Virus record (IMG/VR): IMGVR_UViG_3300023199_000127
Location: 116,793-180,792 of that record
Source of the DNA: a virus
Length of the DNA: 64,000 bases
Direction: 5' to 3' (one strand)
Shown: positions 1-64,000 of the stretch, in pieces
Position numbering within the stretch: position 1 is the stretch's first letter
Layout: each line of letters begins with the position of its first letter
Program-made: the position numbers and the translations under genes
The notes under the pieces: generated by a model
The model's database searches: none
Told to the model about the DNA's origin: nothing
The model's input: only the letters and a program-made list of their open reading frames with translations

Positions 1-673
1 CCTCACCGGCCATGAGGGCCAGCATGATAGCAGGATCACCAACAACATCAGCTCTATGCAAAGCTTCCACTGCAGTCTCAATATCCTGCTGCTGGAATCC
101 AGCCTCCCGCAAAGCTTGACGTGCCATGTTTTTATGGCACTCCCAGAATCCCTTGTTCTCTGACTGCTTACCGCAGGCATCGACAAAGGCAGCAAAGCTA
201 CGACAGAATGTCTCTACATCCCTATCGTCTTCGTTTAGCTCATCCAGCCACTCCTGGAAGTTCCACTGGTGGCCACCTACATCTCCATGCCACTTCTTAA
301 TCCACGTATCAGCCTCCTCCAAGGAGTTTGTTACAGGGATATCGTTCTTATGGCAAAAGGTAACCTCACGGTCCGCTCCGGCCGAAAGGCCAGGGATGCG
401 GACCAGCATGTCACAACGCAGGATAACCTGCTCATCCATGCCCAGCCAATACTCCCACGTATGGTAGTACTTGCCTTCGTCCAGGATCTGTCCCAGATGG
501 GACAGATGCGGGACAAAAACTGCAGCACCCATTGCACGGACCTTATCGCCCCACTCAATAGCGGTACGCACATGGTCCATACGAACTTCCTCTTCGAATC
601 CACCATCGACATTCCGCTCACCAGAGAGCGGACCAGCAATGTAGATCAAAGGTTCAGAGGGTCTATTGCGCAT
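1..673 (-). CDS. DUF4406 / nucleoside 2-deoxyribosyltransferase-like protein (3' end outside window)
   Basis: The N-terminal half carries the deoxyribosyltransferase-like fold signature: IYIAGPLSG at residues 10-18, a Cys-Asp pair near 87-88, and SAGADRE at 97-103. This superfamily binds nucleotides or cleaves N-glycosidic bonds, so a role in nucleotide salvage or modification is likely, but the substrate is unknown. After about residue 120 a helical region follows (NKGFWE, then ALMAGE) that resembles the start of a MazG-like pyrophosphohydrolase, which would make this a fusion; that part is inference. The ATG at 673 is chosen for the AAAGGA ribosome site just upstream. The gene runs off the left edge, so length and stop are unknown. 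Confidence 0.6.
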   Translation of the reverse strand, partial: MRNRPSEPLIYIAGPLSGERNVDGGFEEEVRMDHVRTAIEWGDKVRAMGAAVFVPHLSHLGQILDEGKYYHTWEYWLGMDEQVILRCDMLVRIPGLSAGADREVTFCHKNDIPVTNSLEEADTWIKKWHGDVGGHQWNFQEWLDELNEDDRDVETFCRSFAAFVDACGKQSENKGFWECHKNMARQALREAGFQQQDIETAVEALHRADVVGDPAIMLALMAGE

Positions 674-864
674 TTGTTTTCCTTTGTACAATGTGAAGCC
701 AGTAATAACACTAACGTCAAGTCAAGACCAAATACTTTCTCTGACCATTGCCTTAATGTTCGATATCCCTTGGGTGCCTCTCGTCGCTCATACAAAGAGA
801 AAAACACACGCAGTGCCTGATGACGTTTATAAGAAGGAACCTTCCAGGGTTCATTCTTAATCAT
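646..864 (-). CDS. hypothetical protein, 72 aa (doubtful)
   Basis: An open frame of 72 codons starting at ATG 864. The first 50 residues have a plausible mixed composition (RHQALRVFFSLYERREAPKG), the last 20 less so. It overlaps the start of the next gene by 28 bases and has no clear Shine-Dalgarno sequence. Without it, 674-876 would be an unusually long gap here. No family is recognised. It could equally be a leader region. Confidence 0.35.
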   Translation of the reverse strand: MIKNEPWKVPSYKRHQALRVFFSLYERREAPKGYRTLRQWSEKVFGLDLTLVLLLASHCTKENKCAIDPLNL

Positions 865-876
865 TCGCGCAGGAAT

Positions 877-951
877 CTATATTCCTATCAGGATCCTGGC
901 ATAAGTATCAATCGGATCGTCGGGCATTTTATCGACAATACGGATAGCCAT
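877..951 (-). CDS. possible 24-aa mini-protein
   Basis: ATG at 951 lies 4 bases downstream of GGAGGATAGT, which also contains the TAG stop of the gene before it. The frame reads MAIRIVDKMPDDPIDTYARI and a few more residues to a stop at 877. The strong ribosome site and tight coupling are the only arguments for it. It may be a short functional peptide, a coupling leader, or chance. Confidence 0.35.
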   Translation of the reverse strand: MAIRIVDKMPDDPIDTYARILIGI

Positions 952-952
952 A

Positions 953-1582
953 CTATCCTCCGAGCTGATCTTGTAGTTCCTGAGAGATCTGCAAAGCAAC
1001 GATCTTACCACCTCCAGGTCCCTGCATGCGGATAGGGCTAGCAAGACAAATGATGGGCAGAACACGCCCAAGAACTTCCGGCTTCCATCCCCTAGTCTGG
1101 TCTTCCCATTCCTGAAAATAGTTCGGAGCTTCCCGGTTCGTATGAATGAACATGAAATGACGAGTAAGCTGGCGGAGCCAGTCCATTCCCTGTAGTTCGC
1201 TACACAGTACAGCTCTGTAGAACGCAGGGAAATCATTCAATGACATGACCATCCAATCCCCTCTTAGGGTAAGGATCATGCGCATCTTATCGAGCGGAAA
1301 GCTAGCCGGGAACTTCTCTCGTTCCTTCTTGTAGCGCTTTGGCCACGTAGCTACATCGCTCTTGAGATTTCCAGTGTGTTTGCACTCGACAATAATCGAG
1401 TCAAACGGCTTAGGCCAATCCTTCTTACCGATGTGCTCATACCACTCGTCAACATCAACCACCACGTCGGACGGCGATGTGCCTGTCCGACGATGATCGT
1501 TCTTCAGGCTCTGTTTATGACGCTCAGTGCCGAAGAGTTTAGCGACAGATCGTTCGTGGACTTTCCAAGCTTTATCTACCAT
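953..1582 (-). CDS. PD-(D/E)XK nuclease-like protein
   Basis: 209 aa. The N-terminal part (KVHERSVAKLFGTERHKQS, then SPSDVVVDVD and IIVECKH) matches the layout of small phage and archaeal resolvase-like PD-(D/E)XK nucleases: a helix with ERxVAKxxG, an Asp in a strand, and a catalytic ExK strand read here as ECK. Such enzymes cut branched or recombination-intermediate DNA. The C-terminal 100 residues are unrecognised. It lies 5 bases after thymidylate kinase in the same transcription unit. Assignment to the superfamily is by motif only. Confidence 0.45.
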   Translation of the reverse strand: MVDKAWKVHERSVAKLFGTERHKQSLKNDHRRTGTSPSDVVVDVDEWYEHIGKKDWPKPFDSIIVECKHTGNLKSDVATWPKRYKKEREKFPASFPLDKMRMILTLRGDWMVMSLNDFPAFYRAVLCSELQGMDWLRQLTRHFMFIHTNREAPNYFQEWEDQTRGWKPEVLGRVLPIICLASPIRMQGPGGGKIVALQISQELQDQLGG

Positions 1583-1587
1583 AGCTG

Positions 1588-2361
1588 TTACAGAATACCA
1601 TGGGCCCTGATATGCACCATGATCTCCTTATGAATCTCTTCGGCCGGCCTATCTGCCCAGACACGCATCACGGGACCGTACTCGACGTCGTTCCAGTTAT
1701 GCTCAAAGAGATTCTCAAAAGCCTCCTGAGTTTTCAGGAGGCGATCGCCCTTCTCGTAAAGACTCTGCTGAACTTTACCACCTGCACCAGCCCCTTCAGC
1801 ACGACGCTTGATACGATTCATCGTGACCTCCACAGGCTGGTCCAGCCAGATCCAAAGATCAGGAGCCTTAAGTTTCTCAGCAGCCACGAGAGCCAGCTGC
1901 TGGACCTCGGGGCTGTTGAACTGATAGGCATAAGTGCTAGCCCAACTACGAGACTGAATGACGAAGGTTCTATCGATTTCCTCATTCTCCTTACGTAGCC
2001 AAGCAGCATGATGCTCATGCTCCTCCAGATCATAAGGAGTCAGCTCACCACGAGATTCCGAATTACTGCCCCAGACCTTACGGTCCAAGGAGATCATATC
2101 CGTAAGGAACAGTGGAGACGTCATTAGATGTGCCACACTGGGATCCATTCCATGCTCACTGATTTCCTGCCAAGCCTTACGGAGCATCTCGCCATACTGC
2201 GTCTGCTCATTCTGAGGAAGACCCGGGTCATTACCACCCGTAGGCGTGCGCAGAAAGTAGGGCACCTTCCCATACGTCTGCACATTGGTATGCAGCATTT
2301 GAAGCTGGGTATCCTTACCCGTACCGTCAATGCCCTCGATAATGATGTGGCGTGCACTCAT
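1588..2361 (-). CDS. tmk: thymidylate kinase (dTMP kinase)
   Basis: 257 aa. It phosphorylates dTMP to dTDP for phage DNA synthesis. The Walker A motif EGIDGTGKDTQ is at residues 9-19, the strand/helix IQSRSWASTYAYQ replaces the usual DRY-S-AYQ element, and a LID-like basic segment (RIKRRAEGAGAGGK) follows. The length exceeds typical bacterial dTMP kinase (about 210 aa) because of an insertion around residues 85-130. The dR of the DRY motif is changed, so a relaxed substrate (dNMP kinase) is possible. ThyX at 45.7 kb would supply its substrate. Confidence 0.8.
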   Translation of the reverse strand: MSARHIIIEGIDGTGKDTQLQMLHTNVQTYGKVPYFLRTPTGGNDPGLPQNEQTQYGEMLRKAWQEISEHGMDPSVAHLMTSPLFLTDMISLDRKVWGSNSESRGELTPYDLEEHEHHAAWLRKENEEIDRTFVIQSRSWASTYAYQFNSPEVQQLALVAAEKLKAPDLWIWLDQPVEVTMNRIKRRAEGAGAGGKVQQSLYEKGDRLLKTQEAFENLFEHNWNDVEYGPVMRVWADRPAEEIHKEIMVHIRAHGIL

Positions 2362-2404
2362 AGTTTTCTCTGTATGTAAGAACTACTCCTAAGCACTAGA
2401 CGGC

Positions 2405-2427
2405 GAAGCGAGGAGTATCCTCGCTTC
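2405..2427 (-). terminator. stem-loop between SSB-like gene and tmk
   Basis: Perfect 9-bp inverted repeat (GAAGCGAGG / CCTCGCTTC) with a 5-base loop in the 96-base gap between the two genes. There is no U-run on either strand, so it is more likely an RNA stability or processing hairpin, or a weak terminator. Confidence 0.5.
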
Positions 2428-2457
2428 TCCCTCTAGCTAGTACTACAGAGTTCAACC

Positions 2458-3075
2458 CTAGAAAGGGATGTCCTCGTCGGGAAGATCGTCACCACCAGCC
2501 ACCGGCGGAGTAGCCGGAGCAGCAGGGGCGGCAGGCGCTGCAGGTGCAGCCGGTGCCGCGGGAGCTGCGGGTGCAGCTGGCGGCGCAGCCGGAGTGGTCG
2601 GAGCCGGCTGGGTCGGAGGCGTGGGGCCTCCAGAAGCAGCAGCCGGGGCATTGTTGCCCTTGTCAGGCGCCGGAGAACCGACAGGGAGACCAAGGCGAGC
2701 ACACTCAGCCTCATAGTCCTTGATGATCTTGTCGGTGAACTTGAAGAACAAGTTCTTGTCCTCCGGGAAGAAGTAGACGACATTCGCCCACTCATCCTTG
2801 CCATTCTTCTGGTACTTGCGGCTGGGCATGGCAACCCACCACTTGTTCTTGTCCCGGGAGAAGCGGATGATCAGATCCTGGATCGAGACCCAACGCTGTC
2901 CACCAGCTTCCGGTTTCTTGTTGTATACATCGACCGTGACCCGGGCAAACATGCCCTTCTGGATCATAGCCGCCGTACCCAGCTGGACTTTATTTACCAG
3001 CCACATACGGTTCACATCGCCACCAGTAGTGGCTGCGGCCGCCGGTGCTGCCGGCGGAGGGGGAGGGGTACTCAT
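2458..3075 (-). CDS. single-stranded DNA-binding protein-like, with Pro-Ala linker and SSB-type acidic tip
   Basis: 205 aa. Residues about 20-130 form a beta-rich globular domain (WLVNKVQLGTAAMIQKGMF, then ARVTVDVYN) consistent with an OB fold, but not close to a known SSB by eye. Residues about 140-195 are a disordered Pro/Ala linker built from PAA repeats. The end, DDLPDEDIPF, closely resembles the bacterial SSB C-terminal tip (DDDIPF), which docks replication partners. The gene sits between recombination genes and tmk; its ATGA start overlaps the stop of the preceding gene. The SSB role is inferred from the tail, domain layout and neighbours. Confidence 0.6.
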   Translation of the reverse strand: MSTPPPPPAAPAAAATTGGDVNRMWLVNKVQLGTAAMIQKGMFARVTVDVYNKKPEAGGQRWVSIQDLIIRFSRDKNKWWVAMPSRKYQKNGKDEWANVVYFFPEDKNLFFKFTDKIIKDYEAECARLGLPVGSPAPDKGNNAPAAASGGPTPPTQPAPTTPAAPPAAPAAPAAPAAPAAPAAPAAPATPPVAGGDDLPDEDIPF

Positions 3076-3668
3076 ACTTCGGTTTCTCCTTGAGCTTCTT
3101 CATGCTCATCTATCAAATCGTCCGGTAATGCATCTCCATGAGCGTAGACACTACTACTAATAGTGCCCATCCTCTGGTACATGCGTTCTTCAATCGTTTC
3201 TCGTTCTTTCCCAAGCTTACTAATGAATTTCAGGAAACGCTGGAGACTCAGAACAGTAGGTTGTGCAGTCGACAGGATGTGGATTATGGCACGCAGCCCT
3301 ACCTGTGCTCCTACTGCTGCGTATACCATTTCATCTTCACAGTCATCCTCATCGACATGGTCGATGAGGTACCTCACGTCACACTCAAAAATGTCCCAGA
3401 GAAGACGGACTACGTCAACTATTCTGGGATCATCATTTTGTTCACGTGCATTTTCATAAGCAATGCAAACTGCATTCTCTGCTGCAGCTTGTAACTCACG
3501 AGATCTATTCAACAAACCCGTTATCGAAGCTCGCAGTTTTTTGGCAACACGTTCATGATCCTGAGCAGACTCAACTAGCAGCATTGCTCGTTGCCACGCT
3601 TGGTCTGCATCAAGTCCAGTATGCTCTAGATACTCAGGAAGGCCTGCCAGTCCAACACGTTGAGCCAT
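3072..3668 (-). CDS. hypothetical protein between recA and SSB-like gene
   Basis: 198 aa, predicted largely helical and acidic (DHVDEDDCEDEM in the middle, DEHEEAQGETEV at the end). No motif is recognised. Start and stop overlap both neighbours by four bases or fewer, so it is translationally coupled to the RecA-like and SSB-like genes. A recombination-accessory role, such as loading, is possible from position only. Confidence 0.7.
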   Translation of the reverse strand: MAQRVGLAGLPEYLEHTGLDADQAWQRAMLLVESAQDHERVAKKLRASITGLLNRSRELQAAAENAVCIAYENAREQNDDPRIVDVVRLLWDIFECDVRYLIDHVDEDDCEDEMVYAAVGAQVGLRAIIHILSTAQPTVLSLQRFLKFISKLGKERETIEERMYQRMGTISSSVYAHGDALPDDLIDEHEEAQGETEV

Positions 3669-4918
3669 TAGAAGGGCGTAGTCTCCTCGGAAGTCTCTGA
3701 CTCAGGATCAAAACCATCCTGTACGCCACCAACTTCCTGGAACTCAGTGAGGTTTCTAATGTCATCGCGAATCATCTCGAGAACCTCCGGGTTCTCTACG
3801 ATGAACTTCTTGGCATTGTCTTTGCCTTTGATGCGATTCTGACCCTTACTATCCTCCGGGAAGCCCTTGTACTTGTAGTAGGCACCACCCTGTAGGATTA
3901 CACCAAGAGCCATAGCGCTGTTAATAGCTGCAGCATCGGTGTCAAAGCCAAGTCCAAACTGGAAGGGCAGAGCAATCTCATGACCTTCCGTGGCAGACTG
4001 TTTGGTCTTATCGATCTTGATGATGCCATTGTAACCAAGCATCACCTTCTTCTTCTGCCCATCCGGCATGACAATATCGCCCTTGCGATCCTTGTCATAT
4101 TGTCGTCGAAGAAATAGTCTCAGGTGGGCAAAGTGCTTCAATGCAGTGCCACCCTTCTGCTGGTAGGACGTACGTCCAGTGGGATTAATGTCCTGATACA
4201 CATGGCCGATGAGAATCTGAACCATCGGATTCTCGAGGCCACCAAGCTTAAGGTTAGCAATACCCAGGAACTTACTGAGCACCTTCGGCAAAGCGGCTAC
4301 CGTATCAGCGTGTACAGTCTTCGCCACGCCATCCTGGCCAATCTTGGCAGGCTTACTCTGGATCTCCTGCGAGGTGACAAAGCCACCAAGAGAGTCGACC
4401 ACGTAGCCAACAAATGCACCAGTCTCACCAAGGTCCAGCAGCATCTGTACAAGATCTTCCATGATGGCAGTGCCAGGCAGAAGCACCAGACGAGTCAAGT
4501 CGATGCCAATATGCTCAGCATACGACTTGTCGAAAGAGTTCTCCGTATCCACCCAGATCCAGTCACCGATCTCGTTGTTCTGCATCCAGTGAGCAATGAT
4601 CTGCATGATCAAAGTGGTCTTGCCGGCGCCGGGGTTACCGAACACCGTTGTGAACTTGCCCTTCGGCAAACCGCCACCGCTAAGTCTATCAAGCTCCGGG
4701 AACGGAGTGCCAACGCGCTCGTACTCCACGAAACGCTTCATTGACTCATCGTTCGCGTAGCCCACATGTGCGCGCGGGTATTGCTCCTGCAACTTGTTCA
4801 TAAGAAGCTTCGCTTTACGCTGCTTATTCGCCTGCTCTTTCTTTAGATCAGGTTGAATAGTTAGTGCCGCCGCCTTTTTAGTGGCCTTCTTCTTCGAGGC
4901 CTTCTTCTTAGCTGCCAT
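3668..4918 (-). CDS. recA: RecA-like recombinase
   Basis: 416 aa. RecA/UvsX-type strand-exchange ATPase. A lysine-rich N-terminal tail (about 35 residues) is followed by the core: Walker A GNPGAGKTT at about 94-102, a glutamate region WVDTENSFD, Walker B VGYVVDSLGG, and an L2-like stretch ending NPTGRTSYQQKGGTALK. The C-terminal extension is acidic and ends SEETTPF. ATG 4918 is preferred over an upstream in-frame start because AGAGGA precedes it and it overlaps the previous gene by 11 bases. A second RecA-fold ATPase is encoded at 31.5 kb. Confidence 0.88.
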   Translation of the reverse strand: MAAKKKASKKKATKKAAALTIQPDLKKEQANKQRKAKLLMNKLQEQYPRAHVGYANDESMKRFVEYERVGTPFPELDRLSGGGLPKGKFTTVFGNPGAGKTTLIMQIIAHWMQNNEIGDWIWVDTENSFDKSYAEHIGIDLTRLVLLPGTAIMEDLVQMLLDLGETGAFVGYVVDSLGGFVTSQEIQSKPAKIGQDGVAKTVHADTVAALPKVLSKFLGIANLKLGGLENPMVQILIGHVYQDINPTGRTSYQQKGGTALKHFAHLRLFLRRQYDKDRKGDIVMPDGQKKKVMLGYNGIIKIDKTKQSATEGHEIALPFQFGLGFDTDAAAINSAMALGVILQGGAYYKYKGFPEDSKGQNRIKGKDNAKKFIVENPEVLEMIRDDIRNLTEFQEVGGVQDGFDPESETSEETTPF

Positions 4919-5258
4919 GGTCCTCTTTTCTATAGTCATCCAGTTCCTCATACAGTCCAATGAAATCATCCCAGCGCAGGACAGCGAAGGTATCACCACG
5001 CTTAGTCCTATGTACCATGAGAGGCATTTTACTGTGGAGGAGGGACACTCTCAGGGTTTTCTCGATCCATTCCCTACGAAAGGCTACGCCCTCAGCGTAG
5101 CCGTTCTTCGCCTCGATCTGAAAATCCTTGGTCTGCAGGTCCGCGTCACTAAAGACAGCACCTGAGTTCAAGGTTTCTCTGATGTCATCAGGGAGGGGCC
5201 AACTGTTCTTAATGAACAGTTCCAGATCATCTCCCTGAGTCTTGTTGGGATTAGTCAT
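4908..5258 (-). CDS. PD-(D/E)XK (resolvase-like) nuclease
   Basis: 116 aa. Motif order fits small Holliday-junction-type nucleases: SDADLQTKDFQIEAKN supplies the Asp, and a strand ending in the ExK pair (IEAKN) is followed by a basic helix (FRREWIEKTL). Its position immediately before the RecA-like gene supports a recombination role. It is short but complete for this superfamily. The family is inferred from the motif alone. Confidence 0.5.
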   Translation of the reverse strand: MTNPNKTQGDDLELFIKNSWPLPDDIRETLNSGAVFSDADLQTKDFQIEAKNGYAEGVAFRREWIEKTLRVSLLHSKMPLMVHRTKRGDTFAVLRWDDFIGLYEELDDYRKEDHGS

Positions 5259-5263
5259 GCTAT

Positions 5264-5638
5264 CTAGGTAGAAATTACCAAAGGAAGGGTAAATGCTACA
5301 TTATCCCTATCACGATCTGTCTTGTCGTGAGGAGGTGCCGGGGGCGCTACAGCAGGATGCCAGTAGCCCCTGAACTTACCATGGCATCTAGCAAAACGTC
5401 CTAGATTTGTACGCTTGTAGATCAGGCTGTTCCCTGCACGATTCACTCGCACCCTATACGGCCCAGTCATGAACCTCACCCAACGCCGTTGGCGATAGGC
5501 ATAGATCTTTGCAAGCCAGACTTTACCCTGGGCTCCCTCGTTACGACACTCGGAGTACCAATACCAGCCGTTCTTCTCCGGCAGTTCATCGCTCCAAAGA
5601 GAAGAGAATGCACGACCAGAATCGATCCTCGCGGCCAT
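5264..5638 (-). CDS. hypothetical protein, 124 aa
   Basis: Start at ATG 5638 is chosen for AAGGAA upstream; an in-frame TTG at 5686 lacks this. The protein is rich in Trp, Tyr and Arg (NGWYWYSECRNEG, YRQRRWVRF), which suggests a small beta-rich domain, then a proline-rich tail. No family is recognised. Confidence 0.6.
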   Translation of the reverse strand: MAARIDSGRAFSSLWSDELPEKNGWYWYSECRNEGAQGKVWLAKIYAYRQRRWVRFMTGPYRVRVNRAGNSLIYKRTNLGRFARCHGKFRGYWHPAVAPPAPPHDKTDRDRDNVAFTLPLVIST

Positions 5639-5686
5639 GTTCCATTCCTTAACAATAGTTTCAGTCTGTCTTTGTGTACTCCACAA

Positions 5687-5965
5687 CTACCCATAGTCTG
5701 GCGCCCACCCCATTTCAGGCCCATCGTAGAAGACGTCATCATCGCCTCCATCTACAATATCGTCGCCAGATCTACCAGAAAGTACTAGACCGGCAGGCTG
5801 AGTGGGATCCAGACCAAGCGCAGCTCTACGTGCGCCAGCACGTTGAGTAATGCGTTTCTTGGCCGCATTCCACGTCATCCATGACACATCACGCACGATC
5901 AAACGTAGTAACGTGTAGGCGAAGAGGCCTGCTACCTGTCTAACCAGATAGTGAGGGGAACTCAT
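5687..5965 (-). CDS. hypothetical protein, 92 aa
   Basis: The N-terminal 30 residues are hydrophobic and amphipathic (LVRQVAGLFAYTLLRLIV), then a basic segment, then an acidic Gly/Asp tail. It may be peripherally membrane associated. It overlaps the previous stop by four bases (ATGA). No family is recognised. Confidence 0.6.
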   Translation of the reverse strand: MSSPHYLVRQVAGLFAYTLLRLIVRDVSWMTWNAAKKRITQRAGARRAALGLDPTQPAGLVLSGRSGDDIVDGGDDDVFYDGPEMGWAPDYG

Positions 5966-6423
5966 TCGAAGTCAGATTCTAGATCAATATCATCCGGAAC
6001 TGAATCGATCTTAGGATCCTCATCAGGGGGAAGATCATCTTCCGGCGACTTAGGCTCCGGATAATCAAGCACCGGAACCATGTTGTGCGGATCCAGATGC
6101 GAGCGTCGCTCTCCCATGTACAAGCCAAAGAGAAACGCCTCCATGAGGTGCTTGTGAATCAAGACCGCAAAGAAGGGGTGCTGAGCGAATAGACCTTGTA
6201 GCCTACGGCCCAACTGATTGACAGTGGAGTAGTGAACCTCCTCTGCATAGTCCATCAAGGCCGGTTCCTTGTCGTAGCAACGACTCTTCCATGCTTCGGA
6301 ACGACCCAGGTGAGTGGCGATCTGGGAAAATTCCTTGATCACCTTCTCGCTGATCAGGCCACGGTCATCAGGCGCCGTTGGCCGAGGGGTCTTGTCCGGG
6401 ATGGGGTTCTTGTCCTTGCTCAC
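5962..6423 (-). CDS. hypothetical protein, 153 aa
   Basis: GTG start at 6423 with GAGG upstream. A helical central part (residues 25-105, including HLMEAFLFGLYMGERR) is followed by a strongly acidic proline-rich tail (DDLPPDEDP and DDIDLESDFE). The acidic Phe-containing tail resembles those of other replication-region proteins here. Function is unknown. Confidence 0.65.
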   Translation of the reverse strand: MSKDKNPIPDKTPRPTAPDDRGLISEKVIKEFSQIATHLGRSEAWKSRCYDKEPALMDYAEEVHYSTVNQLGRRLQGLFAQHPFFAVLIHKHLMEAFLFGLYMGERRSHLDPHNMVPVLDYPEPKSPEDDLPPDEDPKIDSVPDDIDLESDFE

Positions 6424-6898
6424 GAATTTTAGCCTCGATGCGTTCTCGTTCTTCTTGATTGATATCTCTAACTTCCACGCGTACTTCGCACTTCTTGTTT
6501 TTCAAGAACCGGCCTACCAGTAGACCATGCGTGAAGTAGGAGTGGAAATTACCCATTGCTGCTCTAATGCCTCCGTCGGCAAAGCCTACGAAGGCATAGA
6601 AGTTTGTCAGAGCCATGTCAGGGTACTTCTTCTGCGCAGTATCTACATCCTCCGCAGTCACAACGGGTTCACCATCCTCTTCCTCGTCAGGCCTAGTATC
6701 CTCGTTGCGTTTCTCAATGATTCTCTTCACCGCAAGACAGATCTCTTTGCTAAGCCAACGTCGTGTCTCACCTTCCCCACCAGGGATTACTGAGACAATG
6801 ATCAGCTCTGTCTTCTTGCCTCGATAGAGATCCCACAAAGTATCTGTGCTCTCATCGAAGTAGTGAGTGGCGATCTGATTTGCGCCTTCAAAATTCAT
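6368..6898 (-). CDS. hypothetical protein upstream of small acidic genes
   Basis: 176 aa. Mixed alpha/beta N-terminal 60 residues, an acidic stretch (EDTRPDEEEDGEP) near residue 70, and a charged helical C-terminus (NQEERERIEAKIREQGQ). No motif is recognised. It directly follows the sliding clamp with a four-base overlap and overlaps the next gene by 56 bases, which is long for this genome. Confidence 0.65.
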   Translation of the reverse strand: MNFEGANQIATHYFDESTDTLWDLYRGKKTELIIVSVIPGGEGETRRWLSKEICLAVKRIIEKRNEDTRPDEEEDGEPVVTAEDVDTAQKKYPDMALTNFYAFVGFADGGIRAAMGNFHSYFTHGLLVGRFLKNKKCEVRVEVRDINQEERERIEAKIREQGQEPHPGQDPSANGA

Positions 6899-8016
6899 GA
6901 GTCCAACTCTCGCAGTGCATTCACGGGATCAAGTGAAATGACCTCGTGACTTTCCTGATCCACCAAGTGTAGCATAGGCGAACCCTCAATACCCAGGTTC
7001 TCCTGGATCTTGATAATGATCTTCTTGAATGAGCTATTGCTCACAGCATTCAGAAGCCGACTGCCAGTAACACCAAAGGAATAGTTCTTCTGGAGGGTTG
7101 AAGTTGCTTCCAGATCGAACGCAACCTCATTACCCTCTTCTTCACCAAACCAATAGGCTTTGCCGTCCTCAAGACGACAGGTGATCAAGGCTTCCTTGCC
7201 TAGCACCTGTACTGCAGTACTCAGTTCGCTATGTAGCTCCTTTTTGTCCAGCTCCACCGAATCTACGAAGGTGATATTCTGGAACATCTCGAGCACTTGA
7301 GAAACGAACTTAGGTTCCTTCTGCTGTTTCAGGGCAAGCGTATTGCCCGGAGATGACATGACAAGCCACTTGTCGGAGAGCCTTACGGTGATGAATTCAC
7401 CGAGGGTACCCAATCGTACAAGTTCCTTTCCGGCTACGAATGCACGTTTGTCCTGAGGTAGGAGGTCGCAGTCGACCATAATGATCTGGTCTACCCAGGC
7501 AGCCAAAAGCTGCCTGGGGAGAACCGTTACACAACGCGCAGTCAGAGGTCCAGCAGAAGAGGACGCAAAGCAATGCTCTGCACGCTCGATGTTCGGAATG
7601 GGATTAGAGATCCCGTCAAGCACCTTCTCTGCCTTGGTAACACCCTCGGGGAACCTACCAAACATGGTAGGTTCGAAGGTAGCTACCTTGATCTTGCCGA
7701 ACTTGATACCGGTCTTGAGAAACCGGATTTCTTGGACACCCTTGGCCTTTGCCAGTTGTCTAGTTGCAGCCAGCAACTTAGGACCCTCTACTGCCACTCG
7801 AATAGACTCCTCCGGACCCTTCTCCACTTCCATTGAAAGCTGGAGGATAGCCAGATTAGACTGGCTACGGAAGAAGAGTCTGCCGTCCTTGTAGACGACG
7901 GCGACCATACCACCCGTTGCAGTGTCTTTCTCAGTACGAGCAAGACGCTCGATTTCGACGACAATGCGTTTGAGTTCGACCGTATCCAGAGAGATCTTGA
8001 TGCCAGTAGACGCCAT
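6895..8016 (-). CDS. DNA sliding clamp (beta-clamp-like)
   Basis: 373 aa, the usual size of a bacterial DnaN subunit (about 366). The sequence alternates beta strands and short helices in three similar blocks (about 1-125, 126-250, 251-373), as in beta clamps, with strands such as FITVRLSDKWLVMSSPG and SFGVTGSRLLNAV. No catalytic motif is expected. It would ring DNA and tether the DnaE polymerase encoded at 25.4 kb. The call rests on length, periodicity and context rather than a diagnostic motif. Confidence 0.65.
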   Translation of the reverse strand: MASTGIKISLDTVELKRIVVEIERLARTEKDTATGGMVAVVYKDGRLFFRSQSNLAILQLSMEVEKGPEESIRVAVEGPKLLAATRQLAKAKGVQEIRFLKTGIKFGKIKVATFEPTMFGRFPEGVTKAEKVLDGISNPIPNIERAEHCFASSSAGPLTARCVTVLPRQLLAAWVDQIIMVDCDLLPQDKRAFVAGKELVRLGTLGEFITVRLSDKWLVMSSPGNTLALKQQKEPKFVSQVLEMFQNITFVDSVELDKKELHSELSTAVQVLGKEALITCRLEDGKAYWFGEEEGNEVAFDLEATSTLQKNYSFGVTGSRLLNAVSNSSFKKIIIKIQENLGIEGSPMLHLVDQESHEVISLDPVNALRELDS

Positions 8017-8018
8017 AA

Positions 8019-8480
8019 CTAACGAGGCTTCAGAATAGTCATCGCTTTGTTGGCCTCACCATAGACACCAATGACAGCCTGAACGTCACGAGTGTGCAGA
8101 TGCTGCACCACGTTCTCGGCCAGCTCCTGAAGATTCTCCTCAGGGACATCGGCAGCGATCACGATGCGACCAGAACCGACCTGAATAGGCATCGGATCCT
8201 CGACATGCGGGTCACGGCGACAGGTGACATAAAGGTCACCAGTGGCGGGCTGCACCCAGGCAGTGTAGGGAACAAACTTCGGGTCGATACCGAAAGCCAT
8301 GAGGGCCTCAAGACGCGGGATCTTGAAGGTACCATGCTCGACCTCGTTCACATCGAGAGTCTTGGTACCCTTCACCAGCTCCATCTCTGCCATGATCTCC
8401 GCGGCTTCGCGTCGTTCCCCTTCCGGAATCTTGGCAAGCAGCTGCTTGGCCAGCTTCTTGCTATCCACCTGTTCGGGCAT
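8019..8480 (-). CDS. hypothetical protein, 153 aa
   Basis: ATG 8480 follows AGGAG with 8 bases spacing. Helical residues 1-50, then a beta-rich part (WVQPATGDLYVTCRRDPHVED, then GRIVIAADV). It sits two bases before the clamp gene's start region and is probably co-translated with it. No family is recognised; a clamp-loading or clamp-accessory role would be guesswork. Confidence 0.65.
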   Translation of the reverse strand: MPEQVDSKKLAKQLLAKIPEGERREAAEIMAEMELVKGTKTLDVNEVEHGTFKIPRLEALMAFGIDPKFVPYTAWVQPATGDLYVTCRRDPHVEDPMPIQVGSGRIVIAADVPEENLQELAENVVQHLHTRDVQAVIGVYGEANKAMTILKPR

Positions 8481-17745: not shown

Positions 17746-18176
17746 TACTCGAACAATCTCTTCTCCCCCTCGCGCCAAAAGACACTGTTGGGGTTGTCGC
17801 GATGCTGCATCGAGTGCAGCAGCGCAGCCTGATAGGCTTCAGTGCTAGCGATCTTCTTCACGATCGCATTAGCAACATTGCGACGGGCATTGGTACGCTC
17901 ATCCTCGGGCATGTTGCAGATCAAATCCTGCAGCGCACGCACATCGTAGGTGTACGAGATGAAGTAGTCGAACATCTCATACTGAGCCTTCCCCTTCTTC
18001 TTCTCGGATCGACTAACAGTAAACTGCGTCAGCTTAATGCCATCATTGATCCGGGTGGCGATCTGACTGGGAGTTACCGCTTCACCATTCAAAAGGGTAA
18101 GCGCCTCCTCAGTCTCTCCCTGAGGGGTCTTCGCCGCATCCTTGGTCTTGGTGACCTGCACATCCTCTTCACTCAT
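17745..18176 (-). CDS. hypothetical protein, 143 aa
   Basis: ATG 18176 is preceded by GAGGAAACA. Residues 1-35 are charged and probably disordered, the rest alpha/beta. No motif is recognised. It is coupled to the OB-like gene by TAATG. Confidence 0.65.
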   Translation of the reverse strand: MSEEDVQVTKTKDAAKTPQGETEEALTLLNGEAVTPSQIATRINDGIKLTQFTVSRSEKKKGKAQYEMFDYFISYTYDVRALQDLICNMPEDERTNARRNVANAIVKKIASTEAYQAALLHSMQHRDNPNSVFWREGEKRLFE

Positions 18177-18447
18177 TGTTTCCTCGTTTGTTCTCTTGAA
18201 TCTTGATGAGACGCACGCCTTGGGCAAGCGTCTTTAGCTCAAGAATGAATTTCTTGTCCTCCTCAACCAGAAGAGGAGTCTCGGCCATCATCTGTGCCTC
18301 GTCTACATGGACAGGCAGAATGGTATTGCTTTCAAGCTTCTCTACCTCGCTCCATGAGGGGCAAACTACCAACTCTCGATCGAAGACCTCTTTGCCGGTA
18401 GGCTGACCTCTCTTGCGGCGCCGGATGGCATCGAAGTCCAGTCCCAT
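18169..18447 (-). CDS. hypothetical protein, 92 aa
   Basis: Basic N-terminus (MGLDFDAIRRRKRGQPTGKE) followed by an alpha/beta body. It lies three bases after the acidic-tail protein gene and overlaps the next start by 8 bases. No family is recognised. Confidence 0.6.
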   Translation of the reverse strand: MGLDFDAIRRRKRGQPTGKEVFDRELVVCPSWSEVEKLESNTILPVHVDEAQMMAETPLLVEEDKKFILELKTLAQGVRLIKIQENKRGNNE

Positions 18448-18450
18448 GGC

Positions 18451-19131
18451 TTAGAAGAGTTCGTCGAGATCGTCGCCACCACCAGATCCCTCGTCCTCAG
18501 ACTTGGTCTCCTCGGTGGTCTCCGACTCCTCGTTGAAGGGGGGTTTCTCGGCCGGCTGAGCCTTCGGCTCTTCCTTGCCGGACCCCCCGGTGGACTCCAC
18601 AATGTCGTCCTCCGGCTCGGGAACATCCCCGAAGGCATCCTCGAGCTCGTCACTGCCCCCCTCTTCGCCCTCGTTGTCTTCGGAGGCATCTTCGGACGTC
18701 TCGTCCAAAGTCTCCTCCTGAGGGCTCTCAGAGGCCTTCTCGGGAGTCTCCTCAGTGTCCTCTTCCGGGGACTCCTCGTCTTCGGCAGTCTCCTGCGGAT
18801 CTTCGTCGTCCAGTTCGATATTGGACGTAGCCGCAGCCGGGTTAGCTGGCGGAGAGGCAGCGAAGATGTCGTTGGGATCCTCGTCGACTGGCTTCATCTT
18901 CTCGACGACCTTCAGACGCTTGACGCGTGTGATCTGAACGACAGCGAGAATGTCTCCCTCGGCAGGCTGAATGCGCTTATCGGCGATCAGCTTACGCATC
19001 AGACGCTCGGCTTCCTGGGTGGTGCCACAGGCTTCTTCATTCTTCGAAGCAATCTCAAAGGTGCGCGCCTGGCCCTCGGCAGGCGTCGCGCCATACAGCA
19101 CGTGAAAGGGCTTAGAACTCTTGTTACTCAT
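18451..19131 (-). CDS. protein with long acidic disordered region and LDELF tip
   Basis: 226 aa. A small folded domain (1-85) is followed by about 130 residues dominated by Glu, Asp, Ser, Thr and Pro, clearly disordered. The very end, GGGDDLDELF, resembles both the SSB-like tail and clamp-binding peptides (LxLF type). ATG 19131 follows AGAGGATC. It may be a DNA-mimic or a scaffold recruiting replication proteins; this is inference from composition. Confidence 0.7.
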   Translation of the reverse strand: MSNKSSKPFHVLYGATPAEGQARTFEIASKNEEACGTTQEAERLMRKLIADKRIQPAEGDILAVVQITRVKRLKVVEKMKPVDEDPNDIFAASPPANPAAATSNIELDDEDPQETAEDEESPEEDTEETPEKASESPQEETLDETSEDASEDNEGEEGGSDELEDAFGDVPEPEDDIVESTGGSGKEEPKAQPAEKPPFNEESETTEETKSEDEGSGGGDDLDELF

Positions 19132-19151
19132 GATCCTCTATGTATGGGAAA

Positions 19152-19165
19152 TGCACACATGTGCA
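19152..19165. repeat. short palindrome in intergenic gap
   Basis: TGCACACATGTGCA, a perfect inverted repeat in the 40-base gap between the acidic-tail protein and the uracil-DNA glycosylase. It could be an operator or a small hairpin, or chance. Confidence 0.3.
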
Positions 19166-19171
19166 GAAAAC

Positions 19172-20197
19172 TTACACCAAATTGGGTGTACCACGGGGAG
19201 TGGTAAAGAGACCATCCTCCGCGTACCTAACAATTGCCTCGAAGTCACTCTCCCACGCCGTATATTCTGAGCAGCTTTGGCCGCCACGACGCAGAATGTA
19301 ACTCGGGTGATAGGTGAAGTACACCTTCGGGAATCCCTTGGGTACTCGACGCCGGCTCATGTCCTGCCAACCAAGCTTTGCACCTACTCGAACACGATCA
19401 AGATCCAGGGTGCCATCCTCGATGGCGCTCTTCTCAAAGAACTGTACCCACGCCTCCTTGCCCAGAAGAACAATCACCTTGAGTGTCTTCTGGCCTACGA
19501 GGATCTTGAGCTGCTCACCAAACCTATCACGACACGCCGCCAGCTCCGAGAGCTGCGGCGGGCACACACGGCCAGTCATGGGATCTATAGGACGACAACA
19601 GACAGCGTTCATCAAGTAGCTATCTGTCACTCTATTGATCCCAACCTCATTCAAGATCTTGGTCAGCTCCTCACCAGCAGGGCCTACAAAGGGCCTGCCA
19701 TTCTGGTCCTCATGAAAAGCAGGAGCTTGTCCTACGAAGACATACGTTGGATCAATGGGATTACCCGATCCAAGAACGACCTGGGTTCTATTCTGGGAGA
19801 GTGGACACAGTTGGCATCCACGATACCTTTCCCAAAGGTCAGCCATAGGTCCAATGATGCCAGTTTGTGCTGCACCATAAATGCTCTCTTCAGAAGGACC
19901 AGCATTCATATCAGTACCAGGACCGGATTCATTACTATCTGAAGGCACACTAGTGACTTCAAAAGAACTCGTCACAAAAGTACCGGGAACTCGAATGTCA
20001 TCAGGCCCAAGCATCTCAGTGCCCTGATAAGGATGAAGCACATCAGTCGGCTCGGGCGAGATTTCAACTTCATTCAGAGGAATCATCTCTCTGCGCACCT
20101 CTCCAGTTTCCTTTTGAATAGACTCATCCGCCGCACCATCTCGAAGATAGCGAGCAGATTGGTCTTCCAGGATACGCTCGTACTTATTGTTGCTCAT
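19172..20197 (-). CDS. uracil-DNA glycosylase, family 4/5 (Fe-S type)
   Basis: 341 aa. Catalytic domain from about residue 120: CQLCPLSQNRTQVV (first cluster cysteines), VGQAPAFHEDQNGRPFVGP (motif 1), NAVCCRP, and TYHPSYILR (motif 2). It removes uracil from DNA, protecting the genome against deamination or misincorporation. A 115-residue N-terminal extension without known domains is unusual for family 4 (normally about 200 aa) and may dock to a partner. Confidence 0.88.
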   Translation of the reverse strand: MSNNKYERILEDQSARYLRDGAADESIQKETGEVRREMIPLNEVEISPEPTDVLHPYQGTEMLGPDDIRVPGTFVTSSFEVTSVPSDSNESGPGTDMNAGPSEESIYGAAQTGIIGPMADLWERYRGCQLCPLSQNRTQVVLGSGNPIDPTYVFVGQAPAFHEDQNGRPFVGPAGEELTKILNEVGINRVTDSYLMNAVCCRPIDPMTGRVCPPQLSELAACRDRFGEQLKILVGQKTLKVIVLLGKEAWVQFFEKSAIEDGTLDLDRVRVGAKLGWQDMSRRRVPKGFPKVYFTYHPSYILRRGGQSCSEYTAWESDFEAIVRYAEDGLFTTPRGTPNLV

Positions 20198-20490
20198 GAT
20201 TCAAGGAGGGATAGATCTTTGTACAAGTAAGGCATATAGTTGTCCCAATCAGGTTTCCTAATGTCCTTACGATGAACAAAATTTCCAGACTTATGCGTTG
20301 TTGGGAGGCTACAAGGAGGGTACGATCCGTAGATTCTAATCTGACGAAATGCCATGCTGTTTGTACTCAAAAACAGAACACCAAATTGTCGTATGACTAT
20401 ACGCACACCCTTATTGGGAGTCCAATTAGGTAAACGCATACCCATCTCGTAACAGAGAACCTGAGGATGTTCGCTACAACGTAGAGCCAT
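20194..20490 (-). CDS. hypothetical protein, 98 aa
   Basis: Beta-rich central part (VRIVIRQFGVLFLSTNSM) with two N-terminal Cys and one in the middle. It overlaps the glycosylase start and abuts the glycosyltransferase stop. No family is recognised. Confidence 0.6.
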   Translation of the reverse strand: MALRCSEHPQVLCYEMGMRLPNWTPNKGVRIVIRQFGVLFLSTNSMAFRQIRIYGSYPPCSLPTTHKSGNFVHRKDIRKPDWDNYMPYLYKDLSLLES

Positions 20491-21842
20491 CAGTCGATCA
20501 GTTCCAACTCCTTCAGGGAACCTAGAGCAACACGTGCGCTAGCTTCCCAGCTGTACTTACTGCGCACCCACGATGCGCCACGCTCACCGATACTACGGAA
20601 CTCACCAGGTGCCATGTCCTGAAGCGTCTCCATCTTATCGATCAGGTGAGACACCGAAGGCTGGAACCAGTTACCCTGGTCACCGTGGAAGAAGATGCGA
20701 TCATGCGCAATCTGATCCACGCCTTCGGTCAGGGGCACAAAGATTTCCTCGTTCGGCTCGATGATGGGATTGGAGGTCCCTTCCTCAAGCGGCAGCTCTC
20801 CATTGGGACCACGCTTACAAAGGAACTCCGTGGCTCCAGAGTAGAACGTGGCGATGGTCGGCAGACCACTCGCCATGGCCTCGATGGTGGGCAGACCCCA
20901 ACCCTCGGCATAGAACGGGAAACAAGCAGCATCGCCGGCGCGATAGACGCAGGCGATGTCACGCTTGGACTGCAACCAGGTTGCAATCAGATCGACAACA
21001 TAATTGTCGTTGGCACCGTGCGAGAAACGCACCATGCCCTTTTCCTTGTCGACCGTTGCACTCTTCGTATCGAAGCCAGCGTTCTGCAGGGCCATCGAGA
21101 TAGCCTTCTGCCAGTTACCCTGGGGACGATCGATAAACGGGTTGTAACAGGAGAGCAGGAGACGAACACGATTCGTGTTGTCCTTGTTCTTCTGCGCCAG
21201 CTCGCTGAAAGCAGACAGAAGCAGGTCGGTACCCTTACGCTTCTCGTACTTGCCAACATTCACCCACGTGAAGTCAAAACTGCTGTCCTTCAGCGGACCG
21301 AAGGCCGTAGCATCCAGTCGTGACTCCATCGGGATCGGAGAGTAAACACTAGCGTCCACTCCCTCAGGCCAAAGCAGAATGGGCGGACGATTCAGGTCTT
21401 TGAAAGGACCCTCATAGGCATCAAACATGCGTTCCAGTGCTGCCTTGTGCCACATGGAGACAACAGCCACAGCATCAAGCTGCATGAGCTGGTTCAGCTC
21501 CTCAGTACGAAGCTCGGTACCCTCCCACGTGGTGTAACCAATGCGAAACTTGCCAGCAAATTCAGCAAGCTGATGAGGATGCCAAAGCATGATGCTGACA
21601 TCAGCATCATGACGCATGGTAGCCTGAGCTTCACAAGCCTGACCAAACAGGTTGTCTGCTCCAGTGGGCTGATAGTTCTGCGCGAACTCCTCCCGTGAAA
21701 TAGAGCCGCCCCGAGGGACAACTACACTTTCGACGCCCCGCTGCACAAGCTGCGGGACAAGGGCACGAGCCCAATGGAAGAAGTGGGTACCATAGCCAGT
21801 GCTATTGACCGGACCGAAAAGATTGACGTGCTTTTGACTCAT
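20490..21842 (-). CDS. GT-B glycosyltransferase (GT4-like)
   Basis: 450 aa. Two Rossmann-like halves; the C-terminal half holds FPFYAEGWGLPTIEAMASG, the EX7E donor-binding signature of GT4-type enzymes. An N-terminal MSQKHVNLFGPVNSTGYG nucleotide-sugar loop is typical. It would transfer a sugar to DNA bases, protein or cell-surface glycan; the acceptor is unknown. DNA-base modification would fit a phage avoiding restriction. ATG 21842 overlaps the previous stop (ATGA). Confidence 0.8.
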   Translation of the reverse strand: MSQKHVNLFGPVNSTGYGTHFFHWARALVPQLVQRGVESVVVPRGGSISREEFAQNYQPTGADNLFGQACEAQATMRHDADVSIMLWHPHQLAEFAGKFRIGYTTWEGTELRTEELNQLMQLDAVAVVSMWHKAALERMFDAYEGPFKDLNRPPILLWPEGVDASVYSPIPMESRLDATAFGPLKDSSFDFTWVNVGKYEKRKGTDLLLSAFSELAQKNKDNTNRVRLLLSCYNPFIDRPQGNWQKAISMALQNAGFDTKSATVDKEKGMVRFSHGANDNYVVDLIATWLQSKRDIACVYRAGDAACFPFYAEGWGLPTIEAMASGLPTIATFYSGATEFLCKRGPNGELPLEEGTSNPIIEPNEEIFVPLTEGVDQIAHDRIFFHGDQGNWFQPSVSHLIDKMETLQDMAPGEFRSIGERGASWVRSKYSWEASARVALGSLKELELID

Positions 21843-22258
21843 TGCGTTCCGTAACCAAATTCGAAAGTAGGTCCTCCTGCACACAGGATTTCCAGGTAAC
21901 TAATCTTCATGGGGCGTCCTATGCCCTTGTCTTTGAGCTTGTCGACCATCTCTTGGCCGGCTACGTGGTTAAGTGTATGAACTATCACAAAAGTATGCTC
22001 ACTCACTTTAGTGTGGCCATCGACTATCTGTCGCACTACCTCCATCCCACAGTCTTCGCGTTTCGACGTTACATAAACCTCGCCACCTAGATCGTGGTCC
22101 AGGAAAACAACGTTGAATTTTTTCTCCTGCAGCTCAGCAATAGCTTGCTGAGCAGTCTCCACAAATACCCCACGATGACCTGCACACCACTCTCTAAACA
22201 TAGAGAGACGACGATGATCATCATCAAGGACGAGAATGTCTAGTTTGTATTCCGCCAT
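21839..22258 (-). CDS. receiver-like domain protein of the cyclic-phosphate type (cREC)
   Basis: 139 aa, a single receiver-like fold: ILVLDDDHRR (acidic cluster at residues 9-18), VVFLDHDLGGE (conserved HDLG loop), and a C-terminal strand/helix. The LDHDLG loop instead of a normal phospho-acceptor context is the mark of receiver-like domains proposed to process cyclic phosphates in RNA repair. An RNA ligase and HD-Pnk are encoded at 41-43 kb, consistent with that role. An orthodox signalling receiver is less likely because no kinase or output domain is present. Confidence 0.6.
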   Translation of the reverse strand: MAEYKLDILVLDDDHRRLSMFREWCAGHRGVFVETAQQAIAELQEKKFNVVFLDHDLGGEVYVTSKREDCGMEVVRQIVDGHTKVSEHTFVIVHTLNHVAGQEMVDKLKDKGIGRPMKISYLEILCAGGPTFEFGYGTQ

Positions 22259-22262
22259 GTAG

Positions 22263-22412
22263 TTACCACAAAATGGTGATGGAAACAGCTCGGTTCATAT
22301 GTACTAGAAGAAAAGGATCCTTCAGAGTACCTGCTACCCACATCTCATAGACCCAACGCTCGACGCGGAAAATTTCTCCATTACCGCATCTAATCTCGGC
22401 GTAGTTACTCAT
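22263..22412 (-). CDS. small protein, 49 aa
   Basis: Start ATG 22412 overlaps the preceding TGA (TGATG). The frame MSNYAEIRCGNGEIFRVERW continues to a stop at 22263 and fills the gap exactly. Composition is balanced with a beta-rich look. No family is recognised. Confidence 0.6.
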   Translation of the reverse strand: MSNYAEIRCGNGEIFRVERWVYEMWVAGTLKDPFLLVHMNRAVSITILW

Positions 22413-22963
22413 CACATATACCAGTTCTTATTGTCTCGACGAGCTAGTCCAGGGCACTCGCTCATGGGTTTACAGTTCACTTCCTTCAAGTAGAATGCAC
22501 CGCGCTGTAGTGTCTTCACAATCTCTTCACGAGTGCACCAGCCCACGATGTCCACATCGGGGATATCAAGGGCTGCAAGCACAAAGATCTTTCCCTTGCT
22601 ACGATTGAAGATGCCAGAGGAAACTCTACCGCTAAGCGTGTGACCATAGGAGTAATCTTCTCGAGCTGCACACGTGACAACGTGGAACACGTTGTCATTG
22701 ATCTTCATAAGCTCGTAATCAGGCCACCCACTAGCCCGAGCCTTCTGTTCAATCGGGCACCATGCTTCGTATCCTGCCAGGTCTGTCGCATGATAGTAGT
22801 AGGTGAAAGCACGTGCACACAAGTACCAGGTTTGAAACCACTTTACCAGCTCAGGCTTCTTGGTTTTCGCAGCATAGTGAGCACCAATGTTCTCCGCATC
22901 CTGTAGAAAGGTCTGCGGTAGCGGGAAACGGATCACCGGATCTCGATACACTCGGATGTACAT
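22412..22963 (-). CDS. hypothetical protein, 183 aa
   Basis: ATG 22963 is the first ATG; GGAG lies 17 bases upstream, rather far, so a TTG at 22990 is an alternative. The protein is alpha/beta with many aromatics (WFQTWYLCARAFTYYYHATD) and four dispersed Cys. No family is recognised. It follows the helicase after a 66-base AT-rich gap. Confidence 0.65.
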   Translation of the reverse strand: MYIRVYRDPVIRFPLPQTFLQDAENIGAHYAAKTKKPELVKWFQTWYLCARAFTYYYHATDLAGYEAWCPIEQKARASGWPDYELMKINDNVFHVVTCAAREDYSYGHTLSGRVSSGIFNRSKGKIFVLAALDIPDVDIVGWCTREEIVKTLQRGAFYLKEVNCKPMSECPGLARRDNKNWYM

Positions 22964-23028
22964 TGAGGGTTTGCTATTCTCCAAAACCAAAAATCGACTG
23001 CCTATTTTTTTCAGGAATTTTAGGCCTA

Positions 23029-25368
23029 TTAGCGTTTCGTCCTATGAGATTTACGCTTATACGTAGCCCGATGCTGTCTCCCTACCTTGGAATCGCCATG
23101 GAACTTGTCCCTGATACCATGCAGGGCAAAGTCATGTCCATCCTTAGGCTTCAAGGAGGATTGCTCAGTGAGACAGATAGCAGAGCAGGCTGAGTCATTC
23201 AGCTCAGCCTGCATGGCCTCACTAAGAGCAACGCGGAACTTATACATCTGACCCATCCTCGGGTCGTCCTGACCACTCAGGTTAATGTCAGTCTGAATTG
23301 TCAGTCTGCGATCACGTGCTGCGATCACAGTCACACGCTTCAGCATCTTCTGCATTGCTGCTTTGGTAGCCGGCCTGATGTTCTTGTTCGTGATCGCTCT
23401 GTTGTAGCAATCAGTAAAGAGCTTGTGTACCATCTGCTTGTTGGCATACCGAGTGTTGAACTCAGCATTGATAGCCCGAGCAACCTCCATGTCCTTGGCG
23501 ATACGTTCCCGTGCTTCCTGAATGATCTGAGGATCACGCAGATCCATAAAGGGAATCCATCGCCAGGTACGAGCTGTCTTTACTCTCTCATGGGGGTTGT
23601 TCGGGTTTTTCTTCTTGAGTCTCAGCTCTCTCTTGCCAGCGATCTTGTGCCAATAGAAGGCCCAAGCCAGCTTGTTCCATAGAACAAGCGGGAACTCATT
23701 GGCAGGCACACAGAAGCTGTAGCTCTGGGAGAAGGTGTGCTGGTCGAACCGTGTCTCCTCCTCGCCAGTGAAGGGATCATTCTGCTTTATCCAGCAACTC
23801 GCACAGTACTCATTCAGCCGGCGAATGCAGTCAAGCCTATCCTGATCCAAGGGGACGCCAATATTCCCCTGCCAGAGCGTAGAGAAGATGAGTACACCCT
23901 GTACATCCACCAGCTTAGCTTCGTGCAGTCCTCCTGCCTGAATCTCAGCCAGTTGATCCAGCGTTTCCTGTGCTCTGCGGCGACGTTTCTTACGTTTCTT
24001 CTTCTCTTTCTTCTCGGACTTATAGTCCTCCGCTTCCTCGTCAGTACGAATGTCCATAGCCCATTCATGAGCCAACGTGGCATAATTCGTCACATTGTCA
24101 GTAATGTTGACGAGGTGGAAGGATCCTTTAATCTCCTTCTGGACTACGAGAGAGTCTTCCTCTTCACGGACGACTCGTAGTGTGGTTTCTCGACCATCCT
24201 TGAGGACAAGAGCTCCGCGTTCGCCAACGGCGGGAGCGGAGCTGATCAGGTCCTTAGGGACAGGCTTGAATTTCGAGAGCACACGAGCGCCACGTCCTAC
24301 CATCTGCATCCACAGGCTGCGAGAGATAGTGGGACGGGCCAACATGATAGTGTTCAGACTCTTACAGTCGAAGCCTTCGGTATAGATCATGCAATTGATC
24401 AACACCTTGGACTCTGTGTGAGGACCACTATCCAGCCATTTGATGATGCGTTTGCGCTCTGCTTTATCAGAAGACCCGGAGATCATACGAACATCCAGGT
24501 TAGGGTCCCGCTTCTTGAATGCCTGGACCAGGTCGCGAGCGTGTTGCACATCACAGGCGAAGACCAGTGCTTTACCATACTGGTCCTTCTTGCTGAGATA
24601 CTCGTCTGCAATCGCTAGGTTGCGTCGCGGTGTATTCAACCTAGTCAGTGCCTTGGCAGTGTAGTCGCCACCACGAACATCAAGCTTGCCGATGTTCTCG
24701 CTCGTCCTCATCTCATAGTAGATGGGACGAGCGAGATATCCCTGCCGAACAAGATCGATGAAGCCAATCTGATAGAGGATGTTGCCATCATATGCTAGAG
24801 GCCTCTCATCAAGACGCTCTGGCGTTGCTGTCAGGCCAAGGTTGCGATGGATCAATCCCATCTTCTCAATCTTGCCAACCGTACGAATGTATTCGTTCGT
24901 ATACTTGGCCTCATCCTGATGAGGCATAGCAAAATGATGGCATTCATCGATGACTACAAGCCACGTTCTGCCTGTTGCCTTATGCAGTGCCTTGAGCTGA
25001 GTTGGCAGTTTCTTGCAGGACATGATCATGCCCAGCACAACATCGCCCGTGGCATCCTTGGCTTCACTAATAGCCTCCGACTTATCCGCCAAACGAATCT
25101 TGTCGGCGCACCACGTGGTGAGTCGTTTGCCAGGAGCCACAGTGCGGAATGCTTCTGCGGCTTGCTTGATTAGCTCCTCACGATGTGCAATCCAGAGGAT
25201 ACCAACGTTCATCTTCTTCTGGATTCCAGAGCACAAGAAGCTAGCTGTGAAGGTCTTACCTCCACCAGTAGGGAGAACGACGACGCCCTTAGACAGGCCC
25301 TGCTTGTAGAAGCCATGCACTACAGCTTGTATAGCCTTTGTCTGATAGGGGCGTAGCTTAATCGTCAT
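23029..25368 (-). CDS. SF2 DNA helicase/ATPase (UvsW/Rad25-like)
   Basis: 779 aa. Motif I LPTGGGKTFTA, motif II VIDECHH (DECH box), motif III LTATPERLDER, motif VI QMVGRGARV in residues about 35-380. The RecA-like pair is followed by a lysine-rich stretch (KKEKKKRKKRRRR) and a 300-residue C-terminal region without recognised motifs. Such enzymes remodel branched DNA or unwind R-loops. It overlaps the DnaE stop as ATGA, so polymerase and helicase are co-expressed. Confidence 0.85.
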   Translation of the reverse strand: MTIKLRPYQTKAIQAVVHGFYKQGLSKGVVVLPTGGGKTFTASFLCSGIQKKMNVGILWIAHREELIKQAAEAFRTVAPGKRLTTWCADKIRLADKSEAISEAKDATGDVVLGMIMSCKKLPTQLKALHKATGRTWLVVIDECHHFAMPHQDEAKYTNEYIRTVGKIEKMGLIHRNLGLTATPERLDERPLAYDGNILYQIGFIDLVRQGYLARPIYYEMRTSENIGKLDVRGGDYTAKALTRLNTPRRNLAIADEYLSKKDQYGKALVFACDVQHARDLVQAFKKRDPNLDVRMISGSSDKAERKRIIKWLDSGPHTESKVLINCMIYTEGFDCKSLNTIMLARPTISRSLWMQMVGRGARVLSKFKPVPKDLISSAPAVGERGALVLKDGRETTLRVVREEEDSLVVQKEIKGSFHLVNITDNVTNYATLAHEWAMDIRTDEEAEDYKSEKKEKKKRKKRRRRAQETLDQLAEIQAGGLHEAKLVDVQGVLIFSTLWQGNIGVPLDQDRLDCIRRLNEYCASCWIKQNDPFTGEEETRFDQHTFSQSYSFCVPANEFPLVLWNKLAWAFYWHKIAGKRELRLKKKNPNNPHERVKTARTWRWIPFMDLRDPQIIQEARERIAKDMEVARAINAEFNTRYANKQMVHKLFTDCYNRAITNKNIRPATKAAMQKMLKRVTVIAARDRRLTIQTDINLSGQDDPRMGQMYKFRVALSEAMQAELNDSACSAICLTEQSSLKPKDGHDFALHGIRDKFHGDSKVGRQHRATYKRKSHRTKR

Positions 25369-28300
25369 TCTCTTACCTCGCATCCGATCTTGGTAAGCTC
25401 GTTGCGTATCCTCTTGGTGTTCTGCACCATGCCAATACGCATGGTGATGTAGTGTCTATTCTTGCTGGGCAAAGTTACGAAGAGCGGTACCCGGCCAGGG
25501 TATCGCTTGGATAGGTCAGTCACTTGGCGTGCCATGTCCCAATCCCAAGCGATCACACGTATGCGATGTGTCTCTACATTCTGCCCGGGTTCAACATCTT
25601 CGCGATAACACCCAGCCAGAAGCTCGATCTCCATTGCCTCACGATCTGCCGCTCGCATCTCTCCAGCATCGGTAACGTCTACAGTATCACTAACATCGAA
25701 CAAAGGTACCGTCTTCACCTGCTTCTTTGCTTGCTGCTTATGCGCCTTGTACAGGTCCTTGAGAGCAGTAAGTAGGCCAAGACGAGAACCCCAGTCATCA
25801 CAACACCCAGACTGGATGAGCTTCTCCACATCTACTTGACGTAGGGTGGAGTGGACACGCTTGACTAGGTCAGGCAGATCCTTGAAGGGTCCGCCTGCAT
25901 TGCGGATCTCAACAAGCTTATCTGTAGCTGACTTAAGGCCTGCAATAGAGCGCAGGCCAAAGCGTACATTCTCACCCTCAGGAAGTGCGCCGGCACCACT
26001 CTTATTGATATCCGGAGCTAGTACGAGGATGCTCTGCGTCATGCAGTCACGTACATACTTCTTGACTTGCTTGGAATCCTCGCCATCTACCGTGAGTAGA
26101 GCAGCCATGTACTCCACCGGGTAGTAAGCCTTCAGATAAGCAGTCTGGTATGTCAGCTTGCCATAGCCTGCACTATGTGACTTGTTGAATCCATAGCGAC
26201 CAAAGGTTTCGATCTGATTCCACACCGCATGGGCTAGGTCTTCCGGATGTCCTTGTTCTAGAGCAGCGGGGATGAACTTCTCCTTCTCCTCTGCTACAAG
26301 CTCCGGCTTCTTCTTGGCTGTAGCCTTGCGAATCTTATCAGCCTGTCCATAGGTGTAACCACAGAAGGTCTGAGCAACTGATGTGAGCTGCTCCTGATAC
26401 ACCATGATTCCATAGGTCCAATTGAGAATGGGTTCGAAGCTTTCGTGCGGGTAAGTGATCGGAACACGTCCAAACTTACGCTCGATATACTCCGCCTCCA
26501 TCGTCAGCCCAGTCTCTGGGCTGACGTAGTCCATCGGACCAGGTCGATGGAGCGCAAGGATAGCATAGAGATCCTCGAAGTTGCGAGGAGCTAGTCGTAG
26601 GCATATCCTGCGCATCCCATCAGACTCGATCTGGAAGACGCCTAGCGTTCTTCCAGAACAAACCAGATCATAGATCTTCGGATCATCATAAGACTCGTCC
26701 TTCTCGGCGGGAAATTCATGATGATGTCCCTGGTTGAGCGCGATGTACTCAGTACATAGTCTGATGACATCCAGATAATCGATGACCAGGAAGTCATACT
26801 TCAACAGTCCTATGTCTTCCAGGTCATCCATTGAAACTTGCGTGAATCGCGGTGCATCCCAGTCCTGAGCCTTGCGTTCACGACTACCGACCATCGTTGG
26901 CACATAATCCTGGATGTTCTTGTCGGCAATCACAATGCCAGCAGCGTGACCAGAGATAGCACTTTTGGTCTTGTCAATCGCCTCACAAATATCAAGGAGT
27001 GCATTGCGTTCGTCCGGGTTCACCGAGACGAACGCCTTGAGGTCTTCGTTTTCCTCCCGCAACTCAGTCAGGTCGACTCGAAAGTCTCCCTGATCTTGCG
27101 GGAGCTTCTTGGTGAGCTCATTCAGCTCACCAGACTCGATGCCAAAGACCTCACCAGCCTTCTTGATAGCTGACCTGGTCTTAATGCTCTGGAATGTAGC
27201 AATCGCCGCCACATTGTCACGACCATACTTCTGGCGTACGTAGTCGATGACTTCGTGCCGGCGACTAGGTTCAAAGTCGATGTCCAAGTCAGGCATCGAT
27301 ACTCGCTCCGGGTTCATAAACCTCTCAAAGAGCAGGTTATGTCTGATGGGACAAAGATCTGTGATACCAAGGCAGTAGACCACAATGGATCCACCGCCGG
27401 AACCACGACCAGGTCCTACCAGAATGCCACGTTGGCGAGCCCAGCTGCAAAAGTCAGCGACAACCAAGAAGTACTGCGCTACCCCAATCTTCTTAATGAT
27501 CTCCAACTCATAGCGCACTCGAGACTTGTGCTCCTCAGTAGCTTCGGGGTACCTAGTCTTGAAACCCTCAGCCACGAGCCTGCGAAGCAGAGCATCGTGG
27601 TCTGCATACTGTTTCAGATCGATCTCTGGAAAGCGGAACACACCAGTTTCGAACTCGAAGTCACACATGTCTGCGATGTACTTCGTGTTCGTCAGCAGGT
27701 CATCTCGCTCACCATTTGGTGTCCAGAGCTGCTGCATCTCCTCGAACCCCTTAAGGTACAAGGAAGAAAGACCAGACCGCATGCCGCCTTGTGCCTTGCC
27801 GGATTTTACATCACGAAAAGAGTTGATTTGCAAGAGCACATCGTGGGCGGCATGCTGACTGGCGTCCAAGAAGTGGGCGTCGTTCGTAGCAATCATGGGG
27901 ACCCCAATCGCCTTAGCGATGGTGGTCGCATTATCAATGAACGCCCGCTCCATTAGGACTGCTTCTTCGCCGTGGTGCACACACTCAGGGGACATGTGTG
28001 ACGTGTCCTCCATGGTATGATCCATGACCTCTACGAAGAAACGGTCCGGAAAGATCTCTGCTAGTTTGCCACCAATCTCGATGGCTTTCTGGACATCGAC
28101 ATCCCACTTGACCTGCTCGTAGTTACGCCCCACTCGTCTCTTAAACTCTGGGGCACAAATATGGCGGGCAAGTGGTCCATTAATGCAGGCGGAGCTACAG
28201 ATTACACCCTCGCTATACTGAGCGAGGAGATCCAAGTCCAGACGAGGCTTCCGATAAAAGTACGGCGGCGTCTGCGCAATGGATAGCATGCGAGAGATGT

Positions 28301-28610
28301 TCTCGTAGCCACGCTGATTCATGGCCAGGAGAACAAGATGATCTGTGGGATTCTCTGGTGTGATCTTCTCCTGTACGGTGTCGTGGGCCATATAGGCCTC
28401 GACACCGATGATGGGTTTGATCTCCTGCTTCTTGCACTCTCGAGCAAACTCGAGCACACCACACATCATGCCATGGTCTGTGATACCAAGAGCAGGCATA
28501 CCCAGCTCTTTGGCACGAGCGACCAGGTCTTTGATGTGGTTCAGCCCATCCAACAACGAATATGTCGTGTGATTGTGCAGGCTGACAAAATCAGCAGGAG
28601 TTAGTCCCAT
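25365..28610 (-). CDS. dnaE: DNA polymerase III alpha subunit (DnaE type) with PHP domain
   Basis: 1081 aa. The PHP domain (1-270) retains metal-ligand motifs: HNHTTYSLLDG, ITDHGMMCG, GVEAYMA and ATNDAHFLDA, so it may have proofreading nuclease or structural metal function. The palm has MPDLDIDFE near 440 (two catalytic Asp) and KYDFLVIDYLD (third Asp) near 600; a fingers element reads FGRYGFNKSHSAGYG. The length is close to bacterial DnaE (about 1160) with a shorter C-terminus. It is the replicative polymerase of this phage and would work with the clamp at 7-8 kb. Confidence 0.93.
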   Translation of the reverse strand: MGLTPADFVSLHNHTTYSLLDGLNHIKDLVARAKELGMPALGITDHGMMCGVLEFARECKKQEIKPIIGVEAYMAHDTVQEKITPENPTDHLVLLAMNQRGYENISRMLSIAQTPPYFYRKPRLDLDLLAQYSEGVICSSACINGPLARHICAPEFKRRVGRNYEQVKWDVDVQKAIEIGGKLAEIFPDRFFVEVMDHTMEDTSHMSPECVHHGEEAVLMERAFIDNATTIAKAIGVPMIATNDAHFLDASQHAAHDVLLQINSFRDVKSGKAQGGMRSGLSSLYLKGFEEMQQLWTPNGERDDLLTNTKYIADMCDFEFETGVFRFPEIDLKQYADHDALLRRLVAEGFKTRYPEATEEHKSRVRYELEIIKKIGVAQYFLVVADFCSWARQRGILVGPGRGSGGGSIVVYCLGITDLCPIRHNLLFERFMNPERVSMPDLDIDFEPSRRHEVIDYVRQKYGRDNVAAIATFQSIKTRSAIKKAGEVFGIESGELNELTKKLPQDQGDFRVDLTELREENEDLKAFVSVNPDERNALLDICEAIDKTKSAISGHAAGIVIADKNIQDYVPTMVGSRERKAQDWDAPRFTQVSMDDLEDIGLLKYDFLVIDYLDVIRLCTEYIALNQGHHHEFPAEKDESYDDPKIYDLVCSGRTLGVFQIESDGMRRICLRLAPRNFEDLYAILALHRPGPMDYVSPETGLTMEAEYIERKFGRVPITYPHESFEPILNWTYGIMVYQEQLTSVAQTFCGYTYGQADKIRKATAKKKPELVAEEKEKFIPAALEQGHPEDLAHAVWNQIETFGRYGFNKSHSAGYGKLTYQTAYLKAYYPVEYMAALLTVDGEDSKQVKKYVRDCMTQSILVLAPDINKSGAGALPEGENVRFGLRSIAGLKSATDKLVEIRNAGGPFKDLPDLVKRVHSTLRQVDVEKLIQSGCCDDWGSRLGLLTALKDLYKAHKQQAKKQVKTVPLFDVSDTVDVTDAGEMRAADREAMEIELLAGCYREDVEPGQNVETHRIRVIAWDWDMARQVTDLSKRYPGRVPLFVTLPSKNRHYITMRIGMVQNTKRIRNELTKIGCEVRE

Positions 28611-28616
28611 ATGTAA

Positions 28617-28799
28617 CTATTCTTCCACACCCAGCATCTCGGCAACGATCTTCTCCCACTGTACATAGTGTCTAATCTGGCCAAGATTCTTCATGATCTT
28701 CTCACGCCCAACGTTGGCATATCCACTCGTGGACAAACAGCAGATGATTGCACTGGTCTTGTTAATGGTAGTCTCAGGATACTGTTTCGACGTATTCAT
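28617..28799 (-). CDS. hypothetical protein, about 60 aa
   Basis: Probable start ATG 28799; an in-frame TTG at 28817 has a better ribosome site (TGAGGT) but overlaps the previous gene. It is mostly polar with a C-terminal amphipathic helix. No family is recognised. Confidence 0.5.
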   Translation of the reverse strand: MNTSKQYPETTINKTSAIICCLSTSGYANVGREKIMKNLGQIRHYVQWEKIVAEMLGVEE

Positions 28800-28807
28800 C
28801 TTGATGT

Positions 28808-29092
28808 CTACGGACAAACCTCATCAGGCAGATTTCTAGCACGCTCTGCACGTTTCTGTAGATTGTGCAGCTTTTTCTTGTGGTCATCAATGAGATCTTC
28901 AAGTCCCATAAGATCCCACGTCGTCACAATCTCAGTCTGAGGCTTCTTCTTACGGCACCAGCGTACCTCGACTTTGGTCAGGTGAGCCAAGGTTCTTTTC
29001 TCTACGATGCTAATGATCTTGCCGAACGTATTTGCACGGTAGATCTTATAGACAATGTCCCCAATCTTCGGGTTATTTCTATCGAACTTCAT
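28808..29092 (-). CDS. small beta-barrel-like protein with coiled-coil tail
   Basis: 94 aa. The N-terminal 55 residues (PKIGDIVYKIYRANTFGKII) look like a small SH3/KOW-type barrel; the rest is a charged helix (DDHKKKLHNLQKRAERARN). It abuts the zinc-ribbon gene with start/stop sharing base 29092. Function is unknown. Confidence 0.6.
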   Translation of the reverse strand: MKFDRNNPKIGDIVYKIYRANTFGKIISIVEKRTLAHLTKVEVRWCRKKKPQTEIVTTWDLMGLEDLIDDHKKKLHNLQKRAERARNLPDEVCP

Positions 29093-29301
29093 TACAGATC
29101 AGATCCTCCCGAAAAACGTGGTGCAGTCCACGTGTCACCATTACGTGCCGATGTGTATTCTAGGTACCATCCGCATCTGGCTGCACAATACAGCAAATGC
29201 GGATGGCACGGGCCAATGACATCAGTAGGGCGGAAAGCCACACTACATCCGCATTTGGGGCAGCGCATTTCGTCGATTGGCGAGTCAATGCGTTCAGCCA
29301 T
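29092..29301 (-). CDS. zinc-ribbon protein
   Basis: 69 aa; ATG 29301 with TAGGAG upstream. MRCPKCGCS and, 20 residues later, LYCAARCGW give a CxxC / CxxxC metal site. The C-terminus is Trp/Thr/Gly-rich. It probably binds nucleic acid or protein. It is the first minus-strand gene left of the divergent junction with the protease gene. Confidence 0.6.
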   Translation of the reverse strand: MAERIDSPIDEMRCPKCGCSVAFRPTDVIGPCHPHLLYCAARCGWYLEYTSARNGDTWTAPRFSGGSDL

Positions 29302-29364
29302 GATGAAGTAGACTCCTATTAACAACACACGCAGTGTCGTAGCTCTTACAGGAAAGGACAGAGT

Positions 29365-30582
29365 ATGCACGACAGCATCAAATTCTGTGATCACTGCGAT
29401 GAGTCCATTCCTATGGGAATGGACCGACGCCAAAGAAAGGGCAAGACGAAGTGTGGCCGATGTGCCGATCGTCTTACACGTTTCTGGCGTTTCTGGGTTG
29501 TGCTCATGTTCATTGGTACTCTCACTGCTGCTAAAGCTGTGCACCAAGGGTCTGTGAAGCGAGACAATGTCGTGAAGCAATATGTTCACGACGGTCTTCG
29601 CTTTCTAGACGGTCGTCTGACCCTGACCATCAAAGCTACCATTCAGGCCCTTGGTGATCTGCAGAGTCAGATGGACATACGTCTTGCAGAGCATCGCAGA
29701 TTGAAGGTAGAGCTGGAAAAGGTCAAGCTCGATTTTCAAGCTGCGAAAAAGCAGATTGCTCAGCGTATTACCTCCTCAACTAACAAGGTGGATGAGGTAA
29801 AACTTCATGTGAAGGAGCGCGTCAGCGTTCTTGAGTCCAAAGCTAAAGCGCTCGCTGCTGAGGTTGATACCATGAAACTCGTAAGCCCTGAAAAGCTTCG
29901 TCATGCGGCTAGGGCTACTGTCGGTATCAACGTTCGTGATAATCGCAGGTTGTGGAGATTCGGTAGCGGTATCATCTTCCACCGAGTCCATGAGGACAAG
30001 AAGTGGCGCTATTACGTACACACCTGCTATCACGTTATTGAAACCCATATCAATACCCGTGAGACGTCTAAGCATAACCCCGTGCTTAAGGTCACTGTCT
30101 TCGATGATGTTGGCCGCTTGATGCCCACTGGAGAATTCGAGCTTAGAACTGAGACCAACTTCAAACAAGCACAGTCTCATCGAGGTGTGACTGACTACTC
30201 AGTGCTTAGCTTTGTGTCCGAAAAGGAACATGCAATCATCCCCTATGCTACGGACGAGGAAAGCCGGTCTATGCAGATCGGCGATCCTGTCCTTATCACT
30301 GGTGTCCTGCCCACCGAGCGACCTGCCATCTACTATGGAACTGTCGCATCACTGACCTCGTCTGCATCGGGGTGCATGGCTATTCAGGGAATGGCATGGC
30401 CGGGAATGAGCGGTGGAGCCATCTTGGACCGAAGGACGATGAAAGTCATCGGCATCATGCAGATGTTACCCTCGAGGCCGGCGCCAGGTCCCTTCAGAGC
30501 TCCTGGTGCACTGAACAACGGTCTGGGCTACATTACCCAGATCCATCGCATCGACAAACGCTTCAGGCTCAAGATCAAGTAG
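29365..30582 (+). CDS. membrane-anchored trypsin-like serine protease with N-terminal zinc ribbon
   Basis: 405 aa, the only gene here on the plus strand. In order: zinc ribbon (CDHC at 8-11, CGRC at 30-33), a membrane helix at about 40-60 (FWRFWVVLMFIGTLTAAKA), a long coiled coil at about 100-175, then a trypsin-fold domain with triad candidates His223 (HTCYHV), Asp277 (VTDYSVL) and Ser349 (PGMSGGAI). It would be tethered with the ribbon on one side and the protease on the other side of the membrane. AGGAAAGGA precedes ATG 29365. A strong hairpin follows the stop. Target unknown; DegP-like quality control or defence interference are options. Confidence 0.8.
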   Translation: MHDSIKFCDHCDESIPMGMDRRQRKGKTKCGRCADRLTRFWRFWVVLMFIGTLTAAKAVHQGSVKRDNVVKQYVHDGLRFLDGRLTLTIKATIQALGDLQSQMDIRLAEHRRLKVELEKVKLDFQAAKKQIAQRITSSTNKVDEVKLHVKERVSVLESKAKALAAEVDTMKLVSPEKLRHAARATVGINVRDNRRLWRFGSGIIFHRVHEDKKWRYYVHTCYHVIETHINTRETSKHNPVLKVTVFDDVGRLMPTGEFELRTETNFKQAQSHRGVTDYSVLSFVSEKEHAIIPYATDEESRSMQIGDPVLITGVLPTERPAIYYGTVASLTSSASGCMAIQGMAWPGMSGGAILDRRTMKVIGIMQMLPSRPAPGPFRAPGALNNGLGYITQIHRIDKRFRLKIK

Positions 30583-30606
30583 CTTGAGCCAACTACCGGA
30601 GTGTTT

Positions 30607-30644
30607 GAGGACCTCTTGATAAGATATCAGGAGGCCCTCTTCAT
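30607..30644 (+). terminator. hairpin after the protease gene
   Basis: 15-bp stem with one mismatch and one G-U pair (GAGGACCTCTTGATA / TATCAGGAGGCCCTC), loop AGA, followed by TTCAT. It lies 25 bases past the stop. It probably terminates the single plus-strand transcript before the convergent minus-strand genes. Confidence 0.65.
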
Positions 30645-30667
30645 AATCGAATCACATTCCGATACCT

Positions 30668-30700
30668 GATTTTCGTTTCGGTTTCCGAAATTCGAAAATC
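30668..30700. terminator. second long hairpin in convergent gap
   Basis: GATTTTCG and CGAAAATC pair over 8 bp, with an inner 6-bp stem (TTTCGG / CCGAAA). Being AT-rich at the base, it could act as a bidirectional terminator or a regulatory hairpin. Confidence 0.5.
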
Positions 30701-30731
30701 CGGCTCTCGTTGTTTTTCGAAAAATTAAGCC

Positions 30732-30833
30732 CTATAGGGTTTCTACTCTATGTTTCGCAATGACAGTGTAAACCTTGTCTACGTCTATCTCGCCATATCG
30801 AACAAAGATGACGTCCTGACCAGTTAGATCCAT
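30732..30833 (-). CDS. possible 33-aa protein
   Basis: ATG 30833 opens a frame with plausible composition (MDLTGQDVIFVRYGEIDVDK) ending at 30732. No ribosome site is visible. A different tiny frame starts at the ATGA overlap of the lipoprotein stop and ends nearby, so a frameshifted small gene is possible. The rest of 30583-30864 holds only the two hairpins. Confidence 0.35.
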   Translation of the reverse strand: MDLTGQDVIFVRYGEIDVDKVYTVIAKHRVETL

Positions 30834-30864
30834 AAAGCAGTTTGCGCTGGTTTTCTCTGCTTAC

Positions 30865-31491
30865 TCATCGACAAATCCCACACAATGCGAATCGCAGCAT
30901 CGGGATATCGTGCTGCCGATCCAAGGCCTTCAGTGCCTTGCAGATCAACTTAAAGTGACGCCTCCACGACCGATTGCCGTGCAGATACTTCTTGATGATG
31001 TCCCACGCTTCCTTCTCAGTGATGTCATCCGTATCCGGATCTTCATCATCATCTTCGCCGTCACTCGGAGGCTGTGGCGCCGAGGGTGGCTCATCCTCCG
31101 AACAAGGAAGGTCGAAGTATTCGACCAACTGAGGAATCTCACACGGATCGTGAATTCCGTTGATCGGGTGCAGGATGCCTAGGGTAGGAGCCCAAAAGGC
31201 GCTCGGGATGAACGTGCCATCCTCCTTAAACCACTCGAGCGGCAGGGCGTAGTCCTGCAGCTCGTCATACGGGATCACATTGATCTTGTCGTGAACCTCG
31301 TGCCAGAAGAACGCGATGGTATTTCCGCGTTCACTGACACAGAAGATGTACATCGGGAAGTCCTCAGCCGCCGGAATGGCCGGCGTGTTAAACAGGGTAC
31401 AGTTATACGCCTCAAGAGAGTCGTTATCTGACCCGCGATGACACCCGATAGTCGCTAGCGCGACCAACAGAGAAAGCATGGAGTGTTTCAT
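30865..31491 (-). CDS. putative lipoprotein
   Basis: 208 aa. The N-terminal signal peptide MKHSMLSLLVALATIGC has a basic start, a hydrophobic core and a Cys at residue 17 in a lipobox-like setting (TIGC, not fully canonical). The mature part has several Cys, suggesting disulfides, and an acidic Asp/Glu/Pro linker near 135-155. It is probably exported and membrane-linked. It overlaps the second RecA-like gene by four bases. Function is unknown; surface exclusion is one idea. Confidence 0.6.
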   Translation of the reverse strand: MKHSMLSLLVALATIGCHRGSDNDSLEAYNCTLFNTPAIPAAEDFPMYIFCVSERGNTIAFFWHEVHDKINVIPYDELQDYALPLEWFKEDGTFIPSAFWAPTLGILHPINGIHDPCEIPQLVEYFDLPCSEDEPPSAPQPPSDGEDDDEDPDTDDITEKEAWDIIKKYLHGNRSWRRHFKLICKALKALDRQHDIPMLRFALCGICR

Positions 31492-32204
31492 AGGACGATT
31501 TCAATTTCGAACTCAGATGAGCTATGGTGTCGCATTTTCATGGTGCGCACCCCTGTCTTTATTCCGATCGGAATTCCCTCTTTGTAGATCGTCTTCAAGC
31601 GACGAAGATAGAAGACTTGATCGGAATACATGATTGTCGTGGGCCCACCATAGGGCCGCAAACGCATTGGTTGAATGTTCTGACGTACCTGATTGCAGAT
31701 CAGTACTGCGGTGTCTTTTGCAGAGGACGCTGCAGCAGCAATCTGCTGATAAGCGTCTTTCACAAAGGCGTTGTAGTCGTCAATGTCCATATCGGCCGTC
31801 AGGCCGCCCAGGGAGTCCACCACGACGAGATTGACGGCTGAGGCACCCACCAGAGCCAAAATCAGCTCAAGGCCCTCCTGGGGCCCTGAGGGCCGTGCTA
31901 AGAGGACCTTATCAAGCTCCACATCCCGATGGGCAGCCATTTGAGCATGGAAAGCATTGTCCAGGTCTATCCACGCGACGCTATAGTCAAGACTGATAGC
32001 CGAGGAAGCCGCAATCAGGGCGAGCTGCGTTTTCCCAGTAGCGGAATCTCCATAGAGCATTGTGATGCCCCCAGAGTAGATTCCGCCACTCAGCTCGTCC
32101 AGATCGGGAATCGTCCACGGGATCTGGCATTGTTCCTCGGACCATTTGGCTCGTTCACGACCCATTTGCTGGATCAGATTCAGGGAAAGCTGTAGATTAT
32201 CCAT
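31488..32204 (-). CDS. second RecA-fold ATPase (RecA/RadA-like)
   Basis: 238 aa, a compact RecA core: ELSGGIYSGGITMLYG, Walker A GDSATGKTQ at about 51-59, Walker B NLVVVDSLGG, and a C-terminal strand set. It lacks the N- and C-terminal extensions of the protein at 3.7-4.9 kb. It could be a recombination mediator or a RadA/KaiC-like regulator. Two RecA-fold ATPases in one phage are uncommon. Confidence 0.75.
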   Translation of the reverse strand: MDNLQLSLNLIQQMGRERAKWSEEQCQIPWTIPDLDELSGGIYSGGITMLYGDSATGKTQLALIAASSAISLDYSVAWIDLDNAFHAQMAAHRDVELDKVLLARPSGPQEGLELILALVGASAVNLVVVDSLGGLTADMDIDDYNAFVKDAYQQIAAAASSAKDTAVLICNQVRQNIQPMRLRPYGGPTTIMYSDQVFYLRRLKTIYKEGIPIGIKTGVRTMKMRHHSSSEFEIEIVL

Positions 32205-32880
32205 GGACGAGAGTTCCCCACATGGTGCACATGGCAGGCGCTGGCTGACTATATGTGAACTGGCCTACGTGCTTGTACTTCCATCCTGCCGTTCGGTTGG
32301 CACGACTGTGGAGTGCCTTGCGCACCTCCCACATCTGACGGCGAGCTGCATCGCTCGCCGGCTTGCCCTCCGGGCCTTGCTTGATGAGCCTGTTTTTACT
32401 GAACCGCTTGTTCATCTCTGGAAAACGATTCCACATCTGGAAGGTGATTGCGAAAGGTACTCGTTCATCATCAGCAGTTAGCTTATGATGCAAACGGCCC
32501 AAACCTTCCACCATACTAGGGACAATCTCTCCACAAAAATCGAGGTAGATGCCATTGTACTTCTTACGGTACAGGTTCTCGTCTTTGGTGGGATGATCCA
32601 TTCGAAGGAACTCAACAATGTCTCCACGAATGGTGCAAGCGCCTACATTTTTCGGTGCAGTAACACGTACCGCATGGAAGATATCATGAGACTTCTCCCA
32701 GCCATGGATACAAACAATATCTTGGTCTTGCTCCTTCAGACCCTTCTCCCACATCCAACCAATCCCAGGAAGCACTAAGAGATGGGCGGGAAATCCGTCT
32801 ATCTCTTTCTTGAAGTGATCAATGACAGGGGCACGTATCTCACCCTTGTATTCGCGGTTGCTCTCGTAATACCTGGTCAT
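32197..32880 (-). CDS. possible SAM-dependent methyltransferase-like protein
   Basis: 227 aa. A Rossmann-like order is visible: a strand-loop (HLLVLPGIGWMWEKG), a second strand with IHGWEKS, an acidic-turn GDIVEFL, then a strand GIYLDFCGEIV that resembles motif IV of some methyltransferases. No diagnostic SAM motif (GxGxG) is clear. The call is tentative. Confidence 0.35.
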   Translation of the reverse strand: MTRYYESNREYKGEIRAPVIDHFKKEIDGFPAHLLVLPGIGWMWEKGLKEQDQDIVCIHGWEKSHDIFHAVRVTAPKNVGACTIRGDIVEFLRMDHPTKDENLYRKKYNGIYLDFCGEIVPSMVEGLGRLHHKLTADDERVPFAITFQMWNRFPEMNKRFSKNRLIKQGPEGKPASDAARRQMWEVRKALHSRANRTAGWKYKHVGQFTYSQPAPAMCTMWGTLVHG

Positions 32881-33025
32881 TGTGTTCTAGTCTCTTACCG
32901 CAGCGAATGCAGTAATAGTAGCGGTGACCATCCAGTAGAACGATGATGTGGGGCGTCGTACGTCTACATTCGACCTTGCGATCTCCGTAACCGGTACTGC
33001 AGTAGTAGCTGATGTACTTGCCCAC
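32840..33025 (-). CDS. small Cys-rich (zinc-ribbon-like) protein
   Basis: 61 aa, GTG start at 33025 with a weak ribosome site. YYCSTGYGDRKVEC and YYYCIRCGKR provide paired cysteines for a zinc site. It overlaps the next gene by 41 bases. Function is unknown. Confidence 0.5.
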   Translation of the reverse strand: MGKYISYYCSTGYGDRKVECRRTTPHIIVLLDGHRYYYCIRCGKRLEHNDQVLREQPRIQG

Positions 33026-33037
33026 AGCATCATTCTA

Positions 33038-33544
33038 CTAGAACTCTTCGAGACCGAATTCGGAAATCGCCTTCATCGCCTTATCGGCATCACCCAACAT
33101 GATCTCATCCTGGGTGGCCTGACAACGAATTTCTAGATTGGCCAGACGCTTTCTGAAGCGACTTACGATCTCTCTCTCGACCTTCCTGCCTTTCTCTTGG
33201 TATTCATCATGACGCTTTATCAGCTCTCCAAGCAAGGCATCGAAGCCATCAAAAACATCGTTGAGCTGTAGCTGGGGCTGCCCATTATGGCCGATGTTTT
33301 TGTAGATACGCTTCTCGATCTCCGTCTCGAATCGAATCCGAATTGCCCTTGACTGAATTGCCCTCTTGAACAGCTTTACACGCTCTTCATTGGTCAGATC
33401 TCTCCAGAGACTGGGAGCATTTGCCCTATGCTCAGCGCTGATCTTCTCTATCTCTTGATACTTTTCTGATTCGATCTTAGCGCGCTTGTCAAATGCAATA
33501 TCCCTAATGCGCTTACAAGCGTAATTCTTCTGCGTCTGGTTCAT
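33038..33544 (-). CDS. hypothetical basic helical protein, 168 aa
   Basis: ATG 33544 with AAGG 12 bases upstream. It is rich in Lys, Arg, Glu and Ile; long charged helices suggest a coiled coil. It is the first gene after a strong terminator, so it must have its own promoter, which I could not identify. No family is recognised. Confidence 0.65.
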   Translation of the reverse strand: MNQTQKNYACKRIRDIAFDKRAKIESEKYQEIEKISAEHRANAPSLWRDLTNEERVKLFKRAIQSRAIRIRFETEIEKRIYKNIGHNGQPQLQLNDVFDGFDALLGELIKRHDEYQEKGRKVEREIVSRFRKRLANLEIRCQATQDEIMLGDADKAMKAISEFGLEEF

Positions 33545-33560
33545 GGTCTTGATGACCTTC

Positions 33561-33596
33561 AAAAAAATAGCCCGCAGGTCGTTAAACCTGCGGGCT
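33561..33596 (-). terminator. strong intrinsic terminator
   Basis: 11-bp stem AGCCCGCAGGT / ACCTGCGGGCT, 6-base loop, then ATTTTTTT on the minus strand. It ends the transcript coming from the RNA polymerase genes. Confidence 0.92.
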
Positions 33597-33604
33597 TTGG
33601 ATGT

Positions 33605-33655
33605 CGTCGTTGATAGACAACGACGGGGAAGCTTTAGCTAACCCCTTTAGGGGTT
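33605..33655 (-). repeat. two further hairpins ahead of the terminator
   Basis: CGTCGTTG / CAACGACG (33605-33625, 5-base loop) and AACCCC / GGGGTT (33640-33655, loop containing the TAA stop of the upstream gene). With the terminator this makes three stem-loops in about 95 bases, which may set RNA 3' ends or control stability. Confidence 0.6.
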
Positions 33656-34138
33656 GTCATTTGAATGTGGTTGTGAATTGGACCAATTGAGGGAAACAAA
33701 CTTCCCCCAAAAGAATTTCCAAGTCGGGTATGTGAGCGGCTCCCATCTGTCATTGAAGATCATTGGGTTTGCTCTATTGACTTGATAGAACTGATCACGT
33801 GACGCAACCAGTCCGCCAGGATTCGTGTCCATGAGCTTGTTGTACATCTGCCTACTAATGTGGATTCCCTCGATGTGAATCCACATCACTGCTTCACCTG
33901 CAAAAATACAGGTGAAGGTGGTTGCCTCTGCACACATGCGGCCGTGACTCATAGTCACTAGCCGATTTTGCAGGTCGTCCCAATGGATCCGATAATTGGA
34001 ATCCTCTGGACAGATGTAAATGTCACCATCCAGAAAGGTCCAGTCTTTGAATTGCTGGTACTCTTTCATGTAATAGTGATCACGAATAGCTCGAATGATG
34101 TGATCTGACTTTGCGGTGGGATCGGAGGTGCTACTCAT
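33647..34138 (-). CDS. hypothetical protein, 163 aa, downstream of RNA polymerase beta
   Basis: ATG 34138 with GGAG 10 bases upstream, overlapping the polymerase stop by 8 bases. Aromatic-rich (WTFLDGDIYICPED, WKFFWGKFVSLNW) and probably beta-rich. No family is recognised. Co-expression with the beta-like subunit makes an RNA polymerase accessory role possible. Confidence 0.6.
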   Translation of the reverse strand: MSSTSDPTAKSDHIIRAIRDHYYMKEYQQFKDWTFLDGDIYICPEDSNYRIHWDDLQNRLVTMSHGRMCAEATTFTCIFAGEAVMWIHIEGIHISRQMYNKLMDTNPGGLVASRDQFYQVNRANPMIFNDRWEPLTYPTWKFFWGKFVSLNWSNSQPHSNDNP

Positions 34139-35903
34139 GAGCAAATTTCTCCGGTTCCAGCACGCTAGCGACACTGCTGAAGTACTTCACACCAGCCATG
34201 TTCTCTCGCAGGGACGCATCGACAATATCGACGAGCCCATGAGATTCCATGGCGATCAGCTTTGCTAGGTCGCGCTTCTGCCCACCCAGACGCCCGCTAT
34301 TGATCGGTACGCCGTGGTGGTTGGTTGCCTGAGCGCCAGTCTGGACAGTTGCCTGCTCTTGAGCCAGCTTATCCAGCCGAATCATGTACACAGGAGCGAC
34401 AAAGGTGCATTCGGGCAGCGGCATCTTCTTCAAGAAGAGCTGCTCCTTGGCGCCATAACCCTCTTGCACCAAAGTCTCGAAAGACGGCGCATCATGGTTG
34501 TACTTCAAGAAGAGCTGTTGACCATGAGGCATAATAAAACGCCTGCCCAACATGGAGCACTTCTTGTTTGCCATCATCTCCCACAGAAGTCCCATCGCCT
34601 TCCGGGCGATGATGGACTCCGGGCTAATGCAGGCATCCACGGTCTTGCCCTGCACAGTGTGCGGCATCTGATGATCCGGAACCACTCGCACCACTCCCTT
34701 GGTTCCGAATCGAGTAGTCACCTTGTCCCCAGTCTGCAGGGGGGCACGGCGAGCCAACCAGAAGCGCCACCTGAGAACAGGCTTGTCCTGCTTCATAGAG
34801 CTAGTCACCGTGATACGGTCGACCCAACCCTCGGTAAGCAGACGCTTGGAGTAGAACTCCACGCGCTGGCCATCGACATCAGTGCCGATAGCCAACAGGG
34901 CGCCTCGTTCCACCTCGTTACCCTGCTTGACCTTCAGTTCGAGCTTGCCATATGTTTCAATGGTCTCCGTGTGATAACGAATGGCCGCAGATTGCTTGGC
35001 GCAGGATTCACTGACGACAATGCAATCCTCCCACGTATAGCTCCTGAAATTCATCAGGGCGACATTCCAATGCTGGCCATCCAGATTGTGTAGCTCACCT
35101 GAGACCCACGGCTCATCCGGGTTCTCCATCTCCAGAGAACCTTCGAAAGAGGTTCTCAGGAGATGTGTGCGCAGATTCATATCCACCGCCAGGGCATTGG
35201 CCATGTTTGTGCCACACAAGGGCTTGTTGCTAGGGATGGCTTGTCCAGTAAGCTTGTCGATCTTCACGCCCTCGCACATGCGATAGGCGCGATTGATCTT
35301 GGAGCCCTGAGAAGTACTGGTGGGATCCAGGATGCCGAGCAGTTCCTCCGGGAAACGAAGGTCTTCCAGATCGAGGCTACTCGGGACATCAAGGTATACC
35401 AGCTCATGAAGCGACTGACGTGCCATCTTGTTCTGAGGCAAGATCGGGAAATATACGCTATCTGCGAAGATCTTCCGGATCTTGTGACGCGCAGTTTCAT
35501 TGTGCGGAGGGGTACCGGTGAAGTAGAAATCCCGCAGGACATCGCTCATGGCCTTCTGCAGTTGGTCAATGACCACCTGAGCCGGCGTGCGAAAGATCCA
35601 GCGTCGCTGTCCCGGGGGCGCTTGCATATCGGGATAACACCGATGTACCACAACGCGCTCACCGTCACGAAGCATAAAGCTCCCGTCGGGGTTGAACTTC
35701 GGCAAAGCGATGAGCAGCTTGCAGCTCTTATACTGCGTGCCACCACACAACCAGCCATAGAACTGGACCTGATACCAGTTCTCCTCCGGACGCACATACT
35801 CTGCAGGGCAATCCACATCCTTAATGGCCGGTGCCTTAACGGACTGGATCGCACACTGCATTCCGTGTGGATTCAAGTAGTGTTCGAGGACTTTAGTGTC
35901 CAT
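34131..35903 (-). CDS. RNA polymerase beta-subunit-like protein (compact, phage type)
   Basis: 590 aa against about 1150-1340 for bacterial RpoB. Conserved blocks: LDGQHWNVALMNFRSYTWED with CIVVSES at about 284-301 (equivalent of the VAFMPWNGYNFEDSI region), TGDKVTTRFGTKGVV at 391-405 (GDKxxxRxGxKGV, with the nucleotide-contacting Lys residues) leading to MPHTVQGKTVDACISP, and a C-terminal GRLGGQKRDLAKLIAMESHG resembling the end of beta. It forms one of the two double-psi barrels of the active centre. It is co-transcribed with the beta'-like gene. Confidence 0.8.
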   Translation of the reverse strand: MDTKVLEHYLNPHGMQCAIQSVKAPAIKDVDCPAEYVRPEENWYQVQFYGWLCGGTQYKSCKLLIALPKFNPDGSFMLRDGERVVVHRCYPDMQAPPGQRRWIFRTPAQVVIDQLQKAMSDVLRDFYFTGTPPHNETARHKIRKIFADSVYFPILPQNKMARQSLHELVYLDVPSSLDLEDLRFPEELLGILDPTSTSQGSKINRAYRMCEGVKIDKLTGQAIPSNKPLCGTNMANALAVDMNLRTHLLRTSFEGSLEMENPDEPWVSGELHNLDGQHWNVALMNFRSYTWEDCIVVSESCAKQSAAIRYHTETIETYGKLELKVKQGNEVERGALLAIGTDVDGQRVEFYSKRLLTEGWVDRITVTSSMKQDKPVLRWRFWLARRAPLQTGDKVTTRFGTKGVVRVVPDHQMPHTVQGKTVDACISPESIIARKAMGLLWEMMANKKCSMLGRRFIMPHGQQLFLKYNHDAPSFETLVQEGYGAKEQLFLKKMPLPECTFVAPVYMIRLDKLAQEQATVQTGAQATNHHGVPINSGRLGGQKRDLAKLIAMESHGLVDIVDASLRENMAGVKYFSSVASVLEPEKFAHE

Positions 35904-35909
35904 GCTTCC

Positions 35910-36242
35910 CTAACCTCCGTTGCTCTTGTTGTATTTGTTGAGCTTGGCGTAAGCTTCCTCCGTAGCTTTCCAGCCAAGAGCCTTGCACACAATGTCAATG
36001 GTCTCCATATCGACTGAGGGCCCACCAGCGACTTCGATAGTGACTTCCCTATCGGTCAGCTCCCGGCCTTCGTTGTCATACACCTGACAGGTGAGCTTGA
36101 CCATGCCGATATAGCGACTATTCTCGTGGACCTCATCGTACTCAATGTAGTCAAGGAGATCTTTGTGTATCTCCTTGTTCTCTTCGTTCAAGATCTCGTG
36201 CTCCCTTTCCTTGTCGAAGTGTCTATCCTGTTTGCTGCTCAC
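35910..36242 (-). CDS. small protein between beta' and beta genes
   Basis: 110 aa. GTG 36242 with AAGGTG upstream, overlapping the beta'-like stop by 20 bases. A highly charged N-terminus (HFDKEREHEILNEENKEIHK) is followed by a beta-rich part and a Lys/Asn-rich end. No family is recognised. Its position between the two large subunits invites the idea of an omega- or alpha-like polymerase subunit, untested. Confidence 0.6.
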   Translation of the reverse strand: MSSKQDRHFDKEREHEILNEENKEIHKDLLDYIEYDEVHENSRYIGMVKLTCQVYDNEGRELTDREVTIEVAGGPSVDMETIDIVCKALGWKATEEAYAKLNKYNKSNGG

Positions 36243-37908
36243 TGAGCACCTTCTTGAGACGCTCAGTGTGAAGCGTCCATGCCTTGTTACAGACACCAAA
36301 CTTGTCAGTGTCGCCATGTCTGAGGAGTCGCACAGCCAGACCCTGGCTGTAGCGATCTCCCGAAATCATTTCGTGGATGGGGCAGTACCGCAGGGAAATC
36401 TGCGTAAGTCCCACGAATCGCTCCGGCAACATGTTGTTGAACCGCTCCATCATGTTGATGCCGAACTGCTTGCGCAACTTCTTGCGCAGCATATCGAAGA
36501 TGGTATCGGCGGTCATACTACCAACTTGTCGAAGGAGACGCATGTAGGACTTCTTCTCCTTGCCTGCCGGCAAGATCTCATCCAGGACTATTCGTGCGGG
36601 ATACACGAGATAGATGACCTCAATCATCGTCTTTGCTTCCCGCGGCTCAATGTCCAGTTTCTGCAGCTCGGCAAGTGCTTCCTCTACAGATGCTTGTGCC
36701 CATGCACCGGTCTGATTGAGGATCTTCAGGACATGGAAGGGGTCATATCCTGCTTCGTGCTTGGAATCCAGCAGGATTTGCTGCAGTCGCTCCGAAAGAT
36801 AGTTTGCTGAACGGAGCCACGTACGATTCCAACCAGCCAGCACCTTCAGGCGATTGGAGGCTGCTCCGATGGGACCCAAAAGGGTCTTCATCTTCAGCAT
36901 GTCATGATTCTTATCGAGCGTCCTCTCCCACCACTCATCGACTTCCAGAGCCGATGCCATCTCATCGCACGCCTCATGGAGGCCTTCCTTGCCGCTTGTG
37001 CGATCGATAGTCTTCCAGCCATCGGGACATGCATCCAGAACCTGCTCAGGTGAGATCGAGAAACCAGTTGTGACAAACCGCTCCTTACCATCCTCCTTGG
37101 CACGCTCCCAGTCAACCACTTGGCTGGGATTTTCGTACAGAGCCTGCTTGGACCAGCCGCCATGCACGAGGCAAAATTCCATCAAATGGTCCTTTGCCTC
37201 CTGCTGGCACTCCGGCGTATCTGGAATCGGGAACCAATAGAGACAATCACCATCGCAGTCTGCACCAAGCTGCTCAAAGAGCAGCGGATGCATCTCGATG
37301 ACGTCGTCAGGGCTCTTCATAGCTCTGACGATCTCCAGTGACCCGTCCCAGATAGTGGGATCGCGGCCGATCATGATGAAATCACCATGCTGCAGTTCTG
37401 CATGGTCGAAGAACTTGCCCGGCAGCGCAACGTACTCCGGATCATGGTTAGCGTTCGGGACGAGCACAGCTCGTCCAGATCGCTTCACACGTGCACCGAC
37501 AATCACGTTACGAATCAGGCCATTCTTCGAGGCCAGATGGCTGATGGCTCGCTTCTGATAAGCTGACACCATCGCCTGAATGGCCTTCTCCGGCGCCTCC
37601 CCTTCCTCATACTGAAGGAGTACCCGCGCCAACTGATTGGCAGTGAACATCAGCGGGTGCACTGTCCACAGGCCCTGGTTATTCTGGACCTCGATGGGCG
37701 GCACACGAACCCGGTTGATCTGCCGGCCTGCGTAATCCGCTACTGCCACTGGCAGCTGGATCCACGCACCGTTCTTACGGATCTTCGGATCCAGAACGGT
37801 ACCATCGATGTTCTGCACCTTCTCCGGATCAATGATCGGAGGTAGGTCATCGGTGAGGACGGGCCTACCGTCCACATTGGTTTCGGCGATGATTACCGGA
37901 TGAATCAC
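36223..37908 (-). CDS. RNA polymerase beta'-subunit-like protein (catalytic, compact)
   Basis: 561 aa against about 1200-1400 for bacterial RpoC. Visible motifs: NGLIRNVIVGARVKRSGRAV at about 129-148 (counterpart of the RNLLGKRVDYSGRSV segment), then GRDPTIWDGS, EMHPLLFEQL and GADCDGD with Asp217, Asp219 and Asp221, the metal-binding triad of NADFDGD. The active site is therefore intact although clamp, jaw and most insertions are missing. No sigma-like or alpha-like gene is evident. Together with the beta-like gene it should give a phage-specific RNA polymerase. Confidence 0.82.
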   Translation of the reverse strand: MIHPVIIAETNVDGRPVLTDDLPPIIDPEKVQNIDGTVLDPKIRKNGAWIQLPVAVADYAGRQINRVRVPPIEVQNNQGLWTVHPLMFTANQLARVLLQYEEGEAPEKAIQAMVSAYQKRAISHLASKNGLIRNVIVGARVKRSGRAVLVPNANHDPEYVALPGKFFDHAELQHGDFIMIGRDPTIWDGSLEIVRAMKSPDDVIEMHPLLFEQLGADCDGDCLYWFPIPDTPECQQEAKDHLMEFCLVHGGWSKQALYENPSQVVDWERAKEDGKERFVTTGFSISPEQVLDACPDGWKTIDRTSGKEGLHEACDEMASALEVDEWWERTLDKNHDMLKMKTLLGPIGAASNRLKVLAGWNRTWLRSANYLSERLQQILLDSKHEAGYDPFHVLKILNQTGAWAQASVEEALAELQKLDIEPREAKTMIEVIYLVYPARIVLDEILPAGKEKKSYMRLLRQVGSMTADTIFDMLRKKLRKQFGINMMERFNNMLPERFVGLTQISLRYCPIHEMISGDRYSQGLAVRLLRHGDTDKFGVCNKAWTLHTERLKKVLSEQQTG

Positions 37909-38153
37909 GCCGCACCTCCGACGGACTGCAGGACCTTGCTACGCTGCAACAAAAGCAGCTTGTGCTGGTCCTTGGCATCGGACTGCTCGATCACGGCCAC
38001 GAAGGCTCGGAAGATCCACTTGAATCCGAGGACATTCCACACCAGGTAGAACAAGGTGTAGGCGCCACGGAAGAGCAGCTTTTCCAAACCTTCAATGAGT
38101 GCAAGGACGACATCCAGACATGCGTTCATGGACTTCTTACTCCTGTTGGTCAT
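37905..38153 (-). CDS. small membrane-associated protein, 82 aa
   Basis: AAGGGAAGCT precedes ATG 38153. Residues about 10-55 are hydrophobic with two helix-like stretches (LFYLVWNVLGFKWIFRAFV), then a polar tail. It overlaps the beta'-like start by four bases. Function is unknown. Confidence 0.55.
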   Translation of the reverse strand: MTNRSKKSMNACLDVVLALIEGLEKLLFRGAYTLFYLVWNVLGFKWIFRAFVAVIEQSDAKDQHKLLLLQRSKVLQSVGGAA

Positions 38154-38421
38154 AGCTTCCCTTCGATTCCCAATACCGCTGACAAACGGATTTGAGGAAT
38201 ACTATCAAATCTGCGTGGGATGAAAACACCGTGTCACCGGTGATCATTACTCCACCTAAGGCTTGGTCCGACATAATGCGGACCTGAAGTTGGGTGTCAC
38301 CAATCTCATCAAGCATCGTGAGGAGACTGGCAGGTGTATCGCGAGTGAACTGCGTGGTTTGGCCCTCGGCCAACCACGTGCCATCGCTAGGAGGTTTCGG
38401 AGGCAGCGAACTCTTCGACAT
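38137..38421 (-). CDS. hypothetical protein, 94 aa
   Basis: ATG 38421 with GACGAGG directly before it. Pro/Ser-rich start, then an alpha/beta body (TQLQVRIMSDQALGGVMI). No motif is recognised; it is embedded in the run of small genes upstream of the RNA polymerase. Confidence 0.55.
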   Translation of the reverse strand: MSKSSLPPKPPSDGTWLAEGQTTQFTRDTPASLLTMLDEIGDTQLQVRIMSDQALGGVMITGDTVFSSHADLIVFLKSVCQRYWESKGSYDQQE

Positions 38422-38770
38422 CCTCGTCCACTTCCTCGATCGGCTCGTCGTAATTCTCGATGGTGCCGACGAGGAACGGGATGATGACGAGCAGCTGCGC
38501 TGCTCCCGGCCCGCGTGACGACTGGGTCATCCGATACACCGTACCGCCCATATTCAGGCTCACAATCGGCTGACCACGATCTGTGTACCGCTTCTTGATG
38601 CGGTATCCGGAGATGATGCGCTCGTCGTCATCGGAGAGGAGAAACTGAAATCCCTCTTCGAGGACGCGCTTCACATGTATATCGTCGACTTGTCCGCCTC
38701 CGATTTCGGCGACAAAATCGGAGCCGCCATGGAATACGCGTCCCGTGGCGGCTTGTCTTTGCTTGCCCAT
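38387..38770 (-). CDS. hypothetical protein, 127 aa
   Basis: A very strong ribosome site (AGGAGGT) fixes ATG 38770. The middle is beta-rich (IVSLNMGGTVYRMTQSSRG) and the C-terminus acidic (EPIEEVDEDVEEF). No family is recognised. Confidence 0.65.
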   Translation of the reverse strand: MGKQRQAATGRVFHGGSDFVAEIGGGQVDDIHVKRVLEEGFQFLLSDDDERIISGYRIKKRYTDRGQPIVSLNMGGTVYRMTQSSRGPGAAQLLVIIPFLVGTIENYDEPIEEVDEDVEEFAASETS

Positions 38771-38835
38771 TGCTTCTACCTCCTGGTTGAAATTTGGAAC
38801 ACGATTAAGTGTGGTGACACCCAACCGACGTTGCA

Positions 38836-39204
38836 CTAAGCGACGGCGGTCTGTTCTTCGAAGAGTGTTTGTGCCGCCTCTTCCAAAGTCTGAAACACAG
38901 TCCCATCAATCACGATCTTTCGCATTACGATCGTGAATTGCGTAGGATCTGCTTGGCTAGGAACTTCTAGCTCTGCCCAGCTGATCTCATGCCCAGCTCT
39001 AACGAGCATGGCCCACGGATCATCCGATTGCCAAGCATTCTGTTGAATCACACTGATCTTAGCCATGTCATTATGTAGCGTGACATGTCTCTGTCCAGTG
39101 CTAGATAGCACATGGATCTCCCAGCGATTTTTCGATGTTTCAAAGTGGTCGGATTCACTATGCAGAGCTTTGTGTGCGAACTCCGCAACCTTATCAAATT
39201 TCAC
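38836..39204 (-). CDS. hypothetical protein, 122 aa
   Basis: GTG 39204 overlaps the HIRAN gene stop (TAGTGA) with AAGGAG upstream. Alpha/beta, with no motif. The C-terminal helix TLEEAAQTLFEEQ is acidic. Confidence 0.6.
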   Translation of the reverse strand: MKFDKVAEFAHKALHSESDHFETSKNRWEIHVLSSTGQRHVTLHNDMAKISVIQQNAWQSDDPWAMLVRAGHEISWAELEVPSQADPTQFTIVMRKIVIDGTVFQTLEEAAQTLFEEQTAVA

Positions 39205-39731
39205 TATTCGAACACTCCTTCTTCGTGCTGAGCGATGAACATGCTAATCTCTTCATCGCTATCCGCGGCGTTTGCGATTGCGCCTGCGACCTTGATATCG
39301 GGCACAGCCATCATCTCCATTACCTCTCGGATCTTTTGCACCTCGTCCTGCTGGGCTTCGTAGACGATCACAATGCTCGTACGCCATACGCCGCGGTCAT
39401 TTGTTCCAATACGGCTAATGGCGCAATTCAGAATCCTATTCTCCTTGAGAAGCCGGGCAATGATAGGGGCATAGTTCTTTGGGATGTACCCGATACGCTG
39501 CGAAGCAGTATCGGGTACATCCCTCGGCTTGCCTCTAGGTGGTACCCAGACACTCACCGCGTTCTTGTCTTTGGGATTGCTAGGTTCTGGTAGAAGGTTC
39601 ACCGCTTGCTTCGGGAGGAGCAAGCGGAGAAGTCCCCGGTCTTCCTGGTAATCCGTGCCAAAGACTGGAAGAATGATTTCCTCGGGCCAAGATTCGGGGC
39701 GAGGATTCTGAAGTACGTCTTGTTGAGCCAT
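39204..39731 (-). CDS. HIRAN-domain protein
   Basis: 175 aa. Residues about 45-95 carry LLPEPSNPKDKNAVSVWV followed by IGYIPKNYAPIIARLL, the EPxNxxDxNAV and GYIP signature of HIRAN domains, which bind DNA ends or 3'-hydroxyl ends of stalled forks. Here the domain is almost free-standing, not fused to a helicase. The start (ATG 39731) overlaps RNase H by 133 bases, so one of the two boundaries may be wrong. Confidence 0.65.
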   Translation of the reverse strand: MAQQDVLQNPRPESWPEEIILPVFGTDYQEDRGLLRLLLPKQAVNLLPEPSNPKDKNAVSVWVPPRGKPRDVPDTASQRIGYIPKNYAPIIARLLKENRILNCAISRIGTNDRGVWRTSIVIVYEAQQDEVQKIREVMEMMAVPDIKVAGAIANAADSDEEISMFIAQHEEGVFE

Positions 39732-40354
39732 AGCTTACGTTCGCTAAGAGAGGCAACCTTTTCCTCTCCTTCATGAATGGTGTGGACGTCGAACCTGAGG
39801 AAACCCATATAGGTTTTCCGCTTACCTGCTGCAGCTCTTGCCTCATGGGCAAGCTCATCACAGATCTCATTGTTATGATTGCCGTCGTGTCCCTTCACAT
39901 GCTTGAGTCTTACAGATCTCCAGCGCTGCTTAGCTCTTCGACAACTCTTGATCAGTTCGACGTTCTTCTTGTTCTTGTACTTACCGAGGATGCTATTAAT
40001 GCACCACTCGGAGTCTGTGTGCAAGATGGCTGTGTCGGTTCGTTCCTCCTCTTTATCAAACTGATCAAAGGGATGAATCATTTTCTTGCTGGCACGAACC
40101 AAAGGACTTGTAGCCTTGAATAGTGCCAGACCGACTCTAATCGCCATCAGCTCTGCGGTATTGTTGGTGGGCCCATCAGGGGCCATCAACTGACCCGGTG
40201 CAAAACTGATCTTCACACCCCATGTACCTTCATGGGTACGTAGATCAGGCTGCCACAGGGCAACAATTCCACAACCAGTAGCGTGGCCACGATGGTGGCC
40301 ACTGCCATCGGTCCAGATTGAGTAATACTGCTTACTAGGACGCGCTTCCAACAT
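39599..40354 (-). CDS. ribonuclease H (type 1) with C-terminal extension
   Basis: 251 aa. RNase H core: SIWTDGSGHHRG (Asp), NNTAELMAI (Glu), ILHTDSEWCINS (Asp), HVKGHDGNHNNEICDELAH (His and last Asp), all four acidic residues present. It removes RNA from RNA-DNA hybrids such as primers or R-loops. ATG 40354 has no clear ribosome site but overlaps the previous gene by 20 bases. The last 40 residues read basic and out of style, overlapping the HIRAN gene, which suggests a shifted or extended 3' end. Confidence 0.8.
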   Translation of the reverse strand: MLEARPSKQYYSIWTDGSGHHRGHATGCGIVALWQPDLRTHEGTWGVKISFAPGQLMAPDGPTNNTAELMAIRVGLALFKATSPLVRASKKMIHPFDQFDKEEERTDTAILHTDSEWCINSILGKYKNKKNVELIKSCRRAKQRWRSVRLKHVKGHDGNHNNEICDELAHEARAAAGKRKTYMGFLRFDVHTIHEGEEKVASLSERKLWLNKTYFRILAPNLGPRKSFFQSLARITRKTGDFSACSSRSKR

Positions 40355-40826
40355 CTGCGGAAGCGATGCGTTGATGTACTTCAACGTAGGTTCCCTTACC
40401 GGGGTTAGGCTCTGCAAAGTGCTTCTTGAAGAAGCCATAGACGACTGTAGGTAGGATGTCGTCCTGTCCTGCCCCCGGCAGGAAACAGGCGACCGACTTC
40501 GCCTCCAATGTCTCCGCCTTCTCCTTGAGTTTGCCCAACACCTCATCGATGTACTTGTACTTGATGCCCTGTTCATCAGAGATGTTGGCGAAGATAACCT
40601 GCATGTTCGCTGGGAGCGCCACATGCATAGCCTTCTTCTTGTCATCCTTTAGAAGAGCCATCATGCCTGGCTCCCACCGAGGGTTCTCCTCAAGCTTCTT
40701 GAGTCGTTCCCAAACGATAGCAGGAATGACACCCTGTACCTCAGAAGGGAAGTCGTTAATGTTGAAGATCAAGAGAGTGTCACAAATACACTCTTTCAGA
40801 TCTGCATTCTTTATCAGCTTGAGCAT
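40335..40826 (-). CDS. macro-domain-like protein (possible ADP-ribose binding)
   Basis: 163 aa. The order of segments resembles phage and Appr-1''-p-type macro domains: a first strand CDTLLIFNIND, VIFANISDEQG (compare NxFaNxxxQ), a YIDEVLGKLKEKAETLEAKS helix, then SVACFLPGAGQDDILPTVVYG (compare the lP-x-GaG loop). The usual Asn-rich N-terminal loop is not obvious, so activity is uncertain. It sits beside RNase H and RNA-repair genes. Confidence 0.45.
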   Translation of the reverse strand: MLKLIKNADLKECICDTLLIFNINDFPSEVQGVIPAIVWERLKKLEENPRWEPGMMALLKDDKKKAMHVALPANMQVIFANISDEQGIKYKYIDEVLGKLKEKAETLEAKSVACFLPGAGQDDILPTVVYGFFKKHFAEPNPGKGTYVEVHQRIASADVGSAS

Positions 40827-41020
40827 GATTTGTTCTTCTTCAAACGATGAAGTAGCCGCCGGTACATGACCTTAGGTCTACCCCTAGAACTGTCTAGGTA
40901 GACTACATACTCCTGGTCATCTTGAAAGCCACAGCATGCTGCAAGATCGTTCAGAGTTTTCGTTGCAATCTTACGATCGGCTAGATGCTTTGGTGCAGCA
41001 ATGTAGTGATCTTCATACAA
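40814..41020 (-). CDS. hypothetical protein, 68 aa
   Basis: TTG 41020 is preceded by AAGGATACA; no in-frame ATG precedes the conserved-looking part. Basic C-terminus (YRRLLHRLKKNKS) suggests nucleic-acid contact. No family is recognised. Confidence 0.5.
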   Translation of the reverse strand: MYEDHYIAAPKHLADRKIATKTLNDLAACCGFQDDQEYVVYLDSSRGRPKVMYRRLLHRLKKNKSCSS

Positions 41021-41068
41021 TGTATCCTTGAATTTCGCCCCCCGGGCGATTGCGAGTTTTGCAGCGGG

Positions 41069-41182
41069 TCACAATCGAGTGATCTCACCTTCCTTGTTGC
41101 CCCGACCCCAGTGTATGTCAAAGTAGTCGGCTTTCTTCAGCGCAGCTTTCACTTCCTTAATTACCTGCTTGCTTCTCTGCAC
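41069..41182 (-). CDS. small protein, 37 aa
   Basis: GTG 41182 with GAGG at 6-7 bases, inside the 3' end of the RNA ligase gene. The frame (KKADYFDIHWGRGNKEGEIT in its second half) is well coded and stops at 41069. The remaining gap 41021-41068 holds only a short GC hairpin (CGCC/GGCG). Confidence 0.5.
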   Translation of the reverse strand: MQRSKQVIKEVKAALKKADYFDIHWGRGNKEGEITRL

Positions 41183-42300
41183 GGTTTTCCTCTTTCTTTA
41201 AGCCTATTGGCGATGGCCTTGTAGATCTGTTCGGTGGTGTCTTTCTGATCGAACATTGAGAAGAGCATGCCGCGGACCTCCGCGGGTGCTCTATCCTGTA
41301 CAGCAAGAGCAAACGCCTTCCTGTTACCCTTTAGGTGGAGTAGGTCGCGCCACAAAGAGTCCACCAGTTCCCGGATTTCCCAGAATGCCAGGTTCAACTG
41401 GCCGATTAAATCGTCGAACTCATCCACCCTGTGGTCAGGAAGGCCCTCTCTGAGCTCCTGGACGAGTGTTTGCAGGTCGCCGGCCGGTGAGATACCCTCG
41501 TCCAGATGACGCGTCCTGAGGGCCCCCAGGAGCCTCTTGAAGGTCACCTCGTCGACCAGCCTATGCATTTCCACATAGTCGGGGCTCTTAATCTTTACGC
41601 GGAGACCATTGTCCCAGCGCACGACATAGCCCTCATGGTTCTCTCGGAAGGTGGGATTGGTCAGGTCGTGGATGTCGTACAGCTCTGGAAGTCGCATGCC
41701 CAGTCTGCGTGCATACCGCTTCAAGACGCTCTGAGAGACCTCGAGTCCACTACGGGTATGGATGACCCCAAGGAGCACCAGCTCCTTGCGGTCCTTGTAA
41801 TCCACCACAATACGGTTCTCAGGGTAAATGATCTCGGTCAGTATGGTCACATTCTTGGGAATTTCGTCGAAGTTGTAACGGCGCCGGCCGAAGTCCTGTG
41901 CCCACTCCGCCTGTTCACTAGTGAAGCTGCCACGGGTGCTACAGTACCAGTCTCCCTCCCAGTTCCACCAGATCCCCAAGCTACCGTCTATCTTCTCCTC
42001 GGCTTGATAGCCGATGAGCCACGGGTCAGGAAAGTTCTCTGGTGAAGAGACGGGCATCTCGCCAAGATTAAAGAACTTACGGAAGGGACGAGCAATCAGC
42101 TTGTCCCCATGAGAGTGGAGGATCAGACCACGGGATTGAGTAGTGACATCATCCCATGCACGTTGAAACGCGCACTCGTTGGTGTAGTTGTAAAGCGTGA
42201 GAGGAAAAATCGGGTGCGACTGCTTGCTAATAAGACCGCGCTCGATATATTCGTCGAGCTCAATCCTAAGCGGTGCACGATCTGTCTCAAACTCAATCAC
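41161..42300 (-). CDS. RNA ligase, T4 Rnl1-like
   Basis: 379 aa. Nucleotidyltransferase motif I EKIDGSLG (Lys forms the AMP adduct) near residue 103, preceded by SRGLIL and ARPFRKFFNLGE; motif IV-like HEGYVVR and motif V VKIKSPDY follow. The length fits Rnl1 (374). It seals 5'-phosphate and 3'-hydroxyl RNA ends, typically repairing tRNAs cut by host anticodon nucleases. It starts within the stop of HD-Pnk (four-base overlap), so end-healing and sealing enzymes are co-translated. Confidence 0.88.
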   Translation of the reverse strand: MIEFETDRAPLRIELDEYIERGLISKQSHPIFPLTLYNYTNECAFQRAWDDVTTQSRGLILHSHGDKLIARPFRKFFNLGEMPVSSPENFPDPWLIGYQAEEKIDGSLGIWWNWEGDWYCSTRGSFTSEQAEWAQDFGRRRYNFDEIPKNVTILTEIIYPENRIVVDYKDRKELVLLGVIHTRSGLEVSQSVLKRYARRLGMRLPELYDIHDLTNPTFRENHEGYVVRWDNGLRVKIKSPDYVEMHRLVDEVTFKRLLGALRTRHLDEGISPAGDLQTLVQELREGLPDHRVDEFDDLIGQLNLAFWEIRELVDSLWRDLLHLKGNRKAFALAVQDRAPAEVRGMLFSMFDQKDTTEQIYKAIANRLKERGKPCREASR

Positions 42301-43280
42301 CGTCTGACCTCCACAGTATCGAAGCCCTCCTTAACGAGCTTCTCTCTGATCTGCTCGTCAGTGATCCTGGCCATCTGGCCACCCAGACTGGTGCACAGGT
42401 TACCGTGCATCTGCTTGATGACACGCTCCGGGACCTTGCGCTCGCGCAGCTCATTCTGGTCGAGCGCCACCTCAACCGGATGGGCAAATACAACAGCCGT
42501 GAACTTCAGACCTTCGATCTGGCTGTTGTACCAGTCCATAGTGGACTTGCGATGATGTGCCACACAATTCGTCTGGTCAAGGATAGGGATGTCTCCACGA
42601 CCGATCGTCGCAAGCGCCAGCTTGCGAACGATCTGCGTTACAACCTCCTCCTGATGCTCCAGGTACGAACCGAGCTGCCAACGAACCTCGTCCCTGCAGA
42701 TACGAGTATAGACATGGCTATCGCCATTATCATTACTCTCAGCAATCTCCTTGGCCCAGGTCGTCTTACCAACGCCCGGAGGACCAAGTGTCATGCAGAT
42801 TCTGCCAGGACGAGGGTCACAAGAGCTCATAAGACTAAAGGCCTTATGGATCATATCCTCAGACACTTCCATCTCTGCTCTGCCACCACGATCACACTTA
42901 TTCAGATCCTGCAGGTCCTTGAACCACGGGTGCTCCTCAAGCTCCTTGCGCTTCTGCTTCTTCATCTGGCTATTCTCATAGAAGAAGTAGCGCATATGAT
43001 TCGCGACCAACCAGTGAACCTTGCAAGTCACGTCACTGCAGATCATCTTGGCGCCACGATAAGCGTGCTCACGCCACTTCTGACCGTCGGTAGTATTCTT
43101 TCCGACATCATGCAGAAGGGCGGCCATCTGAAACCCCCAGTCATTGGTACGTCTCAGAGCTGCCAGGAGCCATGTCTGATAGAGATGGCTCATGACATTG
43201 GGCTCCGGATGGAAGTCCTTCGGATTGTCCTCGTAGTTCTGACAATCGAGGACGAGTCTCTTCAACTTGTGTGAAATCAT
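42297..43280 (-). CDS. HD-Pnk: HD phosphohydrolase fused to polynucleotide kinase
   Basis: 327 aa. N-terminal HD domain: HPEPNVMSHLYQT with ALLHDVGKN (HD pair) and a later VANHMRYFF. C-terminal P-loop kinase: LGPPGVGKTTWA near residue 165, RDEVRWQLG, and an Arg-rich lid. This architecture matches bacterial HD-Pnk, in which HD removes 2',3'-cyclic or 3'-phosphate and the kinase phosphorylates 5'-OH ends. It prepares RNA ends for the ligase next to it. Confidence 0.85.
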   Translation of the reverse strand: MISHKLKRLVLDCQNYEDNPKDFHPEPNVMSHLYQTWLLAALRRTNDWGFQMAALLHDVGKNTTDGQKWREHAYRGAKMICSDVTCKVHWLVANHMRYFFYENSQMKKQKRKELEEHPWFKDLQDLNKCDRGGRAEMEVSEDMIHKAFSLMSSCDPRPGRICMTLGPPGVGKTTWAKEIAESNDNGDSHVYTRICRDEVRWQLGSYLEHQEEVVTQIVRKLALATIGRGDIPILDQTNCVAHHRKSTMDWYNSQIEGLKFTAVVFAHPVEVALDQNELRERKVPERVIKQMHGNLCTSLGGQMARITDEQIREKLVKEGFDTVEVRR

Positions 43281-43666
43281 TTCACTATCATGTGGTGCTG
43301 TTCTTCGGAAAACTTCTTATTGTGGCGTGACCCGGTCATCCACCGTAGCAACGGCATCTCGTTCAACCACTCGCTAATTGTCGGGATGAAACCGAGATTC
43401 TCGATGATGTGATCCTCAGCGATTTGACGCACCGGTACCCACTTCACGCTAGGACCAGCATCCATCTCGATCATGATCTGGATAGCAGGTCCAAAGACCT
43501 GCTCAGCCAGATGCGGACCCCACGAATTGTGCAGAATAATCCGATGACGGATATCTGAACAGGCACTCTTCGTTTCATCAAACCACTGATGAATCTTGAA
43601 GTAATCCTCAGGAGAACCACCGTACTTCCGAGCACTGTTTTCAGCATAAACCCACGGTTTACTCAT
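43277..43666 (-). CDS. DUF6915-like protein
   Basis: 129 aa. ATG 43666 with GGAGA upstream. The start SKPWVYAENSARKYGGSPED and IHQWFDETKS resemble the DUF6915 family of phage and bacterial proteins, whose function is unknown. It overlaps HD-Pnk by four bases, so it belongs to the RNA-repair transcript. Confidence 0.6.
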   Translation of the reverse strand: MSKPWVYAENSARKYGGSPEDYFKIHQWFDETKSACSDIRHRIILHNSWGPHLAEQVFGPAIQIMIEMDAGPSVKWVPVRQIAEDHIIENLGFIPTISEWLNEMPLLRWMTGSRHNKKFSEEQHHMIVK

Positions 43667-44234
43667 CGAGTTTCTCCAACTCTCTGACAGCATCTTCAAA
43701 GTAGAGATATGCTCCTTCCTTGAATTCTCCATCGAGTTTTACTTGCCGCATATCGTAGAACGTAGAGTGTGCGAAGAACTTGATTAGCTCAGTGTACGAC
43801 TTGATACTTCTACACTTCATTGGCGGCCAAATGTCGGCCATATCCTCCAGAACCTTATTAAAGACACGGAGATCGCCGGACACAAACAGATCCTGCTCCT
43901 CCTTATTCATCTTTTTCGCACCAAGATTCTTCAAGGCCCATTTCGCAAAATCAGCCGGCGTAAACTCTCTGCGCAAAGCTTCACGAACTATCTCGCTAAA
44001 AGATACCCCTTGTGCATTAGCACACCAGCAGTAGAGAGAAGAAACTTTCTCATTACTCCATGCTAGCGCTTCAGAACGTACCCAGGTTCGGAAAGCTTCT
44101 GTACGATCGCTAAAGACTTGCTGCACATGGCCAGCTTCGTCGATATCGTAATTGTATTGATCGTTGTACTCGAAGCAGATGCCCGAGAGAACGTATACAA
44201 ACTCACCGATATCTCCGTCTTTACGACTCGCCAT
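43659..44234 (-). CDS. hypothetical protein, 191 aa
   Basis: ATG 44234 follows a weak purine-rich site. Alpha/beta with a CWCANAQG segment; mixed charges. No family is recognised. The stop overlaps the next start by 8 bases. Confidence 0.6.
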   Translation of the reverse strand: MASRKDGDIGEFVYVLSGICFEYNDQYNYDIDEAGHVQQVFSDRTEAFRTWVRSEALAWSNEKVSSLYCWCANAQGVSFSEIVREALRREFTPADFAKWALKNLGAKKMNKEEQDLFVSGDLRVFNKVLEDMADIWPPMKCRSIKSYTELIKFFAHSTFYDMRQVKLDGEFKEGAYLYFEDAVRELEKLDE

Positions 44235-44247
44235 CGTTCGTCTTCTG

Positions 44248-44523
44248 CTACTCAGCCTTCTCGGTACGCGCTTCTTCAGCAACCATCTCCGCCTTCTTGC
44301 GCTCTGCCTTGGCTATAGTGTCGAGGACACCCGTGTGGGTCTCGAGACAGTTCACCCATGACATCCTGGCAGTGCTCTCGCACAGCTCCATCAGGAAAGT
44401 AAGGGCTCGATCCTCGGTTACACCGCTCTTCTGCAAGCGTTCCTGGAGACCCGGTTTCATGTTCTCCCAGAACAAGTCGAAATAGGTCTGCGGAATCTGT
44501 TGCTCTGAATTCTGCTTACTCAC
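44248..44523 (-). CDS. hypothetical helical protein, 91 aa
   Basis: GTG 44523 with GGAGAAG upstream. The C-terminus is an Ala/Glu/Lys helix (AKAERKKAEMVAEEARTEKA), probably coiled coil. Function is unknown. Confidence 0.6.
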   Translation of the reverse strand: MSKQNSEQQIPQTYFDLFWENMKPGLQERLQKSGVTEDRALTFLMELCESTARMSWVNCLETHTGVLDTIAKAERKKAEMVAEEARTEKAE

Positions 44524-44728
44524 TGTTCTTCTCCGGCTCCCCAAAATCGGGGACATCCCAGTTCAAGAACTGGGGGTCAAATGACTGTTTGAAATGGCCA
44601 AAGTCCACAAGGACTTGGCCATTCTCATACTCAATGACAGTACCGATGGGTCGCCTTGTCATGAGCCTAAGGCACTTCTGACCCGGCTCAGGATTCGGGT
44701 TGTTCGTGGGCTTCTTCAGCATTGCCAT
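44516..44728 (-). CDS. small protein, 70 aa
   Basis: ATG 44728 (or 44722) is preceded by GGAAG. The sequence RRPIGTVIEYENGQVLVDFG looks like a small SH3-type barrel; polar ends. It overlaps the previous gene by 41 bases. No family is recognised. Confidence 0.55.
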   Translation of the reverse strand: MAMLKKPTNNPNPEPGQKCLRLMTRRPIGTVIEYENGQVLVDFGHFKQSFDPQFLNWDVPDFGEPEKNSE

Positions 44729-45023
44729 CTTCCACAACCTGATTGGCAGCGACGTAGGCCAGCTGCTCAAAACTCACAGGGCTACTGGCAGCCCGCTGAA
44801 GAGCAGACACTGCCGGCGCAGCATTCACAGCTTGTGCTTCCATCTTGTCTAGCTTCTTCAGCATTTTCCGCATCTTCTTATTCGTGGTATGTCGATCAGG
44901 CCTACTCAGTTCCTGATAAGCCTTCTTGATGCGGCGCCAGTTCTGCCAAAAGGCTTCCGGCCTACCACGATAGTAGAACCTGAAGTAATACCTGCGAAGC
45001 AGGTTGAGAGTCTTCTTACGCAC
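44688..45023 (-). CDS. basic hypothetical protein, 111 aa
   Basis: The strongly basic N-terminal 65 residues (LLRRYYFRFYYRGRPEAF, KKMRKMLKKLDK) could bind nucleic acid, followed by an Ala-rich helix. No family is recognised. Confidence 0.6.
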   Translation of the reverse strand: MRKKTLNLLRRYYFRFYYRGRPEAFWQNWRRIKKAYQELSRPDRHTTNKKMRKMLKKLDKMEAQAVNAAPAVSALQRAASSPVSFEQLAYVAANQVVEDGNAEEAHEQPES

Positions 45024-45052
45024 AAGTTCTCCTCTTAGTAAACCGGTAGATT

Positions 45053-45739
45053 CTAGACAGTCGGAATGTTCCCAGGATCATTGACCCAAAACTTGTCATG
45101 GATCCAGTTGTAAAGCTGAACAGCATTACCAACACCATCCTCAGCACGATGGTTATCAGTAGGCTTAGGCTTCTTGAACTGATAACGCTCCTTGGCACTT
45201 TCCCACAAGCTCGAAACATCAATGTTGCGATGATGCAGAATGCTTTCGAAGAACGGCATATGCCGTTGCAAATGCACACGATCAGTCCAGACTGAATTGC
45301 CGAAGAGCTTGGCCTCGCCAAGCTCAAAGTGCTGCAGGGTCCAATTTGTCAGCTCACGCTCAACCTTGGCTAGATCAATACCAGATATGTAAGACAGAGT
45401 AGTAAGCTCATTCCCTCGAATATTCTTCCTGCGTTCCTCTTCAGTCTCAGAAATAGGACCAGTACCGCAGTGAAATCTGCTATTTAGAATCGCATCAATG
45501 TCACCATGAGCGTTCTTGCAGAACTGGTCCATGTCTCTGAGCTGACTGTATGAGGCGCGGATAACCCACTTCTTCCAATCAACAATCTTGACCCACCCAG
45601 TGACTTCTCGATCATCTCTCAGTGTAGCTGCACAGATCTCGAGAAGTACACTGTTCGGATCTTGACAGAGACCTGTGGTTTCCAGATCAAGTGCAAGCCA
45701 GGGCTTCAGTTTCTCATGTCCCGCTTTAGTTTTCGGCAT
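45053..45739 (-). CDS. DEDDh 3'-5' exonuclease, oligoribonuclease-like
   Basis: 228 aa. ATG 45739 overlaps the ThyX stop (TAATG). Exo I LALDLETTGL, exo II-like GNSVWTDRVHLQRHMPF, exo III HRAEDGVGNAV (His and Asp) fit the oligoribonuclease branch of DnaQ-type nucleases. It may degrade short RNA oligonucleotides or proofread for DnaE. It is slightly longer than oligoribonuclease (about 180 aa). Confidence 0.75.
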   Translation of the reverse strand: MPKTKAGHEKLKPWLALDLETTGLCQDPNSVLLEICAATLRDDREVTGWVKIVDWKKWVIRASYSQLRDMDQFCKNAHGDIDAILNSRFHCGTGPISETEEERRKNIRGNELTTLSYISGIDLAKVERELTNWTLQHFELGEAKLFGNSVWTDRVHLQRHMPFFESILHHRNIDVSSLWESAKERYQFKKPKPTDNHRAEDGVGNAVQLYNWIHDKFWVNDPGNIPTV

Positions 45740-46737
45740 TACAGACCCATCTTCTCGTTGAATTCGTTGACGCGTCGATCGGTGAAGCCACGTGCCTTCA
45801 GGCTGCAGGCAATTTCGTCTGCGCTGCACTCCCCATTACGGGCCAAATCGGAATTGTATATAAACTCCAGGATCGCTTCCTTCTCCTGACTGGTAAGAAA
45901 AGCGCCCCCTTGCATGTCTAGGAATACTTCCCATGTAAGCGGCACATGCTCCCGCACAAAGACCTCAATAGCCTCTGCAAAAGCTCTCATCTCGCCTTGT
46001 GCATGCGTATCTAGACGCAGACGAAGGAAGTGCATCAAGTTGTGGAGATCCATCTTCCAGTACCACTCAGTGTACTGAGTCAGAGGCAGAACAGTACGCG
46101 CGATCTCACGCGCAGTACCCTTGCTCAGCAACGTTTCGTACATAGCACGAGCTGATTTATTCTGCGCATCAATCGATGTGCGAATGTCTTTTAGTTCAGC
46201 ATGCAACTCGGGATCCAGTGCTGAAAGGATGCACTCTCTACGTGCCCACGCTTTCTCCGTGGGCGTATCAAAGTACGATGCAGACTCGGCGACCGTGGCC
46301 CAGTCAATAGCCGGATATGTACCTGACGTTGCCTCATTGACCATACGATTAATATCACCAAGGCTCCTGCCTTGCTTATTGGTCTTGGACTGGTTGGCAA
46401 TCGCACCAATCTCGGGAACCCAGAACATGTCCGGCATCTCTGAGTACCGCCCGCTGTACTCATTCAGCGAGGCGGTACGGTGACGCACCCACTGACGTGC
46501 CACAAAGATAGGCATACGAGCCACAAACTTGAACTCCACCATCTCAAACGGCGTCGTATGACGATGCCTCAAGAGATAGTTGATCAAGCCTGCATCCTCA
46601 CGGGTGGTCTTGGTACCCTTACCATAGCTTACACGAGCCGCTTGGACGATAGACGAATCATCGCCCATGACATCTACAAGGCCCACAAAACCATGGTTCA
46701 ACACCTTAATGTAGGGAAAGTCGGGGTAATCACTCAT
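45739..46737 (-). CDS. thyX: flavin-dependent thymidylate synthase
   Basis: 332 aa. The ThyX signature RHRTASLNEYSGRYS (RHRx7S) is present near residue 85, with the preceding FEMVEFKFVARMPIFVARQW. It converts dUMP to dTMP using FAD and NADPH. The length exceeds the usual 220-250 aa by a C-terminal extension from about residue 270. It feeds thymidylate kinase at 1.6-2.4 kb. Confidence 0.92.
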   Translation of the reverse strand: MSDYPDFPYIKVLNHGFVGLVDVMGDDSSIVQAARVSYGKGTKTTREDAGLINYLLRHRHTTPFEMVEFKFVARMPIFVARQWVRHRTASLNEYSGRYSEMPDMFWVPEIGAIANQSKTNKQGRSLGDINRMVNEATSGTYPAIDWATVAESASYFDTPTEKAWARRECILSALDPELHAELKDIRTSIDAQNKSARAMYETLLSKGTAREIARTVLPLTQYTEWYWKMDLHNLMHFLRLRLDTHAQGEMRAFAEAIEVFVREHVPLTWEVFLDMQGGAFLTSQEKEAILEFIYNSDLARNGECSADEIACSLKARGFTDRRVNEFNEKMGL

Positions 46738-47017
46738 GAATCTTGCTTTTTACGAGTCTCATTTGTCTTCTCAAATGCATGTGGCGATGACGACGACGCA
46801 CCTCATCGAAATGTCGCTTGGCCTCTTGCCACTTCTCCACCAGCTGTACTAGCTGTGTGTTTGATCTACCGGAAACGACTGGGATTCCAAAAGCATGGAG
46901 TCGCTTCGCTGCCTGATTCATCTGACGAATGAGATGCGGAGAAATGAATCCATGATGAGCTTTATAGATCAGCACGTTTTGTCTCAATTCCTCCCACTCG
47001 TCTACCCATCGCCTCAA
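46730..47017 (-). CDS. basic hypothetical protein, about 95 aa
   Basis: TTG 47017 is the likely start, since no in-frame ATG precedes the helical body. It is Arg/His-rich at the C-terminus (RRRHRHMHLRRQMRLVKS). It overlaps ThyX start by 8 bases. No family is recognised; the start is uncertain. Confidence 0.5.
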   Translation of the reverse strand: MRRWVDEWEELRQNVLIYKAHHGFISPHLIRQMNQAAKRLHAFGIPVVSGRSNTQLVQLVEKWQEAKRHFDEVRRRHRHMHLRRQMRLVKSKIHE

Positions 47018-47020
47018 TAG

Positions 47021-47353
47021 CTACAACAGCTCTGCGTCTGTTGAGCATTGTGACTTGTTTGCGATATCGCAGATTCGATGGAACGTGTCGATATACCGCT
47101 TGTCATTGGGAGTACTCACAGCCATCAGACGTGCTTTGATCTCGTCATCATGCTCATGTGCCTTAGCGAGTTGGCCCCCAAGCTTCTCAATATGCTTCTC
47201 GGCTTCGTACAACTCAGCCCGAGCTTCTTCTCGCTGATTCTCCAATGTGTCGATTCTACGCATATACTCCCTAATCGTCTTCGTATCCGCATTGGAGAAC
47301 TTGATATATCGACGCACCTCTTTCTTGAAAGTCTCTACACGATTCAGAAGCAC
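47021..47353 (-). CDS. coiled-coil protein, 110 aa
   Basis: GTG 47353, weak ribosome site. Almost entirely heptad-like charged helices (MRRIDTLENQREEARAELYE). No family is recognised. It lies between the basic protein and the gene bordering the GC-rich cassette. Confidence 0.55.
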   Translation of the reverse strand: MLLNRVETFKKEVRRYIKFSNADTKTIREYMRRIDTLENQREEARAELYEAEKHIEKLGGQLAKAHEHDDEIKARLMAVSTPNDKRYIDTFHRICDIANKSQCSTDAELL

Positions 47354-47374
47354 GTCTATAACGGGCTTCTGATC

Positions 47375-47548
47375 CTACTCAATGTGCACGAATGCCTCAG
47401 CAATGCGACGGGTGAGGTCATCGTGGTTCTCCAACGCCGCATAAGCAGCCAGGCCGAGCGTCTTCGACCACGTTTCCACGATCTCCTCGGCACGAGAAAC
47501 GAAGGAGGGATTACCAAAAGCTCCATCCGTCTCAGCGTTACCGCTCAG
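47375..47548 (-). CDS. hypothetical protein bordering the GC-rich cassette (start uncertain)
   Basis: An open frame ends at 47375 with helical content (SRAEEIVETWSKTLGLAAYA). No ATG, GTG or TTG is found at a sensible place; a CTG at 47548 follows GGAGG. The frame continues upstream through the end of the GC-rich gene, so the original 5' end may have been replaced when the cassette inserted. Treat as a possibly truncated gene. Confidence 0.4.
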   Translation of the reverse strand: MSGNAETDGAFGNPSFVSRAEEIVETWSKTLGLAAYAALENHDDLTRRIAEAFVHIE

Positions 47549-47574
47549 ACCAGATGCCTCCGGGTCGTTGCCTG

Positions 47575-48132
47575 CTAATCTCCATCGCTCTCCTCCCGTA
47601 GCGCCTTGGCGCGGGCGCGGAACATCAGCGCGAGTCGGTTCGCGCAATCCTGATACCCGCGTCGGTATGCGTCGACCTTCGCGTCGATCTTCACGCCGGG
47701 AATCTCATGGAGTTGGTAGTGGCCGTGGCAGTCGTCCGCATTCCACTCCAGCATCCCCGCCTCGAACTCGCGGACGAGGGCGTCGGCTTCGTCGGGGAAC
47801 TGCCATCGGTACTCGCCAGCCTCCTCATCCCAGAGGGCGACGCCCAGCAGCTTCTCCAGCAGTTCGTCGCGCGTCATCTCCGCACGCTGGCGCGAGCTTT
47901 CCCGGGGCGGCGCTCCCGGTGAGGTAGGGCCACCGACACCATGCTGCCGCGTCACGGCTGCGCCCGGGCTTTCCCCTGTGGGCGGACCCGCTCCCCCTTT
48001 ATTAGTCTTGTCGAGCTTCGCGCGCAGGGCGGCGCGTTCGCCGCCCTCGTCGCGCAACCAAGCCTTATACAGGTCGAGGCCGGCCGTGAGCCATTCGATG
48101 AACTCCTCGTATGCTTTGTGGCAGGGCTTCAT
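47575..48132 (-). CDS. GC-rich cassette protein with WLRDE-GGERA segment
   Basis: 185 aa from ATG 48132 (GGGAG upstream, overlapping the previous stop). Residues 18-35 (LDLYKAWLRDEGGERAAL) match the N-terminus of the pentapeptide-repeat protein at 53.8 kb (LDLHAAWLRDEQGGERADL) in protein and DNA. The rest is acidic alpha/beta with a Pro/Gly linker. The same frame stays open and well coded upstream to about 48240, hinting at a frameshift between this gene and the one before. Function is unknown. Confidence 0.55.
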   Translation of the reverse strand: MKPCHKAYEEFIEWLTAGLDLYKAWLRDEGGERAALRAKLDKTNKGGAGPPTGESPGAAVTRQHGVGGPTSPGAPPRESSRQRAEMTRDELLEKLLGVALWDEEAGEYRWQFPDEADALVREFEAGMLEWNADDCHGHYQLHEIPGVKIDAKVDAYRRGYQDCANRLALMFRARAKALREESDGD

Positions 48133-48701
48133 GCGCTCCCCCGCATACGCCGGGATGTCACACAGGTCACGCACCCGCGGAACCTCGCGCCTCGTGCCCA
48201 TTGCGGCCATCTCCGCGATCGTGGCGAAGCGAAAGCGTCGTCGATGATGGCGGCACGGCTCGCGGCCCACGCGGCACTCGCGTCACTCGCGGCATGCGCG
48301 GCCCACTTGGCACGCAGGGCCCGCTGCTGGTGCTCCTCGGTCGGCTCGTCCGCCCACGCATCCGCAGCCTCGATCGCCTCGACGCAAGCCGCGCGGTCGT
48401 CGGGGCGCACCAGATCCAGGACGCGACGAGCGCAGCGCGCCCCGAAACGAACGGCCACGCGGACACGCGCCAGCTTCACCGCCGCGTCGTCCGTCGCCGT
48501 GCCCATGACGGAGAACAGGACCGGACCGACGCGTCGCTCTCGCTCTGCGTCGTCTCCGATCTCGTCGTTGGCGAAGAGCGCCAGCGGCCGGATCGTCTTG
48601 CAGACGCACTCCGGCGCGTCCGTCCAGTCCCGCTCGCCCGCGTACCAGGCGATCGCGCTCATCCAGCCCGCGCCGATTTCGGGGGATCCTTTTCCTCTCA
48701 T
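48129..48701 (-). CDS. Ala/Arg-rich cassette protein
   Basis: 190 aa; ATG 48701 with AAGGAGACGAT upstream. Ala- and Trp-rich helical repeats (KWAAHAASDASAAWAASRAA) resemble proteins common in high-GC bacteria and their phages. The last 35 residues (RSRRWPQWARGARFRG) look like the wrong frame, while the other frame is well coded, so a frameshift near 48240 may have fused or truncated it. Confidence 0.5.
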   Translation of the reverse strand: MRGKGSPEIGAGWMSAIAWYAGERDWTDAPECVCKTIRPLALFANDEIGDDAERERRVGPVLFSVMGTATDDAAVKLARVRVAVRFGARCARRVLDLVRPDDRAACVEAIEAADAWADEPTEEHQQRALRAKWAAHAASDASAAWAASRAAIIDDAFASPRSRRWPQWARGARFRGCVTCVTSRRMRGSA

Positions 48702-48723
48702 ATCGTCTCCTTTCGGTCTTGGT

Positions 48724-48801
48724 TCATGCGCCCCGCTCCGGGTCGTGCGGGGTCTCGGTCTCCCGGTCCACGAACTTGGCGAGGAGGCGGCGCGCACGAA
48801 G
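48724..48801 (-). pseudogene. 5'-truncated gene remnant at cassette edge
   Basis: A 25-codon open frame (LRARRLLAKFVDRETETPHD near its start) with no start codon ends in TGA overlapping ATGAACC. It reads like the C-terminus of a gene from a high-GC genome whose upstream part was lost at the cassette boundary near 48.81 kb. Confidence 0.4.
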
Positions 48802-48815
48802 CTACCCGAGCGTGA

Positions 48816-49007
48816 CTACAGCAACCCGAAATGTGACAGGGCCATTGCGAGAAACACGATGGAAACAATTCCTGTGACACAGATGAGCCACGTAGGCGTC
48901 TGCGTAAGCTGACGCCTTGATGCATCTCGTGTCTCACACAGAAAAATTGCCATTGCGATTATCGCAATGCTCAATTCAATGCACACCCACCAGTAATGAT
49001 CAATCAC
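48816..49007 (-). CDS. small membrane protein with two helices
   Basis: 63 aa; GTG 49007 overlaps the previous stop (GTGA). Two hydrophobic segments, about 5-24 (WWVCIELSIAIIAMAIFL) and 39-60 (WLICVTGIVSIVFLAMAL). Size and topology fit a holin or small inner-membrane protein, but no lysis gene is nearby. Function is unknown. Confidence 0.6.
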   Translation of the reverse strand: MIDHYWWVCIELSIAIIAMAIFLCETRDASRRQLTQTPTWLICVTGIVSIVFLAMALSHFGLL

Positions 49008-49426
49008 TTGTTACGCCTCACGATCTTGCCATCCACCGTCACACGATAGTAGGTTCCTGACATGCCCATGTTTTTCAGGCTATTTGTTGCTCGCTTTCTC
49101 ATGATGCTCTGAATTTTCGTCAGAGCATCAATGAGCAACTGCGCTTTACGATGGTTGTTCTCTAGTGTCTGACCCATGGACTTAACCATATCCTCGCGCC
49201 AGAGATCGGGGTCCTCATGCTTCTCAGCTGCACGATCATCACTAAGCTTTACATGATCTGCATCTACCTCATCAATGTTGAAGTCCAGCGTGATCTGCCG
49301 GCTACAATCCCCAATCTCTAGATTGGGACCATAGTAGTATGCCTCGTTACTAATCTCGTAGAAGGCATGTCCTGATCCCCTGTTCAAGAACATTCGGTTG
49401 GGAACAGATTTCTTCTTGCTAGCCAT
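49004..49426 (-). CDS. hypothetical protein, 140 aa
   Basis: AAGGAATAGCA precedes ATG 49426. Central part DFNIDEVDADHVKLSDDR, then helices, and a basic tail. No family is recognised. Confidence 0.6.
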   Translation of the reverse strand: MASKKKSVPNRMFLNRGSGHAFYEISNEAYYYGPNLEIGDCSRQITLDFNIDEVDADHVKLSDDRAAEKHEDPDLWREDMVKSMGQTLENNHRKAQLLIDALTKIQSIMRKRATNSLKNMGMSGTYYRVTVDGKIVRRNK

Positions 49427-49428
49427 TG

Positions 49429-49797
49429 CTATTCCTTACTGGGAGTCTCATGTGTGCTTGTTTTAAAAACGTTCAAGACGTTGTCTGCTTGGTTTCGAGC
49501 GTACTTCTCAAGACAATAAAAGGGATCAGCACCTGTTCTACGTGCACGATCCTCGTAAGGTGCTACCACAAGCCGGTAGAACTCGGCGTGTGCACCTCGG
49601 AAAGCTCCCATCACGTCCTCCATGTCGGAGTATCGAGGGGTACCTTCTCCACCGTGTCCCATGCGAGTCTCAAGGAATCTACGGATCAATGTACACAGAG
49701 CATAGTTCAAGTCTCCGCCCACACTGTGCTTGTCAAAGATCTCGCCGAGAGTCTGGTTATCCAGAATCTCGGCTTTCTCTTTGTTGATGTACGGCAT
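49429..49797 (-). CDS. DUF6899-like protein
   Basis: 122 aa; AGAGGAATCACA precedes ATG 49797. MPYINKE at the start, VGGDLNYALCTLIRRFL and AHAEFYRLVVAPYEDRA match the conserved layout of DUF6899, a phage protein family of unknown function (GDLNY and EFYRR-APYE motifs). Confidence 0.6.
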   Translation of the reverse strand: MPYINKEKAEILDNQTLGEIFDKHSVGGDLNYALCTLIRRFLETRMGHGGEGTPRYSDMEDVMGAFRGAHAEFYRLVVAPYEDRARRTGADPFYCLEKYARNQADNVLNVFKTSTHETPSKE

Positions 49798-49807
49798 TGT
49801 GATTCCT

Positions 49808-50035
49808 CTAGGAAATGACTTTCTGGATGAGCTGATTCAGTACAGTGTCGGCGTCAAACTTGTTGCCTTCACCATTTACTCTCACCCACTTGTTGTGGAT
49901 TTTACACACGTAGAGGGACAGACGGGCGCCCCTGCGCCCGACGGCCCGTACCAACGTGAGATGGTAGTAAGTGCACTGATCCGATTCCCGCACGCACACA
50001 CCAGTGACCTTGTAAATGTGATTCTGGTAAGGCAA
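49808..50035 (-). CDS. hypothetical protein, 75 aa
   Basis: TTG 50035, weak ribosome site. Beta-rich with paired Cys (VCVRESDQC). It ends in a short helix. No family is recognised. Confidence 0.5.
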   Translation of the reverse strand: MPYQNHIYKVTGVCVRESDQCTYYHLTLVRAVGRRGARLSLYVCKIHNKWVRVNGEGNKFDADTVLNQLIQKVIS

Positions 50036-50058
50036 CCTAGTGTCTAGCTAAAGCTGCT

Positions 50059-50346
50059 TCATAGACTGCTCATCCCATTACAGTCGAAGTAATCACGGGG
50101 CCGCACTAATGAACACTGGATCAGCTGATTGCTGATCCTGTGGTTGTACTCGTACCACCCGTTCAGACACCCAGTGCTGACGGTGTTACGATTCGGGCCC
50201 TGAATCACTACCAATCCCAAGGGATACGGACCTCCCATTCTTGCGAAGATCAAGAAGTGGCCTTCGCCCACCATTCTGATCTTGGGAGAATCGCCCTGTA
50301 CCTCAACAAACCATGTACCCTGGCGTTTGCTTATTGTTTTCGTCAT
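50059..50346 (-). CDS. hypothetical protein, 95 aa
   Basis: ATG 50346 with GGGAG nine bases upstream. The beta-rich body (GTWFVEVQGDSPKIRMVGEG) may be a small barrel. No family is recognised. Confidence 0.55.
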   Translation of the reverse strand: MTKTISKRQGTWFVEVQGDSPKIRMVGEGHFLIFARMGGPYPLGLVVIQGPNRNTVSTGCLNGWYEYNHRISNQLIQCSLVRPRDYFDCNGMSSL

Positions 50347-50399
50347 GCACACATCTCCCTTGGTGCTTCATGAACCTAATTGACCTCAAAGCCTTGCAC

Positions 50400-50561
50400 T
50401 TACAAGTAACGTCTTAGCATTATGAAGCCCCTCGTATGGGCCAAACGAGGGTATATTGTTGCGTAGTACTCCTTGACTGACTCCACTGGGTACTCTTTGT
50501 CACCACACCTACGCCACCAAAACTTATCAGAGTGCTCAATGCGCGGTATACGTTGTGCCAT
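50400..50561 (-). CDS. small protein, 53 aa (MAQR type)
   Basis: ATG 50561; begins MAQRIPRIEH, like the neighbour's MAQRVAKINH. Basic and aromatic (KFWWRRCGDKEYP). It overlaps the neighbour by 26 bases. Function is unknown. Confidence 0.45.
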   Translation of the reverse strand: MAQRIPRIEHSDKFWWRRCGDKEYPVESVKEYYATIYPRLAHTRGFIMLRRYL

Positions 50562-50775
50562 GGGATGCAAACCTGTATGACCTAAAAGTGCGCTCAAAAC
50601 CAGGACATTCATCATAGAAACGCACAGATGTGTATCGCGCAACCATGATAGAAATCCGACAAGCCTTCTTCCTGATTACATCATGGTAAAACTCGTCAAC
50701 TATCTCAAACGAGTCTCGCAAACCCCACCCTATTATGATGGCTTCATGATTGATCTTCGCTACGCGTTGTGCCAT
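50536..50775 (-). CDS. hypothetical protein, 79 aa (MAQR type)
   Basis: ATG 50775, poor ribosome site. The first 10 residues resemble the next gene's start (shared ATGGCACAACG), suggesting local duplication. The rest is alpha/beta with no motif. Confidence 0.5.
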   Translation of the reverse strand: MAQRVAKINHEAIIIGWGLRDSFEIVDEFYHDVIRKKACRISIMVARYTSVRFYDECPGFERTFRSYRFASHGTTYTAH

Positions 50776-50809
50776 AGTGTTCTACTAAGCTCAACACAAA
50801 ACACTGTAA

Positions 50810-51121
50810 TTACAGCGGTGAGAGACCTGTATGATCACGAAGCTTCTCTCGGATCTGCTTCATGACATAGTCCGGTCGATTCACGTACTCGAGGTACCGA
50901 CGCAAATCCAACGTATTCTGGACCTCGTCGATGAACAGTGGCCGACCGAACAGATAGTCGAATCGCAAACGCGATCTCCTATCCACAACCTCTTCGATCA
51001 TCTTGTCCGTGATCTCTTTCGGAGCATCAATGCCGATGTTGTCGGGAGCGATGAAGCTCAGCAATAGCTTCAGCATCTCTCTACGGTCCATGTCGCTCAT
51101 GTAACAGGTATTCAGTGACAT
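50810..51121 (-). CDS. hypothetical protein, 103 aa
   Basis: ATG 51121 with GAGG six bases upstream, one base after the previous stop codon. Charged helical protein (DRREMLKLLLSFIAPDNIG). No family is recognised. Confidence 0.6.
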   Translation of the reverse strand: MSLNTCYMSDMDRREMLKLLLSFIAPDNIGIDAPKEITDKMIEEVVDRRSRLRFDYLFGRPLFIDEVQNTLDLRRYLEYVNRPDYVMKQIREKLRDHTGLSPL

Positions 51122-51122
51122 C

Positions 51123-51341
51123 TCATTCCTCTTCGATTGTCAAGCTAGCTTTCTCGGGATCGTGCACTAGGCGGCGTCCTACAAGGTCTCCGCCACACTC
51201 AGTGCAGTGTCCATCATCAGCATACGTAAGGACTTTACGCGGGTATACCCACTTACACAGCGGGCAATACCAGACTAGTCTGTCATATTGTACGGAACCG
51301 TCGGCGTTGTCCATTGGTACTTGCACTGCTTTCTTGGGCAC
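51123..51341 (-). CDS. zinc-ribbon protein
   Basis: 72 aa from GTG 51341 (ATG 51314 is an alternative). YCPLCKWV and, 20 residues on, CTECGG form a CxxC/CxxC ribbon. It overlaps the next zinc protein. Probably a small nucleic-acid or protein adaptor. Confidence 0.6.
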   Translation of the reverse strand: MPKKAVQVPMDNADGSVQYDRLVWYCPLCKWVYPRKVLTYADDGHCTECGGDLVGRRLVHDPEKASLTIEEE

Positions 51342-51631
51342 TTCCAGTAATGATACGAATGCAGATCATCTATACCTAGATGATCTGCACCAGTACCACA
51401 CTTAGGACAGTCGACACAGATGTAGCACATAAGCTTACCCATGGCTCGAAGCATGTGGTAGATCTGCATCTTCTCCACAATACGACGAATACGAGCAGCA
51501 TACTGCTTGTGCTTCGGACTGATTGCCTTTGAGATCTTCAGCAACTCAGTGATCTCATCGTATAAATCAACCCCATCTTCCATCGAGTATTCCAGCTGGG
51601 GTAGCTGCTTGCTCTTCTGTGTCTTGGACAT
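51275..51631 (-). CDS. helical protein with C-terminal zinc ribbon
   Basis: 118 aa. N-terminal helices are followed by CYICVDCPKCGTG and, about 20 residues later, KCPRKQCKY, giving enough Cys for one or two zinc sites. Function is unknown. Confidence 0.6.
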   Translation of the reverse strand: MSKTQKSKQLPQLEYSMEDGVDLYDEITELLKISKAISPKHKQYAARIRRIVEKMQIYHMLRAMGKLMCYICVDCPKCGTGADHLGIDDLHSYHYWKCPRKQCKYQWTTPTVPYNMTD

Positions 51632-51640
51632 AGGTGTCTG

Positions 51641-51925
51641 CTACCTTTGCACCTTTTTGCCCAAGATATCCATGAGACGCTGACGTACCGACAGCGCTGC
51701 GTTCTTCACATCACTGTCTGTGTTCTCTTGAGCATTGATTCCAAGGATATCGATGATCTGGATCGTATCCTTCAGCAGCTCGACTTCCACTTCGATTTTC
51801 TCTTCCATGTCTCTCTCCGTATGTAATCCTGCTCCGTAACCTCCGAAGTACGCAAGAGCGAACATCAAGAGTATCAGGCTTGCCCAACCAAAGGTTTGGG
51901 CAATCTTGGAGGTGTGGCTGTTCAT
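51641..51925 (-). CDS. single-pass membrane protein with coiled-coil tail
   Basis: 94 aa; ATG 51925 after GGGGATCAGGA. One hydrophobic helix (FGWASLILLMFALAYFGGYG) at about 11-30, then a charged coiled coil. The layout fits an inner-membrane spanin but no outer spanin or endolysin is adjacent, so the role is open. The 94-base stretch 51965-52058 before the phosphoesterase stop shows nothing. Confidence 0.5.
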   Translation of the reverse strand: MNSHTSKIAQTFGWASLILLMFALAYFGGYGAGLHTERDMEEKIEVEVELLKDTIQIIDILGINAQENTDSDVKNAALSVRQRLMDILGKKVQR

Positions 51926-52058
51926 TCCTGATCCCCTTCCCATAGAAAGCCAGTAGACGGTCATGCAAATAAGCCCTAGTGTCGGTATTACAGATGTGAG
52001 CCAACAATGACGTGGTACAACAAACGTGATTTGTCAGGAAGCTGTGCTGTTTCTATGT

Positions 52059-52682
52059 TCATAGCTCACCCGAACAACTGGCTTTCCGGAAATAGTAGTC
52101 GTAAACAGTGATTACCTCATCTAGAGGTACAGGTGTGTAGTTCCAGTGTTCCACACACATGTTGAGCGCAAGCCATGGCTGAGCAGGGCCAATGTGCTTG
52201 CGCTTCTGCTGATCCCAATCCTGCTTCAGATCAATCCAGACCGGAAGCGAATTATGTACGTGGCCACACAGACGTACGATTGGCTTCGCAAGTCTTTGTT
52301 GATCATCTCCGTAATCCAACCACGGCTTCAGGGTATCGGGGACATGGGCGATCTGAAACGTACGCCCATGCTCTTGCATAGTGTGGCGTACATTATACTG
52401 GTAAATCGCATGAATCTTCCTGCTATGTAGGTAACGCAGTCGATCATGATTACCAAGAAATAGCACGATAGTTCCATTGATGTTGTTCAGGAACTCTTCG
52501 TAGCTTTTCTGTCCACCCCATGCAATATCGCCAAGGTGCCACACAATGTCATCGGGACGCACAACAGAATTCCAAGCTTCGATGAGACGTTCGTTCATCT
52601 CATTCACATCTGCAAAATTACGATTGCAGTGCTTGATGATGTTGATATGATCGTAGTGTGTATCACTGGTGACGAATATCAT
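52059..52682 (-). CDS. metallophosphoesterase
   Basis: 207 aa. Calcineurin-type motifs in order: TSDTHYDHINI (DxH), HLGDIAW (GD), FLGNHDR (GNHD), CGHVHN (GHxH). It hydrolyses phosphoesters; phage relatives act on 2',3'-cyclic phosphates or nucleotides. ATG 52682 lies beyond a strong terminator, so it needs its own promoter. Confidence 0.85.
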   Translation of the reverse strand: MIFVTSDTHYDHINIIKHCNRNFADVNEMNERLIEAWNSVVRPDDIVWHLGDIAWGGQKSYEEFLNNINGTIVLFLGNHDRLRYLHSRKIHAIYQYNVRHTMQEHGRTFQIAHVPDTLKPWLDYGDDQQRLAKPIVRLCGHVHNSLPVWIDLKQDWDQQKRKHIGPAQPWLALNMCVEHWNYTPVPLDEVITVYDYYFRKASCSGEL

Positions 52683-52700
52683 TGACCCGCAGACCTTCCG

Positions 52701-52735
52701 TAAAACAAAAGAGAGGGTGGCCGAAGCCACCCTCT
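52701..52735 (-). terminator. strong intrinsic terminator with UUCG loop
   Basis: 9-bp GC-rich stem GAGGGTGGC / GCCACCCTC closing a TTCG tetraloop, followed by TTTTGTTTT on the minus strand. It separates the small Cys protein gene from the phosphoesterase. Confidence 0.93.
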
Positions 52736-52773
52736 ACAGGAGACCTACACTTCCGAGTGTAGACCGTGAACTA

Positions 52774-52971
52774 CTAAAAGATGGATGCCCTTCGTACACG
52801 TCGTACCTGTGACTTGTTACACTCCTGACAGTAACGACGTTGCACAATGAAAGTCTTAGTGACATATTTAGACTTGCCACTATAGACATCGTAGAGACCC
52901 ATATCTACCCATTGACCCCACGAGTGGAGTCCAAGGGTACATAGGGGTATCAAATTAAGCAGGTTTTTCAT
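52774..52971 (-). CDS. small Cys-containing protein, 65 aa
   Basis: ATG 52971. CTLGLHSWGQW near the start and RYCQECNKSQ near the end suggest a metal site from Cys/His pairs. Basic C-terminus. No family is recognised. Confidence 0.5.
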   Translation of the reverse strand: MKNLLNLIPLCTLGLHSWGQWVDMGLYDVYSGKSKYVTKTFIVQRRYCQECNKSQVRRVRRASIF

Positions 52972-53046
52972 CGGAATCTGGGTCTCCTGTAATGTTTCAA
53001 GTCTGTAGGAGCAGCACCAAGCTTAGGAGCAATGACATCCCAATGC

Positions 53047-53278
53047 CTAAATAGATACCGGGAGCCCCAACAAGGGGCTCCCGGTAACCGATGAAGGACC
53101 TCGTATGAGGCCTTCAACCGTGAAGGAACATTGTGTTGTGAGAGAGGTGGTAACACCGGAAACCTTCGCAATCCCGTGCATCACGTCCTCGGTGTTTTCC
53201 GAATCTGCGACTTCAGCCGCCGCCTCGACCACCGCGTCAATCCCGCCACCGCTCCAGTGTCTCCCTGCTAATCTCCAT
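53047..53278 (-). pseudogene. frameshifted gene after the pentapeptide-repeat gene
   Basis: ATG 53278 starts MEISRETLERWRD and stops; the neighbouring frame continues IDAVVEAAAEVADSENTEDV with coding-like composition. A one- or two-base loss near 53240 would explain both. The second frame then runs through a terminator, which argues it is no longer functional. Confidence 0.45.
53050..53084 (-). terminator. intrinsic terminator
   Basis: Perfect 11-bp stem (CCGGGAGCCCC / GGGGCTCCCGG) with a 5-base loop, followed by TATCTATTT on the minus strand. A second weaker hairpin lies at about 53093-53116. Confidence 0.75.
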
Positions 53279-53822
53279 CGCCGACCTCCTCGAACCGAAC
53301 ACGGACCGTCGTCCCGCGATAGCTAACGCGCGCGCCACGCAGATCCGCGTCGCGCAGCGTCGCACCGCGCAGGTCGACACAGCTCAGATCCGCGTCGCGC
53401 AGCGTCGCACCGCGCAGGTCGGCGCAACTCAGGTCGGCGTCGCGCAGGTCCGCGTCGCTCAGGTCGGCGCCGCGCAGCGTCGCGCCGCTCAGGTCGGCAC
53501 TGCGCAGGTCGGCGTCGCACAAGTCGGCGCAGCGCAGGTCCGCGTCGCTCAGGTCGGCGTAGCGCAGGTCAGCGTAGCGCAGGTCGGCGTAGCTCAGGTC
53601 GGCGTCGCTCAGGTCGGCGCTGCGCAGGTCAGCGTAGCACAAGTCGGCGCAGCTCAGGTCGGCGCAACTCAGGTCGGCGCAGCGCAGGTCCGCGTCGCTC
53701 AGGTCGGCGCGTTCGCCGCCCTGTTCGTCGCGCAGCCACGCTGCATGCAGATCGAGGATTACACGCAGGTCTTTCTTGGTGTGATCTTCGGTCCCGTCGT
53801 CGTTATTGAATCTACGGTTCAC
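53268..53822 (-). CDS. pentapeptide-repeat protein
   Basis: 184 aa; GTG 53822 with GGAGGTGGAG upstream. About 25 tandem pentapeptides of the A(D/A)Lxx type fill residues 38-170, forming a right-handed quadrilateral beta helix. Such proteins can mimic DNA and protect gyrase or act as effectors. The N-terminus contains AAWLRDEQGGERA, shared with the GC-rich cassette gene at 47.6-48.1 kb. GC-rich composition suggests import. Confidence 0.88.
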   Translation of the reverse strand: MNRRFNNDDGTEDHTKKDLRVILDLHAAWLRDEQGGERADLSDADLRCADLSCADLSCADLCYADLRSADLSDADLSYADLRYADLRYADLSDADLRCADLCDADLRSADLSGATLRGADLSDADLRDADLSCADLRGATLRDADLSCVDLRGATLRDADLRGARVSYRGTTVRVRFEEVGDGD

Positions 53823-54105
53823 AGTTTTTCTCCACCTCCATCAAGCCGGCAAGATCACTCTTGCCGGGATGGAGGTCTACGAATCGAGGCCCTGTGAAGT
53901 CCGCGGAACCTCTCCGCGCATGGAACTTCACACGTGCCACCTCGTGATTACTTCTCCTGTTGGGCTCTCCCTGCTTCGTCTTCTCGATATGAATCTCAGC
54001 GAAGCGCTGGCACTCGTCCTAAGTGCTGGTGAAGATGATCTCCCCGTGCTTGTGCACTTGGTAGATCTTTTCGTCATTATGGACGGTGTAGAACTTGATC
54101 TCCAC
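53812..54105 (-). pseudogene. small gene interrupted by an in-frame TAG
   Basis: GTG 54105 opens a frame of 97 codons whose 29th codon (54021-54019) is TAG; both halves are well coded. Before it: KHGEIIFTST; after it: DECQRFAEIHIEKTKQG. The junction FTST-stop-DECQRF fits a single ancestral protein (compare FTGTxEECxRF in small phage proteins). Either a nonsense mutation or readthrough. The stop overlaps the pentapeptide gene start by 11 bases. Confidence 0.55.
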
Positions 54106-54107
54106 GG

Positions 54108-54860
54108 CTAGTCTACATGGTTGTTCAGCCAGAGGCTGATGACGTCGCCGTGACAGGGGTTACCCACGCCCGACTTCGTCTTGCAGAAGCAGCCGAGCTT
54201 CGCACCCTTGAGCTGGAGCACCGCTTCCTTGAAGTCGGGATCATTCCGCAAGCGCTGGTGAAAATAGCGCGCGAAGCACGGAATGGTCTGACCGAAGTAG
54301 GTGTGGTTCATACCACAGCTATTACACCTCTGGCCCCGACGAATCGGATTGCCAAAGTAGCCATCCATGCCGCGTCCGGCTCGACCGATGTACTCGGCGC
54401 CAGGCACCCTCTTGATGTTCACCACCATCGTGGGTTCTTCCTCGAGCCACTGGTCACGCAGCTGCATCAGCAGCTTACCGAGATGGTTTTGGCCATTGCC
54501 ATCGCCACCATCATCCCACGGAGCGCACTCTACGAGCTCCATGCCCTCGCAATCGCGCAGCAGCGTGTAGAACTCAGGGTTCTGAGTGAACTTGGCGACG
54601 AGGATACGACGCATCACTTCGATCTTGACGTCGTCCCAGTCCGAACGCACGGAGCACTTCTGTCCCAGACGCTTAGCTCTATCCGGCGTCTCGGCGAGCC
54701 TGATGACCTCGCGCTCTTTACCAGTGGTCCTCGCGGCCTGGTAGCAGTGCTCCGCCGTGGGCCACACGTAGCCGTTCAGATCAACGATCGGAGACGGCTC
54801 GAAGTTGCTGAGCCACGCGTACTGTTCGTCGCTCTTGGAACTGAATCGGATGGTCTTCAT
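54108..54860 (-). CDS. NADAR + DUF4326 fusion protein
   Basis: 250 aa; ATG 54860 overlaps the previous stop (TAATG). The N-terminal NADAR domain (1-150) shows YAWLSNFEPSPIVDLNG, VWPTAEHCYQAARTTG and a C-terminal KLLMQLRDQ helix; NADAR enzymes cleave N-glycosidic bonds of ADP-ribose conjugates. The C-terminal DUF4326 part (155-250) shows VVNIKRVPGAEYIGR, GYFGNPI and LGCFCKT...CHGDVI. The fusion suggests removal of ADP-ribose marks, possibly countering host DarT-like or NAD-targeting defences. Confidence 0.75.
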   Translation of the reverse strand: MKTIRFSSKSDEQYAWLSNFEPSPIVDLNGYVWPTAEHCYQAARTTGKEREVIRLAETPDRAKRLGQKCSVRSDWDDVKIEVMRRILVAKFTQNPEFYTLLRDCEGMELVECAPWDDGGDGNGQNHLGKLLMQLRDQWLEEEPTMVVNIKRVPGAEYIGRAGRGMDGYFGNPIRRGQRCNSCGMNHTYFGQTIPCFARYFHQRLRNDPDFKEAVLQLKGAKLGCFCKTKSGVGNPCHGDVISLWLNNHVD

Positions 54861-55213
54861 TACTGCATACCCTCCAGGATATGTCGCGGTTTCTTGTCTG
54901 GCGCAGTCCACAGATCGATCGGGATGTGCACTATCACCGGGTACCCGTGGCTCTCCCCGTCCTTCGGCCGGAGCTCGACCATGAAGTCGTTCTCCTCAAA
55001 CGATCGGTCCACCAAGCCAGGTCTCTGGCCAGAGCACAGGTGGCCCTTGAATGTGTTGATCGCATCGTTCCAGTCGGCACGCAACGTGCCTCTGTCGTTG
55101 AGCACCCGAACCTTCGGGTACCAATCATGGGTAGTGTACATCTTCCCGCTTCGCTTGAAGTAGGTGATGACACAGTTCAGCGTGAGTCGCACGCTGTCGA
55201 TATGGAAGCTCAA
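54860..55213 (-). CDS. hypothetical protein, 117 aa
   Basis: TTG 55213 with a strong GGAGGAAG site. Alpha/beta; CVITYFKRSGKMYTTHDW near the start. It is coupled to NADAR by TAATG. No family is recognised. Confidence 0.6.
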   Translation of the reverse strand: MSFHIDSVRLTLNCVITYFKRSGKMYTTHDWYPKVRVLNDRGTLRADWNDAINTFKGHLCSGQRPGLVDRSFEENDFMVELRPKDGESHGYPVIVHIPIDLWTAPDKKPRHILEGMQ

Positions 55214-55524
55214 GACTTCCTCCTTTCAGCTCTCATTTCCTTGGCACATCTGACCTGATGTACCCAGTTCTGCAGAGCCTTGCGTAGCTCGAACGTAACG
55301 AGCAACGCAGCCAACTCTGCTACATTCAGCGCAAGCCAGCTGATGCCGACGAACGCTGCGATGAACAAGAACACACGGGCGTGGGGATCACCCACGCCCT
55401 GTGTGATCGGAACAGTTGCCAAACCAACGGCTGCTGCCTGCGTAAGTGGTGAAGCTACGAGCAGCCAGCAACTGATGATGAAGCAGCTGAACCACATGCA
55501 GAAAGACTTAAGTCTCCTCAGCAT
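55210..55524 (-). CDS. membrane protein, 104 aa
   Basis: ATG 55524 overlaps the previous stop (TAATG). Two hydrophobic segments: about 9-40 (WFSCFIISCWLLVASPLT) and 52-80 (FLFIAAFVGISWLALNVAEL), then a basic tail. Function is unknown. Confidence 0.6.
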   Translation of the reverse strand: MLRRLKSFCMWFSCFIISCWLLVASPLTQAAAVGLATVPITQGVGDPHARVFLFIAAFVGISWLALNVAELAALLVTFELRKALQNWVHQVRCAKEMRAERRKS

Positions 55525-55898
55525 TAGTCCAGCTCCTCCATGAGCGTGGGAAAGCCCGAAGCAACCTCGAGTTCGACGTCGACCACTGCGACGCCGGCGG
55601 CCTTGGCCTGACCGATGATGGTGTTGAACTGCTCGTGCTCCTCGTCTACCACCACCGTGACCGGACCCTTGCCCTTGCCCTCGGCAATGAGACAGGTGCG
55701 GATGTTCGTCAGTGTGGAGGGCGTGAAGGCCGCACCGCTCAAGCGAGGTTGGTCGTTGTATGCCTTGCGCGTAACGCGCTTCGGCGGAGGTCCGAAGAAG
55801 TCTTGGGAACTGTGTCCCTTGTTCACATTCTTCGGGCACCGGCTCTTGACAGTGTCTGGCAGATCTCGCAGGAAGATCTTGGTTGTCTTGGTTTTCAC
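55524..55898 (-). CDS. hypothetical protein, 124 aa
   Basis: GTG 55898 with AGGAG ten bases upstream. Lys-rich N-terminus; the C-terminal half (GPVTVVVDEEHEQFNTIIGQ) is alpha/beta. No family is recognised. Confidence 0.6.
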   Translation of the reverse strand: MKTKTTKIFLRDLPDTVKSRCPKNVNKGHSSQDFFGPPPKRVTRKAYNDQPRLSGAAFTPSTLTNIRTCLIAEGKGKGPVTVVVDEEHEQFNTIIGQAKAAGVAVVDVELEVASGFPTLMEELD

Positions 55899-55956
55899 GG
55901 TCTTTGGTCTCCTATTGATTCAATTGTTCGGTAATCAGTTGAATGCTACGATGGTT

Positions 55957-56019
55957 CTAGACGACACCCTTGTAGCCTCCCTGACGCAGTTTGCGATCGA
56001 TCCAACATGCCATCACCAT
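55957..56019 (-). CDS. possible short ORF, 20 aa or longer
   Basis: ATG 56019 opens MVMACWIDRKLRQGGYKGVV to a stop at 55957. The same frame is well coded for another 20 codons upstream but without a standard start. It fills most of the 55899-56069 gap. May be a small gene with a rare start or a remnant. Confidence 0.35.
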   Translation of the reverse strand: MVMACWIDRKLRQGGYKGVV

Positions 56020-56069
56020 GTCATCACTATCACCCAATTGCAGAAGGACGGTAGCAGACTCGTTCGTGA

Positions 56070-56450
56070 TTAGTTCGTGGTCTGCAGCACAGCATACTCC
56101 TCACGGAGTTGCTTGAGCTGCTTGATCTTGTTCTCGAGCTTGTCGCCGTACTTCTTGTCGACACGCTCGATGCCGTAGCCGGCCAAGGCTACACCACCAA
56201 GCACCGTCATCGTCATGACGGGCTTGCTGAGCAAGCCTAGGAGGAGGGCGGTCGAGAGAAGGGCGAGGCCACTCGTGGCCACGACGGTGCCCATTGCACC
56301 GCGCATGGTGCTGCCACCACGCAGAAGGAAGTGGGTGATCTCGAGGCCCTTCTGCTGGAGGGCCTCGGGAGTGCCAGGCTCCCTGTGTCCATTGATCGGC
56401 GCCTCGAGCGCATCGGCTCCGGGCACCGGGTCAATTCTATTGGTGTTCAT
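56070..56450 (-). CDS. membrane protein, 126 aa
   Basis: Polar N-terminus (about 45 residues), two hydrophobic helices (VVATSGLALLSTALLLGLLS and VMTMTVLGGVALAGYGIE), then a charged helix (KLENKIKQLKQLREEY). It may anchor something at the membrane. No family is recognised. Confidence 0.6.
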   Translation of the reverse strand: MNTNRIDPVPGADALEAPINGHREPGTPEALQQKGLEITHFLLRGGSTMRGAMGTVVATSGLALLSTALLLGLLSKPVMTMTVLGGVALAGYGIERVDKKYGDKLENKIKQLKQLREEYAVLQTTN

Positions 56451-56568
56451 TACTGTCCCTGTCTTCTTGTAAGTGCTGTGTAAAGGTCGGCGAGCCTGTT
56501 ATCCAGTCACTTCTCGCCTTCCATAAACCGATCGTCTGGATCCGCAGCCTCAATTTATCGTGACCCAC
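56437..56568 (-). CDS. possible small protein, 43 aa
   Basis: GTG 56568 opens a basic frame (KLRLRIQTIGLWKARSDWIT) ending at 56437, overlapping the next gene by 14 bases. The ribosome site is poor. A CCCAC/GTGGG hairpin (56563-56577) sits at its start. Doubtful. Confidence 0.3.
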   Translation of the reverse strand: MGHDKLRLRIQTIGLWKARSDWITGSPTFTQHLQEDRDSNEHQ

Positions 56569-56578
56569 TGACTGTGGG

Positions 56579-57142
56579 CTACTCCGCATCGCTCTCGGGC
56601 GCCCAGTCGAATTTCAACTCCTCGGCGCCTCTGTAATAGTCTCCTAACAAACGTGCGTCCTGAGACTCGTCAGGAGCTCTCAGAGTACGTCCATCGGTGA
56701 TGGCACTGTTCACCTGTCCAATGGACAGGTCGAACAGGTCTGCTAAATCGGCACACCTTGCCTGATTCATAGAGCACCATCTCTCACGTTCGACCGAAGT
56801 CTTGTGGTGCTGCAAGATGAACTCCTCGAACCAGATTCGAGTCTCCGCTCTCAGATATCCGATGATATCGAATCCACACTCAGGACACTCACGCAGATCC
56901 TTGTGGTGGTACTGACAGCACAGATCACATCCGATCTGGTCGAGCAGTGTGCGACGGACCCAGCACTGGGCAAGGTAGAGATGACGGGCTGGACCCCAAT
57001 AATACCAGTCCGAATATCTCTTCAGCCATCGATGAACGCGCATGATGGTGAGCATTGTCAGGATGCTAACAGATGCCCAACACATCACCTGCAGAACTGC
57101 AGGCAGATTGTGGAAACGCTCGTAGACATCATTCACGGTCAC
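56579..57142 (-). CDS. membrane protein with zinc-binding and HTH-like segments
   Basis: 187 aa; GTG 57142 with AAGGACT upstream. One hydrophobic segment (about 17-34, LQVMCWASVSILTMLTIM), a Cys cluster (CDLCCQYHHKDLRECPECG) at about 72-90, and a helix-turn-helix-like stretch (ADLADLFDLSIGQVNSAITD) at about 132-151. A membrane-bound DNA-binding or sensing protein is possible. No family is recognised. Confidence 0.55.
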   Translation of the reverse strand: MTVNDVYERFHNLPAVLQVMCWASVSILTMLTIMRVHRWLKRYSDWYYWGPARHLYLAQCWVRRTLLDQIGCDLCCQYHHKDLRECPECGFDIIGYLRAETRIWFEEFILQHHKTSVERERWCSMNQARCADLADLFDLSIGQVNSAITDGRTLRAPDESQDARLLGDYYRGAEELKFDWAPESDAE

Positions 57143-57256
57143 AGTCCTTTCATGGTCAAAATTGCAGATCTAGCGATTAGCGGTGCCACTTCCTATGGAA
57201 TGCTGCTATCACAGGGGTTTCTCGCTCTGGAGGGGAACTGTAATGGGGTCAACTAT

Positions 57257-57446
57257 TCAGCTACGATGTTCATTCACGCCATGCTGAAAAGTGACATGTG
57301 CACAGCCTACACGACCTTGGACTGCACCGTACTCGAAGGCCTCGTCGGCACCCTTCGCGGCGCCAGAACGCAGGATCCATCGTTTTCAGGATAGGCTCGG
57401 GCGTCTTGTGCGAGCCTATACCGGCGTACCACTTCTTGTACTTCAT
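57257..57446 (-). pseudogene. degraded DUF2493/SLOG-like gene
   Basis: ATG 57446 (GGAG upstream) begins KKWYAGIGSHKTPEPILKTM, the start of phage DUF2493/SLOG-type proteins. The neighbouring frame then resumes LRSGAAKGADEAFEYGA, the family's nucleotide-binding loop, and ends at 57257. About 15 residues are missing between the parts and the frame changes, so an internal deletion broke the gene. The 114 bases to its left show nothing coding. Confidence 0.7.
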
Positions 57447-57469
57447 GGTCAAAACTCCTGATGAAAAGG

Positions 57470-57517
57470 GGAAAATCACCACCTGTAGGTGGTTACACCC
57501 GCCGGCTTGCTGCCGGC
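57470..57517 (-). terminator. tandem hairpins before the broken SLOG gene
   Basis: ACCACCT/AGGTGGT stem (57478-57493) followed on the minus strand by GATTTTCCCCTTTT, preceded by GCCGGC/GCCGGC (57501-57517). Probable terminator for the gene ending at 57517. Confidence 0.6.
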
Positions 57518-57846
57518 TACCATCCCCTCAAAGTGCCGTTACTGAGCGGAATATCGGCGCTGGTCTGGCCGGCGCCGAGCTGCTTGAGCTCCTCACGCTC
57601 TCTGTCGGTCTCCATGTGTTTGCTCTCCTGCGGTTCCGCCATCTGCTCATGAGAGGGAGCACCAAGCTCCTTATTATGTGCGGCAGCCTTGTACTTCTCG
57701 CGGCCTCGCCACCCTGCCATCATCGGCTCCAGCTCGAGCAGCTGGCTCACAGCGGAGATGGGACAGGGGCTGCGAGATTCCGCGCCCAGTGCAGGGCATG
57801 AGGCCTTCCACATGCCCTTCTGGTCCCATGTAATCTGGATGTTCAT
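57517..57846 (-). CDS. hypothetical protein, 109 aa (HicB-like N-terminus?)
   Basis: AGGAGTAACC precedes ATG 57846. The first 40 residues (ITWDQKGMWKASCPALGAES) faintly resemble the HicB partial RNase H-like fold; the rest is Glu/Gln/Lys-rich and disordered. No HicA toxin neighbour is seen. Function is unknown. Confidence 0.5.
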   Translation of the reverse strand: MNIQITWDQKGMWKASCPALGAESRSPCPISAVSQLLELEPMMAGWRGREKYKAAAHNKELGAPSHEQMAEPQESKHMETDREREELKQLGAGQTSADIPLSNGTLRGW

Positions 57847-57848
57847 GG

Positions 57849-58118
57849 TTACTCCTGTAGCCTGTCGAAGTAGGCCTTGGAGGCTACATTCTCGCCCACC
57901 TCCTCGATGGGAGCGAGGGCCAAGCCCATCGCTGCCAGAGTATCCAGCAGATCCAGGGAGCTGAGCTCGAGGGCCTGCTCGGCCTCACTGCTGTTGCAGA
58001 AGTCCTCCTCCTGCTGATCGGTGAGATCCGGGGGCATGTTAGCCACGATGGCGAAATTCGCATGGAGCTCGGTCATGAGGCTATCAACCAGCGCCTCTTG
58101 ATCCTTCTTCTGCGGCAC
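57849..58118 (-). CDS. acidic hypothetical protein, 89 aa
   Basis: GTG 58118 follows AGGAG by nine bases; preferred over an in-frame start at 58151. Acidic helical protein (DLTDQQEEDFCNSSEAEQAL). No family is recognised. It is the first gene left of the repeat-rich region. Confidence 0.6.
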   Translation of the reverse strand: MPQKKDQEALVDSLMTELHANFAIVANMPPDLTDQQEEDFCNSSEAEQALELSSLDLLDTLAAMGLALAPIEEVGENVASKAYFDRLQE

Positions 58119-58223
58119 GATGTGTCTCCTCTGTAGGCGGAAAATCAGCACAGGCCACCAAGGCCCGCGCCCTTACCCCGTAGGGGAATAGCGGTAGTGA
58201 TGATGAAACACAAGAGAGTAAGT

Positions 58224-58266
58224 GCACCCCCATTGATAGACCATAAAAGGTCTATCAAGGGGGTGC
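58224..58266. repeat. 18-bp inverted repeat
   Basis: GCACCCCC-A-TTGATAGACC and GGTCTATCAAGGGGGTGC pair over 18 bp with one bulged A and a 6-base loop. Without a U-run it is probably a structural or protein-binding site; it could also stop transcription from the right. Confidence 0.75.
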
Positions 58267-58315
58267 TTAGATGTTCTCAAGGGTCTATCAAAGGGGCTGC
58301 TTAAATGTTCTCAAG
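58249..58315. repeat. two tandem 33/34-bp direct repeats
   Basis: Copies at 58249-58281 and 58282-58315, each starting GGTCTATCAA and ending ATGTTCTCAAG, with one indel and two or three substitutions. A third partial copy (ATCTATCA) follows. Confidence 0.75.
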
Positions 58316-58350
58316 ATCTATCACAGTACTCGAAGAGACCTGGTTAGGGT

Positions 58351-58387
58351 GGTTCATGACGAACCTACGATCGTTGGTTCGTGACGA
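58351..58387. repeat. 12-bp direct repeat
   Basis: GGTTCATGACGA (58351-58362) and GGTTCGTGACGA (58376-58387), separated by ACCTACGATCGTT which contains the palindrome ACGATCGT. Confidence 0.6.
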
Positions 58388-58397
58388 TGATACCGCT

Positions 58398-58524
58398 GTT
58401 CCATGGACAGCCACCTAGTGACTGTTACGGATTAATGCTCTATGGACAGCTACCTAGTGCTCTATGGACAGCTACCTAGTGCTCTATGGACAGCTACCTA
58501 GTGCTCTATGGACAGCTACCTAGT
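58398..58524. repeat. four perfect tandem 22-bp repeats plus one degenerate copy (iteron-like)
   Basis: Unit GCTCTATGGACAGCTACCTA+GT repeats without change at 58437, 58459, 58481 and 58503, ending at 58524. A degenerate copy with three changes lies at 58398-58419. The 22-bp period equals about two helical turns, as in iterons bound by replication initiators. Confidence 0.9.
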
Positions 58525-58553
58525 AGTATCTCCACCCAACCAGGACTCCTCCA

Positions 58554-58574
58554 ATACTGTAACTGCTACAGTAT
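58554..58574. repeat. 8-bp perfect inverted repeat
   Basis: ATACTGTA / TACAGTAT with a 5-base loop. Typical size and symmetry of a dimeric repressor operator. Confidence 0.55.
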
Positions 58575-58825
58575 AGTATCAGTGTCACAGGACCGGATTA
58601 ATGCGATCTGGACGGTCTCACCTCCCCCGCACCTCTACTGCATGTGAACTCTTCCACAGGAACTACTAGACAGGCTATATGTCATATATCAGCAAGAGGG
58701 CGGGAGACTGGTCAAATCTCATTAATCCTGACTATACCCAGTGGGCCGGCCCTGTATAGCCAGTGTCGGTGTCAGGCTCACATTCGTTCGCCTTGACCCC
58801 TCCACAACTCCCCTTGGCGGGGAGT

Positions 58826-58855
58826 CCAGTGCCCCTAGCTACGCTAGGGGACTGG
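58826..58855 (-). terminator. hairpin over the stop of the membrane-protein gene
   Basis: CCAGT-g-CCCCTAG / CTAGGGG-ACTGG, 12 bp with one bulge and loop CTACG; the TAG stop at 58841-58839 lies inside. No U-run follows, so termination is uncertain. Confidence 0.45.
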
Positions 58856-59240
58856 CTCCGCCAGCCAGGGGTACTGCCTGTATCACGTTCCTCGCTCGCT
58901 CGAAGCCCATGGCCCTGCGCTCTCTCATCCACACCTCCCTGTCCATGGAGATGAGGATCGTAGCGCAGATGCACACCACTCCTGCTCCTACGAAGGCAGT
59001 GATGCCTGTGGGGAATGTCATGTAGCTGAGTGCTGTGATCAGCACGTCAGCTACCAGAGGGAAGCGGCGGGCGAAGCTTCGTACGAGCGGGGCCTTGATG
59101 GCGATGAAGGTCCATGCCACGAGGCTGATGAAGCCGCACACGATGCCTGCGATCAGAAATCCGCCCAGCTTGAGTGCGACCAGGGTCAACACGATCAGCA
59201 CGATCGTACCGCCCAACGAGAGCTGCTTGTCCTTGTTCAC
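58839..59240 (-). CDS. membrane protein, 133 aa
   Basis: GTG 59240 after AGGAG. Four hydrophobic segments between residues 8 and 98 (such as GGTIVLIVLTLVALKLGGF and ITAFVGAGVVCICATILIS), then a charged C-terminus. Could be a small integral membrane protein affecting the host envelope. No family is recognised. Confidence 0.65.
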   Translation of the reverse strand: MNKDKQLSLGGTIVLIVLTLVALKLGGFLIAGIVCGFISLVAWTFIAIKAPLVRSFARRFPLVADVLITALSYMTFPTGITAFVGAGVVCICATILISMDREVWMRERRAMGFERARNVIQAVPLAGGASPLA

Positions 59241-59269
59241 GGGAATCTCCTGAGTAAATCAGTGGAACA

Positions 59270-59310
59270 CTGAAGAAAGGGGAGTGTGACCCCTAAGGGC
59301 CACACTCCCT
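59270..59310 (-). terminator. terminator after the Asn-rich-tail protein
   Basis: 9-bp stem GGGAGTGTG / CACACTCCC with an inner CCCTTAGGGG stem; CTTTCTTC follows on the minus strand. It lies 19 bases beyond the stop. Confidence 0.7.
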
Positions 59311-59328
59311 GACGTCTTGGGGCGTATG

Positions 59329-59991
59329 CTAGAACTCGCCGACGTCGTCGCCCGCGGCGCCGGTGAAGCCCGGCTGCGGGGACTGCTGTCCGGTGGACGG
59401 CTTGTCCGTGGACTGCTGGTTGTTGCCGAAGTTGCGGTTGTTGCGGTTGTTGCGCCGGCTCCTGCGGCCCGTCTTCGGGTCGCGGTAGCCGTTCGCCACC
59501 TCCCACTCGAACTTCTGCTTGCGGCTGGCCCGCTCGGACATCACCTGCGTGATGACGGAGCTGAGATCGAGCTTGCCGCCCATCTCCTGCGAGATGGACT
59601 CGGCGGCATCCATTGCCGCGGGGAGCGACAGCCAGATGGCCACGATCTCGGTGGACGGCTTGGAGCGCGACGCGATGCAGCGACCGCCCTCCTCCTTGGA
59701 CGGGCCGCCCTGGTAGAGCGACACGTTCCCGTAGTTCAGGCCCAGCAGCTCGCCGTCCTTCGTGACCCGGTTCACCGGGAACGAGACGTAGATGGTGCTG
59801 AGCCTCTTGACCTCTTCGAGGTCCGCGAGGATGGACTCGTCCAGGTCCTCGCGCTCGCCCATGGACGAGATCTCGTCGATGAGCGTGATGGGGAAGCGCA
59901 GGTAGTGCGAGGTCTCCTCGCTGGCCTGCAGTTCGACCGTCTGTCGCGCGGCCGTGGCGGCGGACTGAATCCGCTTCAAGAAATCGGGCAT
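59329..59991 (-). CDS. protein with Asn/Arg-rich linker and acidic Phe tip
   Basis: 220 aa; AGGAGGAATCAGCC precedes ATG 59991. Folded part about 20-160, then a basic Asn/Arg linker (RRNNRNNRNFGNN), a Gln/Pro/Ser stretch and the end AAGDDVGEF, resembling the acidic tips of other proteins here. The linker and tip are like those of some SSB-like proteins, but the core is not recognised. Confidence 0.6.
   Translation of the reverse strand: MPDFLKRIQSAATAARQTVELQASEETSHYLRFPITLIDEISSMGEREDLDESILADLEEVKRLSTIYVSFPVNRVTKDGELLGLNYGNVSLYQGGPSKEEGGRCIASRSKPSTEIVAIWLSLPAAMDAAESISQEMGGKLDLSSVITQVMSERASRKQKFEWEVANGYRDPKTGRRSRRNNRNNRNFGNNQQSTDKPSTGQQSPQPGFTGAAGDDVGEF

Positions 59992-64000: not shown

What the first reader, a model, noticed from the sequence alone, without database searches (positions are those of the whole stretch)
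34131..37908. Compact two-gene multisubunit RNA polymerase with intact active site
Seen: a beta'-like protein of 561 aa with GADCDGD (three Asp) and a GARVKRSGR block, and a beta-like protein of 590 aa with the GDKxxxRxGxKGV block and the FEDxI-type region. Known: bacterial beta and beta' are over twice as long; phiKZ-like phage polymerases are split into several chains and YonO-type enzymes are single chains. Inference: a two-chain, minimal polymerase of a distinct layout, with a 110-aa protein encoded between as a candidate third subunit.
Basis: partly seen in the sequence, partly recalled or inferred. Interest (0 to 1): 0.82.

Follow-up and report, generated by a model that had tools for sequence, protein, structure and literature searches.

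The report
Stripped-down two-gene phage RNA polymerase
A 181-kb phage carries two adjacent genes for shrunken versions of the two catalytic subunits of cellular RNA polymerase, about 1,150 amino acids in all with the catalytic residues intact, which would be an unusually small multisubunit RNA polymerase if the two proteins work together.

Summary
Both genes are real and correctly placed. The 590-aa protein is a collinear but heavily deleted RNAP beta subunit (Pfam Rpb2_6, E=9e-22; E=2e-31 against a profile of phage beta-beta' fusions). The 561-aa protein holds the beta' catalytic barrel (DxDGD, SGR, R-x-P), which AlphaFold2 models with pLDDT up to 94. The 180.8-kb genome closes on itself and is probably complete. 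No other beta/beta' piece, alpha or omega was detectable; the same profile finds the very diverged phiKZ pieces. A sigma-70-like factor is encoded elsewhere in the genome. No close relative was found in IMG/VR or GTDB scans. The two chains total 1,151 aa (130 kDa), against about 1,940 aa for the smallest other two-chain phage enzyme found here. Unresolved: the last ~310 residues of beta' are unassigned apart from a suggestive trigger-loop motif; no canonical bridge helix was found; a further core subunit too diverged to detect cannot be excluded. Most likely it is a non-virion, sigma-assisted phage RNAP: a new variant of a known kind, phage-encoded multisubunit RNAP.

The parts
36223..37908 (-). 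beta'-like subunit, 561 aa (63.6 kDa), GTG start with GGAGG Shine-Dalgarno
37159..37488 (-). beta' double-psi beta-barrel region (residues ~141-250), modelled with high confidence; lacks the insert domain that other beta' barrels carry between the LP and R-x-P motifs
   Evidence: AF2 with 32-row alignment, block-mean pLDDT mostly 71-94 here; Foldseek best hit AR9 nvRNAP beta' 7s00_d
37471..37497 (-). GARVKRSGR motif (residues 138-146), equivalent of GKRVDxSGR
   Evidence: alignments; coordinates
37246..37266 (-). GADCDGD metal-binding loop (residues 215-221; Asp217, Asp219, Asp221), equivalent of NADFDGD
   Evidence: invariant Asp columns in alignment A6
36742..36831 (-). trigger-loop-like stretch (residues 360-389, ...LSERLQQILLDSKHEAG...); tentative
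   Evidence: PSSM of phage trigger loops: score 12.4, 1 of 2000 shuffles reach it (p 0.003 with another window); not unique in the genome
34131..35903 (-). beta-like subunit, 590 aa (66.8 kDa), ATG start with GGAGG Shine-Dalgarno
35277..35345 (-). fork-loop-like stretch (residues 187-209, LGILDPTSTSQG; cf LGILDPSRTPESG in D181)
   Evidence: hhalign; PSSM p=0.0065
35019..35033 (-). WEDCI motif (residues 291-295; equivalent of the FED acidic pair of cellular beta)
   Evidence: invariant E-D in alignment A1
34884..34931 (-). VKQGNEVERGALLAIG (residues 325-340), remnant of the flap-base (SBHM insert) element of beta barrels
   Evidence: hhalign alignment to phage beta profile
34689..34730 (-). GDKVTTRFGTKGVV catalytic block (residues 392-405; Lys394 and Lys402)
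34236..34286 (-). GGQKRDLAKLIAMESHG (residues 540-556), equivalent of the C-terminal GxMEIxALEAHG motif of beta
35910..36317 (-). small ORF between the two genes (135 aa; 110 aa from a GTG at 36242); function unknown, no evidence that it is an RNAP subunit
   Evidence: no meaningful Pfam or PHROG match

Best explanation
The two genes encode the catalytic core of a phage RNA polymerase of the multisubunit (two-barrel) type, reduced to about 42% of the bacterial beta+beta' length. Mechanism: the beta' barrel supplies the Asp triad for Mg2+ (Asp217/219/221); the beta barrel supplies Lys394 and Lys402 and the WED acidic pair; the two barrels face each other to form the active site (homology: shown; complex: inferred). 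Most of the beta lobe, the N-terminal zinc/clamp part and the large inserts of beta', and alpha and omega are absent or unrecognisable. The genes sit in the replication/nucleotide block rather than among structural genes, so the enzyme is probably made after infection (non-virion) and transcribes middle or late phage genes. The phage's own sigma-70-like factor (genome 5453-6205) is the likely promoter-recognition partner (inferred).
For: Strong homology of beta over residues 54-573 (hhalign 99.5%). beta' barrel homology and catalytic residues with a confident AF2 barrel and Foldseek matches to AR9 and cellular beta'. The genome ends overlap, identical except for the length of a GT tract, so it is probably complete. 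No other RNAP piece among 854 ORFs, while the same profile finds phiKZ gp74 and gp80. No PF04997, PF04998, PF01193 or PF01192 match, with controls ringing. A sigma factor is present. Neighbours are RNase H, HIRAN, RNA ligase, RecA-like, DnaE and UvsW-like genes.
Against: Residues 250-561 of beta' are unassigned: no canonical bridge helix (p=0.39) and only a moderate trigger-loop match. The beta N-terminal protrusion motif is seen by eye only (p=0.33). AF2 outside the barrel is low-confidence. No homologue with the same architecture was found, so conservation as a pair cannot be tested. No promoter motif was found. No alpha-like assembly factor is known for it.
Confidence: 0.6

Rival explanations
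1. It is part of a larger split polymerase, as in phiKZ-like phages: a beta' C-terminal part (bridge helix, trigger loop, clamp) and/or a beta N-terminal part is encoded elsewhere in the genome but is too diverged to recognise.
For: No canonical bridge helix or clamp found in the 561-aa protein; many phages split beta' soon after the barrel (YerA41 556+518 aa; Arash and D181). The beta' protein itself is near the detection limit (E=5e-6).
Against: The genome appears complete; the profile that finds phiKZ gp74 (4e-9) and gp80 (5e-8) finds nothing else here; PF04998 negative even at E<=10; the 561-aa chain has ~310 residues after the barrel, including a trigger-loop-like stretch, so it is not cut at the usual split site.
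Confidence: 0.25
2. A two-gene version of the single-chain YonO / QDE-1-like clade (clade 2 two-barrel RNAPs).
For: The beta' barrel lacks the insert domain and the putative trigger helix follows the barrel after 163 aa, closer to the compact YonO-like spacing than to the 371 aa or more of other phage beta'.
Against: beta matches cellular and phage beta proteins strongly and keeps flap-base and C-terminal beta motifs; YonO-family profile similarity is limited to the DxDGD loop and the YonO post-barrel motif is not matched (p=0.86).
Confidence: 0.06
3. A degenerate, inactive or repurposed polymerase remnant.
For: Large deletions, long branch (3.2 changes per site), no relatives of the same architecture.
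Against: All catalytic residues, open frames and Shine-Dalgarno sites are kept in both genes; loss of peripheral domains with both active sites intact is not what decay looks like.
Confidence: 0.07
4. A primer-making RNA polymerase for replication rather than a transcription enzyme.
For: Gene position in the replication block, near a DnaE-type polymerase and RNase H.
Against: The genome also encodes a DnaG/Toprim-type primase (L006:3875-6382) and a sigma factor.
Confidence: 0.06

Closest known systems
Arash-type RNAP (Salmonella phage Arash gp206 beta+beta'N 1525 aa, gp216 beta'C 606 aa; Vibrio phage D181)
   Same: Phage-encoded beta/beta' homologues plus a sigma factor homologous to the one here (34% identity over 114 aa); beta core about 24-25% identical.
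   Different: Near full-length domains, beta fused to beta' N, total ~2,130 aa, genes among structural genes and the proteins found in the virion (PMC10585845).
mReC-like phage beta-beta' (single-chain fusions of 2,050-2,150 aa, L142 etc.; mReC described in PMC7481178)
   Same: Best beta match (L142, E=5e-21); weak grouping in the tree (79/93).
   Different: Single chain, about twice as long; those genomes share no DnaE or tail sheath and at most a weak terminase match. The mReC survey required at least 800 aa per subunit, so it would have passed over this enzyme.
L200/L214 phage RNAP (beta' 922-924 aa, beta ~1,020 aa, adjacent genes)
   Same: Two adjacent genes; closest beta' match (28%, E=2e-9; 35% in the barrel).
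   Different: Keeps zinc-binding N terminus, bridge helix, trigger loop and C-terminal part; about 1.7 times as long.
phiKZ / AR9 non-virion RNAP
   Same: Two-barrel multisubunit phage RNAP without alpha; AR9 beta' is the best Foldseek hit.
   Different: Each subunit split in two (PMC7598289), no sigma-70-like factor; total length far greater.
YonO / QDE-1 / P23-45 gp64 single-chain two-barrel RNAPs
   Same: Small size, DxDGD barrel.
   Different: One chain; for the YonO-like phage proteins tested, no sequence similarity beyond the DxDGD loop.

Membership tests
Multisubunit (clade 1) two-barrel RNAP | beta' barrel with DxDxD metal-binding triad | tested here: met
   GADCDGD with invariant Asp columns; AF2 barrel pLDDT up to 94
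Multisubunit (clade 1) two-barrel RNAP | beta barrel with the two catalytic lysines and GDK...KG block | tested here: met
Multisubunit (clade 1) two-barrel RNAP | SBHM (flap) insert in the beta barrel | tested here: inconclusive
   flap-base motif VKQGNEVERGALLAIG aligns, but only ~96 aa separate WEDCI and GDK; no structure of beta was predicted
Multisubunit (clade 1) two-barrel RNAP | insert domain in the beta' barrel upstream of the DxDGD loop (a common but not universal embellishment) | tested here: not met
   absent: alignment A6 shows a deletion of roughly 40-60 residues relative to the other phage beta'
Multisubunit (clade 1) two-barrel RNAP | bridge helix and trigger loop | tested here: inconclusive
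   trigger-loop-like stretch p 0.0005-0.003; bridge helix not found, p 0.39
phiKZ-like (Chimalliviridae/AR9) RNAP | beta and beta' each split into two or more chains | tested here: not met
   beta is one chain collinear to the C-terminal motif; no second beta' piece found
mReC/Arash RNAP | full-length beta and beta' (800 aa or more, or fused) | tested here: not met
   590 and 561 aa
YonO-like single-chain RNAP | both barrels in one polypeptide | tested here: not met
   two genes in different frames, each with its own start site
Self-sufficient two-protein enzyme | the two chains assemble and transcribe without other core subunits | not testable with these tools
   no complex prediction or biochemistry available

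The most novel reading that the evidence does not exclude
A functional sigma-directed multisubunit RNA polymerase whose whole core is two chains of 561 and 590 aa (130 kDa), without alpha, omega, beta lobe, beta' zinc/clamp N terminus or jaw: the smallest two-chain enzyme of the cellular type, marking out the minimal part set of multisubunit transcription.
Probability: 0.4. Interest if true: 0.8.

Novelty: new variant of a known kind. Interest (0 to 1): 0.6.

Why it matters
Cellular RNA polymerase is usually taken to need a large conserved core (alpha2, beta, beta', omega). A natural enzyme with both catalytic barrels on two short chains and a sigma partner would show which parts are dispensable, give a small scaffold for structural and synthetic work, and fill the gap between large multisubunit enzymes and YonO/RdRP-like single-chain ones. 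It also suggests that length filters such as the 800-aa cut used in the mReC survey (PMC7481178) may have hidden compact enzymes.

Tried and rejected
Close homologues: seed scans of IMG/VR with each protein and of GTDB genomes with beta, plus custom motif patterns, found no relative of the same architecture; the GADCDGD pattern brought in only ordinary beta' and YonO-like proteins as relatives. AF2 on the 561-aa protein alone was uninformative (pLDDT 34). YonO-like reading of the post-barrel region: considered after noticing LG...DSKH, rejected because the YonO motif matrix does not fit. A search for a shared promoter motif in 41 upstream regions gave nothing clearly above shuffles. The beta tree puts the protein on a very long branch with weak support, so no placement is claimed. 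I first read LPV..R at residues 52-63 as the clamp-helix motif; the matrix test did not support it.
Full report
OBSERVATION. The window is bases 116,793-180,792 of an IMG/VR record of 180,792 bp. Pfam gives PF00562 (Rpb2_6) for beta at E=8.8e-22 and PF00623 (Rpb1_2) for beta' at E=1e-4; PHROGs gives RNA polymerase families at 1.6e-19 and 3.5e-11; PDB searches give bacterial beta at 1e-11, and for beta' plant Pol V largest subunit (6.8e-6) and AR9 nvRNAP beta' (0.006).

IS THE GENOME COMPLETE? The last 151 bp of the window and the first 143 bp of the record are the same sequence apart from the length of a GT tract. The record therefore closes on itself and is probably a complete genome. That makes absence informative.

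ARE THERE OTHER RNAP PIECES? I collected 80 IMG/VR loci encoding phage beta or beta' and built a profile from 28 long beta-beta' fusion proteins. Against all 854 ORFs of 60 aa or more in this genome it hits only the two window proteins (2.4e-31 and 5.3e-6). The same profile detects the strongly diverged phiKZ gp74 (4e-9) and gp80 (5e-8), so a piece as conserved as those would have been seen. PF04997, PF04998, PF01193 (alpha) and PF01192 (omega) are negative, with all or nearly all control genomes ringing. One sigma-70-like gene is present at genome 5453-6205, with regions 1.2, 2 and 4, homologous to the sigma factors of Arash and D181.

ANATOMY OF BETA. hhalign places residues 54-573 along phage beta (99.5%, E=3e-22) with one long gap and other deletions. 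Recognisable: fork motif LGILDP at 189 (PSSM p=0.0065), WEDCI at 291, flap-base VKQGNEVERGALLAIG at 325, GDKVTTRFGTKGVV at 392, MPH...R434, and the C-terminal GGQKRDLAKLIAMESHG at 540. A protrusion-like LPKFNPDGSFMLRDGERVVVHR at 67 is visible by eye but not significant (p=0.33). So this is one collinear beta chain with most of the lobe lost, not a C-terminal fragment of the phiKZ kind.

ANATOMY OF BETA'. Residues ~122-249 align with 31 phage beta' barrels; K128, R146, P163, R182, P184, A216, D217, D219, G220 and D221 are invariant. The insert domain between the LP and R-x-P motifs, present in the other sequences of that alignment, is missing here. AF2 given this alignment models the barrel with block-mean pLDDT mostly 71-94; Foldseek returns AR9 nvRNAP beta' first, then cellular beta' subunits. 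The rest of the model is low-confidence and is not interpreted. After the barrel, LSERLQQILLDSKHEAG (371-387) resembles the trigger loops of other phage beta' (for example AEKTTQLGLRSKHLSG of Va2): score 12.4, reached by 1 of 2000 shuffles, but other proteins of the genome score similarly, so it stays tentative. It lies 163 aa after DGD, against 371 aa or more in 34 other phage beta'. No canonical bridge helix was found (p=0.39). The N-terminal zinc-binding and clamp part of beta' is absent from the chain.

CONTEXT. The genes lie in a minus-strand block with RNase H, HIRAN, T4-type RNA ligase, ThyX, RecA-like, UvsW-like helicase, DnaE-type DNA polymerase and ribonucleotide reductase genes, away from the structural genes (terminase, tail sheath, head proteins). 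In Arash the RNAP genes lie among structural genes and the proteins are abundant in virions (PMC10585845). A non-virion role is thus more likely here, by inference only.

SIZE. 590+561 = 1,151 aa, 130 kDa. Other phage enzymes seen here: L214 1,940 and L200 1,946 (two chains), YerA41 1,998 (three chains), Carin-5 2,010 (two chains), Arash 2,131 (two chains) and single-chain fusions of about 2,050-2,150.

RELATIONSHIPS. beta is closest to mReC-like fusions (L142, E=5e-21), beta' to L200 (E=2e-9). A beta-core tree puts it on a branch of 3.2 changes per site with weak support beside L142. Fourteen phages carrying those enzymes share no recognisable DnaE or tail sheath with this phage, and six share only a weak terminase match. 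Literature: jumbo phage RNAPs are split and lack alpha and recognisable initiation factors (PMC7598289); mReC enzymes were selected with at least 800 aa per subunit (PMC7481178); YonO is single-chain and without trigger-loop homology (PMC5467207); two-barrel RNAPs form two clades (PMC10770324); the beta-barrel SBHM insert and beta' barrel inserts are described in PMC7824862.

CONCLUSION. Shown: intact, expressed-looking genes for two short catalytic chains, both catalytic sites preserved, no other detectable core piece in a genome that closes on itself. Inferred: that they pair, that no cryptic further subunit is needed, that sigma is the partner, and that the enzyme is non-virion.

Noticed in passing
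window 63850-64000 and genome 1-143 (L001:1-143): The record's two ends are the same sequence except for the length of a (GT)n tract, so the genome closes on itself; an exact-repeat test would miss this.
   Followed up: yes
L142, L143, L150-L160 and others: Many IMG/VR phages with contigs of about 100-210 kb encode beta and beta' as one single chain of about 2,050-2,150 aa.
   Followed up: partly
L008:16745-22259 (Vibrio phage D181): A homing endonuclease gene sits between the two parts of a beta-beta' gene that gives a single uninterrupted match in phage D69, suggesting gene splitting by a mobile endonuclease.
   Followed up: no
window 25365-28610: The phage replicates with a DnaE-type (Pol III alpha) polymerase with PHP domain, 1,081 aa.
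   Followed up: partly
window 29365-30582: A plus-strand gene for a trypsin-like protease amid minus-strand replication genes.
   Followed up: no
window 19172-20197: Uracil-DNA glycosylase superfamily protein; together with ThyX (45739-46737) and a thymidylate kinase-like protein (1588-2361) it could point to modified or uracil-aware DNA metabolism.
   Followed up: no
L001:7551-10268: 905-aa protein upstream of the terminase gene with a Cas4-like exonuclease domain near its C terminus.
   Followed up: no
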